From Coralliovum pocilloporae (GTDB taxonomy: Bacteria; Pseudomonadota; Alphaproteobacteria; Rhizobiales; Cohaesibacteraceae): 64,000 nt of DNA. Under the pieces are notes generated by a model that worked only from the letters and a program-made list of their open reading frames with translations, had not been told where the DNA came from and searched no databases. The stretch lies in contig NZ_CP132542.1 of NCBI RefSeq assembly GCF_030845175.1, positions 2,267,501 to 2,331,500 on the forward strand, given 5' to 3'. The stretch's first letter is position 1. Every line of letters starts with the position of its first letter. This document shows positions 1 through 64,000 of the stretch, one piece after another. The position numbers and the translations under genes are program-made.

Positions 1-885
1 GTGCGGGCCGGAGGGCGCATTGCCAATTGCCATGTCCGCGATGTGGCTGATACCGGTCTCTTCAGCATTGAGGCACAGGGCCTGTCGATCCGCGACAATG
101 ATATCGCCCGATGCGGCAATGGCGGGGTGCGGGTCTGGCGCTGGGCTGACGGGGAAGATGGCACCATCCTGACGGGAAACAGGATTGCGGATATCGGCTC
201 AGACAGTGGTGGAACAGGGCAGAATGGCAATGGAATCAATATTTTCCGAGCCAATTCCGTTATTGTTGCCAACAACCATATCAGTGACTGCTTCTTCTCT
301 GCCATTCGTGGCAATTCAGCAAGCAATGTGCAAATCATGGGGAATTCCTGCCGTGGCCTCGGGGAGACCGCTATTTATGCGGAATTCGGCTTTGAGGGCG
401 CTGTCATCTCCAACAACATTATCGATGGAGCGACCACGGGGATCTCGATCACAAATCTGGATTCCGGCGGGCGGCTGGGCGTCTGCTCCGGCAATCTTAT
501 TCGCAATCTCAATCCTCATACAAAAAGCCCGGCGGGTGATCTGTCCTTCCTTGGTACCGGCATTGCGGTTGAGGCGGACACAGCAATCTCCGGCAATGTG
601 ATTGAGAACGCGCCCGCCATTGGCATGCTGCTGGGCTGGGGTCCCTATATGCGGAATATCACGGCTACAGGCAATCTGGTGCGCAAGGCCGGTATCGGTA
701 TCGGAGCGTCAGTGGTTGACGGCGTCGGCTCTGCTGTCATCACCGATAATGTGATTGCAGACGCGCAGAAAGGTGCGATCCTGGGGATGCAATGGACAAA
801 GATTGTCTCAGATGATCTGGCCCGGACGGACAGGCAGCCCTACGCAAACCTGACGGTTAAACGCAACCGGGTGGTTACGAGCTGA
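1..885 (+). CDS. C-terminal part of a right-handed beta-helix repeat protein (TIGR03808-like)
   Basis: Partial: the frame is open to the left edge, so the N-terminus lies outside the window. The 294 visible residues are a series of short turns rich in Asn, Gly and Ile (for example SVIVANNHISDC, AVISNNIIDGA, AVITDNVIADA), the pattern of a right-handed parallel beta-helix. The overall look matches the alphaproteobacterial family of Tat-exported repeat proteins modelled as TIGR03808, whose function is unknown. If that is right, the missing N-terminus should carry a twin-arginine signal and the protein acts outside the cytoplasm. Beta-helix folds often bind or cleave polysaccharide, but no catalytic residues can be assigned here. 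It is convergent with the next gene, with a terminator between them. Confidence 0.6.
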   Translation: MRAGGRIANCHVRDVADTGLFSIEAQGLSIRDNDIARCGNGGVRVWRWADGEDGTILTGNRIADIGSDSGGTGQNGNGINIFRANSVIVANNHISDCFFSAIRGNSASNVQIMGNSCRGLGETAIYAEFGFEGAVISNNIIDGATTGISITNLDSGGRLGVCSGNLIRNLNPHTKSPAGDLSFLGTGIAVEADTAISGNVIENAPAIGMLLGWGPYMRNITATGNLVRKAGIGIGASVVDGVGSAVITDNVIADAQKGAILGMQWTKIVSDDLARTDRQPYANLTVKRNRVVTS

Positions 886-887
886 CA

Positions 888-915
888 TAATAAAAAGGGG
901 CCGGAAAGGCCCCTT
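888..915 (-). terminator. Rho-independent terminator of the first L,D-transpeptidase gene
   Basis: An 8-bp perfect stem (AAGGGGCC / GGCCCCTT) with a 5-base loop is followed, on the minus strand, by TTTTTATTAT. It lies 26 bases past the stop of the minus-strand transpeptidase and could also stop the convergent beta-helix gene. Confidence 0.85.
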
Positions 916-940
916 GATCAATTCAAGCCGCGCAGCGTGC

Positions 941-1561
941 TTATTTCACGACCACCTTGGCACCGACTTTCACCCGCTTGTACAGATCGGTGACATGGTC
1001 ATTGACCATGCGGATGCAGCCTGATGACATGTTGTAACCGATGGTCCATGGCGCATTGGTGCCATGGATGCGGTAAATCGTGTCACGACCGCCCTTGTAG
1101 AGATAGAGCGCGCGTGCGCCGAGCGGATTGTCGGGGCCGCCTGCCATGGAAACTGGCAGCTTGATACCCTTGCGGGCTTCACGGATACGCATTTCCGGTG
1201 GAGGTGTCCAGCGCGGCCACTTGGCCTTGCGTCCGACCTTTACCTTACCGGACCAGCCAAAGCCGTCACGTCCAACACCAACACCATACCGAACAGCCTT
1301 GCCGTTATCGAGGACGTAGTAGAGGTAGTGTTTCTTGGTATCGATAACGATTGTGCCCGGCTTTTCCTTGGTGGAATAGCTGACCGTCTTCTGCCGGAAG
1401 CGGCGGGGAATGACGCGGGACCGCGCCTTGATACGGTTGACGGTGATATAGGTCCGTGTCACCGGATCGAAATAACGCTCGTCGCCGGTATTCGCCTGAA
1501 CGGCTGGAACCGTCAGGGAAAGTGCCAGAAAACCGGCAAGAAACGTGAGCATGCTGCGCAT
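941..1561 (-). CDS. L,D-transpeptidase (YkuD domain), exported
   Basis: 206 residues. An N-terminal signal peptide (hydrophobic stretch to VPAVQA, about residue 23) precedes a YkuD catalytic domain covering the C-terminal two thirds. The active-site signature is visible as a histidine in IHGTNAPWTIG (His166) followed by SSGCIRM with the nucleophile Cys182. Enzymes of this family act in the periplasm. They form 3-3 (LD) peptidoglycan cross-links or, in alphaproteobacteria, attach outer-membrane proteins to peptidoglycan; which of these this one does cannot be told from sequence. A GAGG ribosome binding site precedes the ATG. The neighbouring gene on the same strand is a clear paralogue, but each has its own terminator, so the two are probably transcribed separately. 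Confidence 0.93.
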   Translation of the reverse strand: MRSMLTFLAGFLALSLTVPAVQANTGDERYFDPVTRTYITVNRIKARSRVIPRRFRQKTVSYSTKEKPGTIVIDTKKHYLYYVLDNGKAVRYGVGVGRDGFGWSGKVKVGRKAKWPRWTPPPEMRIREARKGIKLPVSMAGGPDNPLGARALYLYKGGRDTIYRIHGTNAPWTIGYNMSSGCIRMVNDHVTDLYKRVKVGAKVVVK

Positions 1562-1697
1562 GGTTGCCTCATTCGTTCAAACATCTGACTCGCAATTGAA
1601 TGGGCGAACCATACTGGACCGTTGGTTCTATGCCAAGCAAAACTGCGACAATCCGTCAGATTCCGACCAATTGCCGATGTCACCGGATTTCCTGAAG

Positions 1698-1725
1698 CAA
1701 AAAAAGGGGCAGATGACCGCCCCTT
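1698..1725 (-). terminator. Rho-independent terminator of the second L,D-transpeptidase gene
   Basis: On the minus strand a 7-bp stem (AAGGGGC / GCCCCTT) with an 8-base loop is followed by a run of seven T. It lies about 30 bases beyond the stop codon of the second transpeptidase. Confidence 0.85.
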
Positions 1726-1756
1726 AATATCGTCGTATGTCTTTGTCCGCTCGGGA

Positions 1757-2485
1757 TCAGAGAACGACCACCTTGGCGCCCACCGGAACCCGCTCATAAA
1801 GATCGGTTACGTCCTGGTTCCGCATGCGGATACAGCCGGACGATACAGCATGTCCGATGGTCCAGGGCTGATTAGAGCCGTGAATGCGATAAAGTGTTGA
1901 TCCCAGATAAAGCGCACGGGCGCCCATTGGGTTTTCCGGTCCGCCCGGCATAAAGCGCGGCAGGATACGGCCCTTCTTCTTCTCGCGGGCAATCATTTCC
2001 GCTGGCGGACGCCAGTTCGGCCATTCTGCCTTGCGGGTCACCCGGTGCGAACCGGCCCACTCAAATCCAGGCTTGCCGACACCCACGCCATAGCGCCGGG
2101 CCTTGCCGTCTTTCATCACCAGATAGAGATACCGGTCATTGGTATCAATCACCAGCGTGCCGGGCTTGTGTCCGCCATAATAGGAGACCACCTGCGGCAG
2201 GAACCGCTTTGGCAGCGTGCGCGAATAGCGCGGCTTGTTCTTTTTCTGAGTACCACGGGATGCGGTACGATAGCCCTTCTTGCGCTTGGCACTGCGGACA
2301 ACCGGATCGGCGATTGTGGCCTGCCGTTTGCGTGGCTGCAATTGCAGAACCCATGGATCGGCCAGATCCGGTGACAGGACAACCGGCGGACGCGGTATCG
2401 AATAACGATCCTGCGCTTCTGCGATGCCTGTCAGGGCAAACAGGCCGAGACCTGCTGTCACAAGGCTTTTCAAAACTGTTTTCAT
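1757..2485 (-). CDS. L,D-transpeptidase (YkuD domain), second paralogue
   Basis: 242 residues from the ATG at 2485. A GTG four codons upstream (2497) is also possible, but the ATG gives a normal signal peptide (MKTVLKSL to GIAEA). A basic linker rich in Lys/Arg (about residues 60-95) is longer than in the first paralogue. The YkuD domain carries IHGSNQPWTIG (His202) and SSGCIRM (Cys218), so the catalytic pair is intact. It shares with its neighbour the segments ALYL, SGCIRM, VTDLY and VGAKVVV, indicating duplication. The likely role is LD cross-linking or protein anchoring in the periplasmic cell wall. The two copies may differ in partner or growth condition. Confidence 0.93.
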   Translation of the reverse strand: MKTVLKSLVTAGLGLFALTGIAEAQDRYSIPRPPVVLSPDLADPWVLQLQPRKRQATIADPVVRSAKRKKGYRTASRGTQKKNKPRYSRTLPKRFLPQVVSYYGGHKPGTLVIDTNDRYLYLVMKDGKARRYGVGVGKPGFEWAGSHRVTRKAEWPNWRPPAEMIAREKKKGRILPRFMPGGPENPMGARALYLGSTLYRIHGSNQPWTIGHAVSSGCIRMRNQDVTDLYERVPVGAKVVVL

Positions 2486-2770
2486 CGGTCTACTCACAAC
2501 TCTTGGTCCAATGACAACTCTGTTGTGAAGATGGACACGGATGCCTCAACCAGGCTCCCAGCCTGGCAATCTGGCATATATGTCCCCCAACCGGATCCGC
2601 GTTGTCACACGCAAAGCCGGAGCTCCCATCTTCAGGTCCCCACTATCAGGAAGAATGGAATCCGTTCGGTGAATCCGGAAGCCGGAAATCGTTTATAGGT
2701 TAATGGAACCCTAACAACTTAATTCAAATGCAATCGATTGGATTAAGGTTTCTAGGTCCTGATCCTAGGC

Positions 2771-3538
2771 CTAACGGCTCTGCGCCTGGATTGTCCTGCG
2801 GGCATCGCGAATGATGAAGGGCAGGAAGGACAGTGTCTCCTCAGCGCGCATTCCGGGCTGGATGCGCGGATCATAGAGCATATTCAGAATGAACCGGTCA
2901 AGGCGGGTAAAACGGGAATGGCTGGAATAGTCGTTGAAGATACTGTCAGCCAGATCATCATGATCATTCAGAGGACCGAGCCCCTGCAGCACTTCCTCAA
3001 TCAGACAGCGACGGAACAAGTACTCCCCTTCATCTGCCACAATGACAGCAGTGCTGGCTGTTATCCGCCCGAGGCCGTCTGAGTCCACCTGTACCATGCA
3101 TTTGCCCGGCACGAGCGCCGTAGGATCGCGGAATATCTCGTGGCGTGCCACAGCAACATATTGCTCCCGGTCAACAATAAAGACCCGGAAATTGGCCAGC
3201 TCTGCGCGACCAACCAGCTGGACAGCAATGCCGCGAATGGATGAATTCAGGCTGAGGACGAAATGCTGAGCTGTCCCAAGGCGATTGGTGCGTGACAGGT
3301 TCATAATATGAAACCGCACCGGTACGATATATTTCTTCACATGCGCATTTACGCCACCAAACCAGGACAAAAACCCATCTGAATATTCAACGTCAAAAAC
3401 GGTCTTCAGGAAAGCATCCTGCAGGACGGCATCGCTGTAGCGATCAGCAGCCTGCAGGGGGGAAGGGAACAGGACGCAGGCCAGAAACCATCCGCAGAGA
3501 ATGCGGCGCAACAGCATCAGTCTGGTGCGTGGTAACAT
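2771..3538 (-). CDS. Exported DUF2927 family protein
   Basis: 255 residues from the ATG at 3538, chosen because GGAG lies 6 bases upstream and a signal peptide follows directly (arginine-rich start, hydrophobic core, PSPLQA). An ATG at 3568 is possible but lacks such a site. The mature part shows the DUF2927 pattern: a conserved Cys region (PGKCMVQV), then RRCLIEEVLQGLGPLNDHDD and FNDYSS, and a C-terminal LYDPRIQPGM. This family is common in alphaproteobacteria and its function is unknown. The EExxQ segment within a helix looks like a metal-binding helix, but no metallopeptidase activity can be claimed. It is transcribed alone and divergently from cheZ. Confidence 0.75.
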   Translation of the reverse strand: MLPRTRLMLLRRILCGWFLACVLFPSPLQAADRYSDAVLQDAFLKTVFDVEYSDGFLSWFGGVNAHVKKYIVPVRFHIMNLSRTNRLGTAQHFVLSLNSSIRGIAVQLVGRAELANFRVFIVDREQYVAVARHEIFRDPTALVPGKCMVQVDSDGLGRITASTAVIVADEGEYLFRRCLIEEVLQGLGPLNDHDDLADSIFNDYSSHSRFTRLDRFILNMLYDPRIQPGMRAEETLSFLPFIIRDARRTIQAQSR

Positions 3539-3731
3539 CGGGTCTCCATTGCAAGGCCTGTTTTGCAAATGCCGGAAAACTCTACTCGAACCGAATTTCG
3601 GGGCAAGCCCTTTATGAGTGATGTGGGGTATTCTTGTAAGAAATTGATGGTTTTCGGGAACCGATTGTTAAGGCTCTCGATTCTAAACTGAGCGCGGGAT
3701 TAAACACTGGGATAAGTTGTAGGGGTGGTCA

Positions 3732-4436
3732 ATGGCGCGGGTGCAGCGAGCCTTCAAGATTGAACATATGGCAGCGGGAGGCGAAGCACCGCTTACGGAA
3801 GAAGCGCGTCATGAAGAGCTTCTGTCTGAAATTCGTGCTCTGAAAACGCATATGCAGCCACAGGCGGACTCAAGTCAGCAGGTGCTTGAAAGCTACAAGC
3901 ATGAAATGCAGGAAGCGCTCAAGCTCAAGGCTGAACTCGATTCAATCTATGAGGCGATTGCCCAGACCAAGCGCGAGATTGCCACACTCCATCATTCCGG
4001 CTTTCAGGGTGAGGAAATGGGGCGTGTCTCAGATGAACTGGACGCGGTGGTCCAGGGAACAGAATCTGCGACTGAAGCCATTCTCACTGCAGCTGAATCA
4101 ATCGATGAACATGCTGAAAGCCTGTCGAAAATGCTGACGGGTGAAGAAGAGATCCATGCCAATCACATCTCTGAAAAAGTCATTGAGATCTTTGAATCCT
4201 GTAACTTCCAGGATCTGACTGGTCAGAGGATTACCAAAGTGGTCAACACGCTGAAATTCATCGAGGGTCGTGTTGTCAACATGATGGACATCTGGGGCGG
4301 AATGGAAGCCATGGCAGATGTTGAAGTTGAGTCCATGCCTCAGCGTGAGGGTGATGATGCACTGCTGAACGGCCCGGCACTCGACACTGATATGGATGTT
4401 GCATCTCAGGATGACATCGACGCCCTGTTCGATTAA
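3732..4436 (+). CDS. cheZ: Protein phosphatase CheZ (CheY-P phosphatase)
   Basis: 234 residues. CheZ removes the phosphoryl group from CheY-P in the chemotaxis pathway. The long helical hairpin spans about residues 55-185 and contains FESCNFQDLTGQRITKVV. The conserved DLTGQ supplies the catalytic glutamine (Gln165; Gln147 in E. coli). An acidic linker leads to the C-terminal tail ASQDDIDALFD, the CheY-docking helix. The tail closely resembles the CheY-binding N-terminal motif of FliM (SQxEIDALL), in keeping with both binding the same CheY surface. The ribosome binding site is AGGGGTGG. No other che or fla genes are nearby, so it is an isolated cheZ. Confidence 0.85.
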   Translation: MARVQRAFKIEHMAAGGEAPLTEEARHEELLSEIRALKTHMQPQADSSQQVLESYKHEMQEALKLKAELDSIYEAIAQTKREIATLHHSGFQGEEMGRVSDELDAVVQGTESATEAILTAAESIDEHAESLSKMLTGEEEIHANHISEKVIEIFESCNFQDLTGQRITKVVNTLKFIEGRVVNMMDIWGGMEAMADVEVESMPQREGDDALLNGPALDTDMDVASQDDIDALFD

Positions 4437-4453
4437 GCGGACAGGCAGACTGT

Positions 4454-4473
4454 GCCAGGGCCCCGGCCCTGGC
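4454..4473. terminator. Hairpin between convergent cheZ and cupin genes
   Basis: A perfect 8-bp inverted repeat, GCCAGGGC / GCCCTGGC, with loop CCCG lies between the two converging stop codons. No T tract follows on either strand, so it is a stable 3' end or a weak bidirectional terminator rather than a textbook one. Confidence 0.45.
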
Positions 4474-4500
4474 AGAGCTTTCAAGCTTCACACTTTGCAC

Positions 4501-4998
4501 CTATTTCGGCTTTTTGATCGCATCATGATCAACAAGGTCCCAGCCCATGCCTGCATTACGATAAAGACGCTTCGCCTTTTTGGGATAATCCCCCATATCA
4601 TGAGGCAGGCGGTCTCCGACAACGATACACTTCAACACCGTGTTGCCACTATTGTGAATTGAGTGGGGCAGGCCTCCCTTACGGTATCCGATGAAATCAC
4701 CAGGGCTAATAGTGAAGGCTTCATCGCCGATAAAGGCGGTTGCTTCACCGTCCAGCACATAGACGCATTCATCTTCGCAGTGATGCAGATGATACTCCGT
4801 TGTGTCGTATCCCGGCTCCACCTCAATCAGATGAAAGCCAAAGCCTGTAAGTCCGGTTAAATCGCCGAGAGACTTGTTTATGCGCTGGGCATTGGCATTG
4901 AGAAAGTGAATTTTGGTCTCGCCATCCATCGCCGCAATCTCATCGGCCTTGATGAGATAGACGGCATTCCCATCATCGTCGGGCCTGCTGTTGCTCAT
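4501..4998 (-). CDS. Cupin domain protein
   Basis: 165 residues with a single cupin barrel in the middle. The metal-binding motif 1 is visible as HLHHCEDECVYVLDGEA (His, His, Glu), and motif 2 as GDFIGYRKGGLPHSIHN (final His). A metal centre is therefore likely. Small cupins of this type include sugar isomerases, dioxygenases and ligand-binding proteins, and nothing here distinguishes between them. No signal peptide is present, so the protein is cytoplasmic. AAAGGAGAAA just upstream of the ATG is a strong ribosome binding site. It is a single-gene unit. Confidence 0.85.
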   Translation of the reverse strand: MSNSRPDDDGNAVYLIKADEIAAMDGETKIHFLNANAQRINKSLGDLTGLTGFGFHLIEVEPGYDTTEYHLHHCEDECVYVLDGEATAFIGDEAFTISPGDFIGYRKGGLPHSIHNSGNTVLKCIVVGDRLPHDMGDYPKKAKRLYRNAGMGWDLVDHDAIKKPK

Positions 4999-5228
4999 CG
5001 CGTTTCTCCTTTGTTTGTAGAGCCTCGACTCTATCGGCCAGTGTAGGCGCGCTGCCCTGTCTGGACGAGGCAGATGAGGTAAAGCTGTCTGTTTTCGTTC
5101 AATTCTCCGGCATGTATTCGCATTTTTCGCGTTTTCGTCTTATTGTGTCTGCAGACTATCGCTGGGCAAGCCCGCCTGGAACAGGCTGTCATTCAGAGGG
5201 GGGCTCCGCTATTTGGAGCCGTAGAATT

Positions 5229-5759
5229 ATGATCAAGCGTCAGTTTATCGCAGCAGGACTTGCTGTGACCTTTGCATTATCATCCATCGTGCCGGCATCT
5301 GCGGCAGGATTTTCAACGCCATCCGGTGCCGTGAACTGGTCAGGTGTGGCCGCGGTCAACAATGACCGGCCGGTGATTCAGGTTCATCGTATTGGCAAAA
5401 AGCATTCTCACAAGCGTAAGAAAAAACGACGGGCTGCGGTTGGAGCTGCAGTAGCCGGTGCCGTGCTGCTTGGTATCCTGGGAGCAGCAGCTGCCAGTGC
5501 CAATGATCATGACGATGATTATATCGACTATGATGAACGCAATCTGCGACGTAACTGGCGGGCCTGCGAAAATGCAGTTCACCATGAATTGCGTCGCGAA
5601 GGCGGACGTCGTATTCGGGTCAGGAACCCGGATGAGGTCGTCTACCTGTCGCCAGGCCGTCACCGGATCTTTGGTCGGGCAAAGGCCCGCCGCATTGGCC
5701 GGGTCGACTATCGCTGTACAGCAAAGCGCGGTCGTGTACAGCGCCTTCGTATCTTCTGA
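5229..5759 (+). CDS. Hypothetical exported or membrane-anchored basic protein
   Basis: 176 residues. I do not recognise a family. The start is taken at the ATG at 5229, because GGAG precedes it and a clean signal peptide follows (MIKRQFIAAG to VPASAA). The upstream in-frame extension is not protein-like. After cleavage there is a very basic cluster (GKKHSHKRKKKRR, about residues 55-67), then an Ala/Gly-rich hydrophobic segment (about 68-88) that could span a membrane, an acidic patch (NDHDDDYIDYDE), and a basic C-terminal domain with two cysteines (WRACEN and YRCTAK). The layout, positive cluster before a hydrophobic stretch, suggests a small inner-membrane protein with a periplasmic C-terminal domain. 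Confidence 0.6.
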   Translation: MIKRQFIAAGLAVTFALSSIVPASAAGFSTPSGAVNWSGVAAVNNDRPVIQVHRIGKKHSHKRKKKRRAAVGAAVAGAVLLGILGAAAASANDHDDDYIDYDERNLRRNWRACENAVHHELRREGGRRIRVRNPDEVVYLSPGRHRIFGRAKARRIGRVDYRCTAKRGRVQRLRIF

Positions 5760-5780
5760 TATCGCTACGCAATGAATGCC

Positions 5781-5816
5781 AAAAGACCGGATGAGCTCAG
5801 CATCCGGTCTTTTTAT
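5781..5816 (+). terminator. Rho-independent terminator after the basic exported protein gene
   Basis: A 12-bp perfect stem (AAAGACCGGATG / CATCCGGTCTTT) with a 7-base loop is followed by TTTATTTG. It is among the strongest terminators in the window. Confidence 0.9.
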
Positions 5817-5867
5817 TTGTGTCGGAATCGGTTATTGAACAAAAGAAGAACATTCGGGAGGTGCAGG

Positions 5868-6500
5868 ATGTCAGAAAATGGTCTGATCACTGGGGAAGAT
5901 GGCAAGACACGGTGCTGGTGGCACGGTAACCTGCCGGACTACACGCGCTATCATGATGAAGAATGGGGGCGGCCTGTTACTGATGATACGCGCCTGTTTG
6001 AGAAAATCTGTCTGGAAGGTTTCCAGTCCGGTCTGTCCTGGCTGACCATCCTCCGCAAGCGCGAGAATTTTCGCAAAGCCTTCGCCGGGTTTGATATTGC
6101 CAGGGTTGCTGCCTTTACAGAGGACGATGTTGAGCGACTGGTGCAGGATGCGGGCATCATCCGCCATCGCGGCAAGATCAATTCCACCATCAACAACGCA
6201 AAGAGGGCAATGGAGCTGCAACAGGAGTTCGGCAGCCTGGCGGCCTATTTCTGGGCCCATGAGCCAAAGCCGGAAAACCGTCCTGCCATGCTTGACCATG
6301 CAACGGCCATGACGCTTGGCAAGACAGCTGAATCCACGGCTCTCTCGAAAGAGCTGAAGAAACGTGGCTGGTCTTTTGTCGGCCCCACAACAGTCTATGC
6401 CTTTATGCAGGCTATGGGCCTTGTGAATGATCATCTGGAGGGCTGCTGCTGCCGGGAGGAGGTTGAGGCTGAACGTCAGGCGCTCAAACGGCCTGGATGA
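5868..6500 (+). CDS. tagI: DNA-3-methyladenine glycosylase I
   Basis: 210 residues from the ATG at 5868, which has GGGAGGTG just upstream. This base-excision repair enzyme removes 3-methyladenine from alkylated DNA. Recognised by the N-terminal RCWWHGN (zinc Cys), YHDEEWG (zinc His), the helix-hairpin-helix region with LEGFQSGLSW and ILRKRENFRKAF, and the C-terminal VNDHLEGCCCREEV, which carries the remaining zinc ligands. Length fits the family (about 190-210). A ferredoxin-like double Cys is not implied; the CCC run is part of the TagI zinc site. It stands alone between a terminator and the his operon. Confidence 0.93.
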   Translation: MSENGLITGEDGKTRCWWHGNLPDYTRYHDEEWGRPVTDDTRLFEKICLEGFQSGLSWLTILRKRENFRKAFAGFDIARVAAFTEDDVERLVQDAGIIRHRGKINSTINNAKRAMELQQEFGSLAAYFWAHEPKPENRPAMLDHATAMTLGKTAESTALSKELKKRGWSFVGPTTVYAFMQAMGLVNDHLEGCCCREEVEAERQALKRPG

Positions 6501-6668
6501 CACATTTCCGGGCGACCCGCAAAGAGGTTCGCCTTGCGACCCAACCCGGCTTCGTATAGGAAAGGCCTGCTCAATTGCTGCACTGCCAACCTCTTGGCAT
6601 GCATCATGATACACGAACCGGAACGGGGCATTGGCACGGTGTCAGATGCCCTGATGAGTTAGAAGTCG

Positions 6669-8153
6669 ATGGCCAAGAAAAAATCAGACAAGCTGAAAGC
6701 GCGCCTGCCGCGCGGTTTTGTAGACCGCCCGGCAAATGAGATCAGAATGACCGACAGGATGATCACAGCCATCAGACATGTCTATGAGCTTTATGGTTTC
6801 GACCCGGTCGAGACGCCGATGTTCGAATATACAGATGCGCTGGGCAAGTTTCTGCCTGATCAGGACCGGCCCAATGAAGGCGTGTTCTCACTACAGGATG
6901 ATGACGAACAGTGGATGAGCCTGCGCTATGATCTGACAGCGCCACTGGCCCGCCATGTGGCAGAGAATTACGATCGCCTGCCAAAACCTTACCGCACGTA
7001 TCGGGCCGGTTATGTGTTCCGCAATGAGAAGCCGGGGCCAGGGCGGTTCCGTCAGTTCATGCAGTTCGATGCCGACAGCGTTGGTGTGCCAAATGTCTCA
7101 GCAGATGCCGAAATCTGCATGATGGCCTCTGACGTGATGGAAAAACTCGGTATTGGCCGTGGTGATTACGTGATCCGGGTCAATAACCGCAAGGTCCTCG
7201 ACGGGGTGATGGACGTCGCTGGCATTGGTGGCGAGGAGCAAGCTTCAACACGTCTGACCGTTCTGCGGGCGGTGGACAAACTGGACAAGTTCGGCCCGGA
7301 AGGGGTCAGGCTTCTCCTCGGTGAAGGGCGCATGGATGAGTCCGGTGATTTCACCAAGGGCGCCGGGCTGGGTGATGAGGCTGCCGCCAAGGTGATTGCC
7401 TTTGTGGAAGCCGGTGGCGGCACACCGGATGAAACCATCGGTAATCTGCGGGCGCTGATCGGTTCGTCCGAGCGCGGCGCGGACGGTGTTCAGGAACTGG
7501 CTGATATGGCCGCTCTCTTCGCCGCTGCCGGATATGAAAGTGATCGCATTCTGATCGATCCATCCGTGGTGCGCGGCCTTGAATATTATACCGGTCCTGT
7601 CTTTGAGGCCGAGCTGACCTTTGAAGTGACCGGCGATGATGGCAAGCCGGTCCGCTTCGGTTCTGTCGGCGGTGGTGGTCGCTATGATGGCCTGGTTGGT
7701 CGGTTCCGTGGCGAGGATGTTCCTGCAACAGGCTTTTCGGTTGGCGTCTCCCGCCTTCTGGCCGCTCTGAAGACCCTGGGCAAGGGAACGGAGACCGAAA
7801 GCGCCGGGCCGGTTGTCGTTCTGATCATGGACCGGGATCGTGTTGCTGATTATCAGAAGATGGTGACTGAGTTGCGCTCTGCGGGGATCCGCTCCGAGCT
7901 TTACCTCGGCGGTTCGGGCATGAAGGCGCAGATGAAATATGCAGACCGTCGCAATGCGCCGGTGGCCATCATCCAGGGATCTGATGAGAAAGAGCGCGGG
8001 GAAGTCCAGGTCAAGGATCTGATCGAGGGCAAACGCCTCTCAGGTCAGATTGAGGACAACGAGACATGGCGTGCCAGCCGCCCGGCGCAGGTGACTGTGC
8101 CGGAAAGCGATCTGATCAGCGCCGTGCGCGATATGCTGGAAGCTGGAGAATAG
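6669..8153 (+). CDS. hisS: Histidyl-tRNA synthetase
   Basis: 494 residues. Charges tRNA-His with histidine. Class II aminoacyl-tRNA synthetase motifs are in order: motif 1 near [13 protein letters not shown], motif 2 as [20 protein letters not shown], the histidine-specific [12 protein letters not shown], and motif 3 with [15 protein letters not shown]-terminal anticodon-binding domain (from about residue 380) contains [18 protein letters not shown]. It starts an operon: hisZ begins 5 bases after its stop and hisG overlaps hisZ. The hisS-hisZ-hisG order is common in Hyphomicrobiales and places the synthetase with its catalytically dead paralogue HisZ. Confidence 0.95.
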
Positions 8154-8157
8154 GGCT

Positions 8158-9294
8158 ATGGACCGTCTGGCGGATCTGAGGCGCTTGCTGAGTGAGGCGG
8201 GATACGGGTTCGTGGAACCGGCAATCCTGCATCCGGCTGACCTGTTCCTTGAGGTGGCGGGTGAGGATATCCGTCGCAGGGTGTTCACCACCGAAGGCGC
8301 AGACGGCAAAACACTCTGCCTTCGGCCTGACTTCACGCTGCCTGTCTGTGCCATGCATCTGGCAGGTGACAATGCCCGTCGTCCGGCGTCTTACGCCTAT
8401 CTCGGCCCGGTGTTCAGAAAGCGGGCGGGCGATGAACCGGACGAATTCCTCCAGGCCGGAATTGAAGCGATTGGCGACCATGCGGTGCCGAGTGCCGAGG
8501 CGGATGCCTCTGTCTTTGCACTGGCATCAAAGGCGGTGACGCTCACCGGTGTCGAGACACAGGATATCCGTCTTGGGGACGTGTCGCTGTTCGAGCATGT
8601 ACTGGACAGCCTGAAACTGTCTGAGACACCGCGCCGTCTGGTTCGTCGTGCCTTTGGCAATAATGAAGACCTGAGCCGGGCACTTGATCGCCTGCGCGGG
8701 GAAGGCAGCGACGCTGGTGCAGGCCAGGGTGATGGCACCCGGACCGGTGGTGCATTGGCTCAGTTCTTTGATCAGGCCGGGCAGGACAATGCGGAACAGG
8801 TGATTTCCGAACTGTTCGAGCTGGCCGGTCTGGCCCATACAGGCGGTCGTCCGGTATCTGATATTGCCCGCCGGTTTGTGGAGCAGGCAACGCTTGCCGG
8901 TGGCAAGGCCGTATCCGCCGAGCAACTCGTCCTTCTTGAGCGCTTCCTCACCATTTCCGGCACACCGGAACAGGCTGCTGACGCGCTTGAGGAGCTGGGC
9001 AAGGCTGGAACGCTGGATCTGTCTCAGCCGGTGGCGGCGTTCCGCAAACGGATGGACGCCATGGCGAAAGCCGGACTGGACCTGAAGAGCATGACATTCT
9101 CGACCGATTTCGGGCGCAGGCTCAGCTATTACACCGGCTTTATTTTCGAGATCTACAAGGCTGGTGATACCAGTGCTCCGGTTGCGGGTGGCGGGCGATA
9201 TGATGCGCTTCTGCGCCTGATGGGCGCACCGGGTGACGTGCCTGCAGTCGGGTTCTCGCTCTGGCTGGATCGTCTGGATATGGAGGGTTCATGA
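8158..9294 (+). CDS. hisZ: ATP phosphoribosyltransferase regulatory subunit HisZ
   Basis: 378 residues. HisZ is a HisRS-like protein without synthetase activity that binds HisG and confers histidine feedback control on the first step of histidine biosynthesis. HisRS-like features are visible: [46 protein letters not shown] and [13 protein letters not shown]. The C-terminal anticodon-binding domain of true HisRS is absent, as is usual for HisZ. The frame begins 5 bases after hisS, and the stop overlaps the hisG start (ATGATG), indicating translational coupling and stoichiometric synthesis. Confidence 0.92.
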
Positions 9295-10256
9295 TGAGCG
9301 CGCCTCTGATCATTGCGGTTCCCTCCAAGGGGCGTCTGCAGGAAAACACCAACGCGTTTTTTGGTCGGGCCGGTCTCAAGGTTCTGCAGCCGGGCGGAGC
9401 GCGGAACTATCGCGGCAAAATCCGTGAAATGGACAATGTGGAAATCGCTTTCCTGTCCGCGTCCGAAATTGCACGTGAACTGGCCGCCGGAAACGTGCAT
9501 CTCGGGGTTACCGGTGAGGACCTTATCCACGAGACCATTCCGCACTCTGATGGCATCGTCGAGATTGTCATGCCGCTGGGTTTCGGCCATGCGGATGTGG
9601 TGATTGCCGTGCCGGAAGCGTGGATTGATGCGCGCACCATGTCGGATCTGGATGATATCGCCCATGACATGCGCGGCCGTGCAGGCCGCCAGCTCCGGGT
9701 GGCAACAAAATATATCAATCTGACCCGCAGCTATTTCGCCAGACACGGCATTGCGGATTATGTGATTGTCGAGAGCCTCGGCGCGACCGAAGGTGCTCCG
9801 GCATCAGGAGCAGCCGATATCATCGTCGATATCACCTCCACTGGCTCAACACTGCGGGCCAACAATCTCAAGATTCTGGATGATGGGGTTATCCTGAAAT
9901 CCGAGGCCAATCTTGTTGCCTCGCTGACAGCAGACTGGTCGGACAATGCGATTGCCGCTCTCAGGGAAATCCTCGACCGGACATCGGCTGAAGAACGGGC
10001 CCGGTCCGTCCGGCAGGTGATGGCATCCGGTGTCGATATGGCAGAGGCAAGCCGCATTGCAGAGGAAACTGGCAGCAGCATTCCCTTTGCTGGTCTGGGC
10101 GAATCGGTCATCCTGCATGTGCCGAACAGCAAGGTCTACGAGGCAGCCAGCGGCCTTCGCGCAGCCGGTGCCAGGGCGGTTTCCGTCTCGTCTCTGGATG
10201 ATGTGTTCGGCGCGGAGAATCCGGTCTTCGACAGATTGCGGCCCAGGCTTGGTTGA
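9291..10256 (+). CDS. hisG: ATP phosphoribosyltransferase catalytic subunit HisG
   Basis: 321 residues. Catalyses ATP plus PRPP to phosphoribosyl-ATP, the committed step of histidine synthesis. Recognised by [15 protein letters not shown] at the N-terminus, [25 protein letters not shown] and the PRPP-binding stretch [20 protein letters not shown]. The protein is longer than the roughly 210-230-residue short-form HisG that normally works with HisZ. About 90 extra C-terminal residues resemble the regulatory part of long-form HisG. The start overlaps the hisZ stop by 4 bases, and a second ATG follows immediately at 9294. Confidence 0.93.
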
Positions 10257-10478
10257 TGTCACCTCTGCCGAACCGGGATTGGCAGGGGAGGTATGGCGCA
10301 GCAACAAACTCTCAAAGCATCGCTGCCAATTCAGGTGAAAGACTTGGTGCTTTAAGACAAAATTAACCATAAAGATGCGGGATGGGGTGGCATTCCCACG
10401 TGTTGGGCCTTGGATGAGGCGCAGCACCGGGGGCTGTATCGCCCTCACATTTGATATTTTTGTTATCCGGGCTGGCTC

Positions 10479-11564
10479 ATGACACTTAACCGTCGTTCTT
10501 TTCTTTGCGGATTATCAGCCGGTCTTGTGGCTGCTCCTGCGGTGCTGTCGCCAAGCCGGGCGCTTGCCGCGCTTGAGGGGGAAGCGGGTCGTCTTCTGAT
10601 GATCGGCTTTCACGGTTCATCAGCCAATGCCCGCTCGGCCCGTGCTCTGGCCGCGCATATGAAAGAACGCCGCGCCGGTGGGGTTGTCTTCCTCGGTCAC
10701 AATGTGAAGAGTCGCAAGGGGATCGACAGTCTGACAGATCTGTTCGGCTCTGCCTCCCGTGGTGGGGGACTCATCGCCATTGATCATGAAGGCGGGGCGG
10801 TTCAGCGCCTGAAAGCCAGACATGGATTTACCCGCCTGCCAAAGGCCTTGCGTGTCGGGCACAAGCGCAGCTCTTCAGAAGCGCGGGCGCTCTATGCCCA
10901 GGCAGCACGGGAGCTGAAAGCTGCAGGGTTCACTCTCAATCTGGCGCCGGTTGCCGACCTGCACTGGAAACGCAATCCGATTATTGGCCGTAACGGCCGG
11001 GCCTTTTCAAGCGATCCGGCAGAAGTGGCCGCTTATGCAGAGGCTTTCGTGAAAGCCCATCGCCGCAATGGCGTGCTCTGCGCGGTAAAACATTTCCCCG
11101 GTCACGGCCTGTCCCGGGGCGATACCCATGCCGGGCTGGTCGATATCACCGATTCCTGGTCAGAAGCCGAGCTCGAGCCGTTCAAAGCACTGGTGCGCAA
11201 GGGGGCTGCGGATATCGTGATGAGTGGCCATCTCTATCACCGCAGTCTTGAGGATGGTGGCGTGCCGATCACTTTCTCCCGTCGTGCTCTGCGCGGTACA
11301 CTCAGAACGCTTTTGGGCTTTCGGGGGGCGATCATGACCGATGATCTGGACATGGGAGCCATCCGCAAGCGCTATGCGCAGAAGGAAGCGGTGATCCGGT
11401 CTCTGGCTGCGGGCAACGATCTGGTTCTGATGACCAATTCGGCCCGCCCGGACAAAAACCTGCCCAAAAAGGCAGTCCGCTGGATCAGTGAAGCGGTGGA
11501 AAATGGTCGCCTGAACCGTCGTGAGCTGTCCCGGTCTATCGATCGGGTGCGGGCTCTGTCCTGA
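10479..11564 (+). CDS. Glycoside hydrolase family 3 (beta-N-acetylhexosaminidase, NagZ-like), Tat-exported
   Basis: 361 residues. The GH3 N-terminal barrel is complete: LIAIDHEGGAVQRL, LNLAPVADLH, AVKHFPGHGLSRGDTHAGL (the NagZ-specific His/Asp loop) and IMTDDLDMGAI, whose Asp is the expected nucleophile. By family it cleaves beta-linked GlcNAc from muropeptides or chitin fragments. The unusual point is the N-terminus: NRRSFLCGLSAG with a hydrophobic stretch and SRALA is a twin-arginine signal, whereas classical NagZ is cytoplasmic. It may therefore trim sugars in the periplasm. It stands alone after hisG and converges on an exported superoxide dismutase, with a hairpin between. Confidence 0.85.
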   Translation: MTLNRRSFLCGLSAGLVAAPAVLSPSRALAALEGEAGRLLMIGFHGSSANARSARALAAHMKERRAGGVVFLGHNVKSRKGIDSLTDLFGSASRGGGLIAIDHEGGAVQRLKARHGFTRLPKALRVGHKRSSSEARALYAQAARELKAAGFTLNLAPVADLHWKRNPIIGRNGRAFSSDPAEVAAYAEAFVKAHRRNGVLCAVKHFPGHGLSRGDTHAGLVDITDSWSEAELEPFKALVRKGAADIVMSGHLYHRSLEDGGVPITFSRRALRGTLRTLLGFRGAIMTDDLDMGAIRKRYAQKEAVIRSLAAGNDLVLMTNSARPDKNLPKKAVRWISEAVENGRLNRRELSRSIDRVRALS

Positions 11565-11574
11565 TTTGAAGACC

Positions 11575-11617
11575 ATCCGGCCGACCTGAAACAGGACATG
11601 CTCCAGGTGGGCCGGAT
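11575..11617. terminator. Long hairpin between convergent NagZ-like and SOD genes
   Basis: Two nested arms pair: ATCCGGCC with GGCCGGAT, then after one G-G mismatch ACCTG with CAGGT, around a 15-base loop. No T run follows. Its position between two stop codons suggests a shared 3' end structure. Confidence 0.5.
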
Positions 11618-11629
11618 CGTAAAGAATAA

Positions 11630-12325
11630 TCAGGCGCGGGCCATGCGGGAGGCCACATAGTCCCAGTTGACCAGCTTGTCGACGAAGGCCGCGATATACT
11701 CCTTGCGGCGATTGCGGTAGTCCACGTAATAGGCATGCTCCCAGACATCGACGCCGAGAAGCGGCATCATGTCATCGACCAGCGGGTTTTCACCATTTGG
11801 AGTGGACGTGACAACCAGCTTGCCGGATTTGTTGATTGAGAGCCAGCCCCAACCTGATCCGAACTGGCCGCCGGAAACCTTGATGAACTGGTCACGGAAG
11901 GCTTCAAAACTTCCGAAGTCAGCCTTGATCGCTTTTTCAAGAGAGCCAGGCATGCCAGTGCCACGCGGGGTCATCATTTTCCAGAATTCGGAATGGTTCC
12001 AGTGCTGGCCGGCATTGTTGAGGACCACCTGATATTTGCCACGATCTGCAGCTGCAGCCTTGACGATCTCTTCAAGAGACAAGCCATCCAGTTTCGAACC
12101 CGGGATCAGCTTGTTGAGGTTTCGGGCATAGCTGGCGGCATGTTTGCTGTGGTGCAACTCCATGGTCTCGGCACCGATGACGGGAGACAGCGCGTCATAG
12201 CTGTAATCCAGCTTGGGCAGGGAGAAAGCTTCGCCAGCAAGGGCTCTGTGGGTAAATGAGGGGGCACCGGCAATGAGCAGGCCTGCGCCGGTTGCGGTGA
12301 GAAACTTGCGACGGGACATGGTCAT
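11630..12325 (-). CDS. Superoxide dismutase (Fe/Mn family) with Tat signal, exported
   Basis: 231 residues. Fe/Mn superoxide dismutase fold with all four metal ligands visible: the His in TMELHHSKHAASY, the His in HWNHSEFW, and Asp and His in DVWEHAYYVDYRN. The N-terminus MSRRKFLTATGAGLLIAG with RALA cleavage is a twin-arginine signal, so the enzyme is folded with its metal in the cytoplasm and exported. That is uncommon for this family. The ATG at 12319 is an equally good start. The cytosolic paralogue is at 52533-53132. Likely role: removal of superoxide in the periplasm. Confidence 0.92.
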   Translation of the reverse strand: MTMSRRKFLTATGAGLLIAGAPSFTHRALAGEAFSLPKLDYSYDALSPVIGAETMELHHSKHAASYARNLNKLIPGSKLDGLSLEEIVKAAAADRGKYQVVLNNAGQHWNHSEFWKMMTPRGTGMPGSLEKAIKADFGSFEAFRDQFIKVSGGQFGSGWGWLSINKSGKLVVTSTPNGENPLVDDMMPLLGVDVWEHAYYVDYRNRRKEYIAAFVDKLVNWDYVASRMARA

Positions 12326-12447
12326 CTGGAATTCCTTTCCGTTGTCTGTCTCGGGAGGGGACAGATGACCGGTAAACAGTTTGCTGATTTTTTTATTCAG
12401 GAAAAGGAATGTGCAGATTGTCGCAGGCGGGAGAGGGCAGGCTTGCC

Positions 12448-12765
12448 TTATCGGCGCATGGCCTGTTTCAGCCGGAAAGCATCAGACGGCCAGCGTGCCA
12501 CGAGAGCGGCAAAGAGGCCTTCATCCATGGCGATGGTGCAGCCGGAGAGGTGAAGTTCTGCCCAATGCGCAAGCCTCAGGCTGCGCTGGCGCTCGGACCA
12601 TGCCTGTCTCTGTCCCAGTACCATTGCGTCTTTCAGGGAAAGGCAGCGGCATTTGAGGCCGCTTTTCAGCGCAAGGCATTCCGTCTCGCTTGGCTTCTGA
12701 TGCGACCATGAAACGGGTTCAGCATCCAGTCCGCCGGGATAATCCCGCGAAAGGGCGTCAGACAT
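12448..12765 (-). CDS. Small hypothetical protein downstream of a structured leader
   Basis: 105 residues from the ATG at 12765. I recognise no family. The start is chosen because GGAGG lies 8 bases upstream, separated by a run of eight T. This same GGAGG forms the 3' arm of a hairpin that looks like a Rho-independent terminator, so translation may depend on the hairpin opening. The protein has no signal peptide. It is rich in Leu, Trp and Arg and carries a CRCLSLKDAM segment and a helical C-terminus (LFAALVARWPSDAFRLKQAM). Codon use is like its neighbours, supporting a real gene. It precedes the exported SOD on the same strand with a 122-base gap. Confidence 0.55.
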   Translation of the reverse strand: MSDALSRDYPGGLDAEPVSWSHQKPSETECLALKSGLKCRCLSLKDAMVLGQRQAWSERQRSLRLAHWAELHLSGCTIAMDEGLFAALVARWPSDAFRLKQAMRR

Positions 12766-12896
12766 AAAAAAAACCTCCATCGGTTTTAACCGTGGAGGGC
12801 TGGCTGTTCGCTCTGTTGCTTCCCAAAGAAGCCACATCTCACCGAAGTGACGACCACCTTGCCGCGACAGGCAGGTTGGCGAGGGCGCCAGCCCTT
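12766..12896 (-). ncRNA. Candidate structured RNA (leader or sRNA) ending in an intrinsic terminator
   Basis: Read on the minus strand, a 9-bp outer stem (AGGGCTGGC at 12895-12887 with GCCAGCCCT at 12804-12796) encloses three small hairpins. These are CCTGCC with GGCAAGG (12875-12857), TCAC-TTCG-GTGA (12850-12839, a stable UUCG loop) and GCTTC with GAAGC (12832-12818). A terminator follows at once: CCTCCACGGT with ACCGATGGAGG (one bulge, 12798-12774) and eight T. The outer stem and terminator share two bases, so their pairing partly competes. The T run ends at the ATG of the next gene. It could be an attenuating leader of that gene or a free sRNA of about 130 nt. It does not match a family that I can name. 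Confidence 0.6.
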
Positions 12897-12979
12897 CTCT
12901 TGATGATTTAGTCTCATTTGCCAGATACGAACAGGAAATTCAAGTCACATTCTTGTGCCGTATTGTGCTGGAACCCGCG

Positions 12980-13852
12980 TCAGTCAGGCCGCTTGGCGGA
13001 ATAACGTTGCTCGGCTTCATAGTAATCATTGAAGCCCACCCGGTCTTTCAATTCCTCAAACGGCAGGATCAGATCCTCGGTGGTAGCCTCGTCTTTCAAC
13101 CGGTCGAGCGCTTCTGTCATTGCCTTCATGGCAGCAGACAGGAGTGTCAGCGGATAGGCCGAAAGCTTGAAGCCCATTTCCCCCAGAGCCTGATGTCCGA
13201 GAAGAGGTGTCTTGCCGCCCTCCAGCATATTGGCCAGATGAGGGCCGGGAGCGCTTCGTCCGATCTCCTTCATTTCCTCGACAGATTGCGGGGCTTCCAC
13301 AAACAGGATGTCGGCACCGATCTCACGGAAAAGATTAGCCCGCTCAATGGCCTCTCCCAGTCCATGCTGATGGCGGGCATCGGTACGGGCAAGGATCAGA
13401 ATATCCGCGCCTGTGTTCCGGGCATGAACGGCAGCCCGAATGCGGTCCAGCGCCTCGTCCCGCTCCACAACAAGCTTGCCCTTTGTGTGTCCGCAGCGTT
13501 TCGGAGCCACCTGATCCTCAAGCATGATGGCAGCGAAACCGGCCTGGGCATAGGCTCTGACCGTGCGTTCCACATTCAGAGGATTGCCATAGCCCGTATC
13601 GCCGTCGCCAATGACCGGAATAGACACTGACGCGCAGATATTCCGCCCCTGGTCCGCCATCTCGGCAAAGGAGATCAGGCCCGTATCCGGTGCGCCTATG
13701 CGGCTGGCGGAGACGCCGAAGCCGCTCATGAAGGCAACAGGAAATCCGGCCTGTTCGATCAGCCGTGCCGAAAGCGCATCAAATGCGCAGGGCATGGTCT
13801 GGCAGCCGGGGGCATCAAGAAGAGATCTGAGACGGGATACGGATGTGGTCAT
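12980..13852 (-). CDS. Isocitrate lyase / PEP mutase family enzyme
   Basis: 290 residues, the usual length for the family. It forms the TIM barrel of the PEP mutase/isocitrate lyase superfamily, which makes or breaks C-C or P-C bonds next to a carboxylate with Mg2+. Visible: PCAFDALSARL near the N-terminus, the metal-binding GDGDTGYG, LEDQVAPKRCGHTKGK with the catalytic loop Cys, and LARTDARHQHGL. The KRCGH loop is the sign of a lyase (isocitrate, 2-methylisocitrate or oxaloacetate-type) rather than a PEP mutase. Substrate cannot be fixed, and no prp genes are adjacent. Propionyl-CoA handled by the methylmalonyl-CoA mutase in this window would be a different route. Confidence 0.85.
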   Translation of the reverse strand: MTTSVSRLRSLLDAPGCQTMPCAFDALSARLIEQAGFPVAFMSGFGVSASRIGAPDTGLISFAEMADQGRNICASVSIPVIGDGDTGYGNPLNVERTVRAYAQAGFAAIMLEDQVAPKRCGHTKGKLVVERDEALDRIRAAVHARNTGADILILARTDARHQHGLGEAIERANLFREIGADILFVEAPQSVEEMKEIGRSAPGPHLANMLEGGKTPLLGHQALGEMGFKLSAYPLTLLSAAMKAMTEALDRLKDEATTEDLILPFEELKDRVGFNDYYEAEQRYSAKRPD

Positions 13853-13924
13853 GACGGGTTCTCATTGTACAGAGAACCAATGGATAGGCCCGCCGGGCAG
13901 GCAAGGCAAGATGGTGCATGAAAA

Positions 13925-13977
13925 ATGGCCGATTGATGAAAGAGATGTCGATCCGCATCCTTTCATCAATCGGCCAT
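13925..13977. repeat. Perfect 18-bp inverted repeat (long hairpin)
   Basis: ATGGCCGATTGATGAAAG at 13925-13942 is exactly repeated in reverse complement at 13960-13977. The 17-base loop itself pairs further (GATG with CATC after one bulged A). On the minus strand the second arm is followed by ATTTTTC, so it could end the DUF6101 transcript. Its length and perfection exceed the other terminators here, which also suggests a small interspersed palindromic element. No second copy was noticed in the window. Confidence 0.7.
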
Positions 13978-14091
13978 CGCAACCGACTTGGCTTTGTTAG
14001 TGTAGCGCCCGCAGGGGCTCCGTGCACGCCCAAATGTCTGGTTTCGGGCGTGGACAGGATGTTCGTTTTTTGTGAACGCAGATGGTTGAGC

Positions 14092-14682
14092 CTACGTTCG
14101 GGCTACGATTTCGCGCTCGTTATAGACCGGGAAGTGGCCTGGCAGCCCGATTTTCCGGCGTACGAGAAACCGCGGTCTGCGGGCCGCAAAGTGAGCGTGA
14201 CGCCGACGTGGCTGTTGAGGTTTCACCACCAGCGGGCCAAGGCGGTCTTCCACGATGGTTTCACGGCCGTCTTCTCCATAATGAAGAGCTGGCAGGCTGA
14301 GAATGCCTGCCCAGGCCTTGACCGCAAGGGCCGCGTCTTCTGCGTCGGTAAAGCTGTCGAGCCGCAGGGACAGGGACGGATCCCGATGAACGAGCCAGAG
14401 CGTAATGACCGGCTCCTGGCTGCCGTCTTCCGTCTCCCATCTGAGAGCAACATGTCGGAAGGAAGAAACCGGAATCGAGAGTGTCAGCGGAAAGCCCGAT
14501 TTCAAACGGCCTTTCAGTATCACTCTGGTGCGATCCAGATAGAGTTCTCCACCGCATTCCAGTCTTGAGCGCTGGCTGACGGTGATGAGCGACCGCGCGG
14601 GTAAACAAAAGGGGTCGAGCCTATGGGTCGACCCCTCCTGTACCGGAGCGGCTGCTTCCGCTAGGGAAAATTGACGCCTCAC
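14092..14682 (-). CDS. DUF6101 family protein
   Basis: 196 residues from a GTG start with GGAGAGG upstream. The family is typical of Hyphomicrobiales and has no known function. Recognisable pattern: an N-terminal HRLDPFCLPARS, a beta-rich core (LYLDRTRVILKGR, LSIPVSSFRHVALRW), LVHRDPSLSLRL, WAGILSLPAL and an arginine-rich C-terminus (RRRHAHFAARRPRF, then RRKIG). No signal peptide or membrane segment is seen. The strongly basic tail suggests contact with nucleic acid or acidic membrane lipid, which is inference only. It is transcribed divergently from pmbA. Confidence 0.75.
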   Translation of the reverse strand: MRRQFSLAEAAAPVQEGSTHRLDPFCLPARSLITVSQRSRLECGGELYLDRTRVILKGRLKSGFPLTLSIPVSSFRHVALRWETEDGSQEPVITLWLVHRDPSLSLRLDSFTDAEDAALAVKAWAGILSLPALHYGEDGRETIVEDRLGPLVVKPQQPRRRHAHFAARRPRFLVRRKIGLPGHFPVYNEREIVART

Positions 14683-14994
14683 AATGCCTCTCCTGAGCCG
14701 TGTTTTTTTGTGGCTCTTGTTTATGGCTCCACTCTAGCGGGCAATGTTGAGAACCGTCTTAAGAAGCAGGGTTAAATTTCTGTGTTTTCTGAAAGGGTTA
14801 GCGAAGTCTTATTGCGTTTGGTTAAATTGCAATTATCTCTTTTGAGTGGTGTGGACACGTGTCTCGGCCACGCTCGTGATGACCATCCGGCATGGCCCGG
14901 TGCTGAACAGCAGCCCCTCCCCAAGAGAAGGCTTCTCTCGGACCACGCTTTGCTCTAAACAGAACCCAGTCCTTTCCATCTGACGGATTCCCGC
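14683..14994. other. Divergent intergenic region between DUF6101 gene and pmbA
   Basis: 312 bases without a convincing gene. The left half is AT-rich (around 14700-14850) and presumably holds the two divergent promoters. TTAA-N7-TTAT near 14822 is only a partial match to the CtrA box, and I do not call it. Nothing else structured was seen. Confidence 0.5.
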
Positions 14995-16338
14995 ATGACA
15001 GATCAGCTTGATACCCAACTTCTTCAAAGCCGCGCCGAGGCGCTGGTCGAGGCGGCACGCAAGGCAGGAGCCGACCAGGCAGATGCTATTGCAGTGCGCG
15101 GGGTGTCGCAGTCAGTCAGTGTCCGGGATGGCAAGGTCGAGGAGAGCGAGCGCTCGGAAGGGGATGATGTGTCCTTGCGGGTTTTCGTGGGCCGCAAGAC
15201 AGCCTCTGTCTCCACCAATACAGGGGATGATCCATCCGCGCTTGCCGAACGGGCTGTTGCCATGGCGCGGGTTGCCCCTGACGACCCCCATGTGCGGCTT
15301 GCAGATGAAGCGGATCTGGTGAGAGAGCTGCCGGAACTGGATTTGCTGGATCGGACGGACGTTTCATCATCAGATCTGACAGAACGCGCTCTTGCTGCAG
15401 AGTCTGCCGGGCTTGATGTAAAGGATGTCAGCAAATCCGGCGGGGCATCGGCCAGCTGGTCACTTGGCGGGCTGGTGCTGGTCACGTCCACAGGGTTCTC
15501 CGGTGCCTATCTTGGCACCCGCCATGGTGTTGCGATGACGGCGGTTGCCGGTGAGGGAACCGGCATGGAACGCGACTACGATTATGCCAGTGCTGTACAT
15601 CTTGAAGATCTGGATGATGCGGAAACCATCGGACGTAACGCTGGTGAGCGGGCCATCAGGCGCCTGAACCCGCGTAAGATTGAGACCCAGTCGGCAGCCG
15701 TCCTTTATGATCGCCGTGCAGCAACCGGTCTTGTGGGGCATTTTGCCAGCGCGATTAATGGCGGTGCCATTGCGCGCGGCACCAGTTTTCTTAAGGACCG
15801 TATGGGTCAGCAGCTCTTTGCCGATGATGTGATGATTACGGACGATCCACGCCGCAAGCGTGGACTGGCGTCAAAGCCGTTTGACGGCGAAGGGTTCGCA
15901 GCGGAAGCGCTGACCCTGATTGACAAAGGCTGTCTCACCACCTGGTTGCTGGATTCAGCCACCGCCCACGAACTTGGCCTCAAGACCAATGGTCGAGCGG
16001 CACGTGGTGGCTCTGCCCCACATCCCGGCTCAACCAATCTTACGCTGCATGCAGGCAGACAGTCGCCGGAAGAGATGATGGCTGCGATCGGAACCGGTCT
16101 TCTGGTAACCGATCTGATCGGCCATGGTGTTAATGGTGTCACCGGGGATTACAGTCGCGGCGCTGCCGGGTTCTGGATCGAGAACGGCGAGCCGGCTTAT
16201 CCCGTGAGCGAGATTACGATTGCGAGCAATCTGGTTGATATGTTCCGGGCGCTTACTCCGGCCTCGGATCTTGAATACAGGTTTGGCACCAATGCGCCCA
16301 GCGTCCTGATCGAGGGGATGACCATTGCAGGACGATAA
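14995..16338 (+). CDS. pmbA: TldE/PmbA family metalloprotease subunit
   Basis: 447 residues, normal for PmbA. With TldD it forms a heterodimeric cytoplasmic metalloprotease that degrades unfolded peptides and matures some modified peptides; PmbA itself lacks the metal motif, which is in TldD. Family features include VRDGKVEESERSEGDDVSLRV at the N-terminus (the family's VR-G-E-- pattern), the central GERAIRRLNPRKI, GLVGHFASAINGGAIARG, and the C-terminal GVNGVTGDYSRGAAGFWIENG and EITIASNL. No tldD is in the window. The next gene starts inside its last codons (14-base overlap). Confidence 0.93.
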   Translation: MTDQLDTQLLQSRAEALVEAARKAGADQADAIAVRGVSQSVSVRDGKVEESERSEGDDVSLRVFVGRKTASVSTNTGDDPSALAERAVAMARVAPDDPHVRLADEADLVRELPELDLLDRTDVSSSDLTERALAAESAGLDVKDVSKSGGASASWSLGGLVLVTSTGFSGAYLGTRHGVAMTAVAGEGTGMERDYDYASAVHLEDLDDAETIGRNAGERAIRRLNPRKIETQSAAVLYDRRAATGLVGHFASAINGGAIARGTSFLKDRMGQQLFADDVMITDDPRRKRGLASKPFDGEGFAAEALTLIDKGCLTTWLLDSATAHELGLKTNGRAARGGSAPHPGSTNLTLHAGRQSPEEMMAAIGTGLLVTDLIGHGVNGVTGDYSRGAAGFWIENGEPAYPVSEITIASNLVDMFRALTPASDLEYRFGTNAPSVLIEGMTIAGR

Positions 16339-17119
16339 GGATCTTGCCACCTTGAGCGAGCTGGCCCGGGAGGCCGGTCGCATCGCACTCGGCTATTTCA
16401 AGAACAAGCCGGATGTCTGGACCAAGGGCAATGATTCTCCGGTGTCAGAAGCAGATCTGGCAGTGGATACATTCCTGAAAGAGCGTTGCCTGGAGTTTCG
16501 TCCGGATTATGGCTGGCTGTCTGAGGAGACAGCGGACAATCCGGATCGGCTTGGTCATAAACGGATTTTTGTCGTGGACCCGATTGATGGGACGCGGGTT
16601 TTTCTCAAGGGCGGTGATGAATGGACTGTCTCGCTCGCGGTGGTCGAGGATGGTCGCCCGACCCTGGCGGTTCTCTACAATCCCGTCCGTGATGAAATGC
16701 TGTGTGCTGCTCATGGCAAAGGCGCGTCTCTGAACGGGCAGGCTCTTGAGGCGCAAAGCAGAACAGATTTTGCCGAGAACAGCATCAGCGGCCCGAAGAT
16801 TCACATGGGGCATGGTGCGTTTGACACGCTCAGACCAGCCGTGGGCCGGAATATTGGTTCTCTGGCCTATCGCATGGCTCTGGTGGCAACAGGAAACCTG
16901 TCTGCGGCATCGGCTCGCCCGAGGGCTCATGACTGGGATCTGGCGGCGGCTGACCTGATTGTTTGCGAAGCCGGAGCCCATATCACCGATCTGGATGGGC
17001 AACTCATCCGATATAACCGGCCAGAACCACGTCATCCGGCCCTTGTCGCCGCTGCACCGGGCCTGTATGAACCTTTCCTGAAGCGTGTCGTCCAGGCAGA
17101 GGCCGACCGCACCCACTGA
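16325..17119 (+). CDS. 3'(2'),5'-bisphosphate nucleotidase / inositol monophosphatase family (CysQ-like)
   Basis: 264 residues from a TTG start that overlaps the end of pmbA. The Li-sensitive, Mg-dependent phosphatase superfamily is recognised by the metal site SEET (LSEETADN) and DPIDGTRVF (the WDPIDGT equivalent), and by the C-terminal HDWDLAAADLIVCEAGA. Such proteins hydrolyse 3'-phosphoadenosine 5'-phosphate (CysQ) or inositol phosphates. The family alone does not decide which. In many Hyphomicrobiales this gene precedes the DUF4170-waaA-lpxK block exactly as here, so it belongs to a conserved envelope-linked operon. Confidence 0.88.
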   Translation: MQDDKDLATLSELAREAGRIALGYFKNKPDVWTKGNDSPVSEADLAVDTFLKERCLEFRPDYGWLSEETADNPDRLGHKRIFVVDPIDGTRVFLKGGDEWTVSLAVVEDGRPTLAVLYNPVRDEMLCAAHGKGASLNGQALEAQSRTDFAENSISGPKIHMGHGAFDTLRPAVGRNIGSLAYRMALVATGNLSAASARPRAHDWDLAAADLIVCEAGAHITDLDGQLIRYNRPEPRHPALVAAAPGLYEPFLKRVVQAEADRTH

Positions 17120-17131
17120 CAGGATTTTCTC

Positions 17132-17359
17132 ATGAGCGCATCAGATAAAGAACAATTGCTTCATCTTGTTTTCGGCGGTGAGCTGGAAAGCCTTGACGGT
17201 GTAACGTTCAAGGATCTGGGCGCTTTGGATGTGGTCGGTGTTTTCCCGAACTATGCCACAGCCTATGACGCGTGGAAGTCCAAGGCTCAGGCAACGGTGG
17301 ACAGTGCGCAGACCCGCTATTTTATCGTCCATCTGCACAGGCTTCTCGATCCGTCCTGA
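17132..17359 (+). CDS. DUF4170 family protein
   Basis: 75 residues. It matches the small alphaproteobacterial DUF4170 family along its whole length: HLVFGGELESL, DLGALDVVGVFPNYATAY, WKSKAQATVDSAQ and the highly conserved end RYFIVHLHRLLDP. The function is unknown. There is no signal peptide. It sits 12 bases after the phosphatase and 21 bases before the acyltransferase, so it is part of the same operon and may assist lipid A/LPS assembly, by context only. Confidence 0.88.
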   Translation: MSASDKEQLLHLVFGGELESLDGVTFKDLGALDVVGVFPNYATAYDAWKSKAQATVDSAQTRYFIVHLHRLLDPS

Positions 17360-17380
17360 TCGGCAGCACCCGGTATCGTC

Positions 17381-18103
17381 ATGCGTCAGGCTCTCAAGCG
17401 CTTTATGAAGTCGAGAGGCTTGCAGGTCTTCCTCGGCCATGTCTTCTCGAGCTATCTGCGGTTCGTCAAGGCAACCAGCCGGAGGGTTACGGACCGGCAG
17501 GATACCCGCGCCTATATCTTTGACAACCTGCCGTTCATCACCACGTTCTGGCACGGAGAGCACTTTGTAACCCCGTTTGAATTGCAGGACGGGGTGGATG
17601 TGACCGTGATGATCTCCAAGAGTGGTGACGGGGAAATCAATACTGTCGCCGTTCAGGATCTTGGCTTCGGGGTTGTCCGCGGGTCCGGTGCCAATGACCG
17701 CCAGACCGGCGAACGTGTTTTGAAACGCGGTGGCATTACCGGCCTCAAAAACCTCCTGTCCCTGGTCAGGAAACCCAATCAGGTTGTGGCCATGACCGGC
17801 GATGTCCCCAAGGGGCCCGCCAAGCAGGCTGGTATGGGGCTTGTGACCCTGGCCCGATTGAGCGGACGACCGATTATTCCGCTCGGCGCTGCAACAAGCC
17901 GCTTCATCCGCCTGAAGACCTGGGACAGCATGGTGATCAATCTGCCGTTCAGCCGTCTTGGCATCTGCTGGGGAGAGCCTATTCACATCCCGCGCAATCT
18001 GACAGAAGATGAGCAGGAGCACTGGCGACGGGTTGTTGAAGATGAACTGAATCGCGTGACCCGGAAAGCCTATGAACTGGCAGGACGGGATTGGCATGTC
18101 TGA
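17381..18103 (+). CDS. DUF374 lysophospholipid acyltransferase-like protein
   Basis: 240 residues. The LPLAT superfamily, DUF374 branch, is recognised by the acyltransferase motif in TTFWHGEHFVTPFEL (the H-x4-D/E-like block), VMISKSGDGEI, GFGVVRGSGANDR, a glycine/lysine segment GDVPKGPAKQAGMGLVTLARLSGRPIIPLG, and an LPFSRLGICWGEPI end. These proteins neighbour waaA and lpxK in many Proteobacteria and are thought to acylate lipid A or related lipids at the inner membrane. The exact substrate is not established by sequence. Its stop overlaps the waaA start by 8 bases. Confidence 0.87.
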   Translation: MRQALKRFMKSRGLQVFLGHVFSSYLRFVKATSRRVTDRQDTRAYIFDNLPFITTFWHGEHFVTPFELQDGVDVTVMISKSGDGEINTVAVQDLGFGVVRGSGANDRQTGERVLKRGGITGLKNLLSLVRKPNQVVAMTGDVPKGPAKQAGMGLVTLARLSGRPIIPLGAATSRFIRLKTWDSMVINLPFSRLGICWGEPIHIPRNLTEDEQEHWRRVVEDELNRVTRKAYELAGRDWHV

Positions 18104-19406
18104 TCAGGACCAGACGCAGGAGCCGGAACGCAAGGGCAGTATGATGCTGGGGTTCTATCAGCTTCTGGCCCGGTTGCTGACACCGCTTGCTCCTCTGGTT
18201 CTTAAACACCGTCTGAAACGCGGCAAGGAACACCCTGACCGTCTGCCTGAACGCAAGGGCATCGCAACCCGGGAGAGGCCGGGCGGTCCGCTGATCTGGG
18301 TCCATGCCGCCAGCGTCGGCGAGTTCAACGCCGCGCTGCCGATTGTCAGGCGATTGCGGGACCACAGGGTTACGGTGCTTGTTACCACCGTAACACAGAC
18401 ATCGGCACAGCTGGCAGAGACAGAGCTACCGGACGGAGCCATTCATCAGTTTGTCCCGCTCGATTTTCCATCCTATGTGGAGCGGTTTCTGAGATCCTGG
18501 GAACCGGATCTGGCACTTTTCATGGAATCGGAAATCTGGCCCGCCACCATGTCAGTCCTGTCGGACAAGGCGGTACCGCTTGTTTTTGTCAACGGACGGT
18601 TATCTGAGCGATCCTTCAAGGGCTGGCAGCGGTTTTCCGGACTGGCCATGCGGCTGTTTTCCACCGTCGATATGGTCCTGGCACAGAGCGAGGCTGACGG
18701 AGACCGGTTTCGCAGTCTTGGTGCCGGGCGGGTGCTTGTGACGGGTAATATCAAGTTCGACCGCAAGCCGCTTGAGGCAGACTTTCTCGGCCTGATGGAG
18801 CTTGAGCAGCAGATTGGCAAGCGGCCCGTCTGGCTGGCGGCCAGCACGCATCCGGGTGAAGAAGAGATTATTGCAGAGGTCCATGACCGCCTGTCAGACC
18901 GGCATTCCGATCTTGTCACCCTGATTGTCCCGAGGCACCCTGACAGAGGCCCGGCGCTGGCAGAGGGTCTCGGCAGGAAATACGGCCACCAGGTTGCTGT
19001 CCGGTCAGCAGGAGGGGCTATTCCGGACGGGTCGGCGCTTTATCTGGCAGATACTCTTGGTGAACTTGGACTGTTCTATCGTCTGTCACCGGTCGCGTTT
19101 ATCGGGGGGTCGCTGGCGGAGCTGGGCGGGCAGAACCCGATTGAGGCGGTCCAGCTCGAAAGCCTTGTTCTGCATGGGCCGCATGTGACGAACTTCCGGT
19201 CTGTCTATGACGCCTTATCCGGGGCGGAAGCCTGTATTGCCGTAACCGATGCAGCCTCTCTTGCGCAGGCCGTTGATACAGCATGGATGGACCCGGAGCG
19301 GGTCGAGCGGCAGAATCTTATGGCCAGTGAGACGATAAAGGAATTCACCGGCGCACTGGACCGGACGATGCAAGCCCTGCTACCTTATCTGAGCCGGTTG
19401 GAGTGA
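18096..19406 (+). CDS. waaA: 3-deoxy-D-manno-octulosonic acid (Kdo) transferase
   Basis: 436 residues from the ATG at 18096 (an upstream ATG at 18072 would lie deeper in the acyltransferase gene). It transfers Kdo from CMP-Kdo to lipid IVA at the cytoplasmic face of the inner membrane. Evidence: an N-terminal hydrophobic segment (GFYQLLARLLTPLAPLVL), IWVHAASVGEFNAALPIVRRL with the catalytic-region Glu, MESEIWPATM, a GNIKFDRKP block, AASTHPGEEEII and the CMP-binding VAFIGGSLAELGGQNPIEA. It is part of the pmbA/LPS operon and precedes lpxK by 57 bases. Confidence 0.95.
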   Translation: MSDQDQTQEPERKGSMMLGFYQLLARLLTPLAPLVLKHRLKRGKEHPDRLPERKGIATRERPGGPLIWVHAASVGEFNAALPIVRRLRDHRVTVLVTTVTQTSAQLAETELPDGAIHQFVPLDFPSYVERFLRSWEPDLALFMESEIWPATMSVLSDKAVPLVFVNGRLSERSFKGWQRFSGLAMRLFSTVDMVLAQSEADGDRFRSLGAGRVLVTGNIKFDRKPLEADFLGLMELEQQIGKRPVWLAASTHPGEEEIIAEVHDRLSDRHSDLVTLIVPRHPDRGPALAEGLGRKYGHQVAVRSAGGAIPDGSALYLADTLGELGLFYRLSPVAFIGGSLAELGGQNPIEAVQLESLVLHGPHVTNFRSVYDALSGAEACIAVTDAASLAQAVDTAWMDPERVERQNLMASETIKEFTGALDRTMQALLPYLSRLE

Positions 19407-19463
19407 TATGAGTCTGTCTGAACCCCGGGGGCACAGGGGTAGTATGAATAGGATTGGGGCAGT

Positions 19464-20489
19464 ATGAAAGCGCCGAGCTTTTGGTGGCGGCGGGCCGGTT
19501 TTTTGGCCCTTGTGTTTTTACCGATCAGTATTGTGATCGCGCTCGTGGCGCGATTGAGATTCCGGCGCAAGGGCAAGTCCTTTGATATTCCGGTCATCTG
19601 CGTTGGCAACCCGGTTGCAGGCGGTGCAGGGAAAACGCCGACCGCAATCGCATTGGCCGCCCTGTTGAAGGAAGCGGGATATAATCCGGTTTTTGTCAGC
19701 CGTGGCTATCGTGGCCGATTGTCCGGGCCTGTTGTCGTAGACCCTCAGCGCCACAGAGCACGAGATGTGGGCGACGAACCGTTGCTTCTGGTCAGAACCG
19801 CTCCGACGATTGTGTCGAAGGACCGTGCAGCTGCTGTGGCCCTGGCGGAGAAGGAGGGCTATGACGCTGTCATCATGGATGACGGCTTCCAGAACCCGTC
19901 CCTCACGAAGGATTATTCATTTCTTGTGGTTGATGCCCGGCGCGGTGTGGGCAATGGTCTTGTCATGCCGTCAGGCCCGCTGCGGGCACCTCTTGGCGAT
20001 CAGCTTGACCGGGCCGACAGCCTGGTGGTGATTGGTCATGCGCCGGAAGCTCAGACCATTGTTCGCCCGGCAGCCAAACGGGCCATGCGGATTTTCGAGG
20101 CGGCGATTGCTCCGGACAAGGCCGTGGTCGAACGTCTGGGTGATCTGCCCATTGTTGCCTATGCCGGACTGGGACGACCGAGCAAACTGTTTGATACCCT
20201 GAAGGAGATCGGCAAACCGCCGGTTAAGGGTATCGGCTTTCCGGACCACCACAGGTTCAAGCCCAAGGATGCCAACAGGCTTCTGACGGAGGGCTGGTAT
20301 CACGCGGCCCGGCTGGTGACGACGGAAAAGGATATGACCCGTCTGCCCGGCGATGAAACCATTCTGGGCGAGCTGAAGCGCAACTCAATCGCGCTTCCTG
20401 TAACGCTCACCTTTGATGACCGGGTGACCATTCTGCGGGAGCTGAAGCCGATTATCGAGCGGCAGAGGCGACGGCGCAGAGCGCCATAA
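19464..20489 (+). CDS. lpxK: Tetraacyldisaccharide 4'-kinase
   Basis: 341 residues. It phosphorylates the 4' position of the lipid A disaccharide at the inner membrane. An N-terminal hydrophobic anchor (FLALVFLPISIVIALVA) is followed by the P-loop CVGNPVAGGAGKTPT (about residues 48-62), SRGYRG, GDEPLLL, IMDDGFQNPSL and a C-terminal FPDHHRFKPKDANRL and LVTTEKDMTRL. All are diagnostic. With waaA just upstream it supplies Kdo-lipid A. The short DUF2093 gene converges 5 bases after its stop. Confidence 0.95.
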   Translation: MKAPSFWWRRAGFLALVFLPISIVIALVARLRFRRKGKSFDIPVICVGNPVAGGAGKTPTAIALAALLKEAGYNPVFVSRGYRGRLSGPVVVDPQRHRARDVGDEPLLLVRTAPTIVSKDRAAAVALAEKEGYDAVIMDDGFQNPSLTKDYSFLVVDARRGVGNGLVMPSGPLRAPLGDQLDRADSLVVIGHAPEAQTIVRPAAKRAMRIFEAAIAPDKAVVERLGDLPIVAYAGLGRPSKLFDTLKEIGKPPVKGIGFPDHHRFKPKDANRLLTEGWYHAARLVTTEKDMTRLPGDETILGELKRNSIALPVTLTFDDRVTILRELKPIIERQRRRRRAP

Positions 20490-20494
20490 CGTGT

Positions 20495-20734
20495 TCAGGT
20501 GCCGGGATGATCAATCCGGGCGTCTGTTTCCTGATAGCGCTGGGTGGCTGCATGCGCATCCACATAGGCTTCCTGCCGGGTGGCGCTCCAGTATTTCAGC
20601 TCTTCAAGGGGAATGGCGGTTCCAGTGACAGCGCACAGTACATGGGAGCCTGGAGACAGGACCTGAAAATCACTGTCCAGATAACGGACTTCAGCCTGCT
20701 TGCCTGATGTGTTCTTGCTGAACGGGTTCATCAT
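20495..20734 (-). CDS. DUF2093 family protein
   Basis: 79 residues, matching the small alphaproteobacterial DUF2093 family: VRYLDSDFQVLSPGSHVLC, AVTGTAIPLEELKYWS and RQEAYVDA. The pattern of paired Cys-like and hydrophobic residues (LCAVTG) is conserved, but no function is known. It very often lies beside lpxK, here in convergent orientation with 5 bases between stops. Start codons at 20734 and 20731 are both possible. Confidence 0.85.
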   Translation of the reverse strand: MMNPFSKNTSGKQAEVRYLDSDFQVLSPGSHVLCAVTGTAIPLEELKYWSATRQEAYVDAHAATQRYQETDARIDHPGT

Positions 20735-20828
20735 CTTCTCCGAAACATCGTGCGGGGTCGTGGTGCGAACTCTCCTGTTCCTATGAAGCGTTTATCGAGG
20801 AAGATCAAGCCTTCCCCGATAAACATCT

Positions 20829-21467
20829 TCAACGATGATGGGGCAGGGGAGCGCGGGCCTCGCGAAATTCTCCAAGGCTCTGACGCAGGATTGACCAGGC
20901 GGATGAAATGAAGAGTACGGCCATCAGACCGGCAACGGCTAGGTCGGGCCAGCCAGTCGCTGTTGCCCAGACGCCGCTTGCGGCCAGCATCACAGCCACA
21001 TTGCCGATGGCATCATTACGGCTGCAGAGCCAGACAGATCGGACATTGGCGTCACCATCCTTGTACTTCATCAGAAGCAGGACGCTGATCACATTGGCGG
21101 CCAGCGCCAGAAACCCGACCACGCCCATCACATGGGCCTCGGGAACACCCGTGACAAAGACCCGATACAGTGTAGCACCAAAGACAAACAGGCCCATGAC
21201 AAGAAGCGAAAAGCCCTTGAACAGAGCCGCAGTCGAGCGAATGGCAAGAGACTGGCCGATAACGGCAAGGCTGATGCCATAGGTCAGCGTGTCCCCGAGA
21301 AAATCGAGCGCATCGGCCTGAAGTGCCTGGGAACGGGCTGCCACACCAGCCGTCAACTCAACAGCGAACATGATGCCGTTCAGAGCGATAACCGTCCAGA
21401 GAACCCGTTTGTAAGCGGGTGAGAGACCGTCGAAGCGGGCGTTGTGATTGCAGCATCCGGCTGACAT
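20829..21467 (-). CDS. Cation diffusion facilitator-type metal efflux transporter
   Basis: 212 residues from the ATG at 21467, preceded by AAGGATGG. An upstream ATG at 21518 is ruled out because it overlaps the -10 of the divergent metal promoter. Six membrane segments can be traced. The metal site of the family is seen as ADALDFLGD in TM2 and SRNDAIGN in TM5. The N-terminal MSAGCCNH is a likely metal-capture Cys/His tip. The cytoplasmic C-terminal domain of larger CDFs is missing, as in the short CzcD-like branch. It probably exports Zn2+, Co2+ or Cd2+ from the cytoplasm, controlled by the adjacent MerR protein. Confidence 0.87.
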   Translation of the reverse strand: MSAGCCNHNARFDGLSPAYKRVLWTVIALNGIMFAVELTAGVAARSQALQADALDFLGDTLTYGISLAVIGQSLAIRSTAALFKGFSLLVMGLFVFGATLYRVFVTGVPEAHVMGVVGFLALAANVISVLLLMKYKDGDANVRSVWLCSRNDAIGNVAVMLAASGVWATATGWPDLAVAGLMAVLFISSAWSILRQSLGEFREARAPLPHHR

Positions 21468-21515
21468 GGAACCATCCTTGGTCTGAATCGGGTTGAAAAG
21501 TTCCGGCTCTCCTCT

Positions 21516-21546
21516 CATGTAATCTCTACAGTCACTGTAGGTTCAA
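21516..21546 (-). promoter_or_regulatory. MerR-type operator/promoter with 19-bp spacer for the metal exporter
   Basis: On the minus strand a -35 TTGAAC (21546-21541) and a -10 TACATG (21521-21516) are separated by 19 bases. The spacer holds the perfect dyad CTACAG-TCA-CTGTAG (21526-21540). The overlong spacer with a central dyad is the hallmark of MerR-family promoters, which the metal-loaded regulator untwists. It sits between the divergent exporter and merR-like genes. Confidence 0.88.
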
Positions 21547-21556
21547 GGGAAAAGTC

Positions 21557-21979
21557 ATGTTGTCGATCGGCCAGATGGCGAAGCAGGCGGAAACCAAGGT
21601 TCAGACGATCCGGTATTATGAGGAGATTGGTCTGATGCCCGTACCAGACAGGAGCGAGGGTGGTCAAAGGCGCTATGGCACGGACAGCCTCGACAGACTG
21701 TGTTTCATCCGGCACGCAAGGGCGCTCGGGTTTGCTATCCCCGCGATCAGGGAGATGATCGACATGGCTCAGAAGCCCGAGCAGTCCTGTGCGCTGATTG
21801 ACAATCTTGCATCCCGGCATCTGGCTGACGTACGATCACGGATCGAGAGATTGCAGTCTCTCGAAAGAGAGCTGGAACGAATGCTCGACCATTGTCGTGG
21901 CGGGCATGTTGCCGATTGCAGGATTTTAGAGGTTTTGGGAAATCACAGCCTCTGCCTTGAAGAGCACGACCGAGACTGA
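21557..21979 (+). CDS. MerR family heavy-metal-responsive regulator
   Basis: 140 residues. The N-terminal winged helix (MLSIGQMAKQAETKVQTIRYYEEIGLMP, then RRYG) is that of MerR proteins, followed by a dimerisation helix and Cys-rich metal loop. Cysteines in PEQSCALID, DHCRGGHVADCRILE and HSLCLEE fit the metal-binding layout of the CadR/PbrR/ZntR group. It lies divergent from a CDF exporter with the 19-bp spacer operator between them, so it should activate that exporter on metal excess. Which metal cannot be read safely. The start has AGGGAAA upstream. Confidence 0.9.
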   Translation: MLSIGQMAKQAETKVQTIRYYEEIGLMPVPDRSEGGQRRYGTDSLDRLCFIRHARALGFAIPAIREMIDMAQKPEQSCALIDNLASRHLADVRSRIERLQSLERELERMLDHCRGGHVADCRILEVLGNHSLCLEEHDRD

Positions 21980-21989
21980 TGAGACCGGA

Positions 21990-24011
21990 TCAGGCGTTTG
22001 ACGCCACTCGCAATTTGCCACGATGGATATCGGGATCCGCAGTGATCTCAGTTAGCGAGCGGGCTTTTGCATAGTACCAGCCCTGGCCGAGGGTGCAGCC
22101 CGCTGCCTGGAGCAGGGTGACATGATCTGATGTCTCGACGCCTTCCGCAACGATGGTCATATCCAGCGCGTGGCCAAGGCCGACAATTGAGCTGACGATC
22201 GCATCAACCGTACGGCTGTGACCGAGCTGGTTGATGAAACTGCGGTCGATCTTGACCTTGTCGAACTGGAAACTGGCCAGATAACTGAGGCTTGAATAAC
22301 CGGTGCCGAAATCATCCAGGGCAATCTTCACGCCCATTTCCTTCAGGGATTTGAGCACACGAATATGCTCCTCGGCCTCGCTCAGGAAAACCCGTTCGGT
22401 GATTTCCACTTCCAGACGCTCAGCGGGCAGGCCACTTTGCCTCAGCGCAGACCGGACTTCCTTGACCACATCCTGTCTGCGGAACTGCGCCGGTGACAGA
22501 TTGACGGAAATGGTTGCATTGCCGGGAAGCTTGAGGGCGTCACGGCAGGCTTTATGCAGCACATAGGAGCCGATCGGGCCGATCAGTCCCGTATCTTCGG
22601 CGACCGAGATGAACTCGGCCGGTGACTGGGGACCGCGGACCGGATCTGTCCAGCGGATCAGCGCTTCATAGCCAACTGTTTCGCCGGACGAGAGGGCGTG
22701 CTGAGACTGATACCAAACCTCAAGACTGTCGCTTTCAATGGCCTTGCGGAGACCCGCCTCCGTATCCCGGCGGCGTTCCAGCTCGGCTTTCATTTCAGGT
22801 GTGAACAGGCGCGATGTAGATCGGCCATCCTGCTTGGCGCGATAAAGTGCGAGGTCTGCATTGCGCAACAGGCGGTCGGGTTCCTTGGCGTCCTGATTGG
22901 CACGGGCGATGCCGACGGATGCCGTTGAGACAATCTGATGACCATTGGCGGCAAAGGGTTGCTCGAACCGCTCGACAATATGCTGACCCAGCGCTGCCAC
23001 ATCATGAATGGGAGAATCAAAGGAAATCACGATAGCAAATTCATCGCCGCCTAGTCGGGCAACAAAACCGCGTTTCTTGATAATCATCGACAGGCGTCGC
23101 GCCATTGCCGAGATGAGCGCATCCCCCGTCGGGTGGCCCAGCGTGTCGTTGATTTCCTTGAACCGGTCAAGATCTATCAGCAGAAGGTAAGTGATTGTTT
23201 CATTGTCCGGCCTGGTCGTGACCGCGATGTCTTCCAGTTTCCGCATCAGGCTGGCCCTGTTCGGAAGGCCGGTCAGAGGATCATGATGAGCCAGGAAACG
23301 CGCTTCCTGCTGGATTTTCAGATGTCCGCGCAGTCGCTTCCAGCCCAGCAGCGCGGCGAGGGCCATCATAATAGCAACGATGATGGACATGATCCGCGTG
23401 GCTTCGGAAGCCGAGACGATCAGGATCCGGCCTGCATCGGAGACAGTTGATTCGATACGGGCAACACCGGCGATAGTCCCGTTCTTGAAGAGCGGCACAT
23501 AGGTCGTTGTCTGCCAGTTTTCCTGAGATGAGTTGAGTACGACCTGCATCTGGCCGGATTTGAGGGCCGCTTCAAAATATGGACGCTGTGTCCCCGGCAG
23601 TCCGGCAAATGAGGCCTGGACGTCCGGTGCGTAGCGGCAGAAGCCGGTATATCTGCACAGATCGATTACCCTGCCACTGCGGGTCAGCATCGTAATCTTG
23701 CTGATCTTGGAGAGATGTCCCTTGGGCTGAGTAAAAAAGGAAAAAACCGTGTTGAAAATTGGATGGGCTGCGCTGGGCTTGAACTCGCCCTGCAAGTAGT
23801 AACTGCCGGATCTTGGGGCATTCACCGTGTCGGCAAAGCCGGTCTTCTCTACCAGATAGGAGGACCAGGAATAGGTGTTGGCCTTGACGTTGGAAACAAA
23901 GCGATGATGCAGGACTGAATCTTCCCCCTGCATCAGCCCCATGATGATGGCGGCTGTGATGCAGGCGAGCACGAGAAACTGCTTGATTTCTGATCGCGTC
24001 GCAACAAACAA
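21990..24011 (-). CDS. Membrane-bound bifunctional diguanylate cyclase/phosphodiesterase (GGDEF-EAL)
   Basis: 673 residues from a TTG start. Two membrane helices (about residues 9-27 and 205-225) bracket a periplasmic sensor domain. GGDEF follows at about residues 240-400 with an intact RLGGDEFAI, then EAL at about 415-665 with YEALIRW, NLSPAQFRR, EITERVF and [13 protein letters not shown]. Both catalytic motifs are complete, so synthesis and hydrolysis of cyclic di-GMP are each possible. The periplasmic part contains two Cys (DLCRYTGFCRY) that might form a disulphide, a possible redox handle (inference). A perfect 8-bp inverted repeat lies just ahead of its ribosome binding site. Confidence 0.92.
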   Translation of the reverse strand: MFVATRSEIKQFLVLACITAAIIMGLMQGEDSVLHHRFVSNVKANTYSWSSYLVEKTGFADTVNAPRSGSYYLQGEFKPSAAHPIFNTVFSFFTQPKGHLSKISKITMLTRSGRVIDLCRYTGFCRYAPDVQASFAGLPGTQRPYFEAALKSGQMQVVLNSSQENWQTTTYVPLFKNGTIAGVARIESTVSDAGRILIVSASEATRIMSIIVAIMMALAALLGWKRLRGHLKIQQEARFLAHHDPLTGLPNRASLMRKLEDIAVTTRPDNETITYLLLIDLDRFKEINDTLGHPTGDALISAMARRLSMIIKKRGFVARLGGDEFAIVISFDSPIHDVAALGQHIVERFEQPFAANGHQIVSTASVGIARANQDAKEPDRLLRNADLALYRAKQDGRSTSRLFTPEMKAELERRRDTEAGLRKAIESDSLEVWYQSQHALSSGETVGYEALIRWTDPVRGPQSPAEFISVAEDTGLIGPIGSYVLHKACRDALKLPGNATISVNLSPAQFRRQDVVKEVRSALRQSGLPAERLEVEITERVFLSEAEEHIRVLKSLKEMGVKIALDDFGTGYSSLSYLASFQFDKVKIDRSFINQLGHSRTVDAIVSSIVGLGHALDMTIVAEGVETSDHVTLLQAAGCTLGQGWYYAKARSLTEITADPDIHRGKLRVASNA

Positions 24012-24021
24012 GATGAGGTCC

Positions 24022-24041
24022 CCATTTAGCTGCCTAAATGG
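24022..24041 (-). promoter_or_regulatory. Inverted repeat directly before the GGDEF-EAL start
   Basis: CCATTTAG-CTGC-CTAAATGG, a perfect 8-bp dyad, ends about 10 bases upstream of the TTG start of the GGDEF-EAL gene and touches the probable GGGGACC ribosome binding site. It could be an operator or an RNA hairpin that limits translation. Confidence 0.4.
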
Positions 24042-24187
24042 TTGCAGAAAAAACTTTCAATTTCTCTAACATGAATGAGAATTGCCTCTCTGCTCCGTAT
24101 AAGGATACCACCTTCTGCCGGAAGACAGTTTCCGCGTTGCTGTTTATCCATGTTGCTCTTAAATAAGAACCTGGCGGACAAAGCGGG

Positions 24188-25606
24188 GTGGGGACAGTGA
24201 CAACGGAAATTGCGGCGAGATTTGTAACCGGCTCGACCCTGCGCCATGTGGTCAATATGACAGCTGCCGGTTCTGTAGGGCTGATGGCGGTTTTTCTGGT
24301 TGATTTCGCCAACCTCTTTTACATCTCCCAACTGGGCGAGCAGGAGCTTGCAGCGGCAATCGGCTATGCAGGGACCATCCTGTTTTTTGGTATTTCCGTT
24401 TCCATCGGTTTGACCATTGGCGGTGTGGCTCTGGTCTCGCGTGCGCTTGGAGCAGGGGAGAGTGACAAGGCTCGTCGTCTGGCCATGTCATCCGTTGTGT
24501 CGTCCTTTATCGCGCTGAGTGTTATATGCATGGCATCCCTGCCATTCATTGACATATTTGTGGCAGCCCTTGGCGCCGAAGGCTTAACTGCTGAAATTGC
24601 TGAAGATTTTCTGATTATCGTCTTGCCATCCATGCCTCTCATGGGCCTGGGTATGGCCTTTTCCGCCCTGCTGCGTGCGGTAGGAGATGCCAAGCGATCC
24701 ATGTATGTGACCCTGGCTGGCGCTGTGGCTTCTGCCTTGCTTGATCCACTGTTTATCTTCGGTTTTGGCTGGGGCGTGGAGGGGGCGGCCATTGCCACAG
24801 TCTGTGCCCGCGCCACAATGGTGATTGTCGGCTGGTATGGCGTTGTCGTGCGCCATGATATGCTGCGGCGGATCAGCTGGCGCGAAGGGCTGTCGGATTG
24901 TGACAAACTGGCCCGAATTGCGCTGCCTGCCATTCTGACCAATGTTGCAACACCTGTCGGCAATGCCTTTGTGACCTGGTCAATCGCTGATTTCGGTGAT
25001 GATGCCGTGGCTGGCTGGGCTATCATCGGGCGTCTGATCCCGGTGGCTTTCGGAGCGCTTTTTGCCCTGTCCGGAGCCGTCGGGCCGATCCTTGGTCAGA
25101 ACCTTGGAGCAAGACAATTCGAGCGGGTGGTCAGCACGCTGAATGATTGCCTGAAGGTGACGTTGATCTATTCCGCTGTAGTGTGGTTGTTGCTGTATCT
25201 GCTGCAGGACCAGATTGTAAGCCTGTTCCTGGCGGAAGGGGATACAGAAACACTGATCCGTTTCTTCTGCTCACTGGTTGCCGGGATGTTCCTGTTCAAC
25301 GGGGCTTTGTTTGTAGCCAATGCGGCCTTCAACAATCTTGGTTATCCCTTGATGTCGACCCTGTTCAACTGGGGCAAGGCAACGGTTGGAACGGTACCAT
25401 TCGTGCTGGTTTTCGCTCATTTCTGGCAGGCCGAGGGTGTTTTGATCGGTCAGGGGATTGGGTCAATCCTGTTTGGTCTTGCTGCCATTATCGCCTGCTA
25501 CAAGGTGGTGGCCCATCTCAAGGACGTTGACCCGGATATGTCCAAACCACCGGTCTGGCGTATGGCTCTCTCGGCCTTTACCAGCGGCAAGGGTGCCAGT
25601 CTCTGA
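24188..25606 (+). CDS. MATE family multidrug efflux transporter
   Basis: 472 residues, typical length, with about 12 hydrophobic segments in two repeats of six. Family-like stretches include the N-terminal VDFANLFYISQLGEQELAAA, SIGLTIGGVALVSRALGAG (the G-rich TM2 loop), LPSMPLMGLGMAFSALLRAVGD and, in the second half, LSGAVGPILGQNLGARQF. These inner-membrane antiporters use Na+ or H+ gradients to expel cationic drugs and metabolites. The start is the GTG at 24188, with a second GTG three codons on. It is divergent from the GGDEF-EAL gene and shares a 176-base intergenic region with it. Confidence 0.92.
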   Translation: MGTVTTEIAARFVTGSTLRHVVNMTAAGSVGLMAVFLVDFANLFYISQLGEQELAAAIGYAGTILFFGISVSIGLTIGGVALVSRALGAGESDKARRLAMSSVVSSFIALSVICMASLPFIDIFVAALGAEGLTAEIAEDFLIIVLPSMPLMGLGMAFSALLRAVGDAKRSMYVTLAGAVASALLDPLFIFGFGWGVEGAAIATVCARATMVIVGWYGVVVRHDMLRRISWREGLSDCDKLARIALPAILTNVATPVGNAFVTWSIADFGDDAVAGWAIIGRLIPVAFGALFALSGAVGPILGQNLGARQFERVVSTLNDCLKVTLIYSAVVWLLLYLLQDQIVSLFLAEGDTETLIRFFCSLVAGMFLFNGALFVANAAFNNLGYPLMSTLFNWGKATVGTVPFVLVFAHFWQAEGVLIGQGIGSILFGLAAIIACYKVVAHLKDVDPDMSKPPVWRMALSAFTSGKGASL

Positions 25607-25758
25607 AATCTGTGAGCGGTTCCATTCAATGTTCTGATCACGTCCAAAACGGTTTTTGATGTCGTCTTTGCGCTGGTCAAGGTCCACTCAATTCGCTTTA
25701 TTGGCAAATATGTTTCGATTCGATCAGGGGGAGTCCCTGCGTAAATGGGAGGTTCATA

Positions 25759-26868
25759 ATGGACGTTCGTGCTGCGGTCGCATTTGAGGCCGGCAAACCG
25801 CTTGAAGTCACCACTGTACAGCTGGAAGGCCCGCGTGCTGGTGAAGTACTGGTGGAAATCAAGGCCACGGGCCTTTGCCATACCGATGAATTCACCCGTT
25901 CCGGTGCTGACCCGGAAGGCATCTTCCCGGCTATCCTCGGCCATGAGGGCGCGGGCATCGTCCGGGAAGTGGGCGCAGGCGTCACCTCGCTGAAACCAGG
26001 CGATCACGTGATCCCGCTCTACACGCCGGAATGTCGCGAGTGCGATTACTGCCTTAATCCGAAAACCAATCTCTGTCAGGCAATCCGTTCAACGCAGGGG
26101 CAGGGTCTGATGCCGGATGGCTCCAGCCGCTTCTCCATCAACGGCGAGAAGGTGTTCCACTATATGGGAACATCCACATTTGCCAATTTCACGGTTCTGC
26201 CGGAAATCGCGCTGGCTAAAGTGCGTGAAGACGCCCCGTTCGATAAGATCTGCTATATCGGCTGTGGTGTGACCACCGGTATTGGTGCTGTCATCAACAC
26301 TGCGAAAGTGGAACCGGGTTCGAATGTTGTGGTCTTCGGTCTTGGTGGTATCGGCCTCAACGTGATCCAGGGTGCCCGTATGGTTGGCGCTGACAAGATC
26401 ATCGGTGTGGACCTGAATCCGGCCAAGGAAGAGCTCGGCAAGCGTTATGGCATGACCGACTTCATCAATCCGAAAGACGTGGACAATGTGGTGGAAGCCA
26501 TTGTTGACGCCACCAATGGCGGTGCGGACTATTCTTTCGAATGTATCGGCAATATCACCACCATGCGACAGGCGCTGGAATGCTGCCACAAGGGCTGGGG
26601 TGAAAGCGTTATCATCGGCGTGGCCGGTGCCGGTCAGGAAATCGCAACCCGCCCATTCCAGCTGGTAACAGGCCGCGTATGGCGCGGTACAGCTTTCGGC
26701 GGTGCCCGTGGCCGGACCGATGTTCCGAAAATCGTCGACTGGTACATGGACGGCAAAATCGACATCGATTCCATGATCACAAGCGTCATGCCGCTTGAAG
26801 ACATCAACAAGGGTTTCGACCTGATGCATGCCGGTGAGGGTATCCGTTCTGTGGTGACATTCGACTGA
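25759..26868 (+). CDS. frmA: S-(hydroxymethyl)glutathione dehydrogenase / class III alcohol dehydrogenase
   Basis: 369 residues. It oxidises S-hydroxymethylglutathione (formaldehyde plus glutathione) to S-formylglutathione with NAD+. Catalytic zinc ligands are Cys40 in GLCHTDEF, the His in LGHEGAGIV, and the Cys in YIGCGVTTGIG. The structural zinc is held by four Cys in YTPECRECDYCLNPKTNLC. The NAD fold has VFGLGGIGLNVIQGA. The sequence is close to typical class III enzymes throughout. GGGAGG precedes the ATG. S-formylglutathione hydrolase, the next enzyme, is encoded 2.2 kb downstream on the same strand, so this is a formaldehyde detoxification locus. Confidence 0.95.
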   Translation: MDVRAAVAFEAGKPLEVTTVQLEGPRAGEVLVEIKATGLCHTDEFTRSGADPEGIFPAILGHEGAGIVREVGAGVTSLKPGDHVIPLYTPECRECDYCLNPKTNLCQAIRSTQGQGLMPDGSSRFSINGEKVFHYMGTSTFANFTVLPEIALAKVREDAPFDKICYIGCGVTTGIGAVINTAKVEPGSNVVVFGLGGIGLNVIQGARMVGADKIIGVDLNPAKEELGKRYGMTDFINPKDVDNVVEAIVDATNGGADYSFECIGNITTMRQALECCHKGWGESVIIGVAGAGQEIATRPFQLVTGRVWRGTAFGGARGRTDVPKIVDWYMDGKIDIDSMITSVMPLEDINKGFDLMHAGEGIRSVVTFD

Positions 26869-26918
26869 TTGTCTACAGACCGTGACAGGCCCTGAATGCA
26901 GGGCGAAACAGGTATCAG

Positions 26919-26950
26919 AGGCCGCCTTTCAGATGAAGGGCGGCCTTTCT
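26919..26950 (+). terminator. Terminator after the class III alcohol dehydrogenase gene
   Basis: An 8-bp GC-rich stem (AGGCCGCC / GGCGGCCT) is followed by TTCTCTTG, 50 bases after the stop codon. It isolates the dehydrogenase from the genes that follow. Confidence 0.75.
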
Positions 26951-27094
26951 CTTGCGCGGTGCGTTAACCCTTTTGAAAGATTTGTTCTGGCGATCCGGTT
27001 CAAAATTGCGTTATCCTGCCTCCCATCGGGGTCAAGGCATGCACCAGAACTGATCAGTTCGGGGGTGCGCAGCTGAAGTAAGGGGTAGGGTAGA

Positions 27095-27916
27095 ATGAAA
27101 TCCGTATCTTCCATGATGGGTGATATCAATTCACGACTGATGCGCGGCGCGTTGGTTCTTGGTGCTGCGGCAGCCATGGTGCTGGGCACCGTGTCTCTGT
27201 CTCCGGCGGCAGAGGATACGCCATTTCACGCAGGCGTCTGGGAACTGCCCGAAGGTGATGGCTTCAAGTCTCTTGTGATCAGTGACTGGCTTCTGTTTGA
27301 AGGGCAGTTGCCGAAAACATGGCTGTATCTTGAATCGGGCTCTGCTGCGGAAGGGCGCTATACATTTCTCGCCCGCCACCTGAATGGCACGGGTTATCTC
27401 GGTGCCCGGATTGATGTGGCCCGGATCGATGACACCCATATGACCTACAAGATCTCCACCAGAGACGGTGTGCTGACCGAAACAACGGCCCGCCGTCTGA
27501 GTGTGCCGAATGCCAAAAAATCCTGCCTTGCGGTTCTCACCAAACTGGAAGACCTGCTCGGGGCTTATGCATCTGCTGACGGCAAGACCAAGAAGAAGCT
27601 GGTTCTCACCAAGGACAAACTGACCTGGAACGGCCAGGATCAGGCGGTTTCGGTTCAGCAGCTGCGGGTTGGCCAGGTCGGGATTTCCGCCAATGGCAAG
27701 CCGCTGGCCATTCTGGCGGATGCCGGCAGCGATTACGCTGTTATCCAGTGGCTGCACGATGGTGAAAAATCCTTCACCCGTGGCCCTCGGGACGCCCAGC
27801 TGCTCAGCTTCAAGAATGAAGAAGTACTGTACCGGTCACGTGTGAACTGCAACAAGCAGATCAAGGACCGGCTGAAATTCATGGGTAAAGGCAAGAAAAA
27901 GAAGAAAAAGAGCTGA
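27095..27916 (+). CDS. Hypothetical exported protein with lysine-only tail
   Basis: 273 residues. I do not recognise a family. The N-terminus has a signal-like hydrophobic stretch (MRGALVLGAAAAMVLGTVSL to SPAAE, residues 16-39). The mature part is probably beta-rich: GVWELPEGDGFKSLVISDWLL, YLESGSAAEGRYTFLARHL, IDDTHMTYKIST. Two Cys are visible (KKSCLAVL, SRVNCNKQ), which could form a disulphide. The C-terminus is extremely basic (GKGKKKKKKS). Context inside a formaldehyde/glutathione locus suggests an envelope accessory role, but the flanking terminators mean the link may be accidental. Confidence 0.65.
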   Translation: MKSVSSMMGDINSRLMRGALVLGAAAAMVLGTVSLSPAAEDTPFHAGVWELPEGDGFKSLVISDWLLFEGQLPKTWLYLESGSAAEGRYTFLARHLNGTGYLGARIDVARIDDTHMTYKISTRDGVLTETTARRLSVPNAKKSCLAVLTKLEDLLGAYASADGKTKKKLVLTKDKLTWNGQDQAVSVQQLRVGQVGISANGKPLAILADAGSDYAVIQWLHDGEKSFTRGPRDAQLLSFKNEEVLYRSRVNCNKQIKDRLKFMGKGKKKKKKS

Positions 27917-28034
27917 CGCGGCTCTATCTGCATATTCTCCTTTAGTCCTGGTCTCTGGCTCGCAGGTGGTTTGCTCCACCTTGCGGGCCTTATTGTTTGT
28001 ACAATACACTTGCGCTGATATTTGTGAGGATACC

Positions 28035-28985
28035 ATGGTCGCTTCTCAGGTTGTTCTGATTGCCAGCGCTGTTGCTCATCATACCGTTCCGCTGGTCGCC
28101 GGACGGTTCCCCGAACTGACCTTCGTACCGGCCCGAACGGATGAAGAAATCCGCAAGGTTCTTGAGGATCACAAGCCCGTCGCGGCCTTCTCAGTTAAAG
28201 GTCCTGATTTCCCGGGAGAACAGCACCGGCAGATCACGCTTTGTCCATCAGTGAAATGGGTTCAGGTTGGCGGGTCCGGGTATGATCACCTGTTGCCGCT
28301 GGAACGTGATGACCTGACGGTTACCAATTGCGCCGGACTGCATGCACCATTTCTGGCGGAAACCGTGATGGGGGCAATGATTGCTCTGAACGGCAATTTC
28401 CTGCCCTATCGGGATTTGCAGACAAGACGAACCTGGCAGCAGATCCAGTTTCGCCCATTGGCTGGCCAGACGCTTCTGGTTATCGGGCTTGGTCATATTG
28501 GTGGTGCGGTTGCTGACCGGGCAAAGGCCTTCGGCATGACGGTGATCGGCTGCCGGAACAGGGATGAACCACACCCGTCTGTTGACAGAATGATCAGGCC
28601 TGAGCAGCTGGATGACGTAATCACGGATGCTGATATCATCTCTCTGCATGTCAGGCTCGATGAGACAACACACCACCTTTTTGACGAGACCAGGATCGCA
28701 CGGATGAAACCCGGCTCTATCCTTCTGAATACGGCCAGAGGTTCGGTGGTCAAGGAGGCGGCATTGGTGGCTGCTCTTGAAACCGGTCACCTGAAGGCGG
28801 CCTATCTGGATGTGTTTGAACAGGAACCACTCCCGGCAGACAGCAGACTATGGGATCTGGAGAACCTGCTGATGACCCACCACACGGCTGATTCCGTTCT
28901 CGACTGGGAAGAGCGGTTTACACATTTCTTTGGTGATAATCTGGAACGGTGGCTGAAGGGCCTCCCACTGGCCAATAAGGTCTAG
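28035..28985 (+). CDS. D-isomer-specific 2-hydroxyacid dehydrogenase
   Basis: 316 residues from the ATG at 28035 (GAGG upstream; the longer in-frame extension to 27966 is not protein-like). The C-terminal NAD domain has GLGHIGGAVADRAKAFGM and LHVRLDETTHHLFDE. The catalytic Arg is in LNTARGSVVKE, Glu in DVFEQEPLP, and His near MTHHTADS. The N-terminal substrate domain is shorter and more divergent. It reduces a 2-keto acid or oxidises a D-2-hydroxy acid using NAD(P). The substrate is unknown. The gene ends 55 bases before the upstream frame of the S-formylglutathione hydrolase. Confidence 0.9.
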   Translation: MVASQVVLIASAVAHHTVPLVAGRFPELTFVPARTDEEIRKVLEDHKPVAAFSVKGPDFPGEQHRQITLCPSVKWVQVGGSGYDHLLPLERDDLTVTNCAGLHAPFLAETVMGAMIALNGNFLPYRDLQTRRTWQQIQFRPLAGQTLLVIGLGHIGGAVADRAKAFGMTVIGCRNRDEPHPSVDRMIRPEQLDDVITDADIISLHVRLDETTHHLFDETRIARMKPGSILLNTARGSVVKEAALVAALETGHLKAAYLDVFEQEPLPADSRLWDLENLLMTHHTADSVLDWEERFTHFFGDNLERWLKGLPLANKV

Positions 28986-29073
28986 AGCGATTTCGGACTT
29001 GTGCTGTTGTGCGTCCTGTGTCACCGGTGATGGCAGGATAATGAGAACAGAGCAACAGGAACTGCCAGAGATC

Positions 29074-29910
29074 ATGGAACTCGTATCATCAGTAAAGTGC
29101 TTTGACGGTCAGCAGCGTGTTTACCGGCATACTTCTGAAGCAACCGGAACCGAGATGGAATTCGCCGTCTTCCTTCCGGCTCAGGCATTGGCAGGGCTCG
29201 AATGTCCGACCCTGTTTTATCTCTCCGGTCTGACCTGCACCTGGGAGAATGTCACCACCAAGGCCGGCGCCCAAGCCTGGTGCGCCAATCATGGCATGAT
29301 CTTCATTGCGCCTGACACCAGCCCGCGCGGTGAAGGGGTTGCCAATGATGAGGGATATGACCTCGGCCAGGGCGCAGGTTTTTATGTGAACGCAACGGAA
29401 GAACCATGGGCACCCCATTTCCGCATGTATGATTATGTGGTGAAGGAACTCTATGACATGGTCATTGAGGCACTTCCCATTGATGAGGATGCAATAGGAA
29501 TCACCGGTCATTCCATGGGTGGTCACGGTGCATTGACCATCGCGCTGCGCAATCCTGAGAAATTCCGTTCGGTTTCGGCCTTTGCCCCGATTGTGTCTCC
29601 GATGAACTGCCCATGGGGTGAGAAAGCTCTGACGGCTTATCTTGGGTCTGACACGGGCCAGTGGGCAGAGCACGATGCCTGTGAACTGGTCAAGGCTCAC
29701 GGCTGGAGTGGTGATATTCTGGTCGATCAGGGCAGTGCTGATGGTTTCCTGGAAGAGCAACTTAAGCCCTGGCTGTTTGAAGAGGCATGCCGCAAGGCGG
29801 GTGTCGAGCTGACCCTCCGGATGCTGGGTGGTTATGATCACTCATACTACTTTATTGCATCTGTCATTGGCGATCACATCGAGTGGCATGCGGAACGCCT
29901 CTCCCTGTAA
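29074..29910 (+). CDS. fghA: S-formylglutathione hydrolase
   Basis: 278 residues from the ATG at 29074, which matches the usual family length (about 277-280) and start. An ATG at 29041 with a better ribosome binding site (GGCAGGA) would add 11 residues. It hydrolyses S-formylglutathione to formate and glutathione. The alpha/beta hydrolase triad is visible: Ser147 in GHSMGGHGAL, Asp in VDQGSADGFL and His in GGYDHSYYFI. Also typical are YLSGLTCTWENVTTKAGAQ and IAPDTSPRGEGVANDE. Together with the class III dehydrogenase upstream it completes the glutathione-dependent formaldehyde pathway. Confidence 0.95.
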   Translation: MELVSSVKCFDGQQRVYRHTSEATGTEMEFAVFLPAQALAGLECPTLFYLSGLTCTWENVTTKAGAQAWCANHGMIFIAPDTSPRGEGVANDEGYDLGQGAGFYVNATEEPWAPHFRMYDYVVKELYDMVIEALPIDEDAIGITGHSMGGHGALTIALRNPEKFRSVSAFAPIVSPMNCPWGEKALTAYLGSDTGQWAEHDACELVKAHGWSGDILVDQGSADGFLEEQLKPWLFEEACRKAGVELTLRMLGGYDHSYYFIASVIGDHIEWHAERLSL

Positions 29911-29974
29911 TCTGTTTTGAAGCGGGACTGCATAGTAAGTCTCTGAGACCTGAACCCTAAAGCGCTCACTTGGT

Positions 29975-30002
29975 ACATTGCAGGCTTAAAGGCCTGCAAT
30001 GT
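29975..30002. repeat. Perfect 11-bp inverted repeat downstream of S-formylglutathione hydrolase
   Basis: ACATTGCAGGC (29975-29985) and GCCTGCAATGT (29992-30002) flank a 6-base loop, 65 bases after the hydrolase stop. No T run follows, so it is a poor terminator. It may be a transcript-stabilising hairpin or a remnant of a rhizobial palindrome (AAAGCGCTC lies just before it). Confidence 0.5.
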
Positions 30003-30142
30003 GGTATTAAAATATTGCGAAATTGTATGGTTCGGAGATGCAATCCAGGGTAAAATTCTGGCAAAACGTAGAGTTTCCTTGATCTTTAGCGCTTGTTCAG
30101 ATTTTCGTGATAGCGTGCTCGTTCTAAGATCCAGAACGGGAC

Positions 30143-31138
30143 ATGATCATGCGTTGGGGCACGCAATCAGGATCTGGTCTATGGCGGCTTCTGGCCTGCA
30201 TTTTGAGTGCAGGTCTGTTGGCTGTCTCCCCCGCAGACAGCGGAGAGCAGACCGGGACAGATATAAGGGAACCGATCCAGCCTTTGGCGGGTGCCCCGGC
30301 CTATCCGGCTGAACTTGTCGAGCTTGGTAGAAAGCTGTTTCATGATACCGGACTGTCCAGTGATAATCGTATCAGCTGTGCATCATGCCACCCGATAGAA
30401 CTGGGAGGCATGGACAACAGACGTCTTTCCACCGGTACGTATGGCTTTGAGACAACGGTCAACACACCCACTGTCTTCAATGTGGGTGGACAGTTTGCTT
30501 TCGCCCGGGACGGCCGCTCCCATGAGCTGCAGGCGATGATTGAAAGCGTGCTTGAAAGCCCGGAAATGGAAGTCAACTGGGTTTCTGTAACCAGGCGGCT
30601 TGCCGCTGATGCGGATTATACGAGCCTTCTGAAACAATCTGGCCTGATGAGGCCGGATAAGGACGACATCACCCGAGCTCTCTCTGCCTATGTGGATACG
30701 CTGCGGACACCATCCCGTTTCGATCGCTTCCTCAAAGGGGATCTGGATGCCATAACCGGCGATGAAGCGCGCGGATACCGTCTGTTCAAGGATCTCGGTT
30801 GTATTTCCTGCCACCAGGGAATGGGAGTCGGCGGTAATCTTTATCAGCAAGTGGGGATCTTCAGTGAATTCGACTATCTCACGGTGACCGGACATGAAGG
30901 TCGGGCTGGTCTGTTCGAGAGCACCGGGCGGGAGAAAGACCGGAACATGTTCAAGGTTCCGAGCCTGAGAAATGTGGCACTGACGGCGCCCTATTTCCAT
31001 AATGGCGGGGTGAATACCCTCGACGATGCCATCCGCCTGATGGGCAATTATCAGCTTGGGTTGGATTTGAATAATGAGGAAGTTCGACTGATTGCACTGT
31101 TTCTCGATAGCCTGACTGCCGAGGAGATCCCTCAATGA
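30143..31138 (+). CDS. Di-haem cytochrome c peroxidase (CcpA/MauG family), periplasmic
   Basis: 331 residues. The N-terminal signal segment (LWRLLACILSAGLLAVSPA) directs it to the periplasm. Two haem c sites are clear: CASCHP (about residue 80) and CISCHQ (about 220). KVPSLRNVALTAPYFHNG with a downstream GN and the VNTPTVFNVGGQFAFARDGR region are standard for the bacterial peroxidase/MauG family, which reduces H2O2 or, in MauG, oxidises partner proteins. The stop overlaps the start of a membrane GGDEF-EAL protein by 4 bases, so peroxidase and second-messenger enzyme are made together. Confidence 0.92.
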   Translation: MIMRWGTQSGSGLWRLLACILSAGLLAVSPADSGEQTGTDIREPIQPLAGAPAYPAELVELGRKLFHDTGLSSDNRISCASCHPIELGGMDNRRLSTGTYGFETTVNTPTVFNVGGQFAFARDGRSHELQAMIESVLESPEMEVNWVSVTRRLAADADYTSLLKQSGLMRPDKDDITRALSAYVDTLRTPSRFDRFLKGDLDAITGDEARGYRLFKDLGCISCHQGMGVGGNLYQQVGIFSEFDYLTVTGHEGRAGLFESTGREKDRNMFKVPSLRNVALTAPYFHNGGVNTLDDAIRLMGNYQLGLDLNNEEVRLIALFLDSLTAEEIPQ

Positions 31139-33522
31139 GGCAGTCCGGACGTATTGTCTTTCTGGGTGTCATCCTGACAGGCGTCGTTATCGCGGTTCTG
31201 ACCGTCGGTATGCCTGATGCCAGCCGACAGCATCGCGTCTTGCAGCAATTGCGTATGCTGCATGAGTACCAGGCCAACCTGACCCGGGATATCCTGCTGG
31301 TCGACAATGGCGAATTGCTCCACTACGACACGCTGGTTAAGACACTGCGGGCGATGCAGGAGGTGTCCGGAGACATCAAGCGGGAGCTGGATGAAGCATC
31401 CACCGCGCGTAGGGATGATCTGGCCCTTATTGAAGATTATGGTTTCAAGCTTGTTGAGCTAAGAGACCAGATCGAGACGTATAAATCTGAGAATGCGGTT
31501 CTGCGCAATTCCAGGAACTATCTGTTTGGTATTCTGGACCGTCTGGCCGAGCTGGAGCATGAGGTGTCTGAAGACCTGGAACCGCTTCTTCATGCTCTTG
31601 AGGCCAAGATACTGCATGTGTTGATAGATGGCAGTCTGGGACTTGCGGATACGCATGTCCATAATGAGGGACTGATGTCTGAGAGCGCGATGATATCCAG
31701 TTCCTATGACCGGCTACCAACGGCACTACAACGCATTGTCAAAAGCTTCCAGCGTCATGCCTTCCTGATCCGGAACCGCGCGGAAAAGAACAGGGCGCTG
31801 GTAAGGCATATCTTGTCAGGTGAGCATCTGCAGCTGTCTGAACAGATAGCAGAACGCATCAATGCCTGGCGGCTCAAGGCGGATCAGGATCAGTCTGTCT
31901 ACAATTACAGCCTGATTGCTGCGATCGTTATAGGGGCGGGGATGATCCTGTACCTCTTCACCCTGATGAGCAGGCTGACAGACCGGCTTGAAGTGTATAA
32001 CTCCACCCTTGAGCTGCGGGTTCGCCAGAGGACCGGGGCGCTGGAAGAAGCCAATGCGAATCTTGAGAGAGAGGTTGAAGAACGGCGGATTGCAGAACGG
32101 ACTATCCAGAAACTCGCCTGGCGGGATTCTCTGACTGGCCTCAGCAACCGGTCCTACCTCAATCAGGAGCTGGAAAAGCTTCTGCACAGCGAAGAGTACA
32201 AGCGCTGCGATATCTGTCTTCTTCTGCTTGATCTTGATGGGTTCAAGGCAGTGAATGACCAGTTTGGCCATCCGGTCGGGGACAGATTGCTGTCATCCAT
32301 TGCACAGCGCATTGTTGAAACCTGTCAGCCTGACGATACGGTCGCGCGGCTCGGCGGTGATGAATTCGCTATTATTCTCAAAAACCTGTCCGATCCGGAA
32401 ATCGCGATGATCCTTGCGGACCGGTTGCGTGATATTGTGCATCAGCCGGTTGATATTGATGGGTTGTCTATTCAGGTTGGCGTCAGTATCGGTGCCGTAC
32501 TTGCACCTCTTGATGCCACCGAGGCTCACGATCTGATGAGAAAGGGCGACCTGGCTCTCTATCACGCAAAAAGCCGTGGTCGGAACCAGGTCAGCCGTTT
32601 TGAGCCACGCTTTGATGTGGAACAACGGAACCGCCGCAAACTCGAAGCGGATCTCAGACGGGCACTTGAAACAGAAGATGGTGTCTACCTGGCCTATCAG
32701 CCCAAGGTGAACCTTCAGACAGGAACTATATCTGGACTGGAAGCGTTGTTCCGCTGGGATCATCCGGTTCTGGGTACGATCCGGCCTGATCATGCAATCT
32801 CAATTGCTGAAGAGAGCGGATTAATTATCGAGCTGGGTCTGTGGGTGATGGAAGAGGCCGCGCGCAAGATGCGACAATGGTCACAGGCGGGGCATGATCT
32901 GGGGCGCATGTGGGTGAATGTGTCGGCCCGTCAGTTGCGTCAAGATACCTTTGTCAATCACGTTCAGCTTATTCTGGCCGAAACAGGACTATCCCCAGCA
33001 AAGTTGGGTTTTGAGATCACCGAAAGCCTTGAGATCGAAAGTGAGCCCTTCCTTCTGGCCCGGCTGGAACAAATTGATACAGCAGGCATCGCCTTGGCCA
33101 TTGATGATTTCGGCACCGGATATTCTTCATTGAGCTATATGAGACAGCTTCCGGTCAGCAGTGTGAAAATTGATCGAAGCTTCATCAATGACATGTTGTC
33201 TTGCACTGAAGACATGGCCATCACCAGTGCCGCTGTACGTCTGGGGCATGCTCTATGCCTGCCGGTGGTTGCAGAAGGGGTGGAGACCCTCGATCAGTGT
33301 CAGAGTCTGCATGAGATCGGCTGTGATGAGCTGCAGGGATATTTCTTCACGATGCCGTTGCCAGCACATCAGATTGAGCCATGGTTCAATAGGTTTCAGC
33401 GCGATATCGCCGATACGGTTTCTGGCCCCTTTATTGACTGGGATAGGCTGGAGCAGCTTATTCTGTCCTGCCGAAACAGCAGTCTCTCGGCTCCAGTCCT
33501 TGGAGATCGTAAATCTGGCTAA
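31135..33522 (+). CDS. Membrane sensor GGDEF-EAL protein (possible DAHL domain) coupled to the peroxidase
   Basis: 795 residues. Membrane helices at about residues 7-24 and 262-285 enclose an all-helical periplasmic domain whose look (LLHYDTLVKTLRAMQE near its start, long amphipathic helices) fits the DAHL ligand-binding family; that assignment is moderate. A short coiled coil (about 295-325) joins to GGDEF (about 330-500, RLGGDEFAIIL intact) and EAL (about 515-760, [41 protein letters not shown]). Both cyclic di-GMP activities are possible. Its ATG overlaps the peroxidase stop (ATGA), which suggests that the periplasmic peroxidase or its haem state feeds the sensor. That link is inference. 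Confidence 0.92.
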   Translation: MRQSGRIVFLGVILTGVVIAVLTVGMPDASRQHRVLQQLRMLHEYQANLTRDILLVDNGELLHYDTLVKTLRAMQEVSGDIKRELDEASTARRDDLALIEDYGFKLVELRDQIETYKSENAVLRNSRNYLFGILDRLAELEHEVSEDLEPLLHALEAKILHVLIDGSLGLADTHVHNEGLMSESAMISSSYDRLPTALQRIVKSFQRHAFLIRNRAEKNRALVRHILSGEHLQLSEQIAERINAWRLKADQDQSVYNYSLIAAIVIGAGMILYLFTLMSRLTDRLEVYNSTLELRVRQRTGALEEANANLEREVEERRIAERTIQKLAWRDSLTGLSNRSYLNQELEKLLHSEEYKRCDICLLLLDLDGFKAVNDQFGHPVGDRLLSSIAQRIVETCQPDDTVARLGGDEFAIILKNLSDPEIAMILADRLRDIVHQPVDIDGLSIQVGVSIGAVLAPLDATEAHDLMRKGDLALYHAKSRGRNQVSRFEPRFDVEQRNRRKLEADLRRALETEDGVYLAYQPKVNLQTGTISGLEALFRWDHPVLGTIRPDHAISIAEESGLIIELGLWVMEEAARKMRQWSQAGHDLGRMWVNVSARQLRQDTFVNHVQLILAETGLSPAKLGFEITESLEIESEPFLLARLEQIDTAGIALAIDDFGTGYSSLSYMRQLPVSSVKIDRSFINDMLSCTEDMAITSAAVRLGHALCLPVVAEGVETLDQCQSLHEIGCDELQGYFFTMPLPAHQIEPWFNRFQRDIADTVSGPFIDWDRLEQLILSCRNSSLSAPVLGDRKSG

Positions 33523-33657
33523 CCAGTTGCAGGTCATGCATAATTCACTGATTTATATCAATTTTTACAACCTAAGATTTATTTGATTAATTCTGTTTTA
33601 ACGTGATGCGGTTAGAGTCCTGTTTCCGCATAATTTTGCGGTATTTGGGGGACGCAT

Positions 33658-35892
33658 ATGCCTGTTTTGGATGGTATTGGCCTGGAAGTTGGCCTGGTGG
33701 CTGGATCGTGCTTAGGCATTGGTCTGACCTATTTGTTTCACTGGCTCAGACCTCCCCGGCAGCGGAAATCCGTCACTAATATTCTCACCCCTCCGTTTGA
33801 CGATACAATCAACAACCTGACCGAAGGGCTCTATCAGACCAGCCTTGAGGGACGACTGCTGCGTGTGAACAAGGCCCTGATCCAGATGGTGGGCTTTGAA
33901 AGCGAGCAGGATCTCCGTGCCCATGGCCCCTGGACGCGGGGGGAGTGGTATGTCGAACCCGGACGGCGGGAGCAGTTCAAGCAACTTCTGGCAGATCAGG
34001 ACAGAGTGACCGATTTTGTCTCGGAGCTGCATCACCGGGCGGAAGGCAAGACAATCTGGATTTCTGAGAATGCCCGTCTGGTCCGCCATCCAGAAAGCCA
34101 TGCACCGCTCTATTACGAGGGGTCTGTTCGAGACGTAACCGCCAGTCGTACCCGTGAAAAACTTGAGCGGAAACTCGAGAATCTTGCGGCGTCTGTTCCG
34201 GGTGCCCTGTTCCAGCTTGTTCTGAGAACTGATGGCGCATACTCCACCCCCTATGTCAGTGCTCGCTTCGGAGAGTTGACAGGGCTGGATCTCGAACGGC
34301 TGAAGCGAAAGCCGGGTGCCTTCGTGAACTTCATCGCCCCTGAGGATCGGGATGTTTATCGACGCAATCTCAGGCGGTCAGCGGACCAGTTGACCCTCTT
34401 TGAGGCGGAGTTTGAGTTTATCAGGCCAGGTGGTGACCATGTGTGGTTGATGGTAACGGCCAAGCCGGAGCGCCAGGATGATGAGTCCGTAATCTGGCAT
34501 GGATATCTGTCAGATATTTCTGACCGCAAACATGCCGAGATGGAAATCCGCAAACTGGCCTATTTCGATGCCCTTACCGGCTTGCCAAACCGCAGGCTGC
34601 TGAAAGAGCGGCTGGACCGGGCTCTTGAAACCAGTCATTTCTCCGCTTCGCATGGTGCGGTTCTGTTCATTGATATGGATAATTTCAAAGCGCTGAATGA
34701 CACGCAAGGCCATGAGCTTGGAGACATGCTGCTGCGTCTCGTGGCCAGACGTCTCTCAGATGTGGTGCGCCCCGGTGATACAGTGTCGCGGTTTGGTGGT
34801 GACGAGTTCGTGGTGGTTCTGGATGACCTAAGCCGGGATCAGGACGAAGCGCTGGCCAGCGCACGCTACGTGGCCAGCAAGATTCTGGATGCCTTCAGCG
34901 ACAAGTTTGATCTTGGCAAAATCCGGCACAAGGCAACACCCAGTATCGGTGTAATCGTGTTCAATGGTATGGCTCAGGCGTCGCAGGATCTTCTGAAATG
35001 TGCTGACATTGCCATGTATGAGGCCAAGCGGAATGGCCGGAACAACTTTGTTCTGCACAATCCGGAGAATGTGCAGAGGGTGTCGGAGCTGTTTACCCTT
35101 CAGTCAGAACTGAAGGTCGCCCTGGAGCGTAATGAACTCACATTTGCTTTCCAGCCAATTGTTGACGGAGAGGGAAGGATTACCTCCGCGGAGGCTCTTA
35201 TCCGCTGGAACCATCCGCAACGCGGGTTGATCATGCCATCAGAGTTCATCCCGGTGGCAGAACAGACCGGAGTAATCCTTGATATCAACGAGTGGGTGCT
35301 CAGAGAGGGCTGCGCTGTGCTCGGGCGCTGGAAGCATCATCCCGTCCTGAAAGATATTGGCCTGTCGGTGAATGTCAGCATTCAGCAGTTCCATACAGAA
35401 AGCTTCGTCTCTGATCTGGCCTTGCTGATGACGCGGGAGCGGCTGGAGCCTTTCAAGCTGACCATTGAGCTGACCGAGCATGTGATGGCTCGTGATGAAG
35501 AGCATGTGTCGGCCCGTATGCGTGAGCTCAAGGAAATCGGTATTCGCTTTGCGCTGGACGACTTCGGGACGGGTTATTCATCTCTGTCTCAGCTCAAGAC
35601 CTTCCCGTTTGATGTGGTCAAGATTGACGGCAGCTTCATTTGTGACCTTGAACGCGTCAAGAGCACCCGGGCGCTTGTGGAGGGTATTCTGGCGATGGCC
35701 AAAACGCTGCGGCTCGAAACCATTGCCGAGCACGTGGAGTGCTCGAGTCAGTATGATTTCCTCAATGAGCGGCAGTGTGATTTCTACCAGGGCTACTATT
35801 TTGGCAAGGCCATGTCTGAGGATGACATGGCCCGGATGGTATCAAATTCTATTCCGCTGCCTCTGCAGGACCATAGCCAAGTCGCTTGTTAA
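33658..35892 (+). CDS. PAS-GGDEF-EAL cyclic di-GMP enzyme
   Basis: 744 residues. One N-terminal hydrophobic segment ([19 protein letters not shown]) may anchor it. Two PAS domains (about 45-160 and 175-295) each end in a PAC-like stretch ([25 protein letters not shown]). GGDEF is at about 300-465 with [10 protein letters not shown], then EAL at about 490-735 with [27 protein letters not shown] and [13 protein letters not shown]. Catalytic residues appear intact in both. GGGGGAC precedes the ATG. It follows the peroxidase/GGDEF-EAL pair by 135 bases, and its 3' end overlaps the methylmalonyl-CoA mutase gene on the other strand by 44 bases. Confidence 0.93.
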
Positions 35893-38011
35893 GCTCAGCG
35901 ATAAGCCCTTCAGCTGCTTCCGCAATAACGGTCCCGGGAGGGAAGATGGCGGAGGCACCGGATGCCAGCAGCTCATCAAAATCCTGAGGCGGAATAACGC
36001 CGCCGACCACGATCATCACATCGTCACCGCCTTCATCGGCAAGAGCCTGCTTGAGAGCCGGGACAAGCGTCAGATGACCGGCAGCCAGTGACGATGCACC
36101 GATAATATGCACATCATTCTCAACAGCCTGGCGTGCGGCTTCTTCAGGGGTCTGGAACAGCGGACCGATATCCACGTCGAAACCAAGGTCTGCAAAGGCT
36201 GAGGCAATCACTTTCTGGCCGCGATCATGGCCGTCCTGTCCCATCTTTGCGATCAGGATACGCGGGCGGCGACCATCATTCTGCTCGAATTCGTCGACCA
36301 GCTTCTGGATACGCTTTACCGGTTCACTCATTTGACCCACCTCTTCGCGATACACGCCGGAGATTGACCGTATCTCGGCTTTGTGGCGACCAAAAGCCTT
36401 TTCCATTGCCAGAGAGATTTCGCCAACAGTGGCCTTGGCGCGAGCGGCCTGAATGGAAAGGTCAAGCAGATTGCCTTCTCCGCTTTCCGCAGCCCGTGTC
36501 AGAGCATGCAGCGCCTGATCCACATCTGTCTGGTTTCTCTCGCCGCGCAACCGCTCGAGTTTCTCGATCTGGCGGGCACGAACAGCGGAATTATCCACTT
36601 TCAGCACGTCAATTTCGGCTTCGCTGTCCGGTTTGTACTTGTTGACGCCGACCACCGTCTGCTGGCCTGAATCGATCCTGGCCTGGGTTTTCGCCGCAGC
36701 CTCTTCAATGCGGAGTTTCGGAATGCCGGCCTCGATTGCCTTGGCCATGCCGCCAAGCTCTTCAACCTCACGAATGCGCTCAAGAGCCCGCTCTGCGAGA
36801 TCAGCGGTCAGGCGCTCGACAAAATGAGAGCCGCCCCATGGGTCGATGGCTTTGGTGGTGCCGGACTCCTGTTGCAGGAAGAGCTGCGTATTGCGGGCGA
36901 TCCGGGCTGAGAAATCAGTCGGCAGAGCCAGCGCCTCATCCAGCGAATTGGTGTGAAGGCTCTGGGTATGACCCTGTGTTGCGGCCATGGCCTCAATGCA
37001 GGTCCGGACCACATTGTTGAAAACGTCCTGCGCGGCCAGCGACCAGCCGGATGTCTGGCTGTGGGTCCGCAGAGACAGGGACTTCGGATTTTTCGGGCCG
37101 AACTCCTCATTCACCAGCTTGGCCCAGATCAGGCGTGCAGCCCGCATCTTAGCCACTTCCATGAAGAAGTTCATGCCAATGGCCCAGAAGAAGGACAGGC
37201 GTGGTGCAAAGGCATCCACATCAAGTCCGGCCGCTGTTCCGGCGCGGATATATTCAATCCCGTCAGCGATGGTGTAGGCCAGTTCCAGATCAGCCGTCGC
37301 CCCGGCTTCCTGCATGTGATAGCCGGAAATCGAGATCGAATTGAACTTTGGCATATGCCGGGATGTATAGCTGAAGATGTCGGAAATGATCTTCATGGAT
37401 GGCGCAGGCGGATAGATATAGGTATTGCGCACCATGAACTCTTTCAGGATGTCATTCTGAATGGTTCCTGATAGCAGATCCTGCGACACACCCTGCTCTT
37501 CCGCGGCCACAATATAGAGGGCCAGACAGGGCAGGACAGCACCATTCATGGTCATGGATACGCTCATCTGGTCGAGCGGAATGCCATCAAACAGGGTGCG
37601 CATGTCATAGATGGAATCGATGGCCACACCGGCCATGCCCACATCGCCCATCACCCGCGGATGGTCTGAATCATAACCACGATGGGTGGCCAGATCGAAC
37701 GCAATGGACAGGCCTTTTTGCCCTGCAGCCAGATTGCGCCTGTAGAAGGCATTGGAATCCTCAGCAGTTGAGAAACCGGCATATTGCCGAACCGTCCATG
37801 GACGCTGCACATACATGGTGGGGTAGGGGCCACGGAGGAACGGTGCAAGGCCCGGCCACGTCTCAAGGAAATCCAGTCCGGCCAGATCAGCCTCGCTGTA
37901 GGATGCTTTCACATCGATCCCTTCCGGTGTCGCCCAGGGGGTGGTCTCGACACCGGTACCAGAAGCGGTGCGACTGAAATCCATTGTAGAAAAATCAGGA
38001 ATACGGCTCAT
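35849..38011 (-). CDS. mcmA: Methylmalonyl-CoA mutase large (alpha, B12-binding) subunit
   Basis: 720 residues from the ATG at 38011, 4 bases after the small-subunit stop. Converts (R)-methylmalonyl-CoA to succinyl-CoA with adenosylcobalamin, the last step of propionyl-CoA use. The N-terminal barrel shows [18 protein letters not shown] and [12 protein letters not shown]. The C-terminal cobalamin domain (from about residue 580) has [20 protein letters not shown], whose D-x-H-x-x-G supplies the lower-ligand His, then [12 protein letters not shown]. The last 44 bases overlap the convergent PAS-GGDEF-EAL gene, an unusual tail-to-tail overlap of two long genes. Confidence 0.95.
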
Positions 38012-38015
38012 GGTC

Positions 38016-39881
38016 TTATTCCCCAGAAGGTTGATCTGAAAGCAGGTCATGGGCCTCGTTCAGGAGGTCCAGAATGTTGGCGCCGGCATAGACAAAACCA
38101 TCCACTCCGGCCTCCCGCAGCGCGGTTTCATTGTCACCGGGCTTGCCCGCCAGATAGATGTGGGAGGCACCAGCCTGCTTGAGAGCTCGAGCAGTCTCTT
38201 CTGCCAGTGTCTCATATACAGTGTCAGATGAACACAGGCAGACAAGACGAGCACCAGAGGCCTTGAAGGCCTCAGTGGCTGCGGATGAACTGTCAAAGCC
38301 ATCATTGCCCGGGGCCTTGATGCCGCCTGTCTCAAACAGATTCTTGATCCAGGTGGAGCGTGCGGTGAACTGGGCGATTGTTCCGAGATTGGCGAGAAAG
38401 ATCTCCGGTGTTTCTCCGGTCTCTTCTGCAGCTTCCCGAAGAGCCTCGAAAGGTTCTGCCAGGCGGCGGGCTTCAAGAGGTGCTGCCTGGATGACATCCG
38501 GCTCCGGCAGGAAGGCCGGATGAACCGCATCACTTTCGACCGTCACCGGAGCTTCTGCGATATTGGGGAAAGCACTGACACCGGTCAGCTCATCCTTGCG
38601 CCGGGCGATGTTGCGGTCGCGGGCGTCGACGGCGCTGTTGATTGCTGTCTGGAGACTGCCTGAGATCAGGGCATTGGCCACACCGCCTTCAGTCTCAATA
38701 GACTGCAGCAGAGACCAGGCAGCTGCGCCGATATCATCGGTGAGGCTCTCGGTGAAACCTGAACCGGCCACCGGGTCGCAGACCTTATGCAGATTTGACT
38801 CTTCCGACAGGATCAGATGGGTATTGCGGGCCACCCGGCGGGCAAATTCATCCGGCAGGCCCAGGGCCTGGGTGAATGGCAGGACAGTAAGGCTGTTTGC
38901 CCCGGCCACAGCTGCAGCGAATGTTGCTGTGGTGACACGCAGCATATTCACGTAAGGATCTCGCCGGGTCATCATCCGCCAGGCGGTCTCTGTATGAATG
39001 CGGGGTTCAACACCGGAAATGCCGGAGGCCTGCAGGATACGGGCCCAGCCAAGCTTCAGGGCACGGATCTTTGCAATACCTGCGAACTGGTCAGCGTCAA
39101 GGGCAATTGTGAAAGAGATCCACCCGGCGGCATCGTCCAATGCGATACCTGCCGCCTCAAACGCGCGCAGATAGGCGAGGGCGGTAGCCAGAAGAATGCC
39201 GACTTCCTGCCCGTCTGTTGCACCGGCTGCGTGATAAGGGCGTCCGTCGGCCACGGCGAAGGGGCCTTTGAAACCCTGTTCGGCCAGGGCCTGTGTGGTG
39301 GCCGCGAGTTTTGGTGCCACATCATCCCAGGGCGCGGCCAGTATCCCTGTGGCAGCAAGGGCACCCAGCGGATCAAGATTGAAGGTCACAGACAGACTTG
39401 AGGCGTCCAAGCCGCGTTCACCCACCCATTCGGCAAAGCTGTCCGCCACGCGGCGACTGTTCCAGCCGCCATCCAGATGCAGATCTATGGCCGTGAGCTC
39501 GATATCAGCAAGCGTTTCCGAGAAAACAGTGCTGTCCCATCTGGGCAGTCCGAAACCATAAGCCGCCGGAGAGCTCGCAAAAACCAGCGCAAGGGTTGAG
39601 CAGCCGTTCTCCAGATCAATCAGCGCTTGGTGATTGGCTTTGGTCGTGTCAAAATGATCGACGCGCTGCACAACCTGCCAGGGCGCGTTGTCGGGGCGGC
39701 CTGAAAGGGCCTCGGTTCCCTGCGCTCGCTCATAGATCGGGTGAATAGAGATGGCGTCATAGGTCCTGCTCTGCAGAGAATCCGCAGAGCGCCCCTTGAG
39801 AGCTTTCTCAACAGCTTGCGTCCAGAGCTCGCGATTGCCGCTCGGAAAGTCGTTTGTGAACGAAGTACCAGAAGTCGTCAT
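38016..39881 (-). CDS. mutA: Methylmalonyl-CoA mutase small (beta) subunit
   Basis: 621 residues. A degenerate paralogue of the large subunit that forms the heterodimer. The barrel is recognisable ([47 protein letters not shown]). The C-terminal flavodoxin-like domain ([36 protein letters not shown]) lacks the D-x-H-x-x-G cobalamin motif, as expected for a non-catalytic subunit. The stop is 4 bases before the large-subunit start, so the two are co-translated. No meaB/argK chaperone or epimerase gene is in the window. Confidence 0.94.
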
Positions 39882-40229
39882 GGTTGCATGATCCCTTGAT
39901 CGTTGGGGTCATTTACGCCGCAAGTGCCCTTTCCGGCAAGCTAGCCGAAAGACGTGCATCAGACATTTAGTGTCATGCGTAGCAGTGACTAAGACAGACA
40001 TTATACACCATAGCGTGAGTTTTTAGACCGATGTCGGCTGCGGGCCATATATCGTGCACGTAACGGATGTTTCCAGGGTTGGATCTGGCCGGTCAATTTG
40101 TCATAAGCGGTACTGGGGGAAGTAGGCGCCAGGGCGAAGGTGTAGGGAAAATGCGTTGAACCACCTTGAATTAGTGGAAGTTACTGTCAGTTTCGCCAAT
40201 TGAATAGAAGCCTAAAGTTGCCTAGCAAA
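39882..40229. other. Divergent intergenic region between mutA and the LuxR-type regulator
   Basis: About 350 bases without a convincing gene. It must contain the promoters of mutA (leftward) and the LuxR regulator (rightward). No clear dyad of lux-box type and no cobalamin riboswitch core were seen. From about 40200 rightwards base composition becomes AT-rich. Confidence 0.5.
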
Positions 40230-40994
40230 ATGAACAAAAATAACAGGGCCGACCAATCAGAGCATATAAAGCACATAACAATGACAATAGAGAGCGAAAT
40301 CTATGCAGAGGTCCAGAAGCTACAACTGACGGAGGACCGTGAGGAGATCATCGATCGTCTAATCGAGTGTTTCAGACAGTTTGGAGCTCAGGCGGTTGTA
40401 ATCACGGGCATACCGATGCCGCACGGTATGCTTGATCCTCTGATTATCAGGGCGTGGAGTCTGACAATTTCCCGTGACCGGTCTGCCCTTGGGCCAGTCC
40501 GGTCGGAAGATGGGCTATTGCAGCGCTGTCTTGTGGCGCGAAAACCGTTTTTCTGGGCTGACGAGAGAACAGATCAGGACGAAACCTCATCACTGGCTTC
40601 AGTGCTGACCCAGGCCGGGACGAGCCGCAAGATTCTGGCGCTTCCCAGCGTGGAACCAACAGCCATACAAGGGGTCGTTCTTCTTGTTGGCAGCGATCTG
40701 CCGGAAGATTGCATGGACTTGCGCGCCCTGCATTTCCTGACAGGGCATCTATTCCGCCGGCTGGCGGAACTGGGAGCTTTGTCGAATAACAGGCCCGGGG
40801 AACTGTCCACCCGCGAACGGCGTGTCCTTGAGCTCACCGCACGTGGCAAGACCGCGGCCGATATTGCAGACCTTCTGTCCATATCCCAGCGTACAGTCCA
40901 TGCTCACCTGCAGAATGCCAGTGGCAAACTGGATGCCTCAAACAAGACCCAGACCGTTGTAGAAGCAATCCGCTATGGTCAGATTGTGCTTTAA
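40230..40994 (+). CDS. LuxR-type transcriptional regulator (orphan)
   Basis: 254 residues from the ATG at 40230. A TTG at 40200 or ATG at 40281 are alternatives, since none has a good ribosome binding site. The C-terminal LuxR helix-turn-helix is clear: LSTRERRVLELTARGKTAADIADLLSISQRTVHAHLQNASGKL, then KTQTVVEAIRYGQI. The N-terminal 150 residues (QFGAQAVVITG, RAWSLTISRD, RKPFFWADE) resemble autoinducer-binding domains of the TraR/SdiA kind only weakly. No luxI homologue occurs in the window, so it is an orphan. It may read an external or host signal, or none. The 5' part is noticeably AT-rich compared with its surroundings. Confidence 0.85.
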   Translation: MNKNNRADQSEHIKHITMTIESEIYAEVQKLQLTEDREEIIDRLIECFRQFGAQAVVITGIPMPHGMLDPLIIRAWSLTISRDRSALGPVRSEDGLLQRCLVARKPFFWADERTDQDETSSLASVLTQAGTSRKILALPSVEPTAIQGVVLLVGSDLPEDCMDLRALHFLTGHLFRRLAELGALSNNRPGELSTRERRVLELTARGKTAADIADLLSISQRTVHAHLQNASGKLDASNKTQTVVEAIRYGQIVL

Positions 40995-41025
40995 AGCGTG
41001 TTGGGAACCGGCTTGGCGAAAAACA
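40992..41025 (+). repeat. Degenerate copy of the rhizobial intergenic palindrome
   Basis: AAAGCGTGTTGGGAACCGGCTTGGCG directly after the LuxR stop is a shortened relative of the two fuller copies near 46 kb (shared blocks AGCG-GTTG and ACCGG-TTGGCG). Confidence 0.5.
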
Positions 41026-41026
41026 G

Positions 41027-41070
41027 CCCGACCGTCTGAAGGGGTATCCCTGAGACGGTCGGGTTTTGGT
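41027..41070 (+). terminator. Bidirectional Rho-independent terminator after the LuxR-type gene
   Basis: An 11-bp stem (CCCGACCGTCT / AGACGGTCGGG) with a 15-base loop is followed by TTTTGGTTTT on the plus strand and by a T-rich stretch (TGTTTTTCG) on the minus strand, so it can serve both this gene and the convergent DUF4332 gene. Confidence 0.88.
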
Positions 41071-41108
41071 TTTAAGCTCCGAGTTTACTCAGCAAGTCAT
41101 GAGTTCAC

Positions 41109-41516
41109 TCAATAGGTCATGATCGGGTCGAGGGTTTTTGCATGCTCAACCCAAGCCTCGACCTGACCATCGCCGGGTGTCTGGCGAACCAGCTTCTTGG
41201 CTTCATTCACTTCCCGCATCTTGGCAGCCAGATTGGCTGCATTGCGATTGCGCAGTTCCTTGACCGTATCGACGCCAGCGGCTTCAAGAAGCTCAGAATA
41301 TTCTTCTCCGACGCCTTTGATGCGCATCAGGTCAGCCATATTCGCCCATTTCAGAACGCGGCTGGCATCAATGTCAGCCGCTGCGGCAAGCTCTTTGCGG
41401 CCCTTAGGGTCCTTCGCTCTGTCAAGCAGGTCTGCAGTGGTCTTGATGCCCTGTCCGGCGAGCTTTTCGGCATAGGTCGGTCCAATGCCTTCAATCTCTG
41501 TAATTGCATATGCCAT
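41109..41516 (-). CDS. DUF4332 domain protein (helix-hairpin-helix)
   Basis: 135 residues from the ATG at 41516 (AGGAAAGGA upstream). Two tandem helix-hairpin-helix-like units are visible: ITEIEGIGPTYAEKLAGQGIKTTADLL and MADLMRIKGVGEEYSELLEAAGVDTV. This is the DUF4332 arrangement found in small bacterial proteins and related to the DNA-binding domains of DNA polymerase/ligase type. Binding to DNA is plausible but unproven. The C-terminus contains a conserved NEAKKLVRQTP helix. The protein is small, cytoplasmic and monocistronic. Confidence 0.82.
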   Translation of the reverse strand: MAYAITEIEGIGPTYAEKLAGQGIKTTADLLDRAKDPKGRKELAAAADIDASRVLKWANMADLMRIKGVGEEYSELLEAAGVDTVKELRNRNAANLAAKMREVNEAKKLVRQTPGDGQVEAWVEHAKTLDPIMTY

Positions 41517-41618
41517 GTGTATTCCTTTCCTGATTGGACGAATCCCCATTCGTCATCTGGTCGACCGCCCCCCTCGGCGGGAATCTAGGGTCAAGACCCT
41601 AGGGCCTGGCTTTTGCGG

Positions 41619-41996
41619 TTACAGAACCTGGCTCAGGCCCGGGATTGAATTGACGATCTCATCGACCGCTTCTTCTCCGATGGCCTCTTTGGAGACACTC
41701 ATCAGCTCGCGGGTCACACCCTGGATCTGACTCATGTCGAGGCCGGACGATGTAAGTTCATTCAGGGCTGCCATCGCACCCATGCCGCCCATAAGGCCGC
41801 CAAGCAGACCGCCGCCACCGCCGGCCTCTTCGCCGTCAATCATATTGCGGGCGCCTGGAACCGCATCCAGAAGCTGGCTCATCTGATCTGCAGGGCCTTC
41901 CTTGTTCAGGAAATTCAGAATGATTTTAACGGCCGTTTGTGCCAGTCCTTCATCGATTCCGGCAGCTTGTGCGACGCGTGCAATCAGATCGTCCAT
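41619..41996 (-). CDS. DUF2267-like small protein
   Basis: 125 residues. An N-terminal helical unit (DDLIARVAQAAGIDEGLAQTAVKIILNFL, then KEGPADQMSQLLDAVPGA) is followed by a glycine/methionine-rich hydrophobic stretch (GGGGGLLGGLMGGMGAMAAL) and a second helical part ending in VDEIVNSIPGLSQVL. Proteins of this exact layout are common in Hyphomicrobiales and are usually labelled DUF2267 domain proteins. I am fairly but not fully sure of the label. Function unknown. The gene is monocistronic on the minus strand. Confidence 0.75.
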   Translation of the reverse strand: MDDLIARVAQAAGIDEGLAQTAVKIILNFLNKEGPADQMSQLLDAVPGARNMIDGEEAGGGGGLLGGLMGGMGAMAALNELTSSGLDMSQIQGVTRELMSVSKEAIGEEAVDEIVNSIPGLSQVL

Positions 41997-42281
41997 AAAA
42001 ATGTTCCTTCAGAGTGATGAACCAAGTGTCGTTTCTGCGCTATTGTTCCCCCAATTTTCGCCTCGACACAAGTACAAGAACGGCTGAACGGCCTTCCATA
42101 TCCCGTCTTTTTTGAGAAGCAGTACAGGTGACGCAGGGGCATGCTGGCCTTTGACGTCAGCGCAGCCTGGCAGGTTGGTAATCAGTTACAGCCTTGTCTT
42201 TCGCAATGACAATCAGATGGTTCAACAACGTCGGGAAGTTCACTATAGTCCGGTTGGGGAGAACAAGCGGATGCGGGAATC

Positions 42282-43862
42282 ATGACCGATAACACTTCGA
42301 TTTTTATTGGCGGAAGCGGCAAGGATGAGCTTCTAAGCCTGAAACTGGCCAACCGCCACGGCCTTGTTGCCGGGGCTACAGGAACCGGCAAAACGGTTAC
42401 GCTTCAGATTCTGGCAGAAGGATTTTCCAGGGCTGGCGTGCCGGTGTTCTGCTCTGATATAAAGGGTGATCTGTCAGGCATCGCCGCTACGGGCGAGCCG
42501 AAAGACTTTCTTCTGAAACGGGCCGAACAGATTGGGCTTGAGGACTATGAATTCTCAGCAAGCCCGGTTGTTTTTTGGGACCTTTTCGGCAAACAGGGTC
42601 ATCCGATCAGAACAACGGTTTCAGAAATGGGGCCCTTGCTTCTGTCCCGCCTCATGGATCTCAATCCGACCCAGGAGGGTGTGCTGAACATCGCCTTCCG
42701 CATTGCCGATGATGAAGGCATGCTGCTGCTGGATCTGAAAGATCTCCGGGCCATGATGAGTTATCTCGCGGAGCATGCCAAAGAGATTTCGACTGAATAC
42801 GGCAATGTCTCGAAAGCATCCATCGGCGCAATCCAGAGGCAGCTCCTGGTGCTGGAAGAGCAGGGCGGGGACAAATTCTTCAGCGAACCGGCCCTGAAGA
42901 TTCCCGATCTCATGCGGACGGATTCATCCGGTCGCGGTGTGGTCAATGTTCTGGCGGCCGACAAGCTGATGGCAGCGCCTAAACTTTATGCCACCTTCCT
43001 GCTCTGGCTGCTGTCTGAGCTGTTTGAGGAATTGCCCGAGGTTGGTGACCCTGACAAGCCGCGTCTGGTTTTCTTCTTTGATGAAGCCCATCTTCTGTTT
43101 GATGAAGCGCCCAAGGTCCTGCTGGAGAAAGTCGAGCAGGTTGTTCGTCTGATCCGCTCCAAAGGGGTTGGTGTCTATTTTGTCACGCAGAATCCGATTG
43201 ATGTGCCGGATTCGGTTCTGGGTCAGTTGGGCAACCGGGTGCAGCATGCCCTGCGCGCTTTTACCCCACGGGATCGGAAAGCCGTGAAAGCGGCTGCGGA
43301 AACCTTCCGTCCAAACCCTGATTTCAAAGCGGTTGACGTGATAACCGAACTCGGAGTCGGTGAAGCTCTGGTCTCGACTCTGCAGAAAAAGGGCGTGCCA
43401 TCCGTTGTGCAGAAAACCCTGATCCGGCCTCCGGTCGGCCGTCTTGGCCCGCTGACCGCAGATGAGCGGAAGGCTGTTATCCGGCAGAGCCCTGTCTTTG
43501 GCCAGTATGAAGAGGCCGTGGACAGGGAATCAGCCTATGAGGTGCTGAAGCGCAAGGCGGCGGAACAGGATCAGAAGGAACAGGATCAGCGTCAGCAGGA
43601 GGATCGTGACCGAGATGAGGGGCGCCGCATGAAGCGGACCCGTACCGGTTTCCAGCTGCCTGACTTCGGCAGGGATGACAGGCCGACACGGTCCTCGCGC
43701 CGCAAGAGTGAAACCCGAACAAGGCGACGGACCACACGGCGAAAATCCAATCGCCAGTCTGTTGCGGAGGCCGCTCTCAAGTCCGTTGTGAGGTCTGTAG
43801 GTTCATCCCTTGGGCGAGCTCTGGTTCGCGGCATTCTGGGATCATTAAAGCGCGGATTTTAA
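42282..43862 (+). CDS. DUF853 / HerA-like ATPase
   Basis: 526 residues. A P-loop ATPase of the HerA/FtsK superfamily, DUF853 (YjgR) branch. Walker A is [12 protein letters not shown] (about residue 31), followed by [10 protein letters not shown]. Walker B is [17 protein letters not shown] (about 262), and the sensor region is [30 protein letters not shown]. The C-terminal 110 residues are strongly charged, with an Asp/Glu/Gln/Arg-rich coiled-coil-like stretch (about 435-455) and an Arg-rich tail ([14 protein letters not shown]). No NurA nuclease partner is adjacent, so a defence role is not implied. A DNA-translocating or remodelling role is the family-level guess. Confidence 0.9.
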
Positions 43863-43977
43863 TTGATATTTTTACCAATGAGCAACCACGCCCAATAGGG
43901 TTTTCGTAACCGGCCTCCGTTAGATTGGATGGTGTTCCCCGGGACGGGATACATGATCATTCTTCAAGGAGGTCGGA

Positions 43978-44523
43978 ATGGAGCTGGAAGGGCGGCTGCA
44001 GATTCTGATTGTAACACCAGAACGTACGATTTTTCAGCATTGGTCGAAAATGCTGCGGGACAGCGGTGCACGGCATTTCTATCACGCGTCAGATGCACCC
44101 TCCATGCTGAAGCATCTGCGGAATGGTGTCATCGATGTCATCTTCGTTGACGGCATCATCCGGTTTATCAATCCTCTGCAATTGTCTGCGGTTCTGACCA
44201 AGGCTATGCAGCAGCTCAAACGAGAGATGCCGGCGCTTGTGCTCTGCCAGAAAGAGGACAAGAAGCTGTCTCCGTCCGAGTTGAAGACAAGTGGCTACAG
44301 CCATCAGATCATCACGCCTGTCCTGAAGCCGGATTCAATGGCCCGGGTGGTCGAGGAAATTGTCCTGACGAAAAGGGCTGGATATGAAATGGCTCGCGTC
44401 AGACCGGAAGCCATGCCGGAAGCCGCTGCTGTCGAGCAGGAGCCGCAAGAGCAGATCCAGGTCGATGTTCCGCGCAACATGCCGGTACCGGAACCTGCGG
44501 ACAGCGACGTTGCCTTCCTCTGA
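43978..44523 (+). CDS. CheY-like receiver domain protein, degenerate
   Basis: 181 residues, with AAGGAGGTCGGA before the ATG, a near-perfect ribosome binding site. The first 120 residues follow the receiver fold: LQILIVTPERTIF, a helix, VIDVIFVDG (Asp in the phosphoacceptor position), LPALVLCQKED and ITPVLKPDSMARVVEEI (the conserved Lys-Pro). The acidic pair after strand 1 is replaced by TPE and the Thr/Ser position is unclear, so phosphorylation may be lost or changed. The last 55 residues are acidic, Pro-rich and probably disordered, ending in SDVAFL. It has no output domain and no adjacent kinase. Confidence 0.75.
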   Translation: MELEGRLQILIVTPERTIFQHWSKMLRDSGARHFYHASDAPSMLKHLRNGVIDVIFVDGIIRFINPLQLSAVLTKAMQQLKREMPALVLCQKEDKKLSPSELKTSGYSHQIITPVLKPDSMARVVEEIVLTKRAGYEMARVRPEAMPEAAAVEQEPQEQIQVDVPRNMPVPEPADSDVAFL

Positions 44524-44594
44524 TAGTTATTGCCTTTGCATCAAGCCTCTCATAGCCTGCGTGTTTGTTTCAGAATCACACGGGAAGAGACAGC

Positions 44595-45983
44595 ATGTCT
44601 ATCGTCGAGCAGGTCCTCAGTCAGGCCGATCAGCAAATTGAGCAAAGCCTTGAGCGCCTGTTCGCGCTGATGCGGATTGAAAGCATCTCGACGGACCCGG
44701 CCTATAAGAGTGAATGCAGTGCTGCGGCTGACTGGCTGGTGAGCGAATTGCAGGATCTGGGCTTTGATGCATCAGCCCGTAAGACGCCCGGCCATCCCAT
44801 GGTTGTCGGGCATGACCATGGTTCAGACAATGGCCCGCATGTTCTGTTCTACGGTCATTATGATGTGCAGCCGGTGGACCCGATTGAGCTGTGGGACCGT
44901 CCTCCCTTTGAACCGGGTCTGATTGAAGGATCGGATGGCCGCAAGCAGATTACCGGTCGCGGGTCTTCGGATGACAAGGGGCAGTTGCTGACCTTTGTGG
45001 AAGCCTGCAGGGCCTGGAAGGCGGTGACCGGAAGCCTGCCTGTAAAAGTCTCGATTCTGTTTGAGGGGGAAGAGGAGTCCGGCTCCCCGAGCCTTGATGG
45101 TTTCATGCAGGTCAACAAGGACGAGCTGAAGGCTGATATCGCACTTGTCTGCGACACCACCATGTGGAATGCGGATACACCTGCCATCACTGCAAGTCTG
45201 CGCGGCATGATGAAGGAGAATTTCACCATTGAGGCTGCCAGCCGCGATCTGCACTCAGGGTTCTATGGTGGTCTGGCCCGAAATCCGCTCCATCTGCTGT
45301 CGCGCATAGTGGCTGACCTTCATGACGAGAATGGCCGCGTGACCATTCCCGACTTCTATGATGGTGTGCCGGAACTGACGGAGGCGCAGAAGGCTGAATG
45401 GCAGCGTCTCGGGTTCGATCAGGATGCGTTTCTTGGTGATATCGGCCTGTCTGCTCCTGCATCAGAGCCCGGATGTTCCGGCCTCGAGACCCTCTGGGCC
45501 CGACCCACATGTGAAGTCAATGGCCTGTGGGGCGGTTATAATGGTGAAGGCTCCAAGACGGTTATCCCGTCCCGTGCCAATGCGAAATTCTCCTTCCGGC
45601 TTGTGGGCGATCAGGACCCGGTGGCAATCCGCAAGGCATTCCGGAATTTCGTTGAAGAGCGCCTCCCGGACGACTGCACCATTGCCTATGACCTGGACGA
45701 TGAAAGCGACGGCCTGCCACTTATTGTGGACACGGACCAGCCGCTTCTGAAAAAGGCTCAGGAGGCGCTTGCAGAAGAATGGAATTGTGAAGCGCCATTG
45801 ATCGGATGTGGCGGTTCCATCCCCATTGCCACGGAATTCAAACGGGTTCTGGATATGGACACTCTGCTGATAGGATTTGCCTTGGAGAACGATCGCATTC
45901 ATTCTCCCAATGAGAAATATGAGCTGAAGAGCTTCCAGAAGGGTATCCGGTCCTGGGTTCGGATTCTGGCCAATCTGGCCTAA
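44595..45983 (+). CDS. M20 family metallopeptidase (dipeptidase/carboxypeptidase)
   Basis: 462 residues from the ATG at 44595 (GGGAAGAGA upstream). Zinc-dependent peptidase of the M20 family. Ligands and catalytic residues are in LFYGHYDVQPVDPIELW (His, Asp), GRGSSDDKGQLLTF (Asp), LFEGEEESGSPSL (the catalytic Glu pair) and near VCDTTMW (Asp). The C-terminal GGSIPIATEFKRVL and HSPNEKYELKSF supply the last His. The dimerisation domain is inserted at about 190-350. Family members cleave small peptides or N-acyl amino acids in the cytoplasm. No signal peptide is seen. A rhizobial palindromic repeat follows the stop codon. Confidence 0.93.
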   Translation: MSIVEQVLSQADQQIEQSLERLFALMRIESISTDPAYKSECSAAADWLVSELQDLGFDASARKTPGHPMVVGHDHGSDNGPHVLFYGHYDVQPVDPIELWDRPPFEPGLIEGSDGRKQITGRGSSDDKGQLLTFVEACRAWKAVTGSLPVKVSILFEGEEESGSPSLDGFMQVNKDELKADIALVCDTTMWNADTPAITASLRGMMKENFTIEAASRDLHSGFYGGLARNPLHLLSRIVADLHDENGRVTIPDFYDGVPELTEAQKAEWQRLGFDQDAFLGDIGLSAPASEPGCSGLETLWARPTCEVNGLWGGYNGEGSKTVIPSRANAKFSFRLVGDQDPVAIRKAFRNFVEERLPDDCTIAYDLDDESDGLPLIVDTDQPLLKKAQEALAEEWNCEAPLIGCGGSIPIATEFKRVLDMDTLLIGFALENDRIHSPNEKYELKSFQKGIRSWVRILANLA

Positions 45984-46019
45984 AGCGCGTTGCGCCAAAG
46001 TGGGTGCCGGTTTGGTGCA
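45982..46019 (+). repeat. Rhizobial intergenic palindromic repeat, copy 1
   Basis: The sequence starting AAAGCGCGTTGCGCCAAAGT and continuing GGGTGCCGGTTTGGTGC lies right after the M20 peptidase stop. The core GTTGCGCCAAAGTGG plus CCGGTTTGG is shared with the copy at 46697 and resembles the interspersed palindromes common in Hyphomicrobiales chromosomes. Confidence 0.7.
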
Positions 46020-46076
46020 GCCTGCTCAGGGCAAGACAGATATGCGTGCGTGCAGCATAACGGAGGAGGGAACGTT

Positions 46077-46664
46077 ATGGACAGTCCAGTGAAAAGCGTC
46101 TGTGTCTTCTGCGGTTCCAGCATGGGGGCGGATGCCGCTTATGAAACCGCCGCCGTCGATCTTGGCCGAACCTTGGCCGAGCGCGAAATCAAGTTGATCT
46201 ATGGTGGTGCGAGTGTTGGCCTGATGGGAACTGTGGCGGACGCGGCCCTGGCTGCAGGCGGTGAGGTTATCGGCGTCATCCCCACATCTTTGGCGGAGAA
46301 GGAGCTGTCCCATACAGGCCTGACTGAACTGCATGAAGTCGATTCCATGCATGATCGCAAGGCTCTGATGGCAGATCTGTCGGATGCTTTTATTGCGCTG
46401 CCAGGTGGTATCGGCACGCTGGAAGAGCTGTTTGAGACCTGGACCTGGGCGCAATTGGGATATCACAAGAAACCCTGCGGTGTTCTCAATACAGGTCGGT
46501 ACTACGATGCTTTATTGGGTTTCGTGGACCAGATGGTCGATGAGGGTTTTCTCAAGGACATCAACCGCCAGATGCTGGTGGTCGCCGAACGCCCCGAGAG
46601 CCTTCTGGCTGCATTCTCTGCCTATGATCCGCCGATGGTTCCGAAATGGATCGACAAGACCTGA
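46077..46664 (+). CDS. LOG family protein (Rossman-fold nucleotide phosphoribohydrolase)
   Basis: 195 residues from the ATG at 46077 with GGAGGAGGGA upstream; the open frame to 45990 runs through a repeat and is not used. TIGR00730/LOG family: [15 protein letters not shown] at the N-terminus, [19 protein letters not shown], the MHDRKALM motif and the signature [22 protein letters not shown]. These cytoplasmic enzymes cleave ribose 5-phosphate from nucleoside monophosphates, including cytokinin precursors. In most bacteria they are thought to act in nucleotide turnover. It lies between two palindromic repeats. Confidence 0.92.
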
Positions 46665-46696
46665 CCCGGTTATCCGGGACAGGCTGTCACTGTTTT

Positions 46697-46800
46697 GGAG
46701 CGTGTTGCGCCAAAGTGGGGACCGGTTTGGCGACAAACAACTCGCTTTATCAAAGATATAGAGCATGCGCATGAATCCTATTCATCGCAAAATGCTCTAA
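46697..46800 (+). repeat. Rhizobial intergenic palindromic repeat, copy 2 (composite)
   Basis: A second GTTGCGCCAAAGTGG...ACCGGTTTGGCG unit (46697-46740) is followed by a long imperfect hairpin whose ends are AGAGCAT (46760 region) and ATGCTCT (46792 region), with inner arms ATGAAT / ATTCAT. Arms of the AGAGCAT type are typical of the same rhizobial repeat class. It sits between convergent genes and may double as their transcript end. Confidence 0.7.
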
Positions 46801-46840
46801 GACCTGCCATCTGTCAGGCTAGACTATCAAGCCAGACTTA

Positions 46841-47503
46841 TCAGGTTAGGGCTGGCAGGCCGTCCAGAGACTGCAGAACAACAGCTGGTGACAGGTCGGT
46901 ATATTCATCCGGCTGACCGGCCCGGTTGATCCAGACCGTGCGGAAGCCGAACGCGGTGGCACCTGCCACATCCCAGCGGTTTGATGACTGGAACGAGATC
47001 GCTTCCGGGAACACCCGGTAGTGGGTGGCGACCATGTCGTAGACTTTCTGGTCTGCCTTGTAGAGGCGGAGTGACTCCACCGAGAAGATATCATCCAGCA
47101 GCGTATCGAGGCCAGCGGACTTGACGGCTGATTCCAGCATGGCTTCCGTACCATTGGACAGGATAGCCAGCCGGGCGCCTGCCTCCTTCAGCTGTCTCAA
47201 AACAGAGACCACTTCCGGATAGGCATCGAGCTCCCGATAGGCATCCAGCAAGGGGGCTTTCATGGAGGTGTCAGCACTTGGGACCTTGCGGAAGGCATAA
47301 TCAAGCGCCTGCTCTGTCAGGGTCCAGAAATCCATGTAGCGGCCCATCAGGGAGCGGGTCCAGGAATATTCAAGCTGTTTGGCGCGCCAGATTTCGGACA
47401 GGAGCTGCCCGTCCGGTCCAACGGCTGCTTCATGGCGGCGGACGGCCGCATGAACATCAAACAGGGTTCCATAGGCATCAAATACATAGGCAGAATAAGC
47501 CAT
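46841..47503 (-). CDS. Haloacid dehalogenase, type II (L-2-haloacid dehalogenase family)
   Basis: 220 residues, normal for the family. HAD fold with nucleophile Asp9 in YVFDAYGTLFDV. The type II-specific residues are present: Arg in EYSWTRSLMGRY, LSNGTEAML, Lys in LRLYKADQKVYDM, and SSNRWDVAGATAFGF. It would hydrolyse L-2-haloacids to D-2-hydroxyacids, although many chromosomal members act on natural phosphates or other acids. No transporter or halogenated-compound genes are adjacent. It is transcribed alone. Confidence 0.9.
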   Translation of the reverse strand: MAYSAYVFDAYGTLFDVHAAVRRHEAAVGPDGQLLSEIWRAKQLEYSWTRSLMGRYMDFWTLTEQALDYAFRKVPSADTSMKAPLLDAYRELDAYPEVVSVLRQLKEAGARLAILSNGTEAMLESAVKSAGLDTLLDDIFSVESLRLYKADQKVYDMVATHYRVFPEAISFQSSNRWDVAGATAFGFRTVWINRAGQPDEYTDLSPAVVLQSLDGLPALT

Positions 47504-47767
47504 AAGCGCGTCTCTTCGTCAGGATTGGTATCGGAGCATAGCCGATTTTTGCCGCACGATACCGTGCTCTTGCCTCTTGAGAAAGGGGGTAAAATGTATC
47601 GACGGTGGAAGAGTGTTCCCAAGCGCCGCGATGGTGGAAGAAATTTTCCCCATATCACGCCCTGAAAGGATATTCCCTCCGAGTTTAGTGGTCTCTCAGG
47701 TAAGGAATTGACGTTTTGGCAGAGATGGGGTCGACTCCCTCTCTCGGATCAAAGGGAGGTGATGGCA

Positions 47768-48622
47768 ATGGCGGAATTTTCCAAGACATGGACCTGGTAC
47801 AAGGGTGAGTGGCTTGAAGGCAATCCGCCGATCCTTGGTCCGCGATCTCACGCCTTCTGGCTGGGATCAAGCGTTTTTGACGGTGGTCGCGCTTTTGAAG
47901 GGGTGACGCCGGATCTTGATCTGCATTGTGAGCGTGTCAATCGCTCGGCGCTGTCGCTGAACCTGAACCCTACCCGCAAGACAGGTGAGATTCTCGATAT
48001 CTGTCACGAGGGTATCGCAAAGTTTGACGGGGAGACGGCCCTCTATGTCCGCCCGATGTATTGGGGTGAGCTCGATGGTCATGCGACCGTTGCGCCTGAC
48101 CCGGACGCAACCGGTTTCTGTGTAACCATTTTCGAAGCACCGATGCTTGCCACGTCGGGCATTTCCATCAGCCTGTCGCCGTTCCGCCGTCCGACCCAGG
48201 AATGCATGCCTGTGGATGCCAAGGCAGGCTGCCTCTACCCCAATAATGCAAGGGCGCTTATGGAAGCGAAGGAGCGTGGCTTTGATAATGCTCTGGTGCT
48301 GGACATGCTGGGTCATGTGGCAGAGCTGGGAACGGCCAATGTCTTCATGGTCAAGGATGGCGTGGTTCATACTCCTTATCCGAACGGCACATTTCTCAAT
48401 GGCATCACCCGGCAGCGGGTCATCAGTCTGCTGAAGGCTGATGGTTATGATGTCCATGAGCATTCGCTCTCCTATCAGGACTGCCTTGATGCGGACGAGA
48501 TGTTCTCCACCGGCAACTATTCCAAGGTAACGCCCATCGTGCGTCTGGATGACAGGAACTTCCAGCGCGGCCCCGTGGCAGACAGGGTGCGTGAACTCTA
48601 TTGGGACTTTGCTCACTCTTAA
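47768..48622 (+). CDS. Class IV PLP aminotransferase (branched-chain aminotransferase-like)
   Basis: 284 residues from the ATG at 47768, 7 bases after GGGAGG; the ATG at 47762 is too close to that site. It is a fold-type IV aminotransferase: WTWYKGEWLEGN, GSSVFDGGRAFEGV at the N-terminal domain, YVRPMYWGE, DAKAGCLYPNNARALMEAKERG with the cofactor Lys, and AELGTANVFMVKDGVVHTP with the NGITRQRVI loop. Close to branched-chain amino acid aminotransferases, but D-amino acid or other omega-type substrates remain possible. It is a single gene. Confidence 0.9.
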   Translation: MAEFSKTWTWYKGEWLEGNPPILGPRSHAFWLGSSVFDGGRAFEGVTPDLDLHCERVNRSALSLNLNPTRKTGEILDICHEGIAKFDGETALYVRPMYWGELDGHATVAPDPDATGFCVTIFEAPMLATSGISISLSPFRRPTQECMPVDAKAGCLYPNNARALMEAKERGFDNALVLDMLGHVAELGTANVFMVKDGVVHTPYPNGTFLNGITRQRVISLLKADGYDVHEHSLSYQDCLDADEMFSTGNYSKVTPIVRLDDRNFQRGPVADRVRELYWDFAHS

Positions 48623-48790
48623 GCGTTCCGGACGTGCACACCGCTTCGTGAAATGGCACCTTCTGGTATGCTTTTTTTAAAGGAGATGATGGCGTGGCCG
48701 AAATAGAATAACAGGCAGCTTGCGAGTGTTGATGCTCCAAAGAATGCTCTGGAGATCTCTAGGAGGTGGTAACCGGAGTAACACTGAATT

Positions 48791-48812
48791 GTGAGAAACG
48801 GTCATTCGCGAT
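48791..48812 (+). promoter_or_regulatory. Shared 22-base upstream element, copy 1
   Basis: GTGAGAAACG followed by GTCATTCGCGAT, 57 bases before the first four-cysteine gene. It matches copy 2 at 19 of 22 positions. TTGTGA at its left edge could be a -35, but the -10 region (TATGCC) is poor, so an activator or alternative sigma factor may be needed. Confidence 0.65.
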
Positions 48813-48868
48813 ATGCCGCTGAACACTCCATTTAATAGGTATCAAATGACCTTTGGAGGAAAACAATC

Positions 48869-49228
48869 ATGCTGACCGCGCGCACAATCGCTACTGTGGG
48901 ATTTACGGTTGCCCTTACTGCATCTTCGTTTGGTAATGCGGCCTTTGCGGCAAAAGATCAAAGTATTGAAGATTTTATCAACGGTTTCCCTGAAGCGGCT
49001 CCAAACCGTTGTGTGGAGTTGAGCGCCAAGCACGGCGCCGGCAACGTATGGGTCGGCAAGTTCCGTGGTCGCGACAGCGGTCGCTATAATGCCCGTAAAT
49101 CTGCGAATGCGACGGTCTGCTTCACCAAGCGTGACACATGCAAGCGTTGGCTTGCAGCCCTAAATCGTGACTTTAGCCTCTTTCAATATGTGTCCAAATG
49201 CACCAGAGGCTACAATAAGAACTTCTAG
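48869..49228 (+). CDS. Small exported four-cysteine protein, tandem copy 1
   Basis: 119 residues, family not recognised. A signal peptide (hydrophobic to AAFAA, about residue 28) precedes a domain of about 90 residues. Motifs shared with the next two genes: EDFINGFPEAAPNRC, NVWVGKFRG, ATVCFTKRDTCKRWL, ALNRDFSLFQYVSKC. The four Cys are in the same positions in all three proteins, suggesting two disulphides in a secreted or periplasmic domain. The mature form is basic. GGAGG precedes the ATG. A terminator follows, so each copy is probably its own transcript controlled by the same upstream element. Confidence 0.8.
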   Translation: MLTARTIATVGFTVALTASSFGNAAFAAKDQSIEDFINGFPEAAPNRCVELSAKHGAGNVWVGKFRGRDSGRYNARKSANATVCFTKRDTCKRWLAALNRDFSLFQYVSKCTRGYNKNF

Positions 49229-49252
49229 ATCGAAGACATCTACATATTAGAC

Positions 49253-49288
49253 GCCTTCTGGATACATCTGTATCCGGAAGGCTTTTTC
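49253..49288 (+). terminator. Terminator after four-cysteine gene copy 1
   Basis: A 13-bp stem with one mismatch (GCCTTCTGGATAC / GTATCCGGAAGGC) around a 4-base loop, followed by TTTTTCTATTT. Confidence 0.9.
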
Positions 49289-49344
49289 TATTTGAAGGTT
49301 TGTTATCGGGCGGTTATCAAGCTGAGGTATTCAGACACCCATTT

Positions 49345-49366
49345 GTGACATAAGGTCATTCGCGAT
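49345..49366 (+). promoter_or_regulatory. Shared 22-base upstream element, copy 2
   Basis: GTGACATAAG followed by GTCATTCGCGAT, 61 bases before the second four-cysteine gene. GTGAC-N5-GTCA forms a small dyad. It is nearly identical to copy 1, while the flanking sequence is not, so it is probably conserved for regulation. Confidence 0.65.
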
Positions 49367-49426
49367 CTCAGGCTGGGGCTCCCATGTCTATAGGACATTG
49401 AGCCCGATAAAGGAGGCCTGAATATC

Positions 49427-49786
49427 ATGACTAGGAAAAGCAATTTTATCGCAATCAGTGCCACAACACTGATGCTGTCGTTAACAGCCTTTCAGCCTGC
49501 TCATGGCGCCCGTGGTGAAACGATTGAGGACTTCATCAGCGGATTTCCAGAGGCTGCTCCCAATCTCTGTAGGCAGATGAGTGCACGCCATGGTGCATCC
49601 AATCTCTGGGTCGGCCGGTTTGCAGGGACGGCAGGTGGGCGTCGTGAAGCGCGTCGGTCTGCGCATGCAACAGTTTGCTTTACCCAAAAGAATACATGCA
49701 AACGCTGGTTGAATGCACTGAACTACCATTTCACTCAGAGACAGTATGTCTCCCAATGCACCAAGGGCTTTTCCGGGCGCTGGTAA
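49427..49786 (+). CDS. Small exported four-cysteine protein, tandem copy 2
   Basis: 119 residues, paralogue of the preceding gene. A signal peptide to about residue 28 (QPAHGA), then EDFISGFPEAAPNLC, NLWVGRFAG, ATVCFTQKNTCKRWL, and QYVSQCTKGF. Cysteine spacing is the same as in copy 1. Conserved basic residues (ARHGAS, GRREARRSAHA) make the mature protein cationic. AAAGGAGG precedes the ATG. No similarity to a named toxin, lectin or inhibitor is evident to me. Divergence in the signal peptide but conservation of the domain implies selection on the mature protein. Confidence 0.8.
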   Translation: MTRKSNFIAISATTLMLSLTAFQPAHGARGETIEDFISGFPEAAPNLCRQMSARHGASNLWVGRFAGTAGGRREARRSAHATVCFTQKNTCKRWLNALNYHFTQRQYVSQCTKGFSGRW

Positions 49787-49866
49787 CGGCGTGTCTCAAT
49801 CGTGTCACAACTGTGGCAGTATCGGCTCTATTCGCCATGATTGATCGGTAGTTTCTGCAAGCTTTT

Positions 49867-49888
49867 GTGACACTTTGTCAGTCGTAAT
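49867..49888 (+). promoter_or_regulatory. Shared 22-base upstream element, copy 3 (divergent)
   Basis: GTGACACTTTGTCA followed by GTCGTAAT, 56 bases before the third gene. It matches copy 2 at 15 of 22 positions and keeps the GTGA-N6-GTCA core, here as a perfect TGACA-CTT-TGTCA dyad. Confidence 0.55.
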
Positions 49889-49943
49889 TTCAGCCGTGCC
49901 TGCCAATATTGTGGCAAGGGCAAGTGAAAAAGGAGAACCAGAT

Positions 49944-50297
49944 ATGACTATCAGAACAATTGCCATTTCGGCAGTTTCCGCGTTGACTTTTTCGCTCGGT
50001 GCATTGGGGCAGGCTCATGCTGCCAATACGGCCAGCCAGGCTGAACCATTCATCCAGGGTTTTCCGGAAGCTATTCCATCCCGTTGTGAATCTGTTGAAC
50101 ACAGCAGTAAAAAAATCTGGGTTGGCCGCTTTGACGGGCGCAGTTCCAGTGATGAGTTGTTCGGTCGCCAGCGAGCGTCTCGTATCGTTTGTTTTACAAG
50201 TCATCAGACCTGCAAGCGTTGGCTCGGCGTGATGAACCGTGATTTTTCCGGTTTTCAGTACGAAGCAGCCTGCTTGCGTGGTGCGAAGCACATCTGA
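49944..50297 (+). CDS. Small exported four-cysteine protein, tandem copy 3
   Basis: 117 residues from the ATG at 49944 (AAAAAGGAGAA upstream). It is the most divergent paralogue: signal peptide to AQAHA, then EPFIQGFPEAIPSRC, KKIWVGRFDGR, SRIVCFTSHQTCKRWL, MNRDFSGFQYEAAC. All four Cys and the PEA-P, WVGRF and TCKRWL blocks are kept, while the central loop differs (SSSDELFGRQ in place of the basic loop). The gradient of similarity (1 and 2 closest) suggests successive duplication. A terminator and then an AT-rich stretch follow. Confidence 0.8.
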   Translation: MTIRTIAISAVSALTFSLGALGQAHAANTASQAEPFIQGFPEAIPSRCESVEHSSKKIWVGRFDGRSSSDELFGRQRASRIVCFTSHQTCKRWLGVMNRDFSGFQYEAACLRGAKHI

Positions 50298-50330
50298 TGT
50301 TCAATTTCAGATAAAGCGAATAAACAACAA

Positions 50331-50360
50331 CCTCGCATCGAAAGATGCGGGGTTTTATTT
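50331..50360 (+). terminator. Terminator after four-cysteine gene copy 3
   Basis: Stem CCTCGCATC / GATGCGGGG with a GAAA tetraloop, followed by TTTTATTTT. Confidence 0.88.
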
Positions 50361-50545
50361 TGGATTTAGTTGTTTTGAAAATATGAATATAGAAGTAACA
50401 ATTATTATTGTCAGTGAATAAATGGTATTTATATATAGGTATATACACTTATATTGTGGTATCATTATAATATAGTACAAATGATTTCTTTGAATTAATC
50501 GTGTGTTAATACGTATTTTCGAATTTTATAGGGAGGGAATTTTGT
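50361..50545. other. AT-rich intergenic stretch
   Basis: About 180 bases, dominated by A and T with overlapping TATA/ATAT runs (especially 50425-50480), in contrast to the GC-richer surroundings. No gene or clear repeat unit was found. It contains the promoter region of the PAS/chemoreceptor pair and may mark an insertion border. Confidence 0.6.
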
Positions 50546-50566
50546 AAAGCAGTAGGGGTGCTTGCA

Positions 50567-51091
50567 ATGAAAAAAGCGATTACACCAACGGGACGTGAGG
50601 TGTATTTTGCTGAGAACGATATCATCGTCAGTAAAACAGATCTCAAAGGTAAGATTACCTACGCCAATACCACTTTCATGGATATATCCGGGTACAGGAA
50701 GAACGAGGTTATTGGAGCGCCGCACAATATGATCCGGCATCCTGATATGCCGCGCTGTGTCTTCAAGCTGTTGTGGGAAACCATATCTTCCAAGGCTGAG
50801 ATCTTCGCCTATGTGAAGAACATGACCAAATCCGGAGACCACTACTGGGTCCTGGCACATGTGACGCCATCCCTGAATGCGGACAATGAGATTGTAGGAT
50901 ACCACTCCAATCGCCGCGTACCCAATCGGGATGTTCTCACCAGAACTATCGAACCGCTCTATGCCAAGCTGAGGCAGGAAGAGCTTAGTCAGGACTCGAA
51001 AAAGAAGGGTCTTGAACTGTCACAGGATACATTAACGGCGCTGATCGCCGACAAAGGAGTGAGCTATGATGAATTTGTCTTCTCTCTCTAA
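50567..51091 (+). CDS. PAS-domain protein, Aer/CetB-like redox sensor
   Basis: 174 residues from the ATG at 50567 (a GTG at 50558 is possible). It is essentially one PAS domain (about residues 15-125): VSKTDLKGKITYANTTFMDISGY, PHNMIRHPDMPRCVF, WVLAHVTPSLNADNEIVGYHS. The HN-x-RHPDMP segment is characteristic of the FAD-binding Aer-type PAS used in aerotaxis. No membrane segment or signalling domain follows, only a short helix. Its last 26 bases overlap the adjacent chemoreceptor gene, so sensor and transducer are made as two chains, as in the CetB/CetA energy-taxis pair of Campylobacter. Confidence 0.85.
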   Translation: MKKAITPTGREVYFAENDIIVSKTDLKGKITYANTTFMDISGYRKNEVIGAPHNMIRHPDMPRCVFKLLWETISSKAEIFAYVKNMTKSGDHYWVLAHVTPSLNADNEIVGYHSNRRVPNRDVLTRTIEPLYAKLRQEELSQDSKKKGLELSQDTLTALIADKGVSYDEFVFSL

Positions 51092-52454
51092 GGCGACGCT
51101 GAGTTTCATATCAGCTGTGGTGTTGGGTGGATGTGCAATCACTGCTGCAGGATCTGCCAATGGTAGTCTGTGGACATCTGGTCTTTCGGTCATGGCCTTG
51201 GTTGCCGGGGCTGCCGGGTTCTTCTGGCTCTGGCGCGTGCGACTGGTGCTGAATGAAGTGTCTGATGTGTGCTGCAAAGTTGGTTGGGGTGACTTTGAAG
51301 CACGTGTTATCAGATATGATGACAAAGGCGAGCTGCTGACGCTCCAGAACAACGTCAATCACATGATTGACCGGACTGACGCCTTTGTGCGTGAAGCCCG
51401 TGCATCTCTCGACTTCATTCGTCAGAACCGCTATTTCCGCCGGATCAAGCCTGAAGGTCTGGAAGGGGCACTGAAGATCAGTGCCGAGATCATCAACTCG
51501 GCAACGGAAACCATCCAGGGTCGCATTGAGGCGTTTAATACCTCGACGGAATCCTTTGAGCAGGCGATCAACAAGATCAGCTCAGAATTGTCGAATGCGT
51601 CTTCCGAGATGTCGGGTACGGCCCAGACCATGGAAACAGGTGCGATTGATACCAATGCCCGGGCGACGGCTGTTGCTGCCGCAGCAGAGCAGGCATCGGC
51701 CAGTGTCCAGACCGTTTCCGCGTCAGCTGAGCAGTTGTCCGCATCTGCTGCGGGCATCAGGGGTGAGGTTGAGCGGACAGCTGAAGTCGCTTCAAGCGCG
51801 TCCGTGCAGGCTGAACAGTCCACCGAGATTGTGCGTGGCCTGAGGGCTGCAGCAGATCGGATCGGTCAGGTCATTGATCTGATCAACACGATTGCTGAGC
51901 AGACCAACCTTCTGGCTCTCAACGCGACGATTGAAGCGGCACGTGCCGGAGAGGCCGGCAAGGGCTTTGCAGTCGTGGCCAATGAGGTGAAGGATCTGGC
52001 TTCCCAGACGGCCAAGGCGACCGAAGAGATCAGCTCTCATATTGTCAGCGTTCAACAGACCACCTCCGAGGCTGTAACGGCCATTGAGGGAATTGGTGGA
52101 ACTATTGGCGAGATCAACGAGATTATCGGTCGTGTAACCCACGCGATTGAGGAACAGAGTGCGGCGACATCAGAAATTGCCAGCAATGTGACCCAGGCTC
52201 ATGCCGGAGCCCAGGATGTTTCTGCCAATATTCTGGAAGTCTCCAACACCATGAAAGACACAGAAGGCATGGCCGGAATGGTCAAGGTTGCCTCAGAATC
52301 CCTCTCGGTTCAGGCCAGGAACCTTGGTGATGAGGTTTCACAATTCCTTGTGGCGCTGAGGCGAGGTCCGATGGATCGTCGTAAACGGGATGACCCGGAT
52401 TATACGGGCCCTGAGCGGCGTTCCGGCCGCAGGGAGAAGAAGGCTGCTGCCTGA
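51066..52454 (+). CDS. Methyl-accepting chemotaxis protein without periplasmic sensor domain
   Basis: 462 residues. Two membrane helices lie close together (about residues 10-30 and 38-58) with almost no periplasmic loop. A HAMP-like segment follows (about 60-115), then a long signalling coiled coil whose conserved hairpin tip is DLINTIAEQTNLLALNATIEAARAGEAGKGFAVVANEVKDLA. The C-terminus is basic and has no CheR-tether pentapeptide. Lacking its own input domain, it most likely takes the signal from the overlapping PAS protein (split Aer). A strong bidirectional terminator follows. Confidence 0.92.
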   Translation: MMNLSSLSKATLSFISAVVLGGCAITAAGSANGSLWTSGLSVMALVAGAAGFFWLWRVRLVLNEVSDVCCKVGWGDFEARVIRYDDKGELLTLQNNVNHMIDRTDAFVREARASLDFIRQNRYFRRIKPEGLEGALKISAEIINSATETIQGRIEAFNTSTESFEQAINKISSELSNASSEMSGTAQTMETGAIDTNARATAVAAAAEQASASVQTVSASAEQLSASAAGIRGEVERTAEVASSASVQAEQSTEIVRGLRAAADRIGQVIDLINTIAEQTNLLALNATIEAARAGEAGKGFAVVANEVKDLASQTAKATEEISSHIVSVQQTTSEAVTAIEGIGGTIGEINEIIGRVTHAIEEQSAATSEIASNVTQAHAGAQDVSANILEVSNTMKDTEGMAGMVKVASESLSVQARNLGDEVSQFLVALRRGPMDRRKRDDPDYTGPERRSGRREKKAAA

Positions 52455-52480
52455 TACTTTCTATGACGGATATGGAACAA

Positions 52481-52511
52481 GAAAGCCCGGCATTTCTGCC
52501 GGGCTTTCTCA
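52481..52511. terminator. Bidirectional terminator between chemoreceptor and sodB
   Basis: Perfect 11-bp stem GAAAGCCCGGC / GCCGGGCTTTC with loop ATTTCT, between convergent genes. CTTTCTC follows on the plus strand and CTTTCTTGTT on the minus strand. Confidence 0.8.
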
Positions 52512-52532
52512 TATCAGATAGGCAATGCAGCC

Positions 52533-53132
52533 TTATGATGCTGCTTCGAACAGCTCTGCCACATAATCCCAGTTCACCAGGTTGTCGAACCAGGCTTCCA
52601 GGTATTTCGGGCGGGCATTGCGGTAATCGATATAGTAGGAGTGCTCCCATACGTCGCAGCCGAGAATCGGTGTTGCACCGTGAACGAGCGGGTTTTCGCC
52701 ATTGGCGGTTTTCATCACTTCCAGCTTGCCGTCTTTCACAGCAAGCCAGCACCAGCCGGAACCGAACTGGGTAACGCCAGCCTGAATAAAGGCTTCACGG
52801 AACGCAGCAAAGCCACCAAGGTCGCTGTCGATCTTCGCCTGCAGGGCGCCAGGAAGTTTGTCGCCACCGCCATTCGGCTTCATCCAGTTCCAGAAATGGA
52901 TGTGGTTGTAATGCTGACCGGCATTGTTGAAAAGGCCTGCATTCTTGCCGAAGCTCTCGCGGCAGATGTCTTCAAGCGACTTGCCTTCCAGGCCGGAATC
53001 TTTCAGCAGGTTGTTGCCATTGGTCACATAGGCCATGTGATGCTTGTCGTGGTGGAATTCCAGCGTCTCGGCAGACATGAAATCGCCAAGGGCATCATAA
53101 GCATAGGGAAGTTCGGGAAGTTCAAAAGCCAT
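52533..53132 (-). CDS. sodB: Superoxide dismutase (Fe/Mn), cytoplasmic
   Basis: 199 residues from the ATG at 53132 with GAGGAGG upstream. It has no signal peptide. All metal ligands are visible: His in LEFHHDKHHMAYV, His in HYNHIHFW, Asp and His in CDVWEHSYYIDYRN. NNAGQHYNHIHFWNWMKP and FGSGWCWL are typical of iron-type enzymes in alphaproteobacteria. It dismutates cytoplasmic superoxide. The Tat-exported paralogue at 11630-12325 complements it in the periplasm. Confidence 0.95.
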   Translation of the reverse strand: MAFELPELPYAYDALGDFMSAETLEFHHDKHHMAYVTNGNNLLKDSGLEGKSLEDICRESFGKNAGLFNNAGQHYNHIHFWNWMKPNGGGDKLPGALQAKIDSDLGGFAAFREAFIQAGVTQFGSGWCWLAVKDGKLEVMKTANGENPLVHGATPILGCDVWEHSYYIDYRNARPKYLEAWFDNLVNWDYVAELFEAAS

Positions 53133-53255
53133 TACTGCCTCCTCATGGACATGGATCAAAAGCCATGTACGTGTGATGTCAGCGAGACCATAATCGGGCT
53201 CGGATTTCGGGGCAAGGGGAAAGACGGGATATCGGGCCGAAACCGGAACCTGTCT

Positions 53256-53789
53256 TCAAGGAAGAAGCATCAGATCGCGATATATCTTTGTCTTTGAGCA
53301 AACCTGATACCAATGCTGGAATTCACCGAGCACAATATCATCCAGTGTCTCAGGTCTGATATCTGTGTGATATGTGCAACCGGTTTCTTCCAGATCTCTC
53401 CATGTCCAATAGAGACCCGAAATCGTATATTGACCACCATGTTCAAAGTGAACGTGCTCAATGCTGAAGAGCTCTGAAAGAACCAATGACCAGGATGTCT
53501 TATGATTGAGGACGGCTCTGGTTCGGCTCGCACAGAAAATCTGACATGCTTCAGCGTCGGTTTGAACTGAAGGTAAGCCAAGCTCGAACATCGACCGATC
53601 AAACAAGTCATCCATCTCGAATGCATTGAATGGCTGTATTTCACCGGCCATCATACAAAGACCGGGCATGTCGTGACCGACTGCCAGCATATTCTGAGCC
53701 CACTCAGTCCATCGTAAATGGTCGCCCAGGCCCAGACGACGCCGAGCAGCGATTTCAGCTGTAGTCGCGATATCAGTCTGGAAGGTCAA
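53256..53789 (-). CDS. Hypothetical protein at the end of the glycan gene cluster
   Basis: 177 residues, not recognised. No signal peptide or membrane helix. Features include an N-terminal helical segment (TTAEIAARRRLGLGDHLRWTEW), MLAVGHDMPGLCMMAGEIQPFN, EMDDLFDRSMFELGLP and a C-terminal WYQVCSKTKIYRDL. The start (ATGA) overlaps the stop of the GT2 gene by 4 bases, so it is translationally coupled to glycan synthesis. Three Cys and an acidic DDLFDR motif are the most distinctive points. It could be a regulator or partner of the glycosyltransferases, but nothing in the sequence proves this. Confidence 0.65.
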   Translation of the reverse strand: MTFQTDIATTAEIAARRRLGLGDHLRWTEWAQNMLAVGHDMPGLCMMAGEIQPFNAFEMDDLFDRSMFELGLPSVQTDAEACQIFCASRTRAVLNHKTSWSLVLSELFSIEHVHFEHGGQYTISGLYWTWRDLEETGCTYHTDIRPETLDDIVLGEFQHWYQVCSKTKIYRDLMLLP

Positions 53790-54628
53790 CGTCTTGTATC
53801 CTTAACCTCGCGTCTCCGTCTTTTCTGCACTTCCCAGGTCATGCCGATGCGCAGTGCACGACCGGCACTGACGGCAACGGCCATCACAAAGCCTTCAAAG
53901 CCCAGAAAGACCAGACGGCGAAGGAAATAGTTCTTGATGAAGAACCATGGCGGATCAAGCAGAAGGCGCAGCCAGCCGGGCTCTCGCCCCTTGTCCGCCC
54001 AGTCTTCAGCCTGCAGGCGGGCATAATCGGCGATTTTACGCCACATCTGGTCAAAGCTCTTCATCGAGATATGAGCGACGTCGCCAGACAATGTCTCAAC
54101 CGGGCTGCCATCGTGGACAACCACCTTGTCATGCACCGCACTGTCCTTGAAACCGGCGCGTTTACGGTGATAAAGCCGCGGAGTGATGTTGATCGGGCTG
54201 AGTCTGTGCGGGGTGATGTTATCCACCAGCATGCTCACATGCCGGATCCGGAGTGAATAGGCGGCAGCACGCTGGTCTTCGGGTAGGTCGAACAGCGCCC
54301 GAATGCTCTGGCGAACCTCTTCCAGCAGCACTTCATCAGCATCCAGATTGAGAACCCAGTCATGGCGGCACAGGCTTTCCGCATAAACCTTCTGCTGGCC
54401 AAAACCCTCCCAGTCGCGATGAAAGACATGTTTGGTGTAGCGCCGGGCAATCTCCAGTGTGCCGTCCGTGCTGCCGCTGTCGACAATCACCAGGTCGTCT
54501 GAAAGGTCAGCGAGAGCATCCAGAACCAGAGGCAGGCGCTCTGCCTCATCCTTGCAGATGATGAAGATCGAGAGGGGAAGCGTTTGAGACACGGTCTGCG
54601 TCCTGTTCTGATGGCAAATCAGGGTCAA
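53786..54628 (-). CDS. Glycosyltransferase family 2 (WaaE/KdtX-like)
   Basis: 280 residues. GT-A fold with SIFIICKDEAERLPLVLDAL, VIVDSGSTDGTLEIA, the DWEGFGQQK motif and NLDADEVLLEE (the DxD metal site). The WEGFG and LDADE pair is typical of the WaaE/KdtX branch, which adds a hexose to the LPS inner core. The C-terminus carries a hydrophobic or amphipathic membrane-attaching region (WFFIKNYFLRRLVFLGFEGF) followed by an Arg/Lys tail. The true start may be the GTG or later codon near TVSQTLPLS. It follows wecB by 23 bases in a cluster of four same-strand genes. Confidence 0.9.
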   Translation of the reverse strand: MTLICHQNRTQTVSQTLPLSIFIICKDEAERLPLVLDALADLSDDLVIVDSGSTDGTLEIARRYTKHVFHRDWEGFGQQKVYAESLCRHDWVLNLDADEVLLEEVRQSIRALFDLPEDQRAAAYSLRIRHVSMLVDNITPHRLSPINITPRLYHRKRAGFKDSAVHDKVVVHDGSPVETLSGDVAHISMKSFDQMWRKIADYARLQAEDWADKGREPGWLRLLLDPPWFFIKNYFLRRLVFLGFEGFVMAVAVSAGRALRIGMTWEVQKRRRREVKDTRR

Positions 54629-54651
54629 TCATAGCGATGTCCGTCGGGCGG

Positions 54652-55767
54652 TCACCAGCTTTGTTGTTCAAGATGGTCCCAGACCCGGCCTGCCGCCTGG
54701 CCATCTCCAAATGGATTGGGCGCGCTGGCCATGGCCGCATAGGCCTCCCGGTTATCAAGAAGGCGCTTTGTCTCGGACCGGATGAGGGCAGGATCGGTGC
54801 CGACCAGTCGGAGACATCCGGCGGTGACACCTTCGGGGCGTTCGGTGGTTTCACGCAGGACCAGGACCGGCTTGTTCAGCGATGGTGCCTCTTCCTGCAC
54901 ACCGCCTGAATCAGACAGGATCAGCTTCGCGCCAACCATAAGAACAACGAAATCCAGATAATCCTGGGCAGGAAGACGAACCAGGTTCTCCGGTGCATCT
55001 GACAGGAACCGGTAAAGCCCTTCGCGAAGGCTGGGATTTGGATGTTCGATCAGCACAACCTTCTGGTCTGGATGATCGGCGCACAATCCCTTTAAGGCCT
55101 CAGCAATTTGCTCAGGGCGGCCTTCGGTAAAGTTCTCCCGTCTGTGGCACGTTACAAGAAGATAGTTCCGGGCCTGAAGGTCAAACGGATCCAGTCGCTC
55201 CTGAAGCCGACGACCCGCAAAATTGCCCTCCAGGAGCTTAATGCTGTCGATAGAGGTGTTGCCGGTTACAAGGATTGACTGAGGAGATGTTTTTTCGTCA
55301 ATCAGGGTTTGGCGAGCATCTTCGGTTGCCGCGAAGTGGTAGCTGGCGAAACGGGAAACCATCTGCCTGTAGCATTCTTCCGGAAACGGGTGCTCCAGAT
55401 CATAAGTCCGCAGTCCGGCTTCGAGATGGGCAACCGGAATGCGCCGGTTGAAGGCGGCCAGTGCGCCAACGAATGTGGAGGTCGTATCACCCTGGATCAG
55501 AACCAGATCTGGGCGATGAGCCGACAGTTCCTGATCAATCGTTCGGAACAGGACTGATTGCAGGATATTGAGATTGCCCTGTGCGTTCGGCAGCTCCAGC
55601 GTCACGTCCGGCTCAAGGCCGAAAATCGGAAACAACGGTGCCACAAGGTCGGTATGCTGCCGAGTCCAGCACAGGCGAACGGATTGCCCCCGGCGGATGG
55701 CTTCAAGGGCAATCGGTGCGATCTTGATAAATTCGGGCCGCGTGCCAAAGATGATGGTCAGGTTCAT
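54652..55767 (-). CDS. wecB: UDP-N-acetylglucosamine 2-epimerase (non-hydrolysing)
   Basis: 371 residues, normal length. It interconverts UDP-GlcNAc and UDP-ManNAc for surface polysaccharide synthesis. Visible family blocks: IFGTRPEFIKIAPIALEA, VLIQGDTTSTFVGALAAF, VAHLEAGLRTYDLEHPFPEE, VTGNTSIDSIK, TCHRRENF, LILSDSGGVQEEAPSLNKPVLVLRETTERPEGV. The start overlaps the end of the GT4 gene by 4 bases. ManNAc-containing glycans or enterobacterial-common-antigen-like material may be the product of this cluster. Confidence 0.95.
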   Translation of the reverse strand: MNLTIIFGTRPEFIKIAPIALEAIRRGQSVRLCWTRQHTDLVAPLFPIFGLEPDVTLELPNAQGNLNILQSVLFRTIDQELSAHRPDLVLIQGDTTSTFVGALAAFNRRIPVAHLEAGLRTYDLEHPFPEECYRQMVSRFASYHFAATEDARQTLIDEKTSPQSILVTGNTSIDSIKLLEGNFAGRRLQERLDPFDLQARNYLLVTCHRRENFTEGRPEQIAEALKGLCADHPDQKVVLIEHPNPSLREGLYRFLSDAPENLVRLPAQDYLDFVVLMVGAKLILSDSGGVQEEAPSLNKPVLVLRETTERPEGVTAGCLRLVGTDPALIRSETKRLLDNREAYAAMASAPNPFGDGQAAGRVWDHLEQQSW

Positions 55768-56873
55768 TGGGCAGCGCTCCCTGACAATGCATTCGCATAG
55801 TGCATTTTGAGATCCGCTGCGCGGCTGCCCCAGGAATAGCCTTCCTTGGCAAAGTCGCGTGCTGTCTCACGCAGGCTTGCCAGCTTTCCGGGCTGTTCCA
55901 CAAGCTCCTGAAGCTTTTTCGCGAAGGCTGGGCCATCCCCTGTTGGAACAAGCCAGCCCGTATGGTCTGTAAGAACAATTTCCGGGATACCCCCGGTATC
56001 AGTACCTAGAACCGGCACACCGCAGGCCATGGCTTCCAGTCCGGCGATGCTGGTTGCTTCCATCAGGGAGGGAAGCAGTGCCAGGTCAGCGGCGTTCAGA
56101 AACGCATTCATGCGATGGTTCGGGACAGCACCCAGCATGTGCACGACCATTCCTTCCGGGGGATTAGCTGCAACACCTTCCAGAGCCGGACGCAGCTCAC
56201 CGTCACCGGCAACCACCAGTGTTACGGGGAGGCGGTCAAGGCTGCGCAGGCCGTCTGCCAGAACACCAATGCCGTTCTTTTCCACAAGTCGACGGGCCAG
56301 AATAACCATCACCTGATCATCGGACAGGCCGAGTTCTCTCCGTGTCTGTGCGCGTAATTCCAGATCCGGTTTGAATCGCTCTGCATCCACTGCGTTGGTC
56401 TGCCGGATACAGGGCTTGCCCGAGAACTGCTCGCTATAGGTTGCAAGCTCGTCACTGGGGGCGAGGTGCAGCGCGCATTTCGGAAACAGCGTCTCATAGG
56501 TTTTGCGGCGTCTGGCGGAGGTCAGACCCTTGAGAAAGCCGGATGTGTGATTGGTAAAGGTAACAGGTAATCCGGTCGCGAGAGCAGCTCGCAGCGGGCG
56601 CAGGCCGTGCACGTGGATCATATCGACAGATTTTGCTTTTGCTATTCGCGAAAGCTGGTGCCCCAGATGCCAGTCATAGAATGGTCGCGCCCGTATTGTC
56701 CTGGGTCGTAGAACATCAATACCCGGATAGGTCTCCGTATCGTCGCCCTCATTGGGTGCGACGACTGTAATGTCCAGTCCGCACTGGCTGAGTGCAAGGG
56801 ACAGGTCTCGTACGTGATTGGCGACGCCGCCCACATGAGGCGGGAATTCGCTGGTCACCTGAAGAATGTGCAT
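55764..56873 (-). CDS. Glycosyltransferase family 4
   Basis: 369 residues. GT-B fold with N-terminal TSEFPPHVGGVANHVRDLSLAL, HVHGLRPLRAA, and the C-terminal nucleotide-sugar site VILARRLVEKNGIGVLADGL, LPSLMEATSIAGLEAMACGVPVLGTDTGGIPE (the E-x7-E motif). Retaining transferases of this type build exopolysaccharide or O-antigen. Donor and acceptor are unknown. It is the first gene of the minus-strand cluster GT4, wecB, GT2, unknown, with a 536-base upstream region shared with the HisA-like gene. Confidence 0.92.
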   Translation of the reverse strand: MHILQVTSEFPPHVGGVANHVRDLSLALSQCGLDITVVAPNEGDDTETYPGIDVLRPRTIRARPFYDWHLGHQLSRIAKAKSVDMIHVHGLRPLRAALATGLPVTFTNHTSGFLKGLTSARRRKTYETLFPKCALHLAPSDELATYSEQFSGKPCIRQTNAVDAERFKPDLELRAQTRRELGLSDDQVMVILARRLVEKNGIGVLADGLRSLDRLPVTLVVAGDGELRPALEGVAANPPEGMVVHMLGAVPNHRMNAFLNAADLALLPSLMEATSIAGLEAMACGVPVLGTDTGGIPEIVLTDHTGWLVPTGDGPAFAKKLQELVEQPGKLASLRETARDFAKEGYSWGSRAADLKMHYANALSGSAAQ

Positions 56874-57409
56874 CCTGGGCTGTCCGTCCGGGTGTTTTGC
56901 GTTGGCGCGGCCCTGGTCCGGCTGTCGGCAATTATGGTCTGAAACTGACGGAAAGCTTTATCGAACCGGGCCGGATTCCGCAACTCCTGCCTGGGAAAGG
57001 GCGTGTCCCGGCGGGAAGTATGGAAAACCGGTCATCTTTCACAAGTGAGAGTCGGTTTCGGAATGGGGGGCGAATCCCCGGATAGATAAGGATTCGTCAG
57101 CAAGATCTGTATCAGGTGAGAAATACAGACTTCACCAGTAATGGCGCCGCGTTGATTGGGTCAGGACAGTTTGGATTTTGCTGCGGGGCAAAATCTGTTA
57201 AACTTGAGAACGACTGAACCGTCAGGCCAGTATTCGGATCCGGAATTGGAGGAGATCCGCATCCTGAGTGGGATCGTCCGGCAAAGCCCATGTTGTCGGA
57301 CAAAATGTGTTGCGTAGTCTGATTGGCTTTGGAGGATCTTCTGGCTGATCAGAGACATGCACAGTCGGCATGCGCCGGTTGTGATCCTGTGGCAAATGAG
57401 AGAGGTCAT
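56874..57409. other. Long intergenic region between the glycan cluster and the HisA-like gene
   Basis: 536 bases, divergent promoters expected. No convincing gene: short frames here have no ribosome binding site or protein-like composition. A small dyad, CTGTAT-N10-ATACAG (57099-57120 region), and GGATCC-N10-GGAGATCC-like repeats (57237-57260) were noted but are not compelling. Confidence 0.5.
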
Positions 57410-58147
57410 ATGATTATTTACCCCGATATCGAGCTTCAGAACGGAAAATGCGTCAACCTGCTGCGCGGCCAGATGGACCAGCCGGTTGTTTACGACGTAG
57501 ATCCGGTCGAAGCAGCTCGCGCGTTCGCAGAGCAGGGGGCCAAACGACTCCATGTGATTGACCTTGACGCAGTGTCAGGGACAGGCAGCAATGCGGACAT
57601 CATCAAGGAAATCATTCGCGTTGGACCAAACGTCCAGGTCGGCGGTGGCATCAACTCAATGGAGCAGATCCGTGAGTGGATTGACGCCGGTGCAGCCCGT
57701 GTCGTGATCGCGACTGCAGCCGTGAAACAGCCGACCCTGGTCAAAGAAGCGGCCCATGCTTATCCGGACCAGATCGTCGTCAGTGTGGACGTCCGCGACA
57801 ACAAGGTGCTGTGTGCAGGCTGGAAAGAAACATCCAGCTTCTCCCCGGTCGAGTTCATCGAGATCTTCCAGGACGACCCGATGGCAGGCTTTATCCTGAC
57901 AGATGTGGGCCGTGACATGGATGATCCGGTCGAGAGTTTCGCAATGACCACAGCGGTAGCCAAGGAAGTTCGGGTTCCGATCATCTCCAGCGGCCTGATC
58001 TCCAGCATTGATGATGTGTCCATGCTGAAATATCTGCCGAATATCGCTGGAACCATTGTCGGTCGTGCGCTGTTCAACAAGGAATTCACCCTTGAGGAAG
58101 CGATCGCGATTGGTGATGCGGTTGATCCGACCGCTCAGTTCGCCTGA
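57410..58147 (+). CDS. HisA-like (ProFAR isomerase family) paralogue with altered active site
   Basis: 245 residues from the ATG at 57410 (GAGAGG upstream), the length of true HisA. The TIM barrel keeps the phosphate-binding GGGINSMEQI and GTIVGRALFN, the QVGGG strand, VSVDVRDNKV (second catalytic Asp) and LTDVGRDMDD. At the start, HisA has an Asp in its PAIDL-type motif. Here the sequence is IYPDIELQNG, so position 8 is Glu, a change in the general acid/base. It is outside any his operon (hisG/Z/S are about 48 kb away) and is followed by a terminator. It may be a diverged enzyme of unknown substrate, or a second HisA. Confidence 0.8.
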   Translation: MIIYPDIELQNGKCVNLLRGQMDQPVVYDVDPVEAARAFAEQGAKRLHVIDLDAVSGTGSNADIIKEIIRVGPNVQVGGGINSMEQIREWIDAGAARVVIATAAVKQPTLVKEAAHAYPDQIVVSVDVRDNKVLCAGWKETSSFSPVEFIEIFQDDPMAGFILTDVGRDMDDPVESFAMTTAVAKEVRVPIISSGLISSIDDVSMLKYLPNIAGTIVGRALFNKEFTLEEAIAIGDAVDPTAQFA

Positions 58148-58202
58148 TATGTCGAGCGTTTCGGTGAACCGGTAACAGGTCACTGACGACTCTGAAGAGA
58201 AT

Positions 58203-58233
58203 AAAACCCCCGAGTTATCGGGGGTTTTTTTAT
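58203..58233 (+). terminator. Terminator after the HisA-like gene
   Basis: Stem CCCCCGA / TCGGGGG with a 5-base loop and a run of seven T, 55 bases past the stop. Confidence 0.92.
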
Positions 58234-58261
58234 CATCTGAGTTAAGTATCAACCAAACGTC

Positions 58262-58275
58262 TTGATCCAAATCAA
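58262..58275 (+). promoter_or_regulatory. FNR/FixK-type box upstream of the universal stress protein gene
   Basis: TTGAT-CCAA-ATCAA is a perfect match to the FNR/FixK/Anr consensus TTGAT-N4-ATCAA. Its centre is 86 bases before the ATG. GATAAT at 58300-58305 is a good -10, placing the box close to -42 from the inferred start site, the classic class II activator position. The gene is therefore probably induced when oxygen is limiting. Confidence 0.8.
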
Positions 58276-58354
58276 TGACAGGATTCAAGAACAGTCCAAG
58301 ATAATATTGCTAGTGCTAGCGTAAAATTGACCCTTCAGGAGAGAGGAAAATTTT

Positions 58355-58753
58355 ATGTTTAGGACAATCCTTGTTCCGGTAGACGTTGAACATAAAGATA
58401 AAATGGAGAAAGCACAGCAGGTTGCTGCAGATTTGGCTAGACAATATGGCAGTAAAATCCACATCGTCGGTGTTGCTGCCTTTGCCAGTGGCAAGGACGA
58501 CTATACTGCTAAACTGGAATATTATGCGGGTGAGCTAGCCGAACGCCATGATATGGAGTTTGTTCCCCATGCCGTGATCTGCCATGACCTTGGTGCCGAG
58601 TTGGTCAGGATGTTAAGCGAGCAGGTGGACGAACTTGATGTGGATCTTGTGGTGATGGCATCGCATGCTCCCGGGTTCATGGATCACTTCTTCTCATCTA
58701 ATGCTAACCTGCTGACGGCTCACATTGACCGATCTGTACTTGTTGTTCGTTGA
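58355..58753 (+). CDS. Universal stress protein (UspA family)
   Basis: 132 residues, one Usp domain: FRTILVPVDVEHKDKMEKA, IHIVGVAAFA, VDLVVMASHAPGFMDHFF and SVLVVR. The ATP-binding glycine motif of the FP/UspFG class (G-2x-G-9x-GS/T) is not clearly present (SHAPGF-N-SNAN instead), so it may be of the non-nucleotide-binding UspA type. The upstream FNR/FixK box suggests oxygen-dependent expression, as known for several bacterial USPs. It lies between two strong terminators, so it is a single-gene unit. Confidence 0.9.
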   Translation: MFRTILVPVDVEHKDKMEKAQQVAADLARQYGSKIHIVGVAAFASGKDDYTAKLEYYAGELAERHDMEFVPHAVICHDLGAELVRMLSEQVDELDVDLVVMASHAPGFMDHFFSSNANLLTAHIDRSVLVVR

Positions 58754-58791
58754 TCAGATCAGGTCTGCTAAGGTCGTTTTTTACACACCGA

Positions 58792-58822
58792 GCCCCGGAG
58801 CCTGCTCCGGGGTTTTTCTTTT
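58792..58822 (+). terminator. Terminator after the universal stress protein gene
   Basis: Stem CCCCGGAG / CTCCGGGG with a 4-base loop, followed by TTTTTCTTTT, 40 bases after the stop. Confidence 0.92.
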
Positions 58823-58845
58823 GACTACATAACGACTGTAGCCTG

Positions 58846-59481
58846 TCAGCATCTAAAGAAGATTGTCGCGCCATCTTCGGCTTTAAAGCGCAGGCCCACC
58901 CAATTGCCTGACCGGTCATACCAGGCCTCTGTATTGAGCCCGCCACTATACTGATAGCGGGTCGCCTCGATTGGAGGTCCCTTGCGACAGTTCAGTGTCT
59001 CGGTTCCGCGTCTGGCTATGGTGACCCGGTTGATGTTGCCTGTCAGCGTGTTGAGCACCTTGTTCTGTTTCAGAACCGCCTTGTTCCAGTGATTGGTTGG
59101 GAAAACAGCTCCGTTTGCCCTGTCGTTCTGGCCATTCATCGACCAGCTGAAACTGCCGCCGGATCGCTTGCCGGACAGGTTGCTCTTGTCGCCATTGTCA
59201 TTGACGCTGACTTTCAGGCTCTGCAGCTGATTGCCGTTCCAGGTCTCGTTGGCCTTGTACCGGAACCGGTAAAGCGGAATGCCGAACAGGCCTGCTTTCA
59301 GGGACATGTTTATCGTGACTGATGTGGTCTCGCCACGTTTGGAGATGGTGGTGGCGTGTGTGCCGATTGGCTTGCCGTCGCGCTCGACGGAGAACTGAAT
59401 GTTCCTGGCATCAGCCATGGTCGACAAGGGTATCAGACCTGTGGCCAATGCCAGAGCTGTCACTGCTGAATGCACCCTCAT
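58846..59481 (-). CDS. Exported DUF6134 family protein
   Basis: 211 residues from the ATG at 59481, which has GAGGGTG upstream and starts a clean signal peptide (MRVHSAVTALALATGLIPL to MADA). The mature protein is mostly beta: NIQFSVERDGKPIGTHAT, GIPLYRFRYKANETWNG, LKVSVNDNGDKSNL, WNKAVLKQNKVLNTLTG and the C-terminal EAWYDRSGNWVGLRFKAEDG. This fits DUF6134, a periplasmic alphaproteobacterial family of unknown function whose layout resembles lipid-carrying or outer-membrane biogenesis beta-proteins. The start is divergent from oligopeptidase B. Confidence 0.7.
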   Translation of the reverse strand: MRVHSAVTALALATGLIPLSTMADARNIQFSVERDGKPIGTHATTISKRGETTSVTINMSLKAGLFGIPLYRFRYKANETWNGNQLQSLKVSVNDNGDKSNLSGKRSGGSFSWSMNGQNDRANGAVFPTNHWNKAVLKQNKVLNTLTGNINRVTIARRGTETLNCRKGPPIEATRYQYSGGLNTEAWYDRSGNWVGLRFKAEDGATIFFRC

Positions 59482-59591
59482 GTCACCCTCTGGCTTTGTT
59501 TTCATCGTCATAAGAGCCTTACGAGCGAGGTGTTCCAGCGGATCAGGGTGAAACTGCTTGAAGTCCACAGGTGAGTGGTTACATTTCCCGC

Positions 59592-61670
59592 ATGACAAAG
59601 AACCTGCTTCCCCCTCGCGCTGAAAAGCGCCCTGTCACCGCCACCCATCACGGCATCACAAAAACCGACGATTACGACTGGCTCCGGGCCGGGAACTGGC
59701 AGGAGGTTATGCACGACCCATCCGCTCTTCCCGCAGATATCCGCGCCTATCTTGAGGCAGAGAACGCCTATACCGAAGAGCAGATGGCCGATACGGACGC
59801 GCTTCAGGAGCAACTCTTCAAGGAGATGAAGGGCCGAATCAAGGAAGATGATTCAAGTGTTCCGGCACCGGATGGCCCTTATGATTACGCCTCACGCTTT
59901 GTTGAAGGCGGGCAGTATCCGATTGCGTATCGCATCGTGCGTGACACCGGTGAGGAGGCCGTGCTTCTTGATGGCAACAGGGAAGCGGAAGGCGTTGATT
60001 ATTTCCGCCTTGCTGCTCTCTCTCACAGCCCGGATCATGCCTTTATGGCCTGGTCTGTTGATGACAAGGGATCAGAATATTTCACCATCCGTATTCGGGA
60101 TATCGAAACGGGGCAGGATCTGGACGATGTCATTGAACGGACCACCGGCGGCATGGTCTGGTCGGCGGACAGCCAAACCCTGTTCTACACATGGCAGGAC
60201 GATAATCATCGCCCCTGCAAGGTCTACAGGCACCGGCTCGGCACTGCGTCATCAGAAGATGTTCTGATCTATGAGGAGCAGGACCCGGGCTTCTTTGTCG
60301 GTCTCGGAAAGACCCAGTCCGGTGCATACATCATGATTGACTGCCATGATCATGATACATCGGAAGTCCATCTGATCCCTGCTGATAAACCTGATACTGC
60401 GCCGGTTCTGATGGCAGAGCGGGTAAGGGAGCAGGAATATGCCGTGGACCATGCTGGAGATACATTCTTCATCCTGACCAATCGGGACGGCGCGGAAGAT
60501 TTCAAGCTGATGACAGCGCCTGCAGAGGCTCCGGGGCGGGAGAACTGGCAGGATCTTGTTCCACATCAGTCCGGGTGTCTGATTCTCAGCCATTGCAGCT
60601 ATCGCAATCACCTGGTGCGACTGGAGCGGCAGGACGGTCTGCCCCGCATCGTGATCCGTCGCCTCAGCGATGGCGAGGAGCATGCGGTCAGTTTTGACGA
60701 GGAAGCCTACGGTCTTGGCATGTCATCCGGCTATGAGTTCGATACCACGAGCTTCCGGTTCACTTACTCATCCATGACCACGCCTGCGCAGACATTCGAT
60801 TATGACATGGAAAGCCGGGCCCGGGTTTTGAGGAAACAGCAGGAGATCCCGAGCGGGCACAATCCCGATGACTATGTGACCCGGCGGCTGATGGCTCCGT
60901 CTCATGATGGCGAACTGGTGCCGGTGACGCTGTTGTACCGCAAGGATACAAAGCTTGATGGAACGGCTCCCTGCCTGCTCTATGGGTACGGGTCCTATGG
61001 TATCGCTATCCCGGCCGGTTTCAGCATCACGCCGCTGTCGCTGGTGGACCGCGGATTTGTCTATGCCATCGCCCATATTCGCGGTGGCAAGGAGAAGGGT
61101 TTCCGCTGGTATCTGGATGGTCGGAAAGACAGGAAGATCAACACGTTCCTTGATTTCATCGCCGCCGGTGATCATCTGGTGTCGGAAGGTTTCACCTCCA
61201 GAGGCCGGATTGTTGCCGAGGGCGGGTCTGCTGGTGGCATGCTGATGGGGGCGGTTGCCAATATGAGGCCGGATCTGTTTTCCGGCATTCTGGCGCTGGT
61301 GCCCTTTGTTGATGTACTCAACACCATTCTCGATGACACTTTGCCTCTCACACCGCCGGAATGGCCGGAATGGGGTAATCCGATTACGTCCCCGGATGAT
61401 TATCGGTATATCGCGTCCTACAGCCCCTATGATCAGGTTTCGGCCCAGGACTATCCGGCAATCTTTGCCATTGGCGGGCTCACTGATCCGCGCGTGACCT
61501 ATTGGGAACCGGCAAAATGGGTGGCCAGGCTGCGGGACACGAGAACGGATGACAATCTGCTGCTGCTGAAGATCAATATGGGGTCAGGCCATGGTGGTGC
61601 CTCGGGTCGGTTTGACCGTCTGAAGGAAACCGCGCTCGAATATGCCTTCGCGCTGAAAGTTTCGGGCTGA
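59592..61670 (+). CDS. ptrB: Oligopeptidase B (prolyl oligopeptidase family, S9)
   Basis: 692 residues from the ATG at 59592. An N-terminal beta-propeller (about 1-410: TKTDDYDWLRAGNWQEV, RIRDIETGQDL, FYTWQDDNHRPCKVYRH) caps an alpha/beta hydrolase domain. The catalytic Ser is near residue 546 in AEGGSAGGMLMGAVANMRP. Asp is in IGGLTDPRVTYWEPAKW and His in NMGSGHGGASGR. It cleaves short peptides after Arg/Lys in the cytoplasm. HIRGGKEKGFRWYLDG is typical of this family. The stop is 31 bases before the convergent hybrid kinase gene. Confidence 0.93.
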   Translation: MTKNLLPPRAEKRPVTATHHGITKTDDYDWLRAGNWQEVMHDPSALPADIRAYLEAENAYTEEQMADTDALQEQLFKEMKGRIKEDDSSVPAPDGPYDYASRFVEGGQYPIAYRIVRDTGEEAVLLDGNREAEGVDYFRLAALSHSPDHAFMAWSVDDKGSEYFTIRIRDIETGQDLDDVIERTTGGMVWSADSQTLFYTWQDDNHRPCKVYRHRLGTASSEDVLIYEEQDPGFFVGLGKTQSGAYIMIDCHDHDTSEVHLIPADKPDTAPVLMAERVREQEYAVDHAGDTFFILTNRDGAEDFKLMTAPAEAPGRENWQDLVPHQSGCLILSHCSYRNHLVRLERQDGLPRIVIRRLSDGEEHAVSFDEEAYGLGMSSGYEFDTTSFRFTYSSMTTPAQTFDYDMESRARVLRKQQEIPSGHNPDDYVTRRLMAPSHDGELVPVTLLYRKDTKLDGTAPCLLYGYGSYGIAIPAGFSITPLSLVDRGFVYAIAHIRGGKEKGFRWYLDGRKDRKINTFLDFIAAGDHLVSEGFTSRGRIVAEGGSAGGMLMGAVANMRPDLFSGILALVPFVDVLNTILDDTLPLTPPEWPEWGNPITSPDDYRYIASYSPYDQVSAQDYPAIFAIGGLTDPRVTYWEPAKWVARLRDTRTDDNLLLLKINMGSGHGGASGRFDRLKETALEYAFALKVSG

Positions 61671-61700
61671 GAGTACAACTCCGAAAAGCGCGTGCGGTTT

Positions 61701-63902
61701 TCACGGTGAAAGAGCACGCTCCAGAAAGACCCGGAGAACATCCGGGTCAATCGGCTTGTGCATAAGGCTGATGTCTTCCCGGCTGCAAAGCTCATGCAGC
61801 CTGCCGTCGCGATTGGCCGTGATGAGACAGGCCGGAATCCTGCCATGGCGGTTGCGGAGATCCCTGATAGCGTCTGTGCCAAGCGCTGCATCATCCAGCT
61901 GGTAATCGGCAATGATGACATCCGGGGCGATGTCCACTTCCTTCAGCACTTCCTCCGCTTCGGCCTGGCTGGCACAGGGCAGCACATCCAGCCCCCAGTT
62001 CTCCATGGTGATGGTAAGGGCGGAGCGGAGCTCTTCATCATTCTCGATCAGAACGGCAATGTGATGGTCAAGCGGGATGGCGTTCAGCACCCTGAATTCT
62101 GCCGGTTTCAGGGTCTGGTCAGCACTTGAGCGCGGCAGTTCCACACTGAAGCACGTGCCGCGCCCTACATGGGAGGTCAATTGCAGAGGCTGGTTCAGAA
62201 GGCGGCAGGCTCTGTCGACAATGGCCAGGCCGAGCCCCATGCCTTCTGACGGACTGGCTGACGCATTCAGCCGGTGAAACTCATCAAAGACCTTATCCTG
62301 CTGATCTTCCGGTATGCCGGGGCCGGTATCCCAGACCTCGAGGCGGACGGTGGATTTCCGATGCCGGACGCCAATCAGCACCTTGCCATGTTCCGTATAG
62401 CGAATGGCGTTCGAGGCGAGGTTCTGCAGGATCCGCCGCAGATAGGAGGCATCGCTGTCCACCAGAGCCCGGCAGGGGACCACCCGAAATTCAAGGCCGC
62501 TCTGGCGAGCCAATGGTTCCAGCTCATCGTGGATCTGCGCCAGCATGTCATTGAGATTGATTGTTGAGATATCAACAGAGGCCAGGCCTGAATCGAGCTT
62601 GGAGATATCAAGAAGAGCGCTCAGGATGCTTTCCACACTCACCAGCGCGTTGCCAGCCTTTGACAGGCGCTCCTTCAGGTCCGGGCTTTCCAGATCGGTC
62701 TCAAGGGAAGCCACATAGAGTTTGGCTGCGGAAAGGGGCTGCAACAGGTCGTGACTGGCTGCAGCCACAAATCGTGATTTTGATGCGTTGGCCCGCTCCG
62801 CCTCAGACAGGGCATCCTCAAGATCCAGCGTCCGCTCGGCAACCCGCTGTTCCAGCATTTCATTCACCTGACTGATGGCGCGAACCGCAGCCCGTTCGGC
62901 AGACACATCGGTGAAACTGATCACAAAACCCTTGTCTGGCATCTGCTGGGCGAAGACGGCCAGAGTGCGATCCCGATCTATCCCGATTTCAAAAGAAAGC
63001 GGTGCACGTGCCGTCTTGCGGGAGACCCAGTGCTGGATCGTGTCCTGATCGGCCCTGTCGAGAAACCGTACCTGCCTGCGGATCTGGTCATAGAGAGAAG
63101 AGAAATGCGTGCCGATCTGAAGGCGATGGGCCGGGATGGAGAGCAGTTCTCCGACACGGCGGTTACGACCCACAAGGCGGTTCTGGTCATCAAAGATACA
63201 GACACCCTGATTGAGATGTTCAAGCGTGGCCTTGATCAGCTGCGCCTGATCGTCCAGCAGCCGGTCACGTTCCTGGCGCTCCAGCCGCATCATGTCGGTG
63301 ATGTCGGTCTGCAGGATAACCGTGCCGCCATCAGTGGTCCGGTGTTCACTGACCTGAAGCCATCGTGTCCCCGCCATCCGGACATTGAAGACCGCATGCT
63401 TGTCCTTGTGCCGTGCCAGGCGATAGGCCTCCCAGCCGGCCGAGGTTTCTCCTTCAGGCAGAGCCAGATAGGGACTGTTGGCGACCAGATGAACATAATG
63501 TTCAAATCTGAGACCCGGCTTGAACAGGTGGTGGATGTCGATCATATGCTGGCCGAACCGGCTGTTGCTCATCACCAGCTCGTCTTCGGCGTTGAACAGG
63601 GCAAAGCCTTCTTCGACCGTCTCAATAGCATTGGCCAGATTGGCCCGGGCCAGTTCTGTTTCGGCATTGGCATGGGCAAGCTTGGCATTGGATTCGTTGA
63701 GAAGGTCCAGTGCCCGTTCCAGCTCCCGGGTTCTCAGTCGCACCTCATCCTCGAGCAGTACAGCACGCTGAAACTGGGTATAGGCCGCACCGGATGCTTC
63801 CGTGCTCTGCTCCACCCGCCGCATCAGGGTTTCGGTGATCTTGAGCAGCTTTTCGTTCTGACGTTCCAGAGAATCCTGTGGATCAATCAGGTCGCGGGAC
63901 AT
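61701..63902 (-). CDS. NahK/ErcS'-type hybrid histidine kinase with receiver
   Basis: 733 residues. An N-terminal coiled coil (about 10-85) is followed by PAS-like domains (about 85-210 and 215-340, with GFALFNAEDELVMSN and GVCIFDDQNRLVGRN). The HisKA domain follows (phospho-His in FVAAASHDLLQPLSAAKLY), then the HATPase with NLASNAIRYTEHG, WDTGPGIP and GMGLGLAIVDRAC. The C-terminal receiver (about 615-730) has the phosphoacceptor Asp in VIIADYQLDD and the Lys in LMHKPID. NahK-like kinases often pair with FIST or haem-NO sensor proteins. Here the preceding gene is a probable FIST protein with 19 bases between them. Confidence 0.93.
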   Translation of the reverse strand: MSRDLIDPQDSLERQNEKLLKITETLMRRVEQSTEASGAAYTQFQRAVLLEDEVRLRTRELERALDLLNESNAKLAHANAETELARANLANAIETVEEGFALFNAEDELVMSNSRFGQHMIDIHHLFKPGLRFEHYVHLVANSPYLALPEGETSAGWEAYRLARHKDKHAVFNVRMAGTRWLQVSEHRTTDGGTVILQTDITDMMRLERQERDRLLDDQAQLIKATLEHLNQGVCIFDDQNRLVGRNRRVGELLSIPAHRLQIGTHFSSLYDQIRRQVRFLDRADQDTIQHWVSRKTARAPLSFEIGIDRDRTLAVFAQQMPDKGFVISFTDVSAERAAVRAISQVNEMLEQRVAERTLDLEDALSEAERANASKSRFVAAASHDLLQPLSAAKLYVASLETDLESPDLKERLSKAGNALVSVESILSALLDISKLDSGLASVDISTINLNDMLAQIHDELEPLARQSGLEFRVVPCRALVDSDASYLRRILQNLASNAIRYTEHGKVLIGVRHRKSTVRLEVWDTGPGIPEDQQDKVFDEFHRLNASASPSEGMGLGLAIVDRACRLLNQPLQLTSHVGRGTCFSVELPRSSADQTLKPAEFRVLNAIPLDHHIAVLIENDEELRSALTITMENWGLDVLPCASQAEAEEVLKEVDIAPDVIIADYQLDDAALGTDAIRDLRNRHGRIPACLITANRDGRLHELCSREDISLMHKPIDPDVLRVFLERALSP

Positions 63903-63921
63903 ACCAAAGGCGCTCCATTCA

Positions 63922-64000
63922 TCAGTCTGTGGCCTGACTGTCCTCGGGGGGATAGATGGCCACCCCGGTCAGCGTCTGGTTTACATGCATGGAATTGACC
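63922..64000 (-). CDS. C-terminal end of a probable FIST-domain sensor protein (partial)
   Basis: Only the last 25 residues are in the window (N-terminus off the right edge). They read VNSMHVNQTLTGVAIYPPED and end in SQATD before a TGA at 63924-63922. FIST proteins commonly close with a similar NQT-x-T hydrophobic strand, and a FIST gene often precedes NahK-type kinases in alphaproteobacteria, so this is a fair guess from context plus sequence. The stop is 19 bases before the kinase ATG, with GGAG just ahead of it. Confidence 0.5.
   Translation of the reverse strand, partial: VNSMHVNQTLTGVAIYPPEDSQATD

Follow-up and report, generated by a model that had tools for sequence, protein, structure and literature searches.

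The 64,000-nt stretch of the Coralliovum pocilloporae genome analysed here, referred to as the window, contains on its minus strand a structured RNA that is, by its sequence, a member of the known SAM-I/IV riboswitch class (Rfam RF01725), and binding of S-adenosylmethionine (SAM) is predicted for it. This riboswitch would likely turn the small orphan gene that follows it off when SAM is plentiful. We infer the ligand and the direction of the switch from the riboswitch family; the complementarity between P2 and a downstream anti-P2 element and the hiding of the SD sequence are based on sequence, covariation and fold models. The parts of the leader and its gene are, in window positions:

12916-12944, minus strand: promoter-like sequence, with CTTGAA at 12944-12939, 17 nt, and GCAAAT at 12921-12916
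12804-12911, minus strand: SAM-I/IV aptamer (Rfam RF01725)
12902-12906, minus strand: P1 5′ strand, UCAUC (Rfam alignment)
12838-12834, minus strand: P1 3′ strand, GAUGU, pairing with UCAUC; the outermost pair is non-standard
12882-12895, minus strand: P2, AGGGC-UGGC-GCCCU (Rfam alignment)
12854-12879, minus strand: P3 with the conserved CCAACC ... AAGGUGG core (Rfam alignment)
12839-12850, minus strand: P4 hairpin with a UUCG loop
12818-12832, minus strand: P5 hairpin
12808-12811, minus strand: PK-2 3′ strand, GCGA, pairing over 4 bp with the P3 loop UCGC at 12867-12864
12796-12804, minus strand: anti-P2 element, GCCAGCCCU, complementary to 12895-12887
12774-12798, minus strand: SD-hiding, terminator-like hairpin with GGAGG (12778-12774) in its 3′ arm
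12766-12773, minus strand: U8 run between SD and ATG, variable among relatives
12448-12765, minus strand: 105-codon ORF for a 105-aa protein of an unnamed family

The class assignment is carried by the Rfam covariance model RF01725, which is aligned over its full length (model positions 1-99) to 12911-12804 of the minus strand and scores 60.2 bits (E 2e-7), the gathering score being 41.1 bits. This is the best match within the Rfam clan and the sole RF01725 match at E ≤ 0.001 in the window's genome. An earlier note on the same DNA had reported no match to SAM landmarks, a statement that is overturned by this score; the Rfam/Infernal search suggested there does return a match, namely to the SAM-I/IV riboswitch. 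The class had been overlooked because the 9-bp stem that was taken for a closing stem is not one of the aptamer's helices. According to excerpts of the respective papers, an undivided P2 is the mark of SAM-I/IV and a P2 internal loop that of SAM-I (PMC2864571), while the presence of P4 separates SAM-I/IV from SAM-IV (PMC6890682). In the window RNA, P2 is undivided (12895-12882) with one bulge at its foot, and P4 is found at 12850-12839, which is the hairpin with a UUCG loop that had been noticed before. A SAM-I riboswitch was considered and rejected, as the P2 internal loop of that class is absent and the window P2 is a single short helix with a tetraloop and one bulge.

A pseudoknot, PK-2, between the P3 loop and the 3′ tail is a further feature of the SAM-I/IV class, and its occurrence in the window RNA, where the tail was set by hand, is what we take to be another likeness to that class. 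Over 56 distinct loop/tail combinations, PK-2 comprises on average 4.30 bp, versus 3.66 bp for swapped combinations with a maximum of 4.0 in 500 swaps; in the anchored register, PK-2 does not exceed 3 bp in 23 of 75 loci. The core letters CAU(C)-AAGAG, CAACC, GGUG, AUG-GG and CA of RF01725 are present in the window RNA according to the Rfam alignment, whereas two A with strong conservation in the model, located in P2 loop and P4 region, have no counterpart. These two positions, as well as a target that is not a recognised methionine gene, would fit an aptamer that has come to recognise a different ligand of the SAM group (e.g., S-adenosylhomocysteine) or none at all, with the fold alone being kept. 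Such a drift is very unlikely, given that the first four of the core stretches are matched and that the riboswitch is present in all 20 searched genomes of the window's own family.

All elements described in the earlier note are present, and they are located on the minus strand, which had not been named there. Folding energy is of little help in this regard. On the minus strand, a fold as good as that of native 12896-12766 is reached by 4 of 200 dinucleotide shuffles (z -2.56), and with flanks included the value drops to z -1.65 (13 of 200 shuffles as good); the plus strand of the same stretch folds better still (z -4.20). Since the plus strand folds at least as well, the strand call is based on the Rfam match and the gene and makes no use of folding energy.

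Across the order, the RF01725 model has 80 matching sites, spread over 77 of 397 genomes. The gene that follows encodes the small protein in 43 cases, MetA and a beta-eliminating lyase in 15 cases each (identities that rest on Pfam, the HTS family for MetA, for one member each), an ORF of 49-53 aa in two cases and a DUF3293 protein in one; four of the 80 sites were counted without a target gene. Thus, metA or the lyase gene follows in 30 of the 80 loci of the order, and the window riboswitch precedes the unnamed protein.

Some of these loci deserve separate mention. The beta-eliminating lyase resembles threonine aldolase, and a SAM switch before this gene, found at 15 loci in three families (L067, L068, L071-L073, L079, L081, L082, L084-L086, L089, L093, L094 and L096), is unexpected. 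In genome G056, three SAM-I/IV riboswitches are found (L019, L045 and L047), two of them before the ORF of 49-53 aa. In genome G086, the riboswitch of L046, of which L020 is a second copy, lies directly before the gene for the DUF3293 protein and has, by eye, a different but complementary anti-P2.

The 105-residue ORF at 12765-12448 had been described as encoding an unknown protein, and this description stands: searches of Pfam, NCBIfam and PHROGs gave no match, and domain matches of single members at E 0.055 or weaker were taken as chance. The best hit of a PDB sequence search had E 0.095. An AlphaFold model with five helices (mean pLDDT 88.4) gave a best E of 4.1 in a fold search of the PDB with Foldseek, and the best VIA-align Z of 2.3 among 41 chains compared neither shows nor excludes a structural relative. 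With the single sequence as query, the protein was matched in 17 of 61 genomes, its own included, and an alignment-based search matched it in 44 of the 397 genomes of the order. The riboswitch lies upstream of the small gene in 43 of these 44; the match in the remaining one (E 5.5e-4) is marginal and probably due to chance. In hhalign comparisons, the profile built for the window's family matches those of both other families (probability 96, E about 3e-9). Pairwise dN/dS among five equally long relatives amounts to 0.09-0.33 in nine of ten pairs, the tenth being without nonsynonymous change, and because of these low values the ORF very likely encodes a real protein. At L042 in genome G017, the small gene is split into two frames, giving two partial matches, due to either pseudogene formation or a sequencing error.

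The proposed switch hinges on a pairing that competes with P2. The 9-bp stem of the earlier note does exist, AGGGCUGGC (12895-12887) being paired with GCCAGCCCU (12804-12796), albeit not as the closing stem of the element: 12895-12887 constitutes the P2 5′ arm and loop in the Rfam alignment, so that the stem is an alternative to P2. The free fold of 12896-12766 contains this stem together with the last hairpin, and presumably the stem represents the ligand-free state, as an alternative to the aptamer. Stem and hairpin had been said to share two bases; the actual overlap is three (12798-12796), and because of it anti-P2 pairing and the SD-hiding hairpin compete. Watson-Crick complementarity of the first 40 nt to the 51-nt platform extends over nine nt at most, a length that is reached by 9 of 2000 shuffles.

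In the relatives, the nine P2:anti-P2 pairs are complete in 44 of 46 loci, a count of sequences and not of independent events, comprising the 43 small-gene loci and three loci with other small ORFs. One of the misses, L046, was scored one register off with three pairs and was kept as a miss; inspected by eye, it shows eight pairs, of a different sequence. At pair 8, G-C occurs in 34 loci and A-U in 11, and the A-U loci form two groups, namely nine small-gene loci belonging to a single genus and both loci with an ORF of 49-53 aa. Pairs 2 and 4 vary between G-C and G-U, with 27 and 19 loci, respectively, at pair 2 and 7 and 39 at pair 4. The anchored count covers 46 of the 80 loci; the 30 metA and lyase loci are without anchor and entered the energy test only, and L020, L047, L059 and L095, which have no assigned target, were excluded from both. 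In the energy test, in which P2 strands were swapped among 20 types, the own P2 came first in 27 of 43 small-gene loci, as against 2 of 15 metA and 3 of 15 lyase loci. The covariance analysis that had been called for thus yields compensatory changes in the nine pairs. The swap test is clear for the small-gene class and unclear for the metA and lyase classes, and it is for the small-gene class that the P2-pairing design is supported.

Downstream of the aptamer, GGAGG (12778-12774), eight nt before the ATG at 12765, and the eight T at 12773-12766 are as the earlier note had them. Its 10-bp terminator stem does have ten pairs; these are interrupted, as 6 + 4 with one bulged A. When P1 and P2 are imposed on the window RNA, GGAGG is 0.00 unpaired, and when P2:anti-P2 is imposed, it is on average 0.41 unpaired. 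The shortened hairpin remains in the anti-P2 state, and therefore the SD would be freed in part only. In a model that includes neither ligand nor pseudoknot, the ensemble energy of the anti-P2 state is 3.1 kcal/mol below that of the aptamer state. For three relatives, the energy differences between the states are -1.3, -1.6 and +1.0 kcal/mol, where P2 without P1 was imposed as the aptamer in the relative with -1.6 kcal/mol, L069. For the L037 RNA, the aptamer state comes out slightly ahead, with a free ensemble 6-7 kcal/mol below either of the constrained states. Local folding assigns the window SD an accessibility of 0.00, which is below that of all 15 other starts of long ORFs in the window (mean 0.37), these control starts being those of mechanically called ORFs. 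Hence, the riboswitch probably hides the ribosome binding site of the small protein gene.

Much of the hairpin being retained in the modelled anti-P2 state, the opposite direction has to be considered, in which SAM would turn the gene on, the anti-P2 state hiding the SD and the aptamer state freeing it. In all four RNAs modelled (window and three relatives), however, the SD is less accessible in the aptamer state, and the metA gene that follows this class in relatives is biosynthetic and thus expected to be repressed by SAM; activation by SAM is therefore highly improbable.

For repression by SAM, the preferred reading, the sequence of events would be as follows. The leader would begin at its own promoter just before the aptamer. 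With SAM bound, as predicted, P1, P2, P3 and PK-2 would be held, according to what is known of the class; the anti-P2 element would be free, the hairpin at 12798-12774 would close fully, GGAGG would be buried and translation would be off. When SAM is scarce, GCCAGCCCU would invade P2 at AGGGCUGGC and thereby take three bases from the foot of the hairpin, by which part of GGAGG would be freed and the 105-aa protein would be made. Due to the U8 run in the window, the same hairpin might also stop transcription just before the start codon. Confidence in this switch is not placed higher for two reasons. Firstly, the SD is mostly paired (0.09 unpaired) in the unconstrained fold, and the best fold including coding bases corresponds to neither state, the P2 5′ strand being partly paired with codons of the gene; secondly, there are the two unmatched A of the aptamer.

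Whether transcription is affected as well bears on the earlier proposal of a riboswitch or attenuator with combined control. Of this proposal, the cis-acting riboswitch that hides a ribosome binding site is retained, and the transcriptional layer is possible. As an addition to SD hiding, hairpin and U8 would serve as intrinsic terminator and SD sequestrator at once, with read-through transcripts still being untranslated; such dual control is quite conceivable, if at somewhat less than an even chance. A Rho-independent terminator would have a GC-rich, unbroken stem and a U run; here, the hairpin with its ten pairs is directly followed by U8, and SD + U6 + ATG is a rare arrangement, with 14 sites in 31 genomes (0 to 3 per genome, two in the window's genome). 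On the other hand, an SD with a U-rich spacer and ATG is thus also present at another site in the window's genome, and the stem is interrupted by the bulged A. Because of this bulge, the hairpin is not listed in a terminator scan of 12300-13100, which requires an uninterrupted stem.

A DNA pattern built for the hairpin matched 57 records, labelled Stappia, Roseibium/Labrenzia, Pseudovibrio, Pannonibacter and Hongsoonwoonella, besides a few broadly labelled bins. By a simple pattern, the aptamer is seen upstream in 55 of them; in the other two, the match is near the end of the stored stretch and the upstream part is cut off. Of these 57 loci, 38 have a U run of at least five residues and 19 a short or broken one; among the 43 loci retrieved by the aptamer model, 19 have a run of at least five. 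By eye, all 18 members of genus g3 in the window's family show a different hairpin and a U run below five. Since hairpin and hidden SD are conserved while the U run varies, SD hiding is what stays the same throughout, and termination would at most be a further layer that some species have, perhaps including that of the window. The existence of relatives with and without U run makes the two layers separable by experiment. In many Roseibium/Labrenzia relatives (L056, L091, L099, L104 and others), the likely start codon is a TTG that overlaps the U run. The second GGAGG + T7 + ATG start in the window's genome is located on the plus strand of contig 1 at 2614759-2614773.

Transcription of the leader probably starts from a promoter of its own just before the aptamer. 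In 19 of the 43 small-gene loci, a CTTGA motif is found upstream of the aptamer at either of two neighbouring offsets, compared with 2.5 anywhere in the region in shuffles. The -10 part, GCAAAT, is weak and was assigned by eye, and a consensus promoter scan listed no promoter. A promoter-like sequence just upstream and a terminator-like end would also be expected of a stand-alone sRNA of about 140 nt with a terminator that merely abuts the gene, which had been put forward as the second reading in the earlier note. That reading is abandoned here as exceedingly improbable; the match to RF01725 and the joint occurrence of riboswitch and downstream protein family in 43 genomes speak against it, as does the U run, which is not conserved.

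Comparison with known systems, drawn from parts of the cited papers, places the window RNA as follows. With SAM-I/IV riboswitches (RF01725; Weinberg 2010, PMC2864571), it has in common the core sequence, the undivided P2 and P3, P4 and P5, but its platform is complementary to P2 and its target is an unnamed small protein. SAM-IV (PMC6890682) shares the SAM-binding core and PK-2 with P5, and differs by a split P2a/P2b, by PK-1 and by the lack of P4, whereas the window RNA has P4 and an undivided P2. The SAM-I riboswitch of the Xanthomonas met operon (PMC7270179), likewise from a Gram-negative bacterium, resembles the window system in the control by SAM mainly of translation and in the anti-SD hairpin, and its anti-SD stem reportedly exists without SAM, as the model suggests for the window; according to that excerpt, the system does without a Rho-independent terminator. 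It differs in the SAM-I aptamer, in the target, which is the met operon, and in the sensing of initiator tRNA by the platform. In Alphaproteobacteria, control of methionine genes by SAM in Rhizobiales/Hyphomicrobiales is also exerted by SAM-II (SAM_alpha, RF00521; PMC4239095), which belongs to another Rfam family and has another target gene than the window RNA. One copy of SAM-II is found elsewhere in the window's genome, before a metZ-like gene (named by eye).

The switch itself is ordinary, and what is new is modest, namely the target family and the P2-pairing platform with the SD inside a terminator-like hairpin. A literature search over titles and beginnings of abstracts found no paper on the small gene or on the platform, of which an earlier description may exist. 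The design is compact, as an SD in a terminator-like hairpin would be opened by P2 pairing. Moreover, a riboswitch is a strong functional label, by which a protein family that is absent from the libraries scanned is tied to the SAM/methionine status; this family spans a large, mostly marine group (with the labels Stappia, Roseibium/Labrenzia, Pseudovibrio and Pannonibacter) and the window's own family.

As to the role of the protein, MetA was found in none of the 17 genomes tested out of the 43 with small gene and riboswitch, and a MetX-like enzyme in all 17; MetA was found in all seven tested genomes with the riboswitch before metA and in none of four tested lyase genomes, with no match of the MetA and MetX searches reaching the cut-offs of NCBIfam. 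It is tentatively suggested, as a possibility well short of a probable one, that the small, fast-evolving, mostly helical protein, which occurs in three Hyphomicrobiales families and nowhere else in the genomes searched, would be an effector of methionine starvation at low SAM that adjusts the MetX/MetZ route or the use of SAM; it would be controlled by a P2-invasion switch in which a single hairpin would lock the SD and, in some species, also terminate transcription.

No operon partner of the small gene stood out among the 22 commonest neighbour clusters (ORFs of at least 100 aa), and the neighbours thus gave no function for the small protein. The commonest immediate downstream neighbour lies on the opposite strand (27 of 57 named loci). 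In the window, the small gene is flanked on the same strand by two genes with weak matches, upstream (12980-13852, minus strand) to an enzyme of the PEP mutase/isocitrate lyase superfamily and downstream (11630-12325, minus strand) to an Fe/Mn superoxide dismutase, perhaps with a Tat signal.
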